From: Desulfobacterales bacterium
GTDB lineage: Bacteria > Desulfobacterota > Desulfobacteria > Desulfobacterales > SpSt-501
DNA length: 32,783 bases
Direction: 5' to 3'
Assembly (NCBI GenBank): GCA_025454255.1
Contig: JALOOU010000029.1
Coordinates: forward strand, 1-32,783
Part shown: positions 1 through 32,783 of the stretch, piece by piece
How the letters are laid out: each line of letters begins with the position of its first letter
How positions within the stretch are numbered: the first letter of the stretch is position 1
The notes under the pieces: generated by a model
What the model was told of the DNA's origin: nothing
Databases searched by the model: none
What the model saw: the letters and a program-made list of their open reading frames with translations, nothing else
Made by a program: the position numbers and the translations under genes

Positions 1-1
1 C

Positions 2-559
2 TCCGATGTGCTCCTGCAGCGGCCGGATGTCATGGCGGCGGAGAATCTTCTCAAGGCCGCCAACGCGAATATCGGTGCGGCCCGGGCGGCGCTCTTTCCT
101 CGAATTGCGCTGACCACATCTGCCGGTACCGTAAGCGGCGAGTTGTCCGGTCTGTTCAAGCCCGGCTCGGAAACCTGGAGTTTCGCTCCACAGATTCTTA
201 TGCCGATTTTCGATGCCCGGCTCTGGTCGGCCTTGGATGCCAGTAGAACAGAAAAGGAAATCGCCATCGTCCAATACGAGAAGGCGATTCAGACCGCCTT
301 CCGAGAAGTGGCCGATGCGCTTGCCGTGCAAGGCACGGTCGATCAGCAGGTTGCGGCCCAGCAGTCACTGGTAGAGGCCTCTGCAAAAAGCTTCAACCTC
401 TCCAATGCACGGTTTTTTAAAGGAATCGACAATTACCTGGGCGTCCTCGATGCGCAACGATCTCTCTATGCGGCCCAGCAAGGGCTTGTCGCTCTCCGTC
501 TTGTAAAGCTTTCTAATCAGGCGCGGCTTTACGCGGTATTGGGAGGCGGCGGCGAATAG
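2..559 (+). CDS. NodT-family efflux outer-membrane lipoprotein, C-terminal part (5' end outside window)
   Basis: This is the C-terminal ~185 residues of a TolC-like outer-membrane channel subunit of a tripartite (RND or MFS) efflux pump. The reading frame is open from base 2, so the gene begins before the window. Visible NodT hallmarks are the LLQRPDV start of the second repeat, ANANIGAARAALFPRI, the long helical stretch after LWSALDASR, and the C-terminal NYLGVLDAQRSLYAAQ followed by LYAVLGGG. In the family, the protein forms a periplasm-spanning trimeric barrel. The partner membrane-fusion and pump genes would be expected just upstream, outside the window. It ends in TAG, and the next gene starts 98 bases later. 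A second, broken NodT tail lies at 1637-1924. Family assignment is firm; the exported substrate is unknown. Confidence 0.9.
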   Translation, partial: SDVLLQRPDVMAAENLLKAANANIGAARAALFPRIALTTSAGTVSGELSGLFKPGSETWSFAPQILMPIFDARLWSALDASRTEKEIAIVQYEKAIQTAFREVADALAVQGTVDQQVAAQQSLVEASAKSFNLSNARFFKGIDNYLGVLDAQRSLYAAQQGLVALRLVKLSNQARLYAVLGGGGE

Positions 560-657
560 TGTCTATCCGGATGCGCTTTGTTCAATCCGGTTTAAAAGCG
601 TGGCGCCGACAGGGTGCATAGAAAGTTGTTGGCTGCTCGAAGCGTGGAGGAGGGGGT

Positions 658-1611
658 ATGGCGATTCAAAAAAAATTGCTGGTCTTGGTGGATGGTTCCG
701 AACGAGCCATACAAACGGTTGACTATGTAAAGAATTTTATGCCCGTTGATGGGAATACGCGGATTGTGCTGTTTCACGTCTTCAGCGGCCTGCCGGAAGA
801 ATATCGGGAATTGGAGAAGGAGCCGACTGGCGCAAAGGCCGTACAGCAGCTGAACAATCGGAAAACGGAGGAAAAAAGAAAAATCCGGGCGTGCCTGGAA
901 CAGGCGAAAAAAATTTTGATCGCAGGCGGCTTTACGGAGCCGTCAATTGAAATCAAATTTCACCCCTTGAAGAAGGGAGTCGCCCGGGACATCATCGCCG
1001 AAGCGAGCAACGGTTACAGTGCCGTCGTCCTGAGAAGGCGCGGGATGGGAGCGCTGAAAAACATCATCCTCGGCAGCGTTGCCGTCAACCTACTGCAATC
1101 TTTAACCTTTATCCCGATCATGATCGTGGGGCAGGCGCCTCCCGACAAAAAAATTTTATTGGCCGTGGATGCTTCAGCTGCTTCGATGAAAGCGGTTGAA
1201 TTTGTCGCCTCCTTTTTAGGCGGCCATGGATATGAGGTCTGCGTATTTCATGCGATTCCAGGCTTGGGGGCTGTCAATTTCGATCTTTCTGAAGTGAAAA
1301 AGCATGAGCCTCCCGAAGTCGAGATTTCGGATACCTGCCTGGAAGCCTTCAAGTTGAAATTGGCGCGATTGTTTCAGGATGTAGAAGACCGTTTGACGGC
1401 AGCCGGATTAGAATCTGAAAAAATATCCGAAAAAATAATTTCCGGTGTCCACAGCCGGTCCGATGCCATTGTCAAGGAGGCAGCAGACGGGGGCTACGGC
1501 ACCATTGTAGTCGGGCGAAGAGGCCTTTCCAAAGTCGACGCTTTTTTTATGGGCCGGGTCGGACATGAGGTCGTTTATGGAGGGAGAAATTTTACAGTCT
1601 GGGTTGTTTGA
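658..1611 (+). CDS. Tandem universal stress protein (two UspA domains)
   Basis: This 317-residue cytoplasmic protein has two UspA folds in tandem, roughly residues 1-160 and 165-317. Each begins with a hydrophobic beta strand and Asp (KLLVLVDGSERA and KILLAVDASAAS). The first domain keeps the ATP-binding loop G-x2-G-x9-G-S (GMGALKNIILGS). The second has a degenerate version (GLSKVDAFFMGR), so one site may no longer bind nucleotide. A strong ribosome binding site (GGAGGAGGGGG) lies just before the ATG. Such proteins take part in stress survival. The gene is visibly richer in A and T than most of the window and sits between two NodT-type sequences, which fits an acquired or rearranged segment. 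The stress that induces it cannot be told. Confidence 0.9.
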   Translation: MAIQKKLLVLVDGSERAIQTVDYVKNFMPVDGNTRIVLFHVFSGLPEEYRELEKEPTGAKAVQQLNNRKTEEKRKIRACLEQAKKILIAGGFTEPSIEIKFHPLKKGVARDIIAEASNGYSAVVLRRRGMGALKNIILGSVAVNLLQSLTFIPIMIVGQAPPDKKILLAVDASAASMKAVEFVASFLGGHGYEVCVFHAIPGLGAVNFDLSEVKKHEPPEVEISDTCLEAFKLKLARLFQDVEDRLTAAGLESEKISEKIISGVHSRSDAIVKEAADGGYGTIVVGRRGLSKVDAFFMGRVGHEVVYGGRNFTVWVV

Positions 1612-1636
1612 TGGCATCTTGTGCGTATAGGCATAG

Positions 1637-1924
1637 TTTTCCCTACTCCGGGAACCCGAATGGACCATTGCGGCCGCACCCCAAGTTGATGCCAAGGCGA
1701 AAACCAAGACGTTTGAAAATCATTTGGCCGTGCATCTCGATCAGGCCGGCCCGGTTGGTTTCAACAAGGTGCTGGATGCCAAACGCGCGCTGCTCCTCCT
1801 TCAGGACGAACCGGACCAGAGCAGCGGCACGGCAGCGGCCCGCCTGGTTCGTCTCTACATGGCCTTGGGGGGCGGCTGGGAATATGCCGCTCTGGCGGTG
1901 AAACTGGTCGATTCGACAAAATGA
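1637..1924 (+). pseudogene. Remnant of a NodT-type efflux outer-membrane gene (C-terminus only)
   Basis: The frame opens after a TAG at 1634 and runs to TGA at 1922-1924. The last ~65 codons read like the end of a NodT outer-membrane efflux protein: HLDQAGPVGFNKVLDAKRALL, then QSSGTAAARLVRLYMALGGGWE. Intact relatives have about 450 residues, and only about 95 codons are open here with no proper start, so most of the gene is gone. The TGA overlaps the ATG of the EamA transporter (ATGA), a layout typical of a functional operon, so the ancestor was probably co-transcribed with it. A TTG at 1724 could start a 66-residue peptide, but I see no reason to call that a gene. Confidence 0.7.
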
Positions 1925-2778
1925 CGGCATTTGCTTTAACGCTGCTTCTGGGCGCCGGCTTTGTCCATGCCGGCTGGAACTTGCTCGCCAAAAAGGCGGG
2001 CGGCGGCCCGGTGTTCGTGTGGCTGTTCGCCTCCATGTCGACCCTGATTTATGCGCCCATGGCGGCCGGCGCCCTCCTGTGGCTCAAACCCCATATCGGA
2101 CTGCTCGAAGTGGGGGTCATGCTGGTGACGGCCCTCATTCACATCGCCTATTTTCTCCTGCTCCAACAGGGCTACAAGGTCGGCGACTTGTCGCTGGTCT
2201 ACCCCCTGGCGCGCGGCACCGGCCCTGTGCTCTCGATGGTGCTGGCGATCCTGCTGTTTCACGAAAGGCCCTCGGTCGTCGCGATCGGAGGCGGCCTGAT
2301 GGTGGCGGCAGGGGTGTTCGCCCTGGCCGGCGGGGCCGCCGGGCCGCGGGGAGGCCGCCGGCCGGCGGTTGTCTACGGGCTGCTCACCGGCTCGGTCATC
2401 GCCATGTACACCCTCTGGGACAAGCTGGCCGTGAGCACCTATTTGATCCCTCCGCTGATTTTAGTGTGGGCGATCGACGCCGGCCGCGTCCTCCTGCTCG
2501 CCCCCATCGCCTTAAAAAAATGGGGCGAGGTGCAGCGCCAATGGCGCGAGAAACGGATGGCGGTCGTCGCCGTGGGGGCCCTCTGCCCCTTGTCCTACAT
2601 TCTCGTGCTGACCGCGCTGGTGACGACCCCGGTCAGCTACATCGCCCCGGCGCGGGAGGTCAGCATCCTGATCGGCACCGTAATGGGCGCCCGCTGGCTG
2701 CTTGAAGGGGAGGCCTGCCGCCGCGTTCCCGCCGCCCTGGCGATCGTCGCCGGCATCATCGCCCTGGCCGTCGGCTGA
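1921..2778 (+). CDS. EamA/DMT-superfamily transporter
   Basis: This 285-residue inner-membrane protein is almost entirely hydrophobic. It has the two repeated EamA halves of about five membrane segments each: the first starts at FALTLLLGAGFVHAGWNLLAK, and the second starts around VVYGLLTGSVIAMYTLWDK. Drug/metabolite transporters of this kind export or import small metabolites such as amino acids. The substrate here is unknown. The ATG overlaps the stop of the NodT remnant by four bases, so the start is well fixed. The 3' end (2512-2778) is covered on the other strand by the tail of the YdjM-type reading frame. Confidence 0.85.
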   Translation: MTAFALTLLLGAGFVHAGWNLLAKKAGGGPVFVWLFASMSTLIYAPMAAGALLWLKPHIGLLEVGVMLVTALIHIAYFLLLQQGYKVGDLSLVYPLARGTGPVLSMVLAILLFHERPSVVAIGGGLMVAAGVFALAGGAAGPRGGRRPAVVYGLLTGSVIAMYTLWDKLAVSTYLIPPLILVWAIDAGRVLLLAPIALKKWGEVQRQWREKRMAVVAVGALCPLSYILVLTALVTTPVSYIAPAREVSILIGTVMGARWLLEGEACRRVPAALAIVAGIIALAVG

Positions 2779-3825
2779 GCCGCGGCCCTGTGGTTGCTCG
2801 CTGCAGGAGGCGTCCGCTGGGGACGCGCCCGCCGAATCGGTCCAAATGCGCTGCCAGACCCACGCCAGCACCGCCGTATTGCGCGGTTCCCTGACACGAA
2901 GCGGCGTCGCCGGCACCGCATGCGGGCTGCCCGCCATCGCCACCCGAAAGCGGAAGGTGTAGTCCGGCTCCATGCCCATGCGCAGGTCGGTCATGACGAT
3001 CCCCTCCCCGACCCGCTGCACCGAGTAGAACCCGTGGGTGAACCACTGCAGCCGCTTGACCGGCCAGTGCTCCTCCACGCCCGCCAACAGGTGCCGGTCG
3101 ACGGGATAGCGCATCATCTTGAGCTCCCGGCTCCCGTCCACGAGCGAATAATAGCCTTCGTAGTAGCCGTCATCGCCCATGGCTAAAACGCGCCACAGGA
3201 GGGTGTTGAACGCCGTCGGGGTCGTCAGAAGCGCGCTGTAGCCGATGTTCTGCTGCCGCAGAGAGTCGCGCGCCGCCTGCTCCACATGGAGCTTGGCCCC
3301 GATGCTCCAGAGTATATAGAGCGTGCTGAGGGTAAGGCAGATCGAATTGACGAGGTGACCCTTGCCCGTGCGCCGAGTCATGACGAGCGCCGCCAAGACG
3401 CCTGCCAGAAGCGGCAGCGAGTAGACCGGGTCGATGATGAAGAGGCTCGACCACATCACCGGCGGCGTGGGGAGCGGCCAGAAGATCTGAGTGCCGTAGA
3501 CGGTCAGGCAGTCCAGGATCACGTGGGTGACGAAGGCGAGGAACACCAGCCAGAGCCAGCGGGCGCGGTGGACGGCGGTCCGGGGGTGGATCTTAAGGAT
3601 CAGGTATACGAGCACCGGGGTGAACGCCGCCAGTATGAAGAGCGAGTGGCTGGGCCCGCGGTGGTAGGTGACGTTGCGAACGGCATCCCCCAGCGGCACC
3701 AGCACGTCCAAATCGGGCAGCAGGCCGCCGATGCCGCCCCACAGCATGGCGCGGCGCCCGATCTGGCGACCCAAAACCGCTTCGCCGACGGCGGCGCCCA
3801 AACCGATCTGCGTCACAGTGTCCAT
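2512..3825 (-). CDS. YdjM-type membrane-bound metal-dependent hydrolase
   Basis: This belongs to the family once described as LexA-binding, inner-membrane-bound putative hydrolases (DUF457). Visible motifs are LLPDLDVL near residue 36, the TYHRGPSHSLF metal-ligand motif near residue 54, and HVILDCLTVYGTQ, followed by several membrane segments. I start it at the ATG at 3825 (MDTVTQIGLG), because the 14 codons before it are not family-like. Relatives end near residue 350. Here the frame passes the expected end without a stop and runs about 90 further codons antisense to the convergent EamA gene, producing a low-complexity Gly/Asp/Gln tail. I take the first ~350 residues as real and the tail as probable stop-codon loss or a frameshift. 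The substrate is not known for the family. Confidence 0.8.
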   Translation of the reverse strand: MDTVTQIGLGAAVGEAVLGRQIGRRAMLWGGIGGLLPDLDVLVPLGDAVRNVTYHRGPSHSLFILAAFTPVLVYLILKIHPRTAVHRARWLWLVFLAFVTHVILDCLTVYGTQIFWPLPTPPVMWSSLFIIDPVYSLPLLAGVLAALVMTRRTGKGHLVNSICLTLSTLYILWSIGAKLHVEQAARDSLRQQNIGYSALLTTPTAFNTLLWRVLAMGDDGYYEGYYSLVDGSRELKMMRYPVDRHLLAGVEEHWPVKRLQWFTHGFYSVQRVGEGIVMTDLRMGMEPDYTFRFRVAMAGSPHAVPATPLRVREPRNTAVLAWVWQRIWTDSAGASPADASCSEQPQGRGSADGQGDDAGDDRQGGGNAAAGLPFKQPAGAHYGADQDADLPRRGDVADRGRHQRGQHENVGQGAEGPHGDDRHPFLAPLALHLAPFF

Positions 3826-3907
3826 TGATGGTTTACCCCGACCGGCCGAGATGCATACACGGGGCAATATAATCGCGCCCGCGCCGGTTTAAAGGGGCCG
3901 CCGTTTC

Positions 3908-5128
3908 TCACTCCTCGGCCAAACCTCCGTTGGGAGGCTCGGGGATGCGGGCCGCGGCGGGTGGAGCCTCTGCGGCCGCAGGCGGCAGCAGGTGGCGGGG
4001 AAGAAAGGCGATGCCGGCGATCAGGGTGGGGATCACGGCGCTCCCGATCACCGCCGTGACCAGAAACGAATATTGCTCCTGGGTCACGATTCCGTTCGAA
4101 TACCCGTAGAGGGCCGAGATCGTGCCGAAGGTCAGGCCGGTGGACATCAGCAGGGTGTAGTACCAGCGCTCGTTGCGCTCGCGGCGGAAGATCGCGATGA
4201 TCGGGAAAAGTCCGAAGATCTTCGATGCCACCTTGCCCGCCAGAAGCGCGATCAGGACCAGCGGGGCCGTCATCAGCGCCGGCACAGAGACCAGCGTCCC
4301 GGCCCGCAGGAAATAGAAGGGGGTCAGAAAACCGACGGTGAGCGTTCGGATCCGGCGCACCCAGAAGGCATCCCGGGCCGCGCTGCCGGCCAGGATCATG
4401 CCGGCGATGTAGGCCGGGAGCACCGCCTCGCTGCCGGACCACAGGGCCAAGGCGCCCAGTCCCATCAGCACCAGCAGGATCCACTTGGTGCGGATGGCCG
4501 CCGTGCGGTGGGCGTAAAGCCGGGTCAGCAGTTTTGTCATAAAAGGCAGCAGACCCAAAATGGCAACCGTCACGACCAGGAAGATGACCGTTTTGTAGGT
4601 GAACGGTGCGAAGATGAGCCCCAGCGCCAGGACGGTGCCCAGGTCGTTGATGAAGCAGGCCCCCAGGATCCCCTTGCCGAAATCGGTGCGGTTGAAGCCG
4701 GTCTCCAGCATCACCGCGTAGACCACGGCCATCGAGGTCGTGGAGAGGGCGATCCCGCCGAGCCAGCTGGCGCGCGGGTCCCAGCCGAGGATGTAATAGG
4801 CCAGCGCCGTGCAGCCCAAAAAAGGCGCCAGGAAGCCGACCACCCCCACCACGCTCACCTCCTTCCATTTCCTGCGGATCACCTCGGGCTCGAGCTCGGC
4901 GCCCGCAAGGAACGTGAGCAATACCGCCCCGGAGGAGGCCAAAAACCTCAGCCACTCATCGTTTGCGCCCAACGCCGCGAACATCCCCAGGTGCGTGGCC
5001 ACCGCGGCGGCGGCGACGCCGACGCAGATCTCGATCAGGGCGATGGAGATGCGCAGGTGGTAGGCGATGACCGAGGAGAGGACGGCAAGCGACAACCAGA
5101 CGGCGGCGGTGGCGAAGAACTGCTCCAT
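3908..5128 (-). CDS. CPA2-type cation:proton antiporter, fluoride-riboswitch controlled
   Basis: This 406-residue polytopic membrane protein belongs to the Na+(K+)/H+ exchanger (KefB/NhaS-like) family. Typical segments are LTFLAGAELEPEVIRRKWKE, the STTSMAVVYAVMLETG stretch, and ACFINDLGTVLALGL, whose Asn-Asp pair matches the ion-binding core of such antiporters. The short Pro/Ala-rich tail lacks a TrkA-N domain, unlike full KefB. The start at 5128 is chosen because AAAGGAG lies about nine bases upstream and because the upstream in-frame codons cover the riboswitch and terminator. The leader carries a fluoride aptamer and an intrinsic terminator, so the protein is probably made when fluoride is high, and may help restore pH or ion balance under fluoride load. 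The ion transported is inferred from the family only. Confidence 0.9.
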   Translation of the reverse strand: MEQFFATAAVWLSLAVLSSVIAYHLRISIALIEICVGVAAAAVATHLGMFAALGANDEWLRFLASSGAVLLTFLAGAELEPEVIRRKWKEVSVVGVVGFLAPFLGCTALAYYILGWDPRASWLGGIALSTTSMAVVYAVMLETGFNRTDFGKGILGACFINDLGTVLALGLIFAPFTYKTVIFLVVTVAILGLLPFMTKLLTRLYAHRTAAIRTKWILLVLMGLGALALWSGSEAVLPAYIAGMILAGSAARDAFWVRRIRTLTVGFLTPFYFLRAGTLVSVPALMTAPLVLIALLAGKVASKIFGLFPIIAIFRRERNERWYYTLLMSTGLTFGTISALYGYSNGIVTQEQYSFLVTAVIGSAVIPTLIAGIAFLPRHLLPPAAAEAPPAAARIPEPPNGGLAEE

Positions 5129-5175
5129 GTCGGCAAACTCCTTTCGAAAACAAATTGGGGTCGGCGCACCGAAAT

Positions 5176-5198
5176 GAAAAACCCGCCTGGCGGCGGGC
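5176..5198 (-). terminator. Intrinsic terminator in the fluoride-riboswitch leader
   Basis: On the minus strand, CCCGCC (5197-5192) pairs with GGCGGG (5187-5182) across a four-base loop and is followed directly by TTTTT (5181-5177). It lies between the fluoride aptamer and the ribosome binding site of the antiporter gene, the usual place for a transcription-terminating expression platform. A further GC hairpin (GCCGCG/CGCGGC, 5242-5237 with 5227-5222) sits between the aptamer and this terminator. The expected mode is termination without fluoride and read-through with fluoride. That mode is inferred from known riboswitches of the class. Confidence 0.85.
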
Positions 5199-5239
5199 AT
5201 CGGCGCTGGGCAGACAGCTCCGCCGCGGGATGGGGGCGC

Positions 5240-5291
5240 GGCAGGAGTCATCAGCCCAATGGGGGGCGGTTGTAAGGGGAACTCCATCCCC
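5240..5291 (-). promoter_or_regulatory. Fluoride riboswitch aptamer (crcB-type RNA)
   Basis: On the minus strand, the motif GGGGATGGAGTTCCCC (5291-5276) forms a GGGG/CCCC stem around an ATGGAGTT loop. A second stem GCCC/GGGC (5267-5264 with 5257-5254) follows. It leads into the invariant TGATG (5253-5249) and ACTCC (5248-5244). ACTCC pairs with GGAGT of the first loop (5285-5281), giving the pseudoknot that defines fluoride riboswitches. The order of elements matches the known fluoride aptamers. It sits 28 bases after the DUF1232 stop and 112 bases before the antiporter start, with a terminator between. I found no convincing promoter, so transcription may start inside the DUF1232 gene or read through from it. 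Confidence 0.93.
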
Positions 5292-5318
5292 TCGCTGGTC
5301 CGCCGAGCATCCGGCAGA

Positions 5319-5714
5319 TCAGTCAGCGGAGGAGAAAATAGCACCCAAATAGTAAAAAGTGAAACCAAAAATGATCAGCCAGATCAGGATAATGACGCCG
5401 CCCGCGACCCAATTTTGGGGTTTGCCGTCCGTTTGCGCCAAAGCGGCTTTCTCGCGGCACTCCTGCAGGAGCTCGGCCGGGATCAGCTTGATCACGAGCG
5501 CGATCCCAAGGGGGATGAGTATCAGGTCGTCCAGATAGCCGAGCACCGGAATGGGATCGGGAATGAGGTCGATGGGGCTGAAGGCGTAGGCCACGATCAC
5601 GACCGCCAGTGCCCGCGCATGCCAGGGGACCCGGCGATCCCGGGAGGCGAGATAAAGCGCATGCACTTCCAGCTTTAACCTTCGCGCCTTTGCCTTCCAT
5701 TTTTCGAATGCCAT
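5319..5714 (-). CDS. DUF1232 (YkvA-like) membrane protein
   Basis: This 131-residue protein carries the DUF1232 signature FSPIDLIPDPIPVLGYLDDL at about residues 45-64, inside a hydrophobic region, and one further membrane segment near the C-terminus (VAGGVIILIWLIIFGFTF). The family's function is not established. The ATG at 5714 lies 20 bases after the stop of the MFS gene, so it is most likely the last gene of the ChrB_N / MFS / DUF1232 operon. Its stop codon is 28 bases before the fluoride aptamer, so a promoter for the riboswitch transcript may lie inside this gene. Confidence 0.85.
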   Translation of the reverse strand: MAFEKWKAKARRLKLEVHALYLASRDRRVPWHARALAVVIVAYAFSPIDLIPDPIPVLGYLDDLILIPLGIALVIKLIPAELLQECREKAALAQTDGKPQNWVAGGVIILIWLIIFGFTFYYLGAIFSSAD

Positions 5715-5733
5715 GAAGCACCGCCGCCTTTCA

Positions 5734-6996
5734 TCACCTTCGCACCCGCATCACGCCCAACGTGCCGGCGGCCATCAGCACCGCCGCCAGGCCGAAGCCG
5801 AAAACGGGGGAGGCGACCGTCCACAGCACGCCCACCAGGCTGCTGGAGACGAGTTTGCCGGCGCCGTTCACCGTGCCGAGCGCACCGAAGCTCATCGCCA
5901 GCATCTCCTCGCTGACCATCCCGGCGGTCACGGTCGACTCCAGCGCCTCCTGCACGGCCATGTACAGGCCGGCGACCAGAAAGATCGCACTTAAGCACAG
6001 AAAGCTCTCGATTCCGAACCAGAAGGCCGCCGCGGTCATGACGGCCGTCAGGACGCCCAGCGCGTAGCCGGCAATCAGCACCGGCAGCGATCCGATGCGA
6101 TCCGCCAGCATGCCGACCGGGTAGGACATGAGGACCTGCACGATGTTGCGCCACACGTAGAGCATGCCTGCCGCTTGGGCGGCCTGGACCACCCCCATCG
6201 AAGCGGAGAGCAGCTGGGTGGCTGCCAGGATGAGCAGGGAGTGCGAAAAATCGCCGATGCCGAAGAGGCCCACGGCGCCCAGGTAGCGTTTGAACCGCGA
6301 CGGCAGCCCTTTCAGGGCCCGGAAGAACTTCAAGGCCGGGTTCGGAGAGTGCTCGGGGTCCTGCACCAACGTCAGGAAAGCAAGGACCGCCAGCAGCCCG
6401 GGCAGGATGCTGAGCCACAGGACCATGCGGAAGGGGCCGGAGGGGGCACCCCAGGTGAGCCCCTGCGCCCAGCCGAGCAGCGACACGCCCAGCAGGGGGC
6501 CGACGACCGCCCCCACCGTATCCATCGCCCGATGGAAACCGAACGCTCGGCCGCGCGTTTCGGGGAGGATGGCTTGGGTGACGATCGCGTCCCGCAGCGG
6601 CCCGCGCAGGCCCTTGCCGAACCAGGAAACCACCCGGCCCGCTAGCAAGAGCGGCCAGCCGGCCGCCATCGCAATCAGCACCTGCCCGAGCGGCGTCAGC
6701 CCGTAGCCGACCACCACCAGCAGCTTGCGGTGGCCCAGCTTGCCGGCGATGTAGCCGGAGATCATCTTGGTGAAGCTGGCGACCGCATCGGCAATGCCTT
6801 CGATCAGGCCCAGCACCGCCGCCGGGATCCCCAGCACCGCCAGGAAGCCGGGCAGGATGACGGTGGTGGTTTCGTAGCAGAAGTCGCCCAGCGCGCTGGT
6901 CAGGCCGGCTCCGGCCACCGTGCGGTTGAGCCATTTTTCGGGCTTCGCTTCAAGACCTCTGCTGGCCGCGGCCGCCGCTTTTTCAGTCGTCGCCAT
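5734..6996 (-). CDS. MFS transporter (arabinose-efflux-permease type)
   Basis: This 420-residue integral membrane transporter has about twelve hydrophobic segments in two halves. The MFS loop signature appears after the second segment as GYIAGKLGHRKLLVV, and related motifs are WFGKGLRGPLRDA and GMLADRIGSLPVLIAG. The ATG at 6996 (MATTEKAAAAA) is preferred to an upstream in-frame start. It overlaps the end of the ChrB_N-like gene by 14 bases and has GAGGTG six bases upstream, so the two are translationally coupled. Because its partner resembles the N-terminal domain of chromate-resistance protein ChrB, it may export a toxic ion or metabolite. That role is inference; the substrate is unknown. 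Confidence 0.87.
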   Translation of the reverse strand: MATTEKAAAAASRGLEAKPEKWLNRTVAGAGLTSALGDFCYETTTVILPGFLAVLGIPAAVLGLIEGIADAVASFTKMISGYIAGKLGHRKLLVVVGYGLTPLGQVLIAMAAGWPLLLAGRVVSWFGKGLRGPLRDAIVTQAILPETRGRAFGFHRAMDTVGAVVGPLLGVSLLGWAQGLTWGAPSGPFRMVLWLSILPGLLAVLAFLTLVQDPEHSPNPALKFFRALKGLPSRFKRYLGAVGLFGIGDFSHSLLILAATQLLSASMGVVQAAQAAGMLYVWRNIVQVLMSYPVGMLADRIGSLPVLIAGYALGVLTAVMTAAAFWFGIESFLCLSAIFLVAGLYMAVQEALESTVTAGMVSEEMLAMSFGALGTVNGAGKLVSSSLVGVLWTVASPVFGFGLAAVLMAAGTLGVMRVRR

Positions 6997-7525
6997 CGCA
7001 CACCTCGAACACTCGTTGGGCGTAGGTTTCAAGCAGCGCCTCACAGCCCCGCAAGCGCTTTTCGGCTTCACCCGCCAGGCTCGCCCCGTAAAAATCCAAC
7101 TTGCGGATCTTGGCCAGCCAGACTTTGAGCTTCTTCAGGTCCACCTCGTTTTCCTCGATTTCGGCATAGCTGAAATGGCGGGCCTTCGTCTCTTTCGCGA
7201 TCTCGGTTTCAAAGTCCTCGCACGTGCAGATGAATTCGCGGTACTGCTCGTCACGGTCCGCCATGAAGCGGGAGATGACCTTTTCCTTTTGGGGGCGGTC
7301 GAGCGCCGCCGTCTCCAGGATCACCGATTCACCCCCCATGCCGGCCACGTCGTTCTGCAGCATTTTCAAGCGGCGCGCATGCCCGCCGATTTTGGGGAGG
7401 AGGCAAACCCCGTTCTGCAGGTATACCGCACCCATACTCTTCAACCGCCGCCACAGAGCGACCCTTTTGCGGGCCGGCTCCGGGGGAACCTTGTAGGTGA
7501 AAAGCAGCCATGTTGTGGTTTCCAT
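6983..7525 (-). CDS. ChrB N-terminal-domain protein (chromate-resistance-like)
   Basis: This 180-residue protein is closely similar in pattern to the N-terminal domain of ChrB. It starts METTTWLLFTYKVPPEPARK, continues with RVALWRRLKSMGAVYLQNGVCLLP, and ends in a charged helical region. Full ChrB proteins are about 300 residues with a second, rhodanese-like domain. Only the first domain is present here, with no sign of truncation, so it is a stand-alone version. In the family, ChrB regulates or assists chromate resistance. No ChrA chromate transporter is in the window; instead an MFS gene overlaps its 3' end. A perfect palindrome lies within its promoter, suggesting a repressor site, possibly for its own product. 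Function beyond the domain is unproven. Confidence 0.85.
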   Translation of the reverse strand: METTTWLLFTYKVPPEPARKRVALWRRLKSMGAVYLQNGVCLLPKIGGHARRLKMLQNDVAGMGGESVILETAALDRPQKEKVISRFMADRDEQYREFICTCEDFETEIAKETKARHFSYAEIEENEVDLKKLKVWLAKIRKLDFYGASLAGEAEKRLRGCEALLETYAQRVFEVCDGDD

Positions 7526-7532
7526 GGCTCCA

Positions 7533-7565
7533 ACTATATTTGTAACGATAGTTACAAATCAATCA
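7533..7565 (-). promoter_or_regulatory. Promoter and palindromic operator of the ChrB_N-MFS-DUF1232 operon
   Basis: A perfect inverted repeat, ATTTGTAAC (7538-7546) and GTTACAAAT (7551-7559) with a four-base spacer, lies 12 bases before the chrB-like start codon. On the minus strand, TTGATT (7562-7557) and TATAGT (7538-7533) stand 18 bases apart, so the palindrome fills the spacer of a plausible sigma-70 promoter. That would put the transcript start almost at the ATG. An alternative -10, TATGAT (7570-7565), would place the palindrome over the start of transcription. Either way, the position fits repression by a dimeric regulator whose identity is unknown. Confidence 0.6.
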
Positions 7566-7588
7566 TATTTTTAATAACATTTTTTTGA

Positions 7589-7786
7589 GTCGAAAATATT
7601 TTTTATGACGGGTGCAGCGAAGAGGCCGCCATCCACCAAATCCACCGGCAGGTGACCGAAAAGGAGAAGGATGCGGAGGAGCAGCGCGATTGCGGACCGC
7701 CGGGCTTCGAGCCGGATCTCGCTGACAATCACGCCGGCAGTAAGCGGACTCTCTGCCCGTCTATTTCGAGACTCGTCTTCGAGTAG
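7589..7786 (+). other. Coding-like fragment without a start codon
   Basis: Between the ChrB_N promoter and the SnoaL-like gene, the plus strand is open from 7589 to a TAG near 7784. Its composition looks coding from about 7607, reading DGCSEEAAIHQIHRQVTEKE and then a charged, helical stretch. There is no ATG, GTG or ribosome binding site, and the 5' side is abruptly AT-rich, so at best it is the 3' end of a lost gene. Its end overlaps the convergent SnoaL-like gene by about 55 bases. I cannot name a family. Confidence 0.25.
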
Positions 7787-8145
7787 GTGAGCTTGCGGAT
7801 GATCTTGCCGTTCTTGAAATGCAGGACATCCACCCCTCGGCGCTTTTCAGCTCTGCCCTCCCAGCCTTTTTCGATCGAGGGCCATTCCAGCCGCCAGCGG
7901 TAGAGGACTTTCTGCTGGGGCTCGTCGATGAAGGTCTCCTCCTCGATGAAGCGGAACCCGCCGGGGCGGGCAAACCAGTCCGACCACGCCCGGCGCAGGT
8001 TTTCCCGGCCTTGCGCCGTTGCGCCGGTCCAGTTTTCGAAGAGGACCTCCTCGTGGAACAATTCCATCACCCGGTCGAGGTCGTAATCGGCCCAGGCCTG
8101 ATGCCACCGGCGCAAGACATCCTCCAAATCGCTGCGTGAAAGCAT
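7729..8145 (-). CDS. SnoaL/NTF2-like domain protein
   Basis: This 138-residue protein has the NTF2-like pattern: an N-terminal helix pair (LEDVLRRWHQAWADYDLDRV), a MELFHEEVLFENWTG strand with Trp and Gly, an RENLRRAWSDWFAR helix, and C-terminal beta strands carrying KVLYRWRLEW and VDVLHFKNGKIIRKLTY. Proteins of this fold are small pocket enzymes or binding proteins with diverse roles, such as isomerases, cyclases or stress proteins. I start it at the ATG at 8145, which has AAAGGAC about ten bases upstream; 19 further in-frame codons upstream look non-coding. It stands alone, transcribed away from the decayed abiE locus. Its ligand is unknown. Confidence 0.75.
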   Translation of the reverse strand: MLSRSDLEDVLRRWHQAWADYDLDRVMELFHEEVLFENWTGATAQGRENLRRAWSDWFARPGGFRFIEEETFIDEPQQKVLYRWRLEWPSIEKGWEGRAEKRRGVDVLHFKNGKIIRKLTYSKTSLEIDGQRVRLLPA

Positions 8146-8320
8146 TCGGCAACCGTCCTTTTGTAAATTTCGAGTTGAGCCCCGAAAAAGGCCTAAAAAC
8201 AAACTCCTCCACCATGACCCGCCGGGCCATGTCGCGCAATCCCGCGGCCACGAGTCCCCTTAACAGCCAAATTATTGTAGAATACATCAAATTAACAACA
8301 GTGTTTATCAGGTATCCTTT

Positions 8321-8899
8321 ATGAAAATCCTCGACACCGATTCAATGGGGCGATTATATTTCAGCTACATGGACATTGCCAGGGTGTAAAAAGTCAGTCC
8401 CGCCTCGGCCAGAGTTAGCGCTAGCCGCTACGTTCATCGCGGGCTTCTGTTGCGGTTGAAGCCCAATATCTATGTTCTCAAGTAACGTTGGCAGGCGGCG
8501 AGACGGGAAGAACGGTTTGCGCTGGCAAACATGGGGCAGAGCCTTTCTCACATTGCGCTGATGACAGCCCTTGACTATCACGAGATCGCCACTCAGGTTC
8601 AGCGGGAGCTCATCGAGTCGGTGGCCATCAAACGAACAAAGGAATTGTCGCTGAATGGTTGCATATTCCGATACCCCAAAATTCGAGGCGCTCTCTTTGG
8701 CGGATTCATCCGACAGCAAGGAGTCTTTATCGCAACTCCGGAAAAGGCATTTGTCGATGCCGCCTACCTGATGTCGTTCGGCCGCTATGCGCTGGTCCTT
8801 GCCGCCATCGATGCGAAAAAGCTCAACCGCAAAGAGGTGGCTCGCCTCAGCCGCAGCTACCCGCTCAAGACAAGGAAACCGCTCGAAAAATTGGATATC
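8321..8899 (+). pseudogene. abiEi: abiEi antitoxin of a type IV toxin-antitoxin system, broken by two in-frame TAA
   Basis: From the ATG at 8321 one frame gives a full AbiEi-like protein. It has an N-terminal winged-helix part (GRLYFSYMDIARV, then SPASARVSASRYVHRGLLLR) and NIYVLK. The C-terminal domain reads IALMTALDYHEIATQVQRE, then GVFIATPEKAFVDAAYL and YPLKTRKPLEKL. TAA codons interrupt it at 8387-8389, right after DIARV, and at 8483-8485, right after YVLK. The frame does not shift anywhere and similarity to the family continues directly after each stop. In intact systems AbiEi represses its own promoter and counters the AbiEii nucleotidyltransferase toxin. There is no stop before the toxin part, so the two genes now read as one frame. 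A start at the ATG at 8531 would give only the C-terminal domain. Confidence 0.8.
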
Positions 8900-9550
8900 T
8901 TGGGTTGCCATGAAGTTTTCGAAATCGAAGTGCTCGCACAGTTGAACAACGCCAAGCTGCTTGGCCTCTTGGTTTTTGGGGGCGACACCATGCTGCGCCT
9001 CTGCCACGAACTCAACCGCTATTCCGTCGACCTCGATTTTTGGTTTATCCGTAAGATTCCGCAGCGGGCTTTTTTCAACAGGCTTCTGAAAACCCTTGGC
9101 CGGAACGATGAGATCACCGATGCGCAAATCAAACATTTCACGCTGCTCATCGAGGTACGGACCGGCAGCTATCCGAAGCGGCTGAAAATCGAAATCCGAA
9201 GAGAAGAGAAAGAGTGCGATTTTCAGGCCAAAATCGTTTTTTCACATTTCAGTACCAAGCAGGTTCTTCTTCAGGCCCACACCCTCGAGCAAACGATGAA
9301 AAACAAAATCGAGGCACTTCTCGACCGGGGCTAAATAAGGGACTGTTTCGACATCGAATTCATGCTTCGACGGGGGATAGCCCTGCCGGATCTCTCAATC
9401 CAAAGCGTAAATGGTCTTCGGGAAAAAGCGGCTGGGTTCAACGAAAAGGATTTCAAAGTCAAACTGGGCTCCATCGTGGACAGCAACACACGAACCTACT
9501 ATACCCAGAATCGGTTCAGCTACTTGATGGAAAGGCTCAATTCCATATGA
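8900..9550 (+). pseudogene. abiEii: abiEii toxin (nucleotidyltransferase), broken by one in-frame TAA
   Basis: In the same frame as abiEi, the AbiEii signature follows. HEVFEIEVLAQLNNAKLL leads to the nucleotidyltransferase core LVFGGDTMLRL and YSVDLDFWF (Asp-x-Asp metal site), then RLKIEIRREEKE, and then HTLEQTMKNKIEALLDRG. A TAA at 9332-9334 comes next, and the frame carries on with IRDCFDIEFMLRRGI and DFKVKLGSIVD up to TGA at 9548-9550. The stop splits the conserved DRG / RDCFDIEF motif near the C-terminus, so a protein ending there would lack that motif and about 70 residues. No ATG opens the toxin part; only TTG codons at 8891 and 8900 could. I read it as an inactivated phage-defence or addiction module. 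The region is less GC-rich than its surroundings, fitting acquisition by transfer. Confidence 0.8.
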
Positions 9551-9562
9551 AGGAGAATACTG

Positions 9563-10420
9563 ATGAACGCTACAAGGCGAGTAAATAGGGTCTTAAAAGG
9601 CCAACCCACCATCGAGGGCGCCGGGGTCCACCTGCGGCGGGCCTTCGGTTTCAGCGATCTGCCGCTTTTCGACCCCTTCCTCATGCTGGACGACTTCCGC
9701 GGGGAGAGGCCCGAGCACTACGCCAAGGGGTTTCCATGGCACCCGCACCGCGGCATCGAGACCATCACCTACATGCTGGACGGCGAGGTGGAGCATGGCG
9801 ACAGCCTGGGGAACAAAGGGGTGATCCGCCCCGGAGAGGTCCAGTGGATGACCGCGGGCAGCGGCATCATCCACCAGGAGATGCCGCGGGGTGATGCCGG
9901 CGGCCGAATGGGGGGCTTCCAGCTCTGGGCCAACCTCCCCGCGGCCCACAAGATGATGGACCCGCGCTACCGGGAGGTCAAGAAAGAGGAGATCCCGCTC
10001 GTGCGGCTGGAGAACGGGGTGGAGATCCGGATCATATGCGGTAAGGTCGAGGCAACGCAAGGCCCCGTTCAGGACATCGTGATCGATCCGCAGTTCCTCG
10101 ACATCTTCGTTCCGCGCGAATCGGAGCTCGTTCACGCCGTGCGGCCCGGGCACACGGCGTTTGCCTACGTTTTCGAGGGCAGCGGCGGATTCGGGGAGCC
10201 GGGGGCGGCACCCGCATCGAACGGGAACCTGATCCTCTTCGCGGATGGCGAGGAGGTGGCTGTGAAGACAGGGGCCGAGTCCGTGCGGTTCCTGATGATC
10301 TCAGGCAAACCCATCGGGGAGCCTATCGCCTGGCGCGGCCCGATCGTGATGAACACCCAGGAGGAGCTGAAGACCGCCTTCGACGAATACCGCAGCGGCA
10401 CATTCACGAAGCACCGCTGA
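9563..10420 (+). CDS. Pirin-family protein
   Basis: This 285-residue bicupin has the pirin hallmarks: DPFLMLDDFRGERP, then the metal-binding FPWHPHRGIETITYMLDGEVEHGDS with three His and a Glu (residues ~58-77), then VQWMTAGSGIIHQEMP, and the C-terminal pirin_C domain. Pirins are iron-binding proteins; some show quercetinase activity and others act as redox-dependent regulators, so the precise role here is open. AAGGAG seven bases before the ATG at 9563 fixes the start. The gene begins 12 bases after the decayed abiE locus but is GC-rich like the chromosome. It converges with the EamA gene, only six bases apart. Confidence 0.92.
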   Translation: MNATRRVNRVLKGQPTIEGAGVHLRRAFGFSDLPLFDPFLMLDDFRGERPEHYAKGFPWHPHRGIETITYMLDGEVEHGDSLGNKGVIRPGEVQWMTAGSGIIHQEMPRGDAGGRMGGFQLWANLPAAHKMMDPRYREVKKEEIPLVRLENGVEIRIICGKVEATQGPVQDIVIDPQFLDIFVPRESELVHAVRPGHTAFAYVFEGSGGFGEPGAAPASNGNLILFADGEEVAVKTGAESVRFLMISGKPIGEPIAWRGPIVMNTQEELKTAFDEYRSGTFTKHR

Positions 10421-10426
10421 CGACGT

Positions 10427-11361
10427 CTACCAGATTCGAATGCTGCCCCTGCCCTCTCTGCGCCCGCCGCGCACCTGCTCCATGTGAGGTCCGCTGTGAC
10501 AGGTGGCGATGATTCCTGCCGAGCAGGTAACGACGACGCCCACCAGGGTCAGCGTGTCCAGGGTCTCCCCCCAGAACCCCCACCCCAGCAGGGCCGCGAA
10601 GACCACCGTGCTGTAGCTGAAGGGCCCCACCTGGCCGGCCGGCGCCATGCTGTAGCCCTGGGTCAGGAACATCTGCGCGATGACGGCCAGAAGGCCAATG
10701 GCGCAAAGCACATACAACAGGGGGCCGCCCGAGTCCTTCCACGCCCAGGCCAGCGGCAGGGAAGAGACCAGCGTCCCGAACGCGGAAAAGTAGAAGACGG
10801 TTCGCAGGATCGGCTCCGAGCCGCTCATGCGCCGGATCGCCGTCATCGCCACCGCCGCCAGCATGCCGCTGGCAAGCCCCACCAGCCCGGCCGGCTGAAA
10901 GAGTTCGAAGCCCGGCTTGAGGATCAGCGCCACGCCGAAGAATCCCCAGAGCACAGCAAAAAGCGTGCGCCGGCCGAGGGGCTCCCGCAGCCAAAAATAG
11001 GCCGCGACGGGGATGAACATCGGAACCGTGTAGTTGAGCAGGACCGCATCGGCCAAACGCAGCCGGCCGACGGCGTAAAAAAACAGTACATCGACCCCAG
11101 TCCGGCGGCGGAGCGCACCAAGTGAAACCGGAGGCGGCATGTTTTCAGTGTCTGCGGCGTGCGCCGGTTTGCCAGCCAGGGCAGCAGAAACAAGAGCGCC
11201 ACGGCATTGCGGAAAAAAACCGTCATCTCGGTCGGAAGAGCGCCCGAGGCCGCCTTGACCAGAGCACCGACCCCTGCGAACATCAGGGCGGAGAGAAGCA
11301 CCATGAGCCCGCCCGCCAGCGGACGGTCGGAGGGCCGGTGGATTGGTCGAAACGCCTCCAT
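10427..11361 (-). pseudogene. EamA/DMT transporter with a frameshift at a run of seven T
   Basis: Two overlapping frames together give one ~310-residue EamA transporter. The first (from the ATG at 11361) supplies the N-terminal half up to HLVRSAAGLGSMYCFF. The second supplies YAVGRLRLADAVLLNYTVPM through the rest of both EamA repeats to TAG at 10427. The break falls exactly in a T7 run (A7 on the plus strand, 11077-11083). One more T would restore Tyr-Cys-Phe-Phe-Tyr and a full protein. This could be a sequencing or assembly error, a real mutation, or slippage-tolerant expression. It starts three bases after the stop of the FAD-oxidoreductase alpha gene, so it is the last gene of the catabolic operon and may move its substrate or product. 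Confidence 0.75.
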
Positions 11362-11364
11362 GAG

Positions 11365-12771
11365 TTATGGCTTGTCTCCGGCCAGCACGCCCAGGGCGAC
11401 CGGTTTGACCGGCATGCGCACGGATGGAAGCGGTATGCGGGCGAGCGGTTTTCGAGTCAACGCCGCCAACACCTCGAGCAGGATCATCTTGCAGGTGCTG
11501 CCCTGGCAGATGCCCATGCCGCAGCGGGTGGCCTTCTTGAGCCCGGCCGGGGCATCGAAGCCCGCGGCAACCGCCCGCCGCACATCCCCCAGGCGCACCT
11601 CCTCGCAGCGGCAAATGACAAGATCATCGCTTAGGCCGGAGACCCACCGGCGCATATAGTCCGGCTCGAAGGTGTGCTGGGCGTTGAAGTAGCGCGCAAA
11701 CCCGATCTGCCGCCGACGCATCCGCAACAACGCAGACGCCTCCGGCGCCGGGCCCCCGCCGGGCCGCGTTCCCATCCGCCGCAGCATCGCCAGGCCGGCC
11801 AGACGCCCCTCGGTCAGAGACTTGGCGGCGCCGCCGATGCCCGCGATTTCGCCGGCGGCATACATTCCGGCCACGCTGGTTTCGAGCTCCTCGCTGACCG
11901 CCACCACCCAGCCGCCCAGGGCGGCGTCGAAGACCATGCGGCAGCCGGCCAGCTGGGCCAGCTCGGTGTTGGCGGTAAAACCGAAGCCGACCGCCAGGCA
12001 CGAGGCGGGAAAAACAGCCTCGCTGCCGGAAACCACCCCACCCCGGCGGTCGACGCGAGCCGCCGTCACCTCGCGCACCCGCCCCTCTCCACCGGCCGCG
12101 ATGATGCGGGTGCTGTGGCGCACCCGGGTCCCGGCGGAAAGCAGCCTGGCCAGCAGCAGCCCACCCTGCGCGAGTTTGAGGAACTGACCGGCGAGAGCAA
12201 GCAGCGGCGCCATCCGCCGGCGGAGCGGGGCCTCGTCCAGAACCGCCGCCACCCGCCCCCCACTCTTTAGTATGTCGCCGGCCACGGCGTTCAGAAACAA
12301 CCCGGCGCCGGCCACGAGCGTGTTGCGCGCCGGCAGGACACCGGATTGCTTGATCAACACCTGAACCGCGCCGGCTGCCAGCACACCCGGCAGCGTCCAT
12401 CCGTTGAAGGGGATGAACCGCTCCCGCGCCCCGGTGGCGAGCAGAAGGCGCTTCGCCTCGATGGTGAAGATGCCCCCGCCCCCGTCCGCCGCCAGCAGCT
12501 CGAAGCCGGGTTGGATGCCTACCACCTCGACGCGGTTTCGCACCTCGACCGCTTGCCGGGGAAGGCGGTCGAGCATCGCCAGCCCGCTCCGTTTGACCCT
12601 GTCCGCCCAGCCGATGGGCGCCCCGCGGCCGCCGCGCAGGTACTGCCCGCCGGGGCGGGGATTTTCGTCCAAAACCAGCACGCCGACCCCGCCTCGGCCC
12701 AGCACCTCGGCGGCGGCCAGCCCGGCCAGGCCGCCGCCGACGACGGCGACATCCACCTTTCTATCGGCCAC
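11365..12771 (-). CDS. FAD/NAD(P)-dependent dehydrogenase alpha subunit with BFD [2Fe-2S] domain (OoxA/HcnB/LhpB-like class)
   Basis: This 468-residue subunit has an N-terminal FAD-binding motif (VAVVGGGLAGLAAAEVLG), the pyridine-nucleotide-disulfide oxidoreductase fold with a second, poorer nucleotide site (NTLVAGAGLFLNAVAG), and a C-terminal BFD-like [2Fe-2S] domain. Its cysteines are visible in LVICRCEEVRLGD and TRCGMGICQGSTCK. It matches the large subunit of heteromeric amine/amino-acid dehydrogenases: opine, D-hydroxyproline, sarcosine-oxidase-like and HCN synthase types. I chose the GTG at 12771 because GGAGG lies nine bases upstream; an ATG at 12804 is the alternative. It overlaps the small [2Fe-2S] subunit gene by 11 bases. 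Electrons probably pass from the beta-subunit flavin through the clusters. The substrate is not determinable. Confidence 0.87.
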   Translation of the reverse strand: MADRKVDVAVVGGGLAGLAAAEVLGRGGVGVLVLDENPRPGGQYLRGGRGAPIGWADRVKRSGLAMLDRLPRQAVEVRNRVEVVGIQPGFELLAADGGGGIFTIEAKRLLLATGARERFIPFNGWTLPGVLAAGAVQVLIKQSGVLPARNTLVAGAGLFLNAVAGDILKSGGRVAAVLDEAPLRRRMAPLLALAGQFLKLAQGGLLLARLLSAGTRVRHSTRIIAAGGEGRVREVTAARVDRRGGVVSGSEAVFPASCLAVGFGFTANTELAQLAGCRMVFDAALGGWVVAVSEELETSVAGMYAAGEIAGIGGAAKSLTEGRLAGLAMLRRMGTRPGGGPAPEASALLRMRRRQIGFARYFNAQHTFEPDYMRRWVSGLSDDLVICRCEEVRLGDVRRAVAAGFDAPAGLKKATRCGMGICQGSTCKMILLEVLAALTRKPLARIPLPSVRMPVKPVALGVLAGDKP

Positions 12772-13051
12772 CGGTGAGGACCTCCATGCCTGCGCGGACT
12801 TCAATCATGCAGGCGCGTTGATCGGGAGCCCCGTCCACTGTCACGCGGCACTCCTGGCAGACCCCCATCCCGCAGAAGCCGCCTCTGGCGGCTTCTGTCA
12901 GGCCGTCTGAAGGATACCGAAGGGAAAGGATGCCCTCCGCAAGCAACACGGCGAAAAGTGTTTCTCCGGCGCAGGCCGTTACCGGCTTTCCGTTGATCCG
13001 CAGAGTCAGCGGCCTCCCGCGACGGCGGCGTTTAATCCTCAGACCGCTCAT
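12761..13051 (-). CDS. Small [2Fe-2S] ferredoxin subunit of the FAD dehydrogenase (Fer2_4 / HcnA-like)
   Basis: This 96-residue protein has the plant-type ferredoxin fold. The cluster ligands are visible as C60, C65, C68 and C81 in GFCGMGVCQECRVTVDG and QRACM. Small subunits of this kind (often called gamma, or HcnA in HCN synthase) pass electrons between the flavin sites of heterotrimeric amino-acid or amine dehydrogenases, or correspond to the N-terminal part of sarcosine oxidase alpha. Its ATG overlaps the beta-subunit stop as ATGA, and its own end overlaps the alpha start, so the three genes are translationally coupled and presumably made in equal amounts. Confidence 0.88.
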   Translation of the reverse strand: MSGLRIKRRRRGRPLTLRINGKPVTACAGETLFAVLLAEGILSLRYPSDGLTEAARGGFCGMGVCQECRVTVDGAPDQRACMIEVRAGMEVLTGGR

Positions 13052-14223
13052 AGGCCACTTTCATGAAAACGCTCCAGGCGGAAGGCCTCGAGCGGGAAGG
13101 GCGTACTTCCCTTGTCGATCAGCTCGGCAATGAGCTCGCCGGTGATGGCGGAGAGCGCGATGCCGTCGCCTTCGTGGCCGGCCGCCATGATGAATCCCTC
13201 CAGCCCGGCCACCTTCCCCAGGATCGGCAGGCCGTCGGGGGTGTAGGGACGCAGGCCCCCGAAGGTCCGGATCACCGGCACGCGCGTGAGGGCCGGAATG
13301 ACGGGGGCGATGCGGCGTGCGATCGAGCGGACGCCGTCGAAGGTGGTGCGCCGGTCGAAGCCCACGAACTCGCGGGTCGAGCCGATCAGGATGTTGCCGC
13401 TGTCGGTCTGCTCGAGGGAGAACCCCATGCCGCCCCCGGCCGCCAGCTCGGGGTTGAACTTGGCCGCCACGTACTGGGCGGAGATCAGGCAGTGCCGCAA
13501 AAGCGGCGGGGCGGCGGCCGTAACGAGGATCTGCCCGCGGCGCGGGGCGATGGGGATCTCCAGGCCCGCCATCCGGCCCACCTCGGCCGCCAGCGCCCCG
13601 GCGGCGTTGACGACGACGGGGGCGCTGATTCGGCGCCGGGATGTATGGACGCCCGCGGCCTGGCCCGAAACCACGTCGATCCCCTTGACCTCCTCGCCTG
13701 TCGCAACGCGGGCCCCCGCGGCTTTGGCCGCGGAGAGGAAGGCGAAGGTGAGCGCATAGGGGTTCACCTGGGCGTCCAGCGCCGACCAGGTCGCGGCGAT
13801 CACTTTGTCGGACAGGCAGGGTTCGCGGCGGCGGGCCTCCTCCCCGTCGATCAGATCGACCTCAAGGCCGCTGCGGCGCTGCTCCTCCACGAAACGGCGC
13901 ATGGCGTCGAGCTCGGCCGCGCTCTCGATGAGGCACATGCCGCCCGGGGCCTTGAACTCGATGCCGCCTCCCAGCCGATCCTTCAGGTGCTCGAATCGCT
14001 GGCGGCTCTCCAGCGCGAGCTTCAAATGCAGGCCGGGCTTCTTGGACTGCAGGAACACGAGCCCGTCGCAGGCCCCCGAGCTGCCGGCGGCCGGGTCGTG
14101 CTTCTCGATGACCAGCGGCTTGATTCCCCGGCGTGCAAGATGAAAGGCGACGGAGGCGCCGATGACGCCGGCGCCGATGACGACGGCCTCTGCGGAGTCG
14201 GGCCTCACCGGATGGCTTCCCAT
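13048..14223 (-). CDS. FAD-dependent DAO-family oxidoreductase, beta subunit
   Basis: This 391-residue protein of the D-amino-acid-oxidase / glycine-oxidase (DAO) superfamily has a dinucleotide-binding motif at residues 15-22 (VVIGAGVIGASVAFHLARRG). It also has a VVVNAAGALAAEVGRMAGLE stretch, IAPRRGQILVT, and the C-terminal FGGLRPYTPDGLPILG and GHEGDGIALSAITGELIAEL typical of the family. It should hold the catalytic flavin that oxidises the C-N bond of the substrate. The ATG at 14223 overlaps the TRAP permease stop (TGATG); 21 extra in-frame codons upstream lie inside the permease gene and were not used. The coupling to the permease strongly suggests that the transporter brings in the substrate of this enzyme. 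Confidence 0.9.
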   Translation of the reverse strand: MGSHPVRPDSAEAVVIGAGVIGASVAFHLARRGIKPLVIEKHDPAAGSSGACDGLVFLQSKKPGLHLKLALESRQRFEHLKDRLGGGIEFKAPGGMCLIESAAELDAMRRFVEEQRRSGLEVDLIDGEEARRREPCLSDKVIAATWSALDAQVNPYALTFAFLSAAKAAGARVATGEEVKGIDVVSGQAAGVHTSRRRISAPVVVNAAGALAAEVGRMAGLEIPIAPRRGQILVTAAAPPLLRHCLISAQYVAAKFNPELAAGGGMGFSLEQTDSGNILIGSTREFVGFDRRTTFDGVRSIARRIAPVIPALTRVPVIRTFGGLRPYTPDGLPILGKVAGLEGFIMAAGHEGDGIALSAITGELIAELIDKGSTPFPLEAFRLERFHESGL

Positions 14224-16115
14224 CAGCCCTGCAGGTCGGCAGCGGCCCGGCACAGCCGCCCGGCCCGGCGATCGAAAAAGGACCATAGGCCGACCCCGAG
14301 CACCACGGCCAGCCCTGCGATTTCAACGGCTTGGGCGGAAAACACCAGCAGTCCCGCGGCACAGAGCAAAAGCAGACGCTGCAACGCATTCAAGGGTGCG
14401 AGCAGATAGCCGATCACCCCGGCCGCCAGGCTGATGACACCCAGGCTGGTCAGCGACACGCTGATGGCGACTTCGACCCAGCTGCCTTGGAGCAGCAGCG
14501 CCGGTTGGAACACGAAGGCAAAGGGCACGAGAAAGCCGGCCAATCCCAGCTTGAAGCCCTCGATGCCGGTGGCCATGGGCTCGGCGCCGGCAATGTTGGC
14601 GGCGGCAAAGGAGGTCACGGCGTCGGGCGGCGTCAAGTCCGCCAGGACCGCATAGTAGAAGACGAACAGATGGGCGGCCAGGGGCGTAACCCCGAACTTG
14701 CTCAGGGCATAGGAGCCGACGGTCACGGCGATGATATAGGCCGGCGTGGTGGGGATGCCGGTCCCCAGAACGCTGATAACGATGAAGACGAAAATCAGCG
14801 TCAGCAGCAGCGAGTTCAGCGAGACCGAGACCAGGATGGAGCCGAAGGCCAGGGCGACCCCGGTGCGGGTCAGTATGCCCACGACCATGCCGGAGCCGGC
14901 CAGGACGGCCGCGATCAGGGCGCAGTTGACCATGGCGCCGAAAAGCGTGTCGAGCAGCTTTTTGGGCGTCAGCCAGGTCGCCCGGTCGAGAAAGCTCAGC
15001 AGCAGCGTCACCCAGATGGTGTGGAAGGCTGCCTTGGAGGGGGAATAACCGTAGGCCAGCAGGCTGACGACGATCAGAAAGGGCAGGAAAAAATAGCTGC
15101 GCCGGAACAGCCTCCGCAAGGGCGGCCGATCCGCGCGGTCGATGGCCTGAATCCCGCGCTTGAGGGCGATGAAGTGCACCATGCAGAAGACCCCCAGGTA
15201 GTAGAGCACCGCCGGGATCACCGCGACTTTGATGATGGTGAAATAGGGGATGCCGGTCACCTCCGACATGATGAAGGAGCCGGCCCCCATGATGGGCGGC
15301 ATGATCTGCCCGCCGACGCCCGAGACCGACTCGATGGCAGCCGCCTGTTTCGGCGTGTAGCCGCTGCGCTTCATCATCGGGATGGTGAAGGAGCCCGTGG
15401 CGTAGACGTTGGCCACGGTCGACCCGGAGACGGTCCCGTAAAACGCCGAGGAGACCACCGAAATCTTGGCCGCACCGCCCCGCGACCAGCCCGCCGCCCA
15501 GCTGGCGAACTCGATCAGGTAGTCCCCGGCGCCGGTCTTGATCAGCACGGCGGCGAAAAGGATGTAGATGTAGAGAATGTCGGCCGAAATCCCCATGAGG
15601 AAGCCGAACATCCCCTCGTCGTTCGGGAGGTAGAGAATCTCGATCGCCCGGTCGAGGGTGAACGCCCGGTAGTGAAACAGCCCGGGCCAGTGCTGGCAGG
15701 TGAGGAGGTAGGCCAGAACCAGGACGACGGTGGCGGCGAACCACTTGGAGATCGACCGCCGGCAGGCCTCGACGACGGCGATCGCCAACAGCCCCCCCAG
15801 CACCACCTCTTCCGGCCGCACTGCATGGAAGCCGATAAACCTCTGGTTCAGGCGGTCGGCGTAGACCACCGTGTAGAGCGCGGCCACCAGGCAGAGCAGC
15901 GCCGCCAGCAGGTCCAAAACGCTCGGCCGCCGTTGCGGGGATCTGGCGCCGGCCGGGTAAAGCAGGAACACGAACGGCAGGAGCATGGACAGGTGCAGGC
16001 CCCTGAAGGTGCGCGGCTCGGGCGAGCCGAACCCGGAACAATAGTAATGGAACACCCCGGCAATCACCGCCACCGCGAGAATGGGGATCTTCCAGGGAAG
16101 CGTCAGCTGGCGCAT
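14223..16115 (-). CDS. TRAP transporter fused permease (TAXI type, 4TM/12TM)
   Basis: This 630-residue inner-membrane protein combines the small (DctQ-like) and large (DctM-like) TRAP membrane subunits in one chain, as usual for TAXI systems. Landmarks are an N-terminal block of short hydrophobic segments, GMFGFLMGISADILYIYILFAAVLIK, the SAFYGTVSGSTVANVYATGSFTIP stretch with the repeat GVGGQIMPPIMGAGSFIMSE, and the later VLGTGIPTTPAYIIAV and DLTPPDAVTSFAAANIAG motifs. It uses the sodium gradient to take up a carboxylate or amino-acid-like solute delivered by the TAXI receptor. The stop overlaps the DAO subunit start. A GGGAG lies about eleven bases before the ATG. The receptor gene is 242 bases upstream, with a repeat element in between. 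Confidence 0.93.
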   Translation of the reverse strand: MRQLTLPWKIPILAVAVIAGVFHYYCSGFGSPEPRTFRGLHLSMLLPFVFLLYPAGARSPQRRPSVLDLLAALLCLVAALYTVVYADRLNQRFIGFHAVRPEEVVLGGLLAIAVVEACRRSISKWFAATVVLVLAYLLTCQHWPGLFHYRAFTLDRAIEILYLPNDEGMFGFLMGISADILYIYILFAAVLIKTGAGDYLIEFASWAAGWSRGGAAKISVVSSAFYGTVSGSTVANVYATGSFTIPMMKRSGYTPKQAAAIESVSGVGGQIMPPIMGAGSFIMSEVTGIPYFTIIKVAVIPAVLYYLGVFCMVHFIALKRGIQAIDRADRPPLRRLFRRSYFFLPFLIVVSLLAYGYSPSKAAFHTIWVTLLLSFLDRATWLTPKKLLDTLFGAMVNCALIAAVLAGSGMVVGILTRTGVALAFGSILVSVSLNSLLLTLIFVFIVISVLGTGIPTTPAYIIAVTVGSYALSKFGVTPLAAHLFVFYYAVLADLTPPDAVTSFAAANIAGAEPMATGIEGFKLGLAGFLVPFAFVFQPALLLQGSWVEVAISVSLTSLGVISLAAGVIGYLLAPLNALQRLLLLCAAGLLVFSAQAVEIAGLAVVLGVGLWSFFDRRAGRLCRAAADLQG

Positions 16116-16233
16116 ACGATAAAAAGCTCCCGTCGCTTCATGAACGCCGCAGGCGTTTTTTGTCTCCCTCGGGGGATGGGAGAAATGCCCTCGCCTTTCG
16201 ACGAAGAGGCCAAAATGGTGGGCACAACAGGAT

Positions 16234-16330
16234 TCAAGAAGTCAAGGGCTCCAGGGGTCAAGGGAAAAAAGAAAAGGACGCGGAGGCTATTTTCACTCGA
16301 ACCCTTGAACCCTCGGACCCTCGACCCCTA
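16234..16330. repeat. Imperfect inverted repeat built of 8-base units
   Basis: Between the TAXI receptor and permease genes the left arm has four 8-base units, TCAAGAAG, TCAAGGGC, TCCAGGGG and TCAAGGGA (16234-16265). The right arm has four units, GAACCCTT, GAACCCTC, GGACCCTC and GACCCCTA (16299-16330). The arms are roughly complementary: 19 of 24 positions match in my alignment. They enclose an A-rich, then GC-rich, centre. The RNA could fold into a long hairpin that lowers permease expression relative to the receptor. I see no protein coding in 16116-16357. Confidence 0.7.
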
Positions 16331-16357
16331 AGGTCACCGTCTTTATTCGGTGGCAGG

Positions 16358-17338
16358 TTATTTTAACATACCTTTTTCCTTGTAGTATTTGATGGCCCCG
16401 GGGTGGAGCGGCACCCCGGTGCCGGTGGGGCCGTCCTTGATTTCGTAGGTCTCCATGCTGGAGTGGACCTTGCGGACCTTTTCATAGCTGTCGTTGAAGG
16501 CCTTGGTCAGCCGGTAGGCAAGCTCCTCGCTCATATCCTTGTGCACGGTGATGACGCTGCCCGCCACTGCGGTCACAACATCCTTGGTGTTGGCCGCTTT
16601 TTCATAGGTGCCGGCGGGGATTTTACCCTTGGTGATGCCGAACTGCTCCAGGTGCGTGAGCGCGCTCTCCGAGAAATCGATCAGCTTGAGCCTGCGGCCG
16701 ACGGATGCTTCGGTCACCGCGGCGCCGGGGATGGCCAGAAAGGTGAACACCCCGTCCGCATTTTTGTCCTTGAACTGGTTCGCCTGGAAGGCGTAGTTGC
16801 CGCGCAGGAAGGTGAAGCCGGCCTTTTCGAGGTCGGGGATGCTGGTTTTATAGGAATCGAGCACCCGCTCCAACACCCAGGTGTCGGAGCTGCCGGCCTG
16901 GGAGATGGCCAGCCGCGCTTTTTTCTTCTGGCCGAAGATCTCATCCATCGTGTTGAGGGGCGATTCCGCATCCACGTAGAAGTGGAAGTAATTCATGCTC
17001 ATGCCCCCGGCCAGGGCGCGCAGTTCATCGAGCGGTTTTTCGAACGGCGCCATGCCCTTGTACGCGGCGGCGTTCAGGAAGGGCAGGCCCCAGCCGATCT
17101 CGGCCCCCTTGCTGGCGACCACCGCCGGGTTCTGCAGGCCTCCGCCCGGGACGACCTTGATCACGATCTCCTGGTCGGCCTCCTTGACGATGGCGGCAAT
17201 CCCGCCCGCAATGCTGTACCAGCCGCCGCCGGCCCCGCCGGCCGTCCAGGTCAGCGTCACCTGTTGCGCATGCAGCGGAAGAACCGAGACAACGACGAGC
17301 ACGCAGACCGCAGCCAATCCCTTCACGCAGCTTTTCAT
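16358..17338 (-). CDS. TAXI-family TRAP solute receptor
   Basis: This 326-residue periplasmic binding protein has a signal peptide (MKSCVKGLAAVCVLVVVSVL, then PLHAQ, cleavage near residue 25). The mature part starts with the TAXI signature LTWTAGGAGGGWYSIAGGIA, followed by GGGLQNPAVVASKGAEIGWG and later ISQAGSSDTWVLER. TAXI receptors capture the solute for TRAP permeases. Known or proposed ligands are glutamate, alpha-ketoglutarate and related compounds, and none can be assigned here. A strong ribosome binding site (GGAGGTG) precedes the ATG. It is the first gene of the minus-strand catabolic operon and is divergent from the racemase-family gene. It ends in TAA, showing that TAA is a true stop in this genome. 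Confidence 0.93.
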   Translation of the reverse strand: MKSCVKGLAAVCVLVVVSVLPLHAQQVTLTWTAGGAGGGWYSIAGGIAAIVKEADQEIVIKVVPGGGLQNPAVVASKGAEIGWGLPFLNAAAYKGMAPFEKPLDELRALAGGMSMNYFHFYVDAESPLNTMDEIFGQKKKARLAISQAGSSDTWVLERVLDSYKTSIPDLEKAGFTFLRGNYAFQANQFKDKNADGVFTFLAIPGAAVTEASVGRRLKLIDFSESALTHLEQFGITKGKIPAGTYEKAANTKDVVTAVAGSVITVHKDMSEELAYRLTKAFNDSYEKVRKVHSSMETYEIKDGPTGTGVPLHPGAIKYYKEKGMLK

Positions 17339-17369
17339 TCGACACCTCCGGATTTAAATGGTGGGAGCA

Positions 17370-17436
17370 GTGGTTTCCCGAGGAACCACGGAAATCAACC
17401 GAACAGGCCATAGCAGCGCACAAAGAGCAGTGTCAA
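17370..17436 (-). promoter_or_regulatory. Candidate promoter and operator of the TAXI-TRAP-dehydrogenase operon
   Basis: On the minus strand a perfect TTGACA (17436-17431) is followed after 18 bases by TATGGC (17412-17407), which would start transcription near 17400. Just downstream lies the inverted repeat GTGGTT / AACCAC (17370-17375 and 17384-17389, eight-base spacer), well placed for a repressor. The divergent racemase-family gene starts about 40 bases from the -35 box, so one regulator could control both directions. No regulator gene is present in the cluster. Confidence 0.45.
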
Positions 17437-17475
17437 GACAATGTTGCGCCCATCGTTTGCGATTTTCCGCAGCCG

Positions 17476-18210
17476 ATGCTATGCACGAGCCCCATGAACG
17501 CATGGCCCCGCGCCGGCTCGAAGCCCGCTGTCGGAATTCTCGTAATGGATGCCCGCATCGAGCGCATTTTAGGCGATGCGGGCAACCCGGCCACCTTCCC
17601 CTTCCCGGTGGTCTGCCGCCAGGTCCCCGGCGCCACCCTCGACCGCCTGATCCGGGAGCGCGACCCCTCTGTGCTCGCGGGCTTCGTCGCAGCGGGTGCA
17701 GACCTCGTCCGCAAGGGCGTCCGGGCGCTCACCACCACCTGCGGTTTCATGATCCTCTTCCAGGAAGAGCTCGCTGCGGCGCTGCCGGTGCCGGTGTTCA
17801 CCTCGAGCCTGCTGCAGCTGCCCTTCATTGAGCGCATGCTGGCGCCGCACGACCGGATCGGGGTGATCACGGCGGATGCCGCGAACCTGACCGCCGAACA
17901 CCTGCGGCGGACCGGAGCGGACGCGGGCCGGCTGACCATTTGCGGATTGGAGGGTCAGCCGCATTTCAAGGAGGCGATCTTCGGGGGGCGGGGGCGGCTG
18001 GACCGGCGCGGGATCGAGGCCGAGGTGGTGGCGACCGCACGCCGGATGGTGGCGTCGGACCCCGCCATCCGCGCCCTTCTTTTCGAGTGCGCCAACCTGC
18101 CGCCCTACGCCGCGGCCGTGCAGGCGGCGGTCGGCCTGCCGGTCTACGACAGCGTCACGATGGTCCACCATGTGCACGCCGCACTGACGCGCGCCCCGTT
18201 TGGCCTCTAG
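17476..18210 (+). CDS. Aspartate/glutamate racemase-superfamily protein
   Basis: This enzyme of ~238-244 residues belongs to the Asp/Glu/hydantoin racemase and maleate isomerase superfamily. It uses two facing cysteines as acid and base without a cofactor. Counting from the ATG at 17494, these are C83 in ALTTTCGFMI and C199 in LLFECANLPPYA. Further family features are the N-terminal VGILVMDARI strand, PVFTSSLLQLPF and the IGVITADAANLT strand. The start may be the ATG at 17476 or, more likely from the family pattern, the ATG at 17494; neither has a clear ribosome binding site. It is transcribed away from the TRAP / FAD-dehydrogenase operon. It could invert an amino acid before or after oxidation. 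The substrate is unknown. Confidence 0.85.
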   Translation: MLCTSPMNAWPRAGSKPAVGILVMDARIERILGDAGNPATFPFPVVCRQVPGATLDRLIRERDPSVLAGFVAAGADLVRKGVRALTTTCGFMILFQEELAAALPVPVFTSSLLQLPFIERMLAPHDRIGVITADAANLTAEHLRRTGADAGRLTICGLEGQPHFKEAIFGGRGRLDRRGIEAEVVATARRMVASDPAIRALLFECANLPPYAAAVQAAVGLPVYDSVTMVHHVHAALTRAPFGL

Positions 18211-18283
18211 CAGCTAAAGAGTCCACTCTCTGCGATCGCTGGGCCTCGAGCGAAGCGGGCGGTGAATTTAATCGGTTGCCGTT

Positions 18284-18802
18284 TTATCGGTCGAAGAAGA
18301 TGTTCTTGCCGGTTGCCGACAGCGGGATCCCCATGACGAAATCCCAGTCGACGACCCCTGTGAGGCGGGCGACGACGCCGATGCGGTACATGATGCGGTT
18401 GTCCACGTTGAGCAGGCTCGCGGTCTTGACGGCCGATCCCAGGGCGATGCCCATGTCGAGCAGCCGGAACGCGCACACCGGCCCCAGGAATTCGACCTCT
18501 TTCCTGGCCTGGTTCGTGAAGCTCTTGCAGTCGGCGAAGCCGCAGGCCCCGCAGTCCAAGCCCACCGGCTGGGCATCCTTGGTCCCGATCAGGAGCACGG
18601 CCTCGGAGCGGGCGACCCCCTTGGCGTCGCGGTCGAAGTCCTTCTTCCCGGTGCGCTCGCCGAAGCGCACCATCTCCGCGGCCAGATCGTTCAGGGCGGC
18701 TCCCGCCAGCAGCCGCGTTCGAACAAAGCTCACACCCTTGCTCTTCGGGGCGGTCACCGCCGCCAGTTCCATCAATTTGGCGGCAATTTCGATCCCTTCC
18801 AT
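18284..18802 (-). CDS. DUF2148 ferredoxin-domain protein
   Basis: This 172-residue protein has a Cys cluster in LDCGACGFADCKSF and a fourth Cys in GPVCAFRLLDMGIALGSAV, fitting a [4Fe-4S] site. The conserved N-terminal part reads GVSFVRTRLLAGAALNDLA. The family is common in anaerobic bacteria and archaea, and its role is not established; a redox or metal-related function is likely. I start it at the ATG at 18802 (MEGIEIAAKL) because AGGAG lies seven bases upstream. The 57 in-frame codons above look non-coding and contain a GC hairpin. It follows pckG on the same strand but is separated from it by a strong terminator. Confidence 0.85.
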   Translation of the reverse strand: MEGIEIAAKLMELAAVTAPKSKGVSFVRTRLLAGAALNDLAAEMVRFGERTGKKDFDRDAKGVARSEAVLLIGTKDAQPVGLDCGACGFADCKSFTNQARKEVEFLGPVCAFRLLDMGIALGSAVKTASLLNVDNRIMYRIGVVARLTGVVDWDFVMGIPLSATGKNIFFDR

Positions 18803-18833
18803 CTGATTCTCCTCGTGGTGTCCGCTTGGGCGC

Positions 18834-18858
18834 GCGCGCCCGATAAAATCGGTCGCGC
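18834..18858 (-). other. GC-rich hairpin in the leader of the DUF2148 gene
   Basis: In the 238 bases between pckG and the DUF2148 gene, the inverted repeat GCGCG / CGCGC (18834-18838 with 18854-18858) continues inward as CCGAT / ATCGG (18840-18844 with 18848-18852), with one mismatch and a three-base loop. It has no T run. It lies about 30 bases before the start codon, so it may act as a leader structure or an operator. The rest of the gap shows no gene. Confidence 0.35.
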
Positions 18859-19001
18859 GCATCGTTGGCGGCGCCATCGCCGGCGAACCGCCCATTTTTT
18901 CGACTCGGGGTTCGTCTTCGCAACCGAGCTGCAGATCGCGGCGCAGCCCGAAAACCGGGTGTCCGGCATCCACGGTGAAGCCCTGGCGGGGTAGGGCGCG
19001 G

Positions 19002-19035
19002 AAAAACAGCGCCTCAGGCTGTCAGCCGTGGCGCC
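19002..19035 (-). terminator. Intrinsic terminator of pckG
   Basis: Five bases after the pckG stop, on the minus strand, GGCGCC (19035-19030) pairs with GGCGCT (19013-19008) around an inner GGCT/AGCC stem, and TTTTT follows at 19006-19002. The other strand also has TTTTT after the hairpin (19037-19041), so it could stop transcription from both sides. Confidence 0.8.
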
Positions 19036-19040
19036 GTTTT

Positions 19041-20834
19041 TCACCCCAGCCGTTTTACCAGGGCCTTGAGCTGGGCATCGAGGCGCGCGGGCAGCCGGTC
19101 ACCGAACTGTTTGAAATGCGCCTCGAGGTCGGGCACCTCGGCCTTGAAGGCCACCGGATCGGCATTCAGCAGGTGCGCCAGGTCCTGGGAGGGGATCGAA
19201 AGCCCGGTCAGATCGAGATCGCCTTCCCGCGGAACCAAGCCGATCGGGGTCTCGCGCGCGCCGACCTTCCCCTCCACCCGTTCGCACATCCATTTCAACA
19301 CACGGCTGTTTTCGCCGTAGCCCGGCCACAGCCACTTGCCCTCCGGGCTTTTCCGGAACCAGTTCACGTAGAAGATGCGCGGGGCCTTGGCGCCGAAGCG
19401 GTCGCCCATGTCGAACCAGTGCTGGAAGTAGTCGCCCATGTTGTAGCCGCAAAAGGGCTTCATGGCGAAGGGGTCGCGCCGCAGATTGCCTACCGCGCCG
19501 ATGTTGGCGGCCGTGGTCTCCGAGCCGGAGGTGGATCCCAGAAAAACGCCGTGGTCCCAGCTGTAAGCCTCGTGCACCAGCGGCTCGACGCTCCCGCGGC
19601 GGCCGCCGAAAACGAAGATGTCGATCGGCACCCCTTCGGGCTTCTCCCAGTCGGGGCTGATGACCGGGCATTGCGCCGCCGGCGCCGTGAACCGGGCGTT
19701 GGGGTGGGCCGCGTCCCGCTTGCTGGCCGGGCTCCACTCCTTGCCCTTCCAGTCGACGGCGTGGGCCGGAGGCAGGCCGTCGAAGCCTTCCCACCATATG
19801 TCGCCGTCGTCGGTGAGGGCGCAGTTGGTGAAGATGATGTTCTCCTTGAGGCTCTCCATGGCCGCCGGGTTGGAGGCGTGGGAGGTCCCCGGGGCCACCC
19901 CGAAAAAGCCGCTCTCGGGGTTGATGGCATAGGGGCGTCCATCCGGCCCGATCTTCATCCAACAGATGTCGTCGCCGATGCATTCGGCCTTCCAGCCCGG
20001 GATGGTGGGTTGGATCATGGCCAGGTTGGTCTTGCCGCAGGCCGAGGGAAAGGCGGCGGCGATGTGGAAGCGCCGGCCCTTTGGGTTCGTCAGCCTGAGG
20101 ATCAGCATGTGCTCCGCCATCCACCCTTCGCGCCGGGCGATCGCCGAGGCGATTCGCAGCGCCAGGCATTTTTTCCCGAGCAGGGCGTTGCCCCCGTAGC
20201 CCGATCCGTAGGACCAGATCAGGTTCTCATCCGGGAAGTGGCTGATGTATTTCTGCTCGATGGGCGCGCAGGGCCAGGGCACGTCCTTCTGGCCCTTGGG
20301 CAGCGGGGCGCCGATCGAGTGCAGGCAGGGGATGAAGTCGCCCTCCTTGCCCAGAACCCGGAGGACCTTGTGGCCCACGCGGGTCATGATGTGCATGTTG
20401 CACACCACGTAAGGGCTGTCGGTGATTTCGATGCCGATCTTGGCCAGCGGGGAGCCGATCGGGCCCATCGAAAAAGGGATCACATAGAGCGTCCGGCCGC
20501 GCATGCAGCCCTGGAAATAGCCGCGCATGGTGCGCTTGAGCTCGCCGGGATCGGCCCAGTTGTTGGTGGGGCCGGCCTCGACCCGGCTGGGAGTGCTGAT
20601 GAAGGTGCGGTCCTCGACGCGGGCGACGTCGCTCGGGTCCGAGCGGAAGAGAAAGCTGTTCGGCCGTTTCGCGAGCGGGATGGCGGCGCCGCCGGCCACC
20701 ATCTGCCTCATCAGGGCATCGTATTCCGCCGCAGAGCCGTCGCACCAGTGGATGCGATCGGGTTCGCACATCTGGGCGCATTCCTGGACCCATTGGGTGA
20801 GCCGGGGGTTGTCCGTGGGAGCTTTCATGGGCAT
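19041..20834 (-). CDS. pckG: Phosphoenolpyruvate carboxykinase (GTP)
   Basis: This 597-residue enzyme matches the usual length of GTP-dependent PEPCK. It interconverts oxaloacetate + GTP and phosphoenolpyruvate + GDP + CO2 in the cytoplasm, for gluconeogenesis or anaplerosis. The nucleotide-binding kinase-1 loop FPSACGKTN sits at about 262-270 and contains the hyper-reactive Cys266 typical of the GTP type. GDDICWMK follows with the metal-binding Asp pair, and [14 protein letters not shown] lies further on. [14 protein letters not shown] is the family's substrate-side segment. The start may be the ATG at 20834 or the one at 20828; GGAG lies just upstream of both. It has its own promoter about 70-100 bases upstream and a terminator directly after the stop, so it is a single-gene unit. 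Confidence 0.96.
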
Positions 20835-20904
20835 CGATCTCCATTCGGCTGAAGTTGGCGCAGGGAATCGGCGGCTTCCAAGAAAGTCGTCATCTCCATT
20901 TTGG

Positions 20905-20933
20905 ATGTTATTTTACAGCCATGGGGAAGTCAA
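20905..20933 (-). promoter_or_regulatory. Sigma-70 promoter of pckG
   Basis: On the minus strand TTGACT (20933-20928) and TAACAT (20910-20905) are separated by exactly 17 bases. Transcription would start near 20898, giving a leader of about 64 bases before the pckG start codon. Confidence 0.65.
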
Positions 20934-21100
20934 GAAAAACGGCGGCAGCAAGCAGAGCAATTGCCTCGGAAATAGCCGGCCGGCGGCGCCTACGGTCCCG
21001 GCGATGACTGCCGGTTGCGGCAGATGCGCGCACGCCCCCCAGCGCGCCCCTAGCGCGCGCCGAGCGCCGAGAGCAGCGCGCCGCCTCGCCCCGTTGGCGA

Positions 21101-21129
21101 TTGACTCCGCGCACCCTTTCCGCTATTTT
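21101..21129 (+). promoter_or_regulatory. Sigma-70 promoter of the mannosyltransferase / GT2 / deacetylase operon
   Basis: TTGACT (21101-21106) and TATTTT (21124-21129) are separated by 17 bases. Transcription would start near 21136, about 77 bases before the ATG at 21213. No other promoter is obvious before the three overlapping or closely spaced plus-strand genes. Confidence 0.55.
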
Positions 21130-21212
21130 GCGCCTGCACGCATGGGCATGGGCGCACCCTTCCATGCCGCCGGTGACAAGGCATCCATCCTCGCACGCCC
21201 GAGCAGAAGACC

Positions 21213-22367
21213 ATGGCGCGTTCACTCGAAGAGGCCCTGCGATCGTTGTTCGGCCCCCCGGCGGTCCGCCAGAACCTTGCCCTGGTAGCCGCCTGGCTCA
21301 TCATCGTCAATATCTTCGCGTTGATAGCCTTCAACCGCCTGAATTTAGGACTCGACACAGCCTTCGAGTGGATCATCCCGGAAATCTACAAGATCAACCA
21401 GAGCTGGGACATCATCGCCCTTCACAACCGCTGGGACGCGGCATGGTATCTCGACATCGCCGAAAAAGGCTATTACCTGCGCGGCGAGGGCAAGCAGGCC
21501 AACGTCGTCTTCTTCCCGCTCTACCCCCTGCTGGTGAGCCTCATCGGGTATCTGACCGGCGGGAACCTGGTCCTTGCCGGCTGGATCGTCAGCAGCGCAT
21601 TTCTCGCCTTGGCCGTGGCCATGCTGACCCGCCTCACCCAGGAGTTCCATCCCGACATCGACCCGGCGCGGCCGGTCCTCTTCCTGCTGGTTTTTCCGAC
21701 GGCCTTTTACCTGAATGCCGTCTACACCGAATCGATGTTTCTGTTTCTTTCCTTGTGCGTAGTCTATTTCGCACTCAAACGCAGGTTCGTCCTAGCCGGC
21801 GCCTGCGCGGCCCTGGCGTCCGCCACCCGCGTGGCCGGCGTCTTCCTTTTCGTCGTGCTCATCGTCGAGTTCGTCCAGGCCTACGGCTGGCGAACCCTGT
21901 TCTCCATGCGGGCCTGGCCGCTGGCGCTGGCGCCGGCCGGCATCATCGCCTTTTTCCTGCACCATTGGATCGTGTTCGGCGACTTTTTCCTTTATTTAAA
22001 GGTCCAGAAGACCTTCGGCCGGGATTTCCAGTCAGACCTGCAACAATACCTGGTGGTCCGCAACAACCCCGACCTGGCCCACACGCTGCTCGACCTGACC
22101 TATACGCTGGCGGTGATTGTCTTCACCTTCGTTGCACTCAAGCGTTTCCGGCTCTCCTACGGTCTGTACATGCTGGTTACGCTGGCAGTGGCCCTGAGCA
22201 CCGGCACCGCCCTGGGGATTGCGCGATATGCCATGGTGATGTTCCCGATTTACCTTATCGGAGCAGGGATCCGTTCGACCGTCGGCCGCTTTGCCTGGCT
22301 GTTTGCTGCGGCCCTGTTTATGGCCCTGAACATCACCCGCTTCGTGCACCACAACTGGGCTGGGTGA
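21213..22367 (+). CDS. PIG-V-like membrane mannosyltransferase family protein
   Basis: This 384-residue membrane protein has about nine to ten hydrophobic segments. The first large loop carries the catalytic-type motif HNRWDAAWYLDIAEKGY (Asp after Trp, near residue 75), then NVVFFPLYPLL, FPTAFYLNAVYTESMFLFLS and ASATRVAGVFLF. These are the features of GPI-mannosyltransferase-2 (PIG-V)-like glycosyltransferases, which use a polyprenyl-phosphate sugar on the outer face of the inner membrane. The bacterial members' substrates are mostly unknown. A GT2 gene of the dolichol-phosphate-mannose-synthase type follows 22 bases downstream and could supply the lipid-linked sugar donor, which supports the assignment. 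Confidence 0.8.
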   Translation: MARSLEEALRSLFGPPAVRQNLALVAAWLIIVNIFALIAFNRLNLGLDTAFEWIIPEIYKINQSWDIIALHNRWDAAWYLDIAEKGYYLRGEGKQANVVFFPLYPLLVSLIGYLTGGNLVLAGWIVSSAFLALAVAMLTRLTQEFHPDIDPARPVLFLLVFPTAFYLNAVYTESMFLFLSLCVVYFALKRRFVLAGACAALASATRVAGVFLFVVLIVEFVQAYGWRTLFSMRAWPLALAPAGIIAFFLHHWIVFGDFFLYLKVQKTFGRDFQSDLQQYLVVRNNPDLAHTLLDLTYTLAVIVFTFVALKRFRLSYGLYMLVTLAVALSTGTALGIARYAMVMFPIYLIGAGIRSTVGRFAWLFAAALFMALNITRFVHHNWAG

Positions 22368-22389
22368 TCGGCCGGGCCGGAGGGACGCG

Positions 22390-23385
22390 ATGACGACCGC
22401 CTCTGAAAGGAATCTGCCGGCCGGTCCCGCGCCGCTGATCAGCGTGGTCGTGCCCGCCTTCAACGAGTCTGAAAACATCCCGCTGCTCCACCAGCGCATC
22501 ACCGAGGTGCTGGACGCGGTGATCCCCGGAGAGTGGGAGCTGATTTTCGTCGACGACGGCAGCCGCGACGCCACCTGGGCGGTGATCTCCCAGCTGGCCG
22601 CGAAAACCCCCTTTGTGAAAGGCGCGCGCCTGTCGCGCAATTTCGGCCACCAGTACGCCCTCATGGCCGGCATGGAGATGGCCAAGGGGGACGCCGTCAT
22701 CAACATGGACTGCGACCTGCAGCATCCCGTGGAGATGCTGCCGATCCTGATCGAAAAATGGCGCGCCGGCTACAAGGTGGTGAAAACCCTGCGCCAGGAC
22801 GACCGCAAGGTAGGGTGGTTCAAGCGCGTGACCTCGCGCGGATTCTACCGGCTCTTCTCCTATCTGAGCGGGGTCAAGCTACAGCCGGGCATGGCGGACT
22901 TCCGGCTGCTCGACCGCCAGGCGCTCAATGAGCTCATGCGATTCAGGGAGGAGGGGTTGTTCCTGCGCGGCCTGGTGGAGTGGATCGGCTTTCCCTCCTG
23001 CTCGATTCCCTACCGGCCCGGCGAGCGCACCCGCGGTCGCTCCGCCTACAGCTTCCGCAAAATGATCAGCCTCGCCTGGAAGGGGGTGAGCTCCTTTTCC
23101 ATCCTGCCGCTGCGCATCGGCATCGTGCTCGGGCTGATCGGCAGCCTGGTCTCGGCCGCAGGGGTGTTCTACGCTTTCTTCGGCAAAATCTTCGGCCGCG
23201 GCACGGTCCCCGGCTGGGCCTCGACCCTGATGGTGGTCTCGCTGCTCTTCTCCCTGCTCTTCGTTTATCTCGGGATCCTGGGGGAGTACATCAGCCGCAT
23301 CGTCGTCGAGGTGCGGCGGCGGCCGCGCTACATCGTGGGCGAGACCACCGGATCGCAACGCCCCGCCCCTTCAGCGCATGAGTAG
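22390..23385 (+). CDS. Family 2 glycosyltransferase (DPM1/GtrB-like polyprenyl-phosphate glycosyltransferase)
   Basis: This 331-residue protein has a GT-A domain: ISVVVPAFNESENIPLL at residues 17-33, FVDDGSRDAT near 53-62, and the metal-binding Asp-Cys-Asp at 107-109 in NMDCDLQHP. Two C-terminal membrane segments follow (from about residue 240), as in GtrB and ArnC-type enzymes. It should transfer a sugar from a nucleotide donor to undecaprenyl phosphate at the cytoplasmic face. The sugar is not readable. It sits between the PIG-V-like gene and the deacetylase gene, whose ATG lies inside its last codons (eight-base overlap), so the three are one operon. Confidence 0.9.
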   Translation: MTTASERNLPAGPAPLISVVVPAFNESENIPLLHQRITEVLDAVIPGEWELIFVDDGSRDATWAVISQLAAKTPFVKGARLSRNFGHQYALMAGMEMAKGDAVINMDCDLQHPVEMLPILIEKWRAGYKVVKTLRQDDRKVGWFKRVTSRGFYRLFSYLSGVKLQPGMADFRLLDRQALNELMRFREEGLFLRGLVEWIGFPSCSIPYRPGERTRGRSAYSFRKMISLAWKGVSSFSILPLRIGIVLGLIGSLVSAAGVFYAFFGKIFGRGTVPGWASTLMVVSLLFSLLFVYLGILGEYISRIVVEVRRRPRYIVGETTGSQRPAPSAHE

Positions 23386-24271
23386 CGACGCCCGCGGCAT
23401 CCGGCTGGTGGTGAACGCCGACGACCTCGGCCTCTGCGCCGCCGTCAACGCGGGGATCCTCTGCGCCCACCGCCGGGGCATCGTGACCGCGGCCTCCCTG
23501 ATGGCGGTGGGGGCGGCCTTCGACCATGCCGTCGACGGCTGCCGCTCCGCCCCCGGCCTGGATGTCGGCGTGCATTTGACGCTCGTGGCCGGGAGCCCGC
23601 TGCGGCCGGGCTCCTGCCTGGCCGGGCCGAACGGCCGGTTCCCGGACTCCGCCGCAGCCCTGCTGCAACGATACCTCACCGGCGGCATCGAACTCTCGGA
23701 GGTCCGCGCCGAGTGGTCGGCGCAGATCGAGCGCGTCCTCGACCAGGGGGTCGCGGTCAGCCATCTGGACAGCCACCAGCACGTGCATGTTCTGCCGGGT
23801 CTGGCGCAAATCTGTCTGGAGCTCGCCGCCCGCTACGGCATCCCCTTCGTGCGGGTCCCCTGCGAGCGGTTGGCCATGGACCGGCCGCCCAGCCTGCACG
23901 GGCTCAAGCGCCTGTTCGGGGCTGCGTCGCTGCGGGCGGCCTGGGGCATGGCGCGGCTTGCCGGGGCGCGGCCGGCGAACCACCCGCCCTTGAAATTCCT
24001 GGGGTTTCGGGTCGGGGGCCGGTTGAATTCGGAACGGCTGCGGCGCCTGCTGAGCGAGCTGCAACCGGGGGGCGTCTACGAGCTCATGTGCCACCCCGGC
24101 CTCTCCCCCGAGGAGCCGGAGGTCCGCCGCTGGGGCTATGACCACGAGCAGGAACTGCTCGCCCTGACCGACCCTGCCCTACGCGCCGAGCTCGCCGCGA
24201 GAGAAATCCGGCTTTGCGGTTTCGCCGATTTGACCGCAGGCATTCGTTCCCGCCGCAATCGGCGGGAGTGA
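23378..24271 (+). CDS. ChbG/HpnK-family (YdjC-like) carbohydrate deacetylase
   Basis: This 297-residue protein shows the YdjC-fold metal site: Asp15-Asp16 in VVNADDLGLC, the His in VGVHLTLVAG, and SHLDSHQHVHVLPG with further ligands near residue 125-138. Relatives remove N-acetyl groups from chito-oligosaccharides (ChbG) or act in hopanoid glycolipid maturation (HpnK). The operon partners, a polyprenyl-phosphate GT2 and a PIG-V-like transferase, suggest action on an N-acetylated lipid-linked sugar. No squalene or hopene cyclase gene is in view to support a hopanoid role. The start overlaps the GT2 stop by eight bases. A hairpin spans the region around its stop codon. Confidence 0.87.
   Translation: MSSDARGIRLVVNADDLGLCAAVNAGILCAHRRGIVTAASLMAVGAAFDHAVDGCRSAPGLDVGVHLTLVAGSPLRPGSCLAGPNGRFPDSAAALLQRYLTGGIELSEVRAEWSAQIERVLDQGVAVSHLDSHQHVHVLPGLAQICLELAARYGIPFVRVPCERLAMDRPPSLHGLKRLFGAASLRAAWGMARLAGARPANHPPLKFLGFRVGGRLNSERLRRLLSELQPGGVYELMCHPGLSPEEPEVRRWGYDHEQELLALTDPALRAELAAREIRLCGFADLTAGIRSRRNRRE
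24248..24267 (+). terminator. Perfect hairpin at the end of the deacetylase gene, possible terminator
   Basis: TCCCGCCG (24248-24255) and CGGCGGGA (24260-24267) form a perfect eight-base stem with a CAAT loop. It lies just before the stop codon, between convergent genes. There is no T run on either side, so intrinsic termination is uncertain. Confidence 0.3.
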
Positions 24272-24304
24272 AGGCTTGCGCCGGCATGGGCCGCCAGACG
24301 CTGT

Positions 24305-24967
24305 TTAGGGAAGGAGACCTGCCGGTTTTTGGGCGACGACAAGAAAGTGGCTGATCCAGGTTGCGGATTTGAGGGGCTGCGCTTCGAGGAGGCCGAAGCC
24401 GGCCTGCGCAACCGCCCGGCAGTAGTCTGCCGCCGATTCGAAGTGCGGCCGCTCGCCCTTGGTGATGCCGAACAAGGTCACGGAGAGGGTCTCCTGGGCC
24501 ATGATCGTCCAGTATTTCCAGCGCGGCCGGTCGATCACCTCTTTCAGGATCAACCTGCCCCCCGGCCGCAGCACGCGCAAACAGCCTGCCAGAATCTCGC
24601 CCCAAGCCTCCCGGCGGACCGTGTAGAGCACGTCGACCACCGACACCGCATCGAAGCAGTGCGCCGGAAACGCCTCCAGCCGCCGGGTCGAAAACTCAAC
24701 CCCGGCGGGGGCGGAGCGGCGGGCCTGCTCGATCTTGGCCGCATCGTGGTCGATGCCGCACAGCGTTAACCCGGCGTGCAGAGGGTCGCGGGCCAGCAGG
24801 TTGATCAGCAGGCCGTGCCCGCAGCCCACGTCCAGCGCCGCCCCCTGCGCCGGGAAGCGCTTGAGGAGCGGCTCGAAGGGGCAGGTCAGCGTGCGCACCA
24901 GGACGTGCAGGCGCGTTGCCGCCGGCTCCTTGCCGTAGATGGTCCAGGCCGCCCGGGCGCTATTCAT
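24305..24967 (-). CDS. Class I SAM-dependent methyltransferase
   Basis: This 220-residue Rossmann-fold methyltransferase has the SAM-binding motif I ALDVGCGHGLLINLLA at about 44-59, the acidic motif LCGIDHDAAKIEQAR, and a VSVVDVLYTV strand as motif IV-like region, then VLRPGGRLILKEV. The acceptor is unknown. An SSM-like loop RPRWKYWTIMAQETLSVTLF is unusual and hydrophobic, hinting at a lipid or quinone-like substrate. Its ATG overlaps the preceding methyltransferase gene by eight bases, so the two are translationally coupled. It converges with the deacetylase gene. Confidence 0.87.
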   Translation of the reverse strand: MNSARAAWTIYGKEPAATRLHVLVRTLTCPFEPLLKRFPAQGAALDVGCGHGLLINLLARDPLHAGLTLCGIDHDAAKIEQARRSAPAGVEFSTRRLEAFPAHCFDAVSVVDVLYTVRREAWGEILAGCLRVLRPGGRLILKEVIDRPRWKYWTIMAQETLSVTLFGITKGERPHFESAADYCRAVAQAGFGLLEAQPLKSATWISHFLVVAQKPAGLLP

Positions 24968-25688
24968 GGTTGGCAGCCATCACCCAGTATTGCGCGCCGA
25001 TGGGCAGGCCCGCGATCTTGGACTCGATGCGCGACACGAGACCGACCCGCTGCCATTGGGGTGGAAAGAGGTTCACGTAGGCATGCCTCAGGTAGCGGAA
25101 CCGGTTCTCTTCGAGGAGACGCCTGGCCGCAGAGAGCGAGAGCAGGCGGGCATCCTCGTCAAACGGGCAGCACGTAACGAGCAGGCGGGCGAGCGGGTTG
25201 AAAGGATTGTGCTCCCAGATCACCAGCGTTGCGCCCGGCTTCAGCCGCGCCCGCAGCGCCCGGGCCGTCGCCGCGCGCTCAGGGGGCGGGATGTGATGGA
25301 AGACGTTGCAGCTGATGGCAAAATCGAAGCGCACCTCTTTGGGAAGCCCCTCCAGGCGCTCGGCGAAGCAAACCCGGTCATCGCCCGCTATCCGCCTGGC
25401 CTCGGCGATCGACTCCGCCGAGGGCTCGACGCCGAAGAGCCGCAGGCGGCCCCCTGCAACCATCGGCGCAAGCGGGCTCGAATCGAGCAGGTGCCGAAAG
25501 AGCCGGCCGTTGCCGCAGCCGAAGTCCAGGTAGCAGAACTCTCCCCCGCCGGCGGCCCCCAGGATCCAGTCGATGACGTGGCCGGCCTTCTGGCCGACGA
25601 ACTCATCGCTGCTGACGCCCGGGGGCAGGCTGCGGTTGTGGATCTTTTCGTAGTCGCGCGCCACACGGTCGAAAACGCTCTGGCTCAT
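24960..25688 (-). CDS. Class I SAM-dependent methyltransferase
   Basis: This 242-residue protein has motif I in CYLDFGCGNGRLFRHLL (about 52-68), the acidic LFGVEPSAESIAEARRIAG, DFAISCNVFHHIPPPERA as the motif-IV region, and LKPGATLVIWEHNPFNPLAR as post-motif. The EHNPFNP-type segment occurs in methyltransferases near polysaccharide or lipid genes. The frame can be extended 12 codons to a TTG, but I prefer the ATG at 25688 (MSQSVFDRVA), although no ribosome binding site is seen. A possible promoter would begin the transcript almost at this ATG. It overlaps the following methyltransferase gene. Confidence 0.87.
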   Translation of the reverse strand: MSQSVFDRVARDYEKIHNRSLPPGVSSDEFVGQKAGHVIDWILGAAGGGEFCYLDFGCGNGRLFRHLLDSSPLAPMVAGGRLRLFGVEPSAESIAEARRIAGDDRVCFAERLEGLPKEVRFDFAISCNVFHHIPPPERAATARALRARLKPGATLVIWEHNPFNPLARLLVTCCPFDEDARLLSLSAARRLLEENRFRYLRHAYVNLFPPQWQRVGLVSRIESKIAGLPIGAQYWVMAANHE

Positions 25689-25695
25689 CTTGGGT

Positions 25696-25724
25696 CTACT
25701 ACCATCCCCGGTTTCAGCTGTCAA
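25696..25724 (-). promoter_or_regulatory. Candidate promoter of the two methyltransferase genes
   Basis: On the minus strand a perfect TTGACA (25724-25719) is followed after 17 bases by TAGTAG (25701-25696). The transcript would begin at or next to the ATG at 25688, so the message might be leaderless, which would fit the missing ribosome binding site. The -10 box is weak. Confidence 0.35.
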
Positions 25725-25868
25725 CGCGCGGCTCCCGCCCGATTGCAGTCATTTTCAAGCAATTGCAGACGGATGCGTCTTTGCGGCGCCGGCGGACGAT
25801 CAGGGTTCACGGCGGGAGCTGCCGCCTTTTTTCGGACCCCGCGCACGGTTCGGCCCGGAGCGTCCGAT

Positions 25869-25897
25869 TTGACAACCACAACGCCGCCCCTTACTAT
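25869..25897 (+). promoter_or_regulatory. Sigma-70 promoter of the zinc-ribbon protein gene
   Basis: A perfect TTGACA (25869-25874) and TACTAT (25892-25897) are separated by 17 bases, placing the transcript start near 25904 and leaving a leader of about 45 bases before the ATG at 25949. Confidence 0.65.
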
Positions 25898-25948
25898 CCG
25901 CCCGTAAATCGAATCGACGACCAACAGCCGACGTGAGGATAAACGCGA

Positions 25949-26623
25949 ATGTTTGAAACCCGGGAAGAGGTTCTGGAAAAAGTGCTGGCGTTGCCGCGGC
26001 CCAAGTGCCCGCACTGCGGCGTGGAGATGTCCCTCTGGGAGGAGCCTCCGATGCGCTTCGGGGACGGACTGGGCTGGGGAACCCCCTATCTGTTCATCTG
26101 CTTCAATGACGACTGCGAGCTCTATCAATCGGGCTGGAAGCACATCGAGGAGTCCTATGCCCACCGGGCGTCCTATCGCTGCATGAACTACCCGGGCAGC
26201 GACGTGTTCGAGTGCGTGCCGGTTTTCAGCGACATGGGCATGAAAGGGCAGATCGTCGACGAGCAGGCCGTGGCCGAGCAGGAGGCATCCAAGGAGGCGA
26301 TCAAGCTCGGCTTCAATCTGCTGGCCGACTACTACACCAACCGCGAAGGTCCGGCCATACTGCAGCTGCTGCTCGACCCGCTGCAGCCCGCACGGGTCAG
26401 GCTGAAGGCCGCCGAGATGATCGGTGACATCGGCGAGACCGAGGCGATCGAGCCCCTGCGCAACCTCCGCTTTCCCAACGAGATCGTCCAGAAGAAAGTC
26501 GACGAGGCGGTCGCCAAGATCCACGCGCGGCATTTCACGCGCGAATGCCCGTTCTGTGCGGAGATCATCAAGCAGCGGGCCAGCGTGTGCAAGCACTGCG
26601 GCAAGGATGTCGCCGGCAAGTAG
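25949..26623 (+). CDS. Zinc-ribbon protein with HEAT-like middle region, function unknown
   Basis: This 224-residue cytoplasmic protein has cysteine pairs at both ends: C20/C23 and C51/C56 at the N-terminus (KCPHCGVEM, then FICFNDDCELYQ), and C200/C203 and C214/C217 at the C-terminus (CPFCAEIIKQ, then CKHCGK). These make two likely zinc ribbons. The middle (about 135-195) reads as helical HEAT-like repeats: ILQLLLDPLQPARVRLKAAE and EPLRNLRFPNEIVQKKVDEA. I do not recognise a named family with known function. Two zinc ribbons around a helical-repeat scaffold suggest a protein- or nucleic-acid-binding adaptor. It has a good promoter of its own and GTGAGGA before the ATG. The L,D-transpeptidase gene follows, about 100 bases downstream. 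Confidence 0.75.
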   Translation: MFETREEVLEKVLALPRPKCPHCGVEMSLWEEPPMRFGDGLGWGTPYLFICFNDDCELYQSGWKHIEESYAHRASYRCMNYPGSDVFECVPVFSDMGMKGQIVDEQAVAEQEASKEAIKLGFNLLADYYTNREGPAILQLLLDPLQPARVRLKAAEMIGDIGETEAIEPLRNLRFPNEIVQKKVDEAVAKIHARHFTRECPFCAEIIKQRASVCKHCGKDVAGK

Positions 26624-26721
26624 CCCCGATGCACCCTTGGGTGTACCCGATGCGTTTACCAGCCGAGGCCCGGGCTTTGAAATACCGGCATTTTTCAGGC
26701 TCATCGTCGCCAACCGGGTGG

Positions 26722-28407
26722 ATGACGGCGTTTAGGGCATGTTGCGCGGCCGCCTGCTTCGCGGCCTGGATCCTAGCCCCGGGGCCTGCCAGCGCCACCG
26801 GTTCCGGCGATGAGACCGCTTTCGTGGCGGCCATGCAAACCAGGGTGGCCGCTGCTCAGGCGGACAGTTTCATGGTCTGCCAGGGCGAGCTGGTCTGCGG
26901 GATCGCCGACCTGCCGAGCTTCTATGCCAGGCGGGACCACCGTCCGGCCTGGAGAAGCGCCGAGGGGGCCTTCGCGCCGGCCGGCGCACTGCTTCGATTC
27001 ATCGAACGCGCAGGCGAACATGGGTTGGATCCGGCCAACTACCACCTCGAGGCCATCCGCCGGCTTTTAGAATCCGACCACATGGCGCATCTAGCCGGGC
27101 GCCGGCTTGAGACAAATCTCGCCGTTGACCTGGATTTTCTGCTCACGGACGCCTTCCTGCTGCTCGCCTCCCACCTCCGCGCAGGGAGGGTGAACCCGGA
27201 GACCCTGCACGTCGAGTGGGTGGTGCAGATGGATCCGGAGGTCGACGTCGCTCGGCTGCTCGAGGATGCGATCGCAACCGGCCGCATCGAAGAGACCCTC
27301 CAGGCTTTTGCCCCACCCCACCCGGAATATCGCCACCTTCAAAATGCGTTGGCGAGCTACCGCGGCCTGGCAGCGGCCGGCGAATGGCCGCAGCTGCCGG
27401 ATAAAGCCACTTGGGAGCGGGGGCAGACGGGGGGGATCGCCGAGCTGCTGCGGGAGCGCCTCGCCCGTTCAGGGGATTATCCGCATCTTCCAAACGACGA
27501 CGCGGATGCCGATCGTGAGCTCTTTGAGGCTCTGCGCCGCTTTCAGGAACGGCACGGGCTGGAGGCGGACGGTCGGATGGGCGCCCAGACCCTGGGCGCC
27601 CTCAACGTCGCTTTGACCGAGCGCATTCGCCAAATCGAGCTCAACCTGGAGCGTTGGCGCTGGCTGCCTCACGATCTCGGGCAACGCCATATTTGGGTCA
27701 ACGTGCCCCGCTTCACGCTGAGCGTCGTCGCGAACGGGGAGCCGGCGCTCGACATGCGCGTGGTCGTAGGGCGCCACTACCGCCGCACGCCGGTCTTCAG
27801 CAGCCGGATGGACCACCTGGTGTTCAATCCGGATTGGAACATCCCCAACCGCATCGCCGTTCAGGACATCCTGCCCAAGGCCCGCAAAGACCCCGGGCAT
27901 ATGCGCCGCGAGAAAATCCGCGTTTTCGAGGGCTGGAACCGGGGCGCCGCGGAGCTCGACCCGGATGAGATCGACTGGAGCCAGGTGACGGCCGGGAATT
28001 TCCGCTACCGTCTCATGAAAGACCCCGGGCCCCACAACGACCTGGGCCGAGTCAAATTCATGTTCCCGAACACGTTTTCCGTCTACCTGCATGACACCCC
28101 GTCCAAAAGGCTCTTCGAGCGCAGCATGCGCGGGTTCAGCTCCGGGTGCATCCGCATCGAAAAACCCCTGGACCTGGCGGTTTACGTACTGGGGGATGCC
28201 GCTCTGTGGTCGCACGAGGCCGTAACCGCCGCCATCAACACCGGCCAGCTGCGCACGGTCCGCCTGAAGCAACCGATCCCCGTGCATTTGGTCTACATGA
28301 CCGCCGGGGCGGACGCGGACGGAGGAGTTGCGTTCTGGCAGGACATCTATCAGCGGGACGCGGCGCTGGACCGCGCATTGAGGCAGAAGCCGCCGCGGCT
28401 CCCATGA
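26722..28407 (+). CDS. YcbB/LdtD-like L,D-transpeptidase (murein cross-linking)
   Basis: This is a 561-residue periplasmic enzyme. The ATG at 26722 gives a signal peptide (MTAFRACCAAACFAAWILAP, then GPASA) and is preferred to longer frames. It has an N-terminal YcbB scaffold region (about 70-270) and a peptidoglycan-binding helical domain around FEALRRFQERHGLEADGRMG. The C-terminal YkuD catalytic domain carries VFNPDWNIPNRIAVQDILPK, His457 in LHDTPSKRLF, and the nucleophile Cys476 in GFSSGCIRIEKP. It should form 3-3 cross-links between stem peptides in the cell wall. A MepK/YcbK-like peptidase gene faces it 34 bases away; the same two families are neighbours in Escherichia coli (ycbB-ycbK), which strengthens both assignments. 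Confidence 0.92.
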   Translation: MTAFRACCAAACFAAWILAPGPASATGSGDETAFVAAMQTRVAAAQADSFMVCQGELVCGIADLPSFYARRDHRPAWRSAEGAFAPAGALLRFIERAGEHGLDPANYHLEAIRRLLESDHMAHLAGRRLETNLAVDLDFLLTDAFLLLASHLRAGRVNPETLHVEWVVQMDPEVDVARLLEDAIATGRIEETLQAFAPPHPEYRHLQNALASYRGLAAAGEWPQLPDKATWERGQTGGIAELLRERLARSGDYPHLPNDDADADRELFEALRRFQERHGLEADGRMGAQTLGALNVALTERIRQIELNLERWRWLPHDLGQRHIWVNVPRFTLSVVANGEPALDMRVVVGRHYRRTPVFSSRMDHLVFNPDWNIPNRIAVQDILPKARKDPGHMRREKIRVFEGWNRGAAELDPDEIDWSQVTAGNFRYRLMKDPGPHNDLGRVKFMFPNTFSVYLHDTPSKRLFERSMRGFSSGCIRIEKPLDLAVYVLGDAALWSHEAVTAAINTGQLRTVRLKQPIPVHLVYMTAGADADGGVAFWQDIYQRDAALDRALRQKPPRLP

Positions 28408-28441
28408 ATGGAAACAAGGCTCGAGTGGAGCGTGGCGGAAA

Positions 28442-29041
28442 CTACCAGGCGCGCACGCGGCCCACGTCCACGTGCACGAAGTCGGATCTGGGGTAGTAGC
28501 CGACCCCGCCGGCGGCCAACGACAGGGCCTGATCCCGCAGCGAGCTGGTGCGGATGCCCGGCACGCGAATGTCGATCGCCTTCCCGTGCACATGCAGGCT
28601 TTGGGACGCCACGCCGCGATTGCGGCTGTGAAGGGTGGCGTTGGTCTCCGGGGAGCGGTACCCCGAGATGACGTGAAAGGGGCAGGGGGCGTCGAAGCGG
28701 CCGGCGAGCGTGTGCAGCAGGTCGAGCAGGCTCCCGTCGATGGGGCGGACTTCCCCGCTGCGGTGGTCCCTCAGGATGTGGTTGATCGCCCGCAGCGCAC
28801 CGGGCTCGTAGCGGCCCGATTTGAAGTAGCAGGCCTCCAGCGTCTCGCCTGTGTGGGTGTTGAAAAACGTGAGGCGGCGCTCGGTCGCGGCTGGCTCGCG
28901 CAGGCCGGCGCACAGGGGCGGCGGCAGAAAACAGACCGACGCCGCCGCCAACCCCAGCCGCAGAAACCGGCGGCGGTGGATGGGGGCAGCGTCTCGGCAG
29001 GATTTGGCTGGTCGCTCGGCTGTCGCCAAAACGCGTTTCAA
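28442..29041 (-). CDS. YcbK/MepK-like murein endopeptidase (DUF882, M15 fold)
   Basis: This 199-residue protein begins with a twin-arginine signal (HRRRFLRLGLAAASVCFLPP), so it is probably exported folded by Tat. The M15-type zinc site is visible: His150 and Asp157 in SLHVHGKAID, and His190 in FVHVDVG. VISGYRSPETNATL is the family's conserved strand. MepK of Escherichia coli cleaves 3-3 cross-links, which is the counter-reaction to the L,D-transpeptidase encoded next door. The frame opens with TTG at 29041 or 29029; no ATG is available and GGAGG sits just upstream, so the exact start is uncertain. A strong promoter overlaps the stop of the upstream HSDR_N gene. Confidence 0.87.
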   Translation of the reverse strand: MKRVLATAERPAKSCRDAAPIHRRRFLRLGLAAASVCFLPPPLCAGLREPAATERRLTFFNTHTGETLEACYFKSGRYEPGALRAINHILRDHRSGEVRPIDGSLLDLLHTLAGRFDAPCPFHVISGYRSPETNATLHSRNRGVASQSLHVHGKAIDIRVPGIRTSSLRDQALSLAAGGVGYYPRSDFVHVDVGRVRAW

Positions 29042-29058
29042 CCTCCAGTAATAGTTAG

Positions 29059-29087
29059 ATGTTATCCTTGACGGGAAAAACTGTCAA
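29059..29087 (-). promoter_or_regulatory. Sigma-70 promoter of the YcbK/MepK-like gene
   Basis: On the minus strand a perfect TTGACA (29087-29082) and TAACAT (29064-29059) are separated by 17 bases. The -35 box contains the TGA stop of the upstream gene. The leader would be only about 10-20 bases. The -10 box is identical to that of pckG. Confidence 0.7.
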
Positions 29088-29632
29088 CTGCCCCCGGACC
29101 GCCGGGCCGAGTTGACCCGCTCGCGGTCGTAGGTGCGGAAGATCAACGCCTCCCGCCGGCGCCGCTCCCGCGGCAATGCGCCGAACTCAAGCTGCTCGAA
29201 GCGCGCGAGCATATCGGCCTTGGCTGGAATCGCATCCAGGCCTTCGCCGATCGGGCGGCCCGAAAGGGCATCGTAGACCAAGGCGTTCTGGCCGTCCGAG
29301 ACGACGGCGATCGGGATCTGATGCCGGTCCACCAGGCGCGCGGCCGCCACTATCTCCCGCACGCTTGAGGCGAGCGACCCCGCAGCGCATCGGAAAACCA
29401 TCACCCGACGCTGGTTCACCGCCACCGCCAGATCGACCGCCGATCGATAGGCCTCGCCGTCGATAACCATCTCGATCGACAAATCGACCTCGATCTCCTG
29501 CCGGCGGTAACCTTTCTGCTCGACAAGCAGGCGCTCGACGGCCTGGCGGTTCTCCTCGGCGCCGATGTTCGGAATCTCCTTTCCCGTCACGAAGTCGACC
29601 AGGGTGGCATAGGGTTTCAGGGTGCGGGGCAT
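29084..29632 (-). CDS. Stand-alone HSDR_N-like protein with degenerate PD-(D/E)xK core
   Basis: This 182-residue protein resembles the N-terminal domain of type I restriction HsdR subunits (HSDR_N_2). It has GAEENRQAVERLLVEQKGY with the motif-I Glu, then YRSAVDLAVAV with the metal-binding Asp67 position. Where nucleases have Glu-x-Lys it reads VMVFRCAAGS, so the catalytic lysine motif is missing. The rest follows the family: SVREIVAAARLVDRHQIPIAVVSDGQNALVYDA. It probably binds nucleic acid without cutting, but that is inference. It starts 15 bases after the rsfS stop and closes the proB-proA-nadD-rsfS operon. No HsdM or HsdS is nearby, so it is not part of a restriction system here. Confidence 0.75.
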   Translation of the reverse strand: MPRTLKPYATLVDFVTGKEIPNIGAEENRQAVERLLVEQKGYRRQEIEVDLSIEMVIDGEAYRSAVDLAVAVNQRRVMVFRCAAGSLASSVREIVAAARLVDRHQIPIAVVSDGQNALVYDALSGRPIGEGLDAIPAKADMLARFEQLEFGALPRERRRREALIFRTYDRERVNSARRSGGS

Positions 29633-29647
29633 GCGACGCTCTCCGGC

Positions 29648-30055
29648 TCACTCGTCGGGGTTGGACGGATGCAACGGGAACGCATTTGCGCTCTTGGATC
29701 GCTTGGCGCCGGGGAGCTTCAACCGGCGGGCGTCCGTCCACAAGCCCTCCAGGTCGTAGAACTCGCGCACCGATTCGAAAAAGACATGGATGACCACGCT
29801 GCCGTAGTCCAAGAGCACCCATTGGCCCTCCTTGGCGCCCTCCACGCTGAGCGGCTTGATCCTCTGTTTGCGCAGCTCGCGCTCGACATGCTCGGCGATG
29901 GCGGTCACCTGGCGGTTGGAGCGCCCGCTGCAGATGATGAAGGCATCGGCGATCGACGTGAGCCCCCGCAGGTCGAGAACCGCCACGTTGACGGCCTTTT
30001 TACCCAGGACGGCATCGATGTAGGGCGACAGCATCGCTTCCATGTCATCGCTCAT
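29648..30055 (-). CDS. rsfS: Ribosome silencing factor RsfS
   Basis: This 135-residue member of the RsfS/Iojap (DUF143) family has LTSIADAFIICSGRSNRQVT, the GQWVLLDYGSVVIHVFFESVREFYDLEGLW core, and a short basic tail. RsfS binds ribosomal protein L14 on the 50S subunit and blocks subunit joining when nutrients are scarce. Its ATG overlaps the nadD stop by four bases (ATGA). The nadD-rsfS pairing is widespread in bacteria. Confidence 0.95.
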   Translation of the reverse strand: MSDDMEAMLSPYIDAVLGKKAVNVAVLDLRGLTSIADAFIICSGRSNRQVTAIAEHVERELRKQRIKPLSVEGAKEGQWVLLDYGSVVIHVFFESVREFYDLEGLWTDARRLKLPGAKRSKSANAFPLHPSNPDE

Positions 30056-30711
30056 GCGTAGAGTCCTTTGGCTTGGATGTGCGCGACCACGGCGGCGGGC
30101 GCCAGGTAGCGGATCGAACGGCCGGCACCGATCATCTGCCGGATCCGGGTGCTGGAGATGTCGAGCGCCGTGACCGGCTGAACCGTTACCGATTTTAAGC
30201 CTTCGGCCCGAAACCCCTCCGTGGTCGCTTCGATCGCCTCAGGCGAAAAAACGGCGGCCAGGACACTCTCGACCCGCGCCCGAGCGCTGCGCCCCGGGTC
30301 CTGATGGTGCGCGGGGCGGGAGATCACGATCACCGCGACGGCGGCAAGAATCTCCCGATAGAACTTCCAGGTGTCGATTTCACTGAAAGCGTCCAGGCCC
30401 ATGATAAGGGCGATATCGCCTGCGGGGAGCTGGTCCTGAAAATGCCGAACCGTATCGATGGTGTAGGAGGGGCCTGCCCGCCGCAGTTCCACGTCCGACA
30501 CGGCCAGCCCGGGGGCGCCGGCAACGGCGAGCTCGATCATCCGCAGGCGGTCGGCGGCCGGGGCCATCGCGCCCCGCCCCTTGTGGGGCGGCACGGCGGC
30601 CGGGATGAGGACCACTTGCTCCAGCCCGAACGCCTCGCCCACCTCCACCGCCGAGCGCAGGTGGCCGAAGTGGATCGGGTCGAAGGTGCCGCCGAACAAT
30701 CCGATCGTCAT
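30052..30711 (-). CDS. nadD: Nicotinate-nucleotide adenylyltransferase
   Basis: This 219-residue enzyme of NAD biosynthesis joins nicotinate mononucleotide and ATP to give deamido-NAD. The nucleotidyltransferase motif GLFGGTFDPIHFGHLRSA (T/HxGH) stands at residues 4-21 and the second motif DISSTRIRQMI near the end. The ATG at 30711 gives the family's normal N-terminus; 22 further in-frame codons run into the upstream repeat and were not used. A palindromic repeat element separates it from proA, so it may be transcribed from proA or from a promoter brought by the repeat. Confidence 0.95.
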   Translation of the reverse strand: MTIGLFGGTFDPIHFGHLRSAVEVGEAFGLEQVVLIPAAVPPHKGRGAMAPAADRLRMIELAVAGAPGLAVSDVELRRAGPSYTIDTVRHFQDQLPAGDIALIMGLDAFSEIDTWKFYREILAAVAVIVISRPAHHQDPGRSARARVESVLAAVFSPEAIEATTEGFRAEGLKSVTVQPVTALDISSTRIRQMIGAGRSIRYLAPAAVVAHIQAKGLYA

Positions 30712-30762
30712 TGCCTTAATGAAACCATCCTTCTTGAAGCCTTGGAAACGGCCACTGCTACA

Positions 30763-30887
30763 GACGACTTCGTGCAAAGTCCAAGATCAAGGCGCGCGAA
30801 TTACGCCTCGCGAGGCGTACTGATGGTATGCCGCAGCGAGAGCGGAATGAAGCGCAACGCAGAGGTTGGGCTTTACACGAAGTCGTC
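30763..30887. repeat. MITE-like palindromic element between proA and nadD
   Basis: GACGACTTCGTGCAAAG (30763-30779) and CTTTACACGAAGTCGTC (30871-30887) are inverted copies, 16 of 17 bases matching, with weaker pairing continuing inward. The centre holds a perfect 16-base palindrome, ACGCCTCG/CGAGGCGT (30803-30818). The right end abuts the proA stop codon: its last bases are the first two of the stop triplet on the plus strand. There is no transposase inside, so it is non-autonomous if mobile. The remaining gap bases (30712-30762) show no gene. Confidence 0.8.
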
Positions 30888-32145
30888 ACAGCCGGATCTG
30901 GCCGCTTCCGAATACCACGAACTTCGTCGTGGTCAACTCCTCCAGCCCCATGGGCCCGAAGGCGTGCAGCTTGGAGGTGCTGATGCCGATCTCGGCGCCC
31001 AAGCCGAGCTGGCTGCCGTCGTTGAAGCGGGTGGAGGCGTTGACCAGCACGACCGAGGAGTCCACTTCGCGCACGAAGCGCCGGGCGCGCTCGTAGTCGC
31101 GGGTCACGATCGCCTCGGTGTGGCATGAGCCGTAGGCGGCGATGTGCGCGATGGCCTCCTCCATGCCGGCCACCACCTTGACCGCCAGGATAAGGTCTAA
31201 AAATTCAGCCGGCCAATCCGCCTCCGTTGCCGGGACGATCCCCGGCAGAATGCGCAGGGTCTCGGGGCAGCCGCGCAGCTCCACCCCGGCTGCGGCGAAG
31301 CGCGCGGCCATCGCCGGCAGAAAGCGCGCCGCCTCCGAGCGGTGCACGAGCAGGGTCTCCATGGCGTTGCACACCCCCGGACGCTGCACCTTGGCATTGA
31401 AGCACACGGCTTCGGCCATTGCGGGATCGGCGCCCTCGTCGACATAGACGTGGCACACCCCCTTGTAGTGCTTGAGGACGGGGATCTTCGAGCTCGCCAC
31501 CACGAAGCGGATGAGCTCCTCGCCGCCGCGGGGGATGATCAGATCGACCGACTCCTCCTGCTGCAGCAGGGCGTTGACCGCCGCGCGCTCGGCCACCGGC
31601 ACGACCTGGACGGCGGTTGACGGCAGGCCGGCCGCCTCGAGCGCCCGTCCAATCACCGCCGCCAGGGCCCGGTTGGAGTTGAGCGCCTCGGAGCCGCCGC
31701 GCAGCAGGACGGCATTGCCGGCCTTGAGGCAAAGCCCGGCGGCGTCGACCGTCACGTTCGGCCGGGACTCATAAATGATCCCGATCACGCCCAAGGGGAT
31801 CCGCATCCGCGCGATCTGAAGCCCGTTCGGCCGCACCCAGCTCGGCCCGCAGCTGCCGACCGGGTCGGGCATTCCGGCGACCTCCTCCAGCCCGGCCGCC
31901 ATGCCCGCCAGGGTAGCCGCGTTGACGGTCAAACGGTCGACCATGGCCGCCGGCAGACCGGCGCGGAGCGCGGCCCGAACGTCTTTTTCGTTTTCGGCTC
32001 GGATGGCCTCGGCGCTGCGGGCAATCTCGGCGGCCATGGATCGCAGCGCCGCGTTTTTGACCTCGGTCGCCGAGCGGGCCACCACCCGCGCAGCCTGCCG
32101 GGCGTCGCGGGCCATCGCGGCGATGGTTTCCTCAATCGAGCTCAT
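30886..32145 (-). CDS. proA: Glutamate-5-semialdehyde dehydrogenase (gamma-glutamyl phosphate reductase)
   Basis: This 419-residue enzyme is the second in proline synthesis, reducing gamma-glutamyl phosphate with NADPH. Family features are [28 protein letters not shown]-type [12 protein letters not shown], the [15 protein letters not shown] segment, and the catalytic Cys in [15 protein letters not shown]. The ATG at 32145 ([10 protein letters not shown]) gives the normal length and overlaps the proB end by 14 bases; an ATG six codons upstream is the alternative. The stop codon lies at the edge of a repeat element that reaches to nadD. Confidence 0.96.
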
Positions 32146-32783
32146 CCTCACCCGCCCCCTCATCCTCCGTGATCACCAGGTTGTCGCGGTGGATCACCTC
32201 GTCGTAGGGCTTTTGCCCCAGGACCTGACCGATGTGCTGGGATTTCAGCCCCATGATCCGGCGGATGTCCGCCGCGCTGTAGTTGACCAAGCCGACCCCG
32301 ACGGTCCCGCCGCCGGCATCCTTGAATTCCACCGGCGTACCGACGGCAAAATCGCCCGCGACGCCGACGATGCCGCTGGCCAGCAGGCTCTTGCGGCGCG
32401 CGACGAGGGCCTGGCGCGCCCCGGCGTCGATCGTGAGGGCGCCCTTGGGCTTGAGGGAAAAGGCGATCCAGCACTTGCGGCGGTTGAGCTTCTCCCTGCG
32501 GGGCACGAAATAGGTGCCGCGGGCCTCGCCCTGGAACAAGCGCTCCAGGATCCGGGGCGTGTCGCCCTTGGCGACCACCATGGGAACCCCGGCGGCGGTG
32601 ACCTTGCGCGCGGCGTTGAGCTTGCTTAGCATGCCGCCGGTGCCGAGCGGCCCGGGGATGCTGCCCGCGGACTGCTCGGTGCTGCGGGTGATGCCCTTGA
32701 CCACCGGGATGAGCTCGGCGTCGGGCTGGGTGCGGGGGTCCTTGGTGAAGAGCCCGTCGATGTCGCTCAGGATGACCAGCAGG
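32132..32783 (-). CDS. proB: Glutamate 5-kinase, C-terminal part (5' end outside window)
   Basis: This is the C-terminal ~217 residues of the first enzyme of proline synthesis, which phosphorylates the side-chain carboxyl of glutamate with ATP. The window edge cuts the gene: the frame is open to base 32783 and begins [20 protein letters not shown], then [20 protein letters not shown] of the amino-acid-kinase fold. The C-terminal PUA domain follows from about [20 protein letters not shown] to [13 protein letters not shown]. An acidic tail ends in TGA at 32132. It overlaps proA. An obg-proB arrangement upstream would be usual but cannot be seen. Confidence 0.95.

Follow-up and report, generated by a model that had tools for sequence, protein, structure and literature searches.

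A fluoride riboswitch upstream of a CPA2-like cation/proton antiporter in a Desulfobacterales bacterium, and the conservation of the pair

We analyzed the window, a 32,783-nucleotide stretch of DNA from a Desulfobacterales bacterium, and identified on its minus strand a fluoride riboswitch aptamer ahead of a gene for a monovalent cation/proton antiporter. We favor, with a probability of roughly 0.7, the reading that the aptamer is part of a fluoride riboswitch that switches transcription ON and controls a CPA2-like antiporter, which most likely restores ion balance. The antiporter belongs to a conserved riboswitch-tied clade that is found under many phylum labels, mostly in tested genomes without a known fluoride exporter.

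The aptamer belongs to the fluoride riboswitch family

A cmscan search of the whole window returned a single match at the gathering threshold, to the fluoride riboswitch family RF01734, at positions 5300 to 5235 of the minus strand. The match covers the full model (positions 1 to 64 of 64) with 52.9 bits against a gathering score of 34 and an E value of 4.2 × 10−12, which rules out an aptamer by chance and bears out the call of a fluoride riboswitch in an earlier note made from the sequence alone. Judged by the covariance model, the aptamer is confirmed as a real member of the family, one that presumably binds fluoride. In the draft genome (4.11 Mb in 194 contigs, 87.3% complete), the window's own aptamer is the one RF01734 match with an E value of 0.001 or lower.

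The P1 stem-loop, GGGG-ATGGAGTT-CCCC, lies at 5291 to 5276 of the minus strand (GGGG at 5291 to 5288, ATGGAGTT at 5287 to 5280, and CCCC at 5279 to 5276), and its loop bases GGAGT (5285 to 5281) form the 5′ side of the pseudoknot. The P3 stem, GCCC/GGGC, follows at 5267 to 5254 (GCCC at 5267 to 5264 and GGGC at 5257 to 5254), then TGATG at 5253 to 5249 and ACTCC, the 3′ side of the pseudoknot, at 5248 to 5244. All of the core elements that the earlier note listed are therefore present on the minus strand and in the order claimed; the span that it gave, 5128 to 5291, begins at P1 and leaves out the first 9 nucleotides of the Rfam match.

Six leaders were used to build an aptamer model, which gave 69 matches at an E value of 0.1 or lower in 80 homologue loci, the weakest of them at 15 to 19 bits. 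P1 and P3, but not the pseudoknot, guided the alignment. Across these 69 matches, P1, the pseudoknot, and P3 together were paired in 97.5% of cells versus 88.6% in shuffles, with two-sided changes at 10 of 13 pairs versus 4.8 in shuffles, and slid versions of the pairing dropped to 45 to 67% of cells paired. P1 was paired in 99.6% of cells and P3 in 92.3%. The pseudoknot had two-sided changes at four of its five pairs, and all five pairs were kept in 67 of the 69 matches, so the pseudoknot that the earlier note described is also a feature of the homologous leaders.

The leader looks like an attenuator

In the minimum-energy fold of the ligand-free window leader, GGGC and ACTCC become part of one long hairpin together with CGCGGCGGAG; this predicted anti-aptamer hairpin spans 5258 to 5207 of the minus strand, and its pairing is retained with changes in homologous leaders. 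Within it, GCGGCGG (5226 to 5220, minus strand) has two alternative partners, the aptamer side in the anti-aptamer hairpin and CCGCCGC, the 5′ arm of the terminator, with which it can pair as an antiterminator. The intrinsic terminator, a hairpin of −14.9 kcal/mol with a U-run, is at 5198 to 5177 of the minus strand (consensus scan match at 5198 to 5181), and a ribosome binding site, AAAGGAG, is at 5144 to 5138, 9 nucleotides before the ATG at 5128. Both follow the aptamer, as had been claimed, and the terminator scan is weak evidence taken alone, with one terminator found versus 0.6 expected in shuffles.

The antiterminator test took in 57 leaders, 16 of which had all elements located; the others failed at the motif or the terminator step. 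The antiterminator pairing beat shuffles (P < 0.05) in 12 of these 16 leaders, including the window leader, and in four leaders (L008, L086, L029, and L070) the alternative pairings are kept with differing sequence on both sides. Simple folding formed the terminator both with and without the pseudoknot strands blocked, and what speaks for the ON direction of switching is thus the antiterminator pairing together with the known behavior of the family. The arrangement looks like that of an attenuator, with a switching direction that we infer. In the absence of fluoride, the anti-aptamer hairpin would draw in the 3′ portion of the aptamer, and the downstream terminator would halt transcription. 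With fluoride, the Mg-F-bound pseudoknot would hold ACTCC and free GCGGCGG, which could pair with the 5′ arm of the terminator as the antiterminator and give read-through, the ON state.

The controlled gene encodes a CPA2-like antiporter

The gene behind the leader (5128 to 3908, minus strand) starts with the ATG at 5128 and encodes a 406-amino-acid CPA2-like cation/proton antiporter. The sole domain found in it is PF00999, Na_H_Exchanger, with 102.6 bits against a cutoff of 26.2. The earlier note had named a CPA2-type antiporter as the controlled gene, and its identification of the antiporter is correct; the CPA2 model TIGR00932 matches at 96.3 bits, below its cutoff of 238.3. The protein is therefore CPA2-like, rather than CPA2 under NCBI's rule. 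By profile, its closest solved structures are NapA (4bwz; E value of 2.3 × 10−12 with a 7-member profile) and KefC (8bxg; E value of 4 × 10−6).

Residue conservation was read from 110 sequences with at least 60% identity and 18 sequences with 45 to 60% identity, with some loci twice in the set. D162, aligned with NapA D157, is invariant in both groups (110/110 and 18/18), as are K299, K303, and E234. R275 is invariant in the group of 110 and is R (12 sequences) or K (6 sequences) in the group of 18. NapA K305 presumably has its counterpart in K299 or K303; the K-x-x-G pattern makes K303 the most likely, and the printed alignment leaves the choice of Lys undecided. An Asp-Asp pair marks the electrogenic CPA2 members. 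At position 161, which corresponds to NapA D156, 101 of the 110 sequences have N and the other 9 have T, and the antiporter clade thus has kept the ion-binding Asp and not the electrogenic Asp pair. The N or T at this position makes the stoichiometry and the ion of the antiporter uncertain, and its ion specificity is one that we infer.

A DUF1232 gene (PF06803 by Pfam; 5714 to 5319, minus strand) lies just upstream of the antiporter and is possibly in the same transcription unit. By phmmer, three other members of the genus (G001, G003, and G004) have a DUF1232 homologue ahead of their antiporter, and none was found in the available sequence of the G002 antiporter locus. A YdjM-like gene downstream of the antiporter (PF04307; 3867 to 2512) was considered as a conserved member of the unit and rejected, as phmmer found no homologue among the open reading frames of the other loci, many of which are short flanked. 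Elsewhere in the window are a gene for an AbiEii-type nucleotidyltransferase (PF08843; 8531 to 9334), possibly part of a type IV toxin-antitoxin system, and a gene for a ChrB N-terminal domain protein (PF20229; 6983 to 7525, minus strand). ChrB is a chromate resistance regulator.

The riboswitch and the antiporter are linked in many genomes

Within the genus, the antiporter is present in five of seven genomes, its own included, and the two genomes without it are 80 and 85% complete. RF01734 precedes the antiporter in four of the five carriers (its own genome, L004, L005, and L006). At the fifth locus, L007 in G004, no aptamer was found at the gathering score and the antiporter comes directly after DUF1232, a pattern that would fit either loss of the riboswitch or its never having been gained. 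RF01734 also precedes the antiporter at L008, a locus from a different family within the order, and it is absent from nine distant PF00999 loci (L009 to L017; 0/9). A second antiporter copy in G003 (L018) seemingly lacks approximately 170 internal residues and has a riboswitch of 37.6 bits and a terminator.

We surveyed the best 80 of at least 561 confirmed relatives in genome contigs, which have 63 to 78% identity to the window protein. Their labels include Nitrospirota, Omnitrophota, Acidobacteria, Actinomycetota, Planctomycetota, Bacteroidota, a Methanomassiliicoccales archaeon, and others. The same leader, for which the earlier note had suggested a survey of antiporter homologues, proved to be frequent: with the six-leader model, an aptamer lies within 400 nucleotides upstream on the same strand in 52 of these best 80 homologues, two of the 52 being weak matches (L081, 18.8 bits, and L045, 15.9 bits). 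The other 28 have no aptamer within 400 nucleotides, and two of these have less than 200 nucleotides of upstream sequence. In L092 and L099, the aptamer is further upstream, ahead of a dynamin-like GTPase gene that is followed by the antiporter, and in L061 a weak aptamer match (17.8 bits) is followed by DUF6062, TauE, and enolase genes and then by the antiporter. In the phylum set described below, RF01734 was found in 55 of 59 genomes with the antiporter versus 103 of 336 without it.

Two features of individual loci are recorded here. DUF6062 (PF19538) lies between aptamer and antiporter both in L061 (2259 to 2918, the first gene) and in L066 (4144 to 4854, the second gene). In L024, a second fluoride aptamer (2281 to 2341; 39.4 bits with the six-leader model) precedes a glutamine synthetase gene (2583 to 3800) and sits behind a Usp-antiporter pair that has its own aptamer (29.5 bits).

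Known fluoride exporters and the role of the antiporter

Hydrogen fluoride would enter the cell and dissociate, upsetting cytoplasmic pH, ion balance, and the proton motive force, and an antiporter made under fluoride stress could restore all three by moving cations against protons. Such cation/proton exchange after HF entry is plausible, is already the printed view, and is the most likely physiological role. The aptamer, the pseudoknot covariation, the predicted alternative pairings, the gene family, and the conserved linkage are what the sequences themselves support. The earlier note had also offered that the antiporter may be an unrecognized part of fluoride resistance, and this suggestion has gained some comparative support from the distribution of the known exporters. 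Its observation that the window holds no dedicated fluoride exporter extends to the whole draft genome (87.3% complete), in which no PF02537 (Fluc/CrcB) was found. The one CLC of the draft genome scored 113 bits to the ClcA-type chain 1kpl versus 42 bits to the CLC-F 6d0j, and as its nearest relatives are ClcA-type chains, we ruled it out as a CLC-F.

The comparison within the phylum covered 395 genomes; we treated them as one set across searches because the total, the completeness, and the genus tallies agree. The antiporter (E value of 1 × 10−40 or lower) is present in 59, Fluc (PF02537) in 175, and RF01734 in 158. In six genomes, Fluc and the antiporter lie on the same strand within 1.6 kb of each other, with gaps of 0.56 to 0.84 kb in G284, G355, and G473 and of 1.4 to 1.5 kb in G186, G318, and G494. 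This proximity, together with the 87.3% completeness of the window's genome, would fit an accessory role, in which the antiporter gives a proton gradient or charge compensation to an exporter that is as yet unrecognized or was missed by the draft. We consider this unlikely; 18 carriers with at least 60% identity to the window protein, which are 87 to 100% complete, have neither Fluc nor a recognizable CLC-F.

These same 18 genomes bear on another possibility, that proteins of the antiporter clade export fluoride themselves (F−/H+ or F−/cation coupled, for example) and replace Fluc and CLC-F. Fluc is present in 10 of the 59 antiporter carriers versus 165 of the 336 other genomes (odds ratio, 0.21; Fisher P = 3.3 × 10−6, with phylogeny ignored). 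Grouped by identity to the window protein, in bands that were picked after the data were seen, the 60% cut included, Fluc is present in 0 of 18 carriers at 60% or more, 6 of 7 at 54 to 59%, 4 of 24 at 45 to 53%, and 0 of 10 below 45%; draft genomes may miss genes. A PF00654 search found a CLC in 6 of the 18 carriers at 60% or more. None is a recognizable CLC-F, judged by lengths of 511 to 625 amino acids and by motifs unlike the CLC-F motif; the CLC of the window's genome is the one among them that was compared with solved structures. None of the 18 genomes exceeded 200 bits to a CLC-F-like query, a line that would miss a CLC-F of the 6d0j kind (approximately 140 bits), and the PF00654 searches are free of that weakness.

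In the survey across phyla, we searched the genomes that carry 50 of the 80 loci and found Fluc in 6. Among the 44 without Fluc, 17 have any CLC and 3 have a CLC-F-like protein (L147 to L149), with L145 left unclassified. L148 alone of these three was compared with solved structures, and its best relative is 6d0j (139.6 bits versus 74 bits for ClcA). In the phylum set, the L148-like CLC class adjoins none of the riboswitches listed, whereas the more distant CLCs of G166 and G306 do; both classes were counted as CLC-F-like, which is the choice less favorable to the exporter idea. The invariant R275 and the N or T beside the ion-binding Asp, which separate the clade from NapA, also speak for export. 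However, Fluc, a CLC-F-like protein, and such an antiporter are all absent from 56 of the 158 riboswitch genomes, so that an exporter-less state is common in the set. Moreover, the group at 54 to 59% identity, unlike that above the chosen cut, has Fluc in six of seven genomes, Fluc lies close to the antiporter in G284, G355, and G473, and the residues that serve cation exchange, Asp and Lys, are retained. On balance, export by the antiporter seems unlikely. Its most specific form is quite improbable: the clade would make up a third type of fluoride exporter with an NhaA/NapA-type fold, replacing Fluc and CLC-F in many uncultured lineages, with R275 and the N/T-D motif as adaptations that couple fluoride or HF to proton flux. 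The close homologues in genomes without Fluc are a finding that pure pH control does not account for.

It is highly improbable that the leader is a chance resemblance or a decayed riboswitch without fluoride control, even though the genus member L007 has the antiporter without an aptamer and a scan for one promoter type found no sigma-70-like promoter at 5050 to 5500 (none was expected by chance either), because the E value is 4.2 × 10−12, the elements are all intact, and the pseudoknot and the expression platform covary.

Other genes behind fluoride riboswitches

We read one locus each in 20 of the 56 riboswitch genomes that have neither exporter nor antiporter. By phmmer, a dynamin-like GTPase gene is downstream of the riboswitch in 12 of these 20 loci (L165, L167 to L173, L177, L178, L182, and L183), and Pfam found PF00350 in L092, L099, L165, L169, L178, and L183. 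With one query, a dynamin-like GTPase was found in 21 of 53 riboswitch genomes versus 1 of 27 genomes without a riboswitch, the samples being nonrandom, and in at least 12 of those 22 genomes it shares its strand with one of the riboswitches listed and lies within 300 nucleotides of it. The dynamin-like GTPases and the other genes behind riboswitches suggest that, in this set, fluoride regulons lacking a known exporter are common. A dynamin-like GTPase was not found in the window's genome, and our literature search found no paper linking fluoride, riboswitch, and dynamin.

Further dynamin-like GTPases directly behind fluoride riboswitches were found by phmmer in L190 to L192, L199 to L202, L028 (2888 to 4825, minus strand), and L078 (7456 to 9300). 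Among the other loci of the 20, L164 encodes a PF00146 membrane subunit of a kind found in formate hydrogenlyase, L175 and L180 have other PF00999 antiporters, and further loci have genes without a family assignment. In L175, L179, and L180, from genomes without Fluc, a different and longer PF00999 subfamily (approximately 490 to 520 amino acids) comes after the fluoride riboswitch; L179 was placed in this subfamily by the look of its start alone.

Comparison with known systems

The pairing of riboswitch and antiporter, which the earlier note implied to be new, is already documented, and the window adds one well-formed instance. Passages of a 2024 review citing Baker 2012 (PMC11139923) name Na+/H+ antiporters, for pH homeostasis, as the class most commonly associated with fluoride riboswitches after the exporters, and Weinberg 2010 (PMC2864571) already places K+ transport genes behind the crcB motif, with a ligand expected to raise expression by blocking terminators. 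In Enterobacter cloacae (PMC5533749), enolase and UspA are under a fluoride riboswitch. Our literature search found no paper joining a fluoride exporter with a cation proton antiporter and none combining at least three of the four themes fluoride riboswitch, Na+/H+ antiporter, Fluc, and CLC-F.

The window leader resembles the fluoride riboswitch (crcB motif, RF01734) in its full aptamer, its pseudoknot, its downstream terminator, and the fluoride stress class of its gene. In the Bacillus cereus model (PMC11077080), the terminator has the pseudoknot strand as its own base, whereas in the window leader aptamer and terminator seem to be linked through a separate hairpin, the anti-aptamer, and through an antiterminator; a covarying antiterminator between aptamer and terminator would be wiring unlike that model. 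Like the riboswitch-associated Na+/H+ antiporters of Baker 2012, as cited in PMC11139923, the window antiporter is a PF00999-type protein behind a fluoride riboswitch. It shares with the CPA2 members NapA (Thermus thermophilus, 4bwz) and KefC (8bxg) the ion-binding Asp, and it has invariant Lys residues near the NapA Lys, but the window clade has N/T-D in place of D-D and an invariant Arg 275, and PF00999 is the one domain found. Fluc/CrcB and CLC-F, neither of which was found in the draft genome, are of different families, and what the antiporter would have in common with them is a place in riboswitch-controlled fluoride defense.
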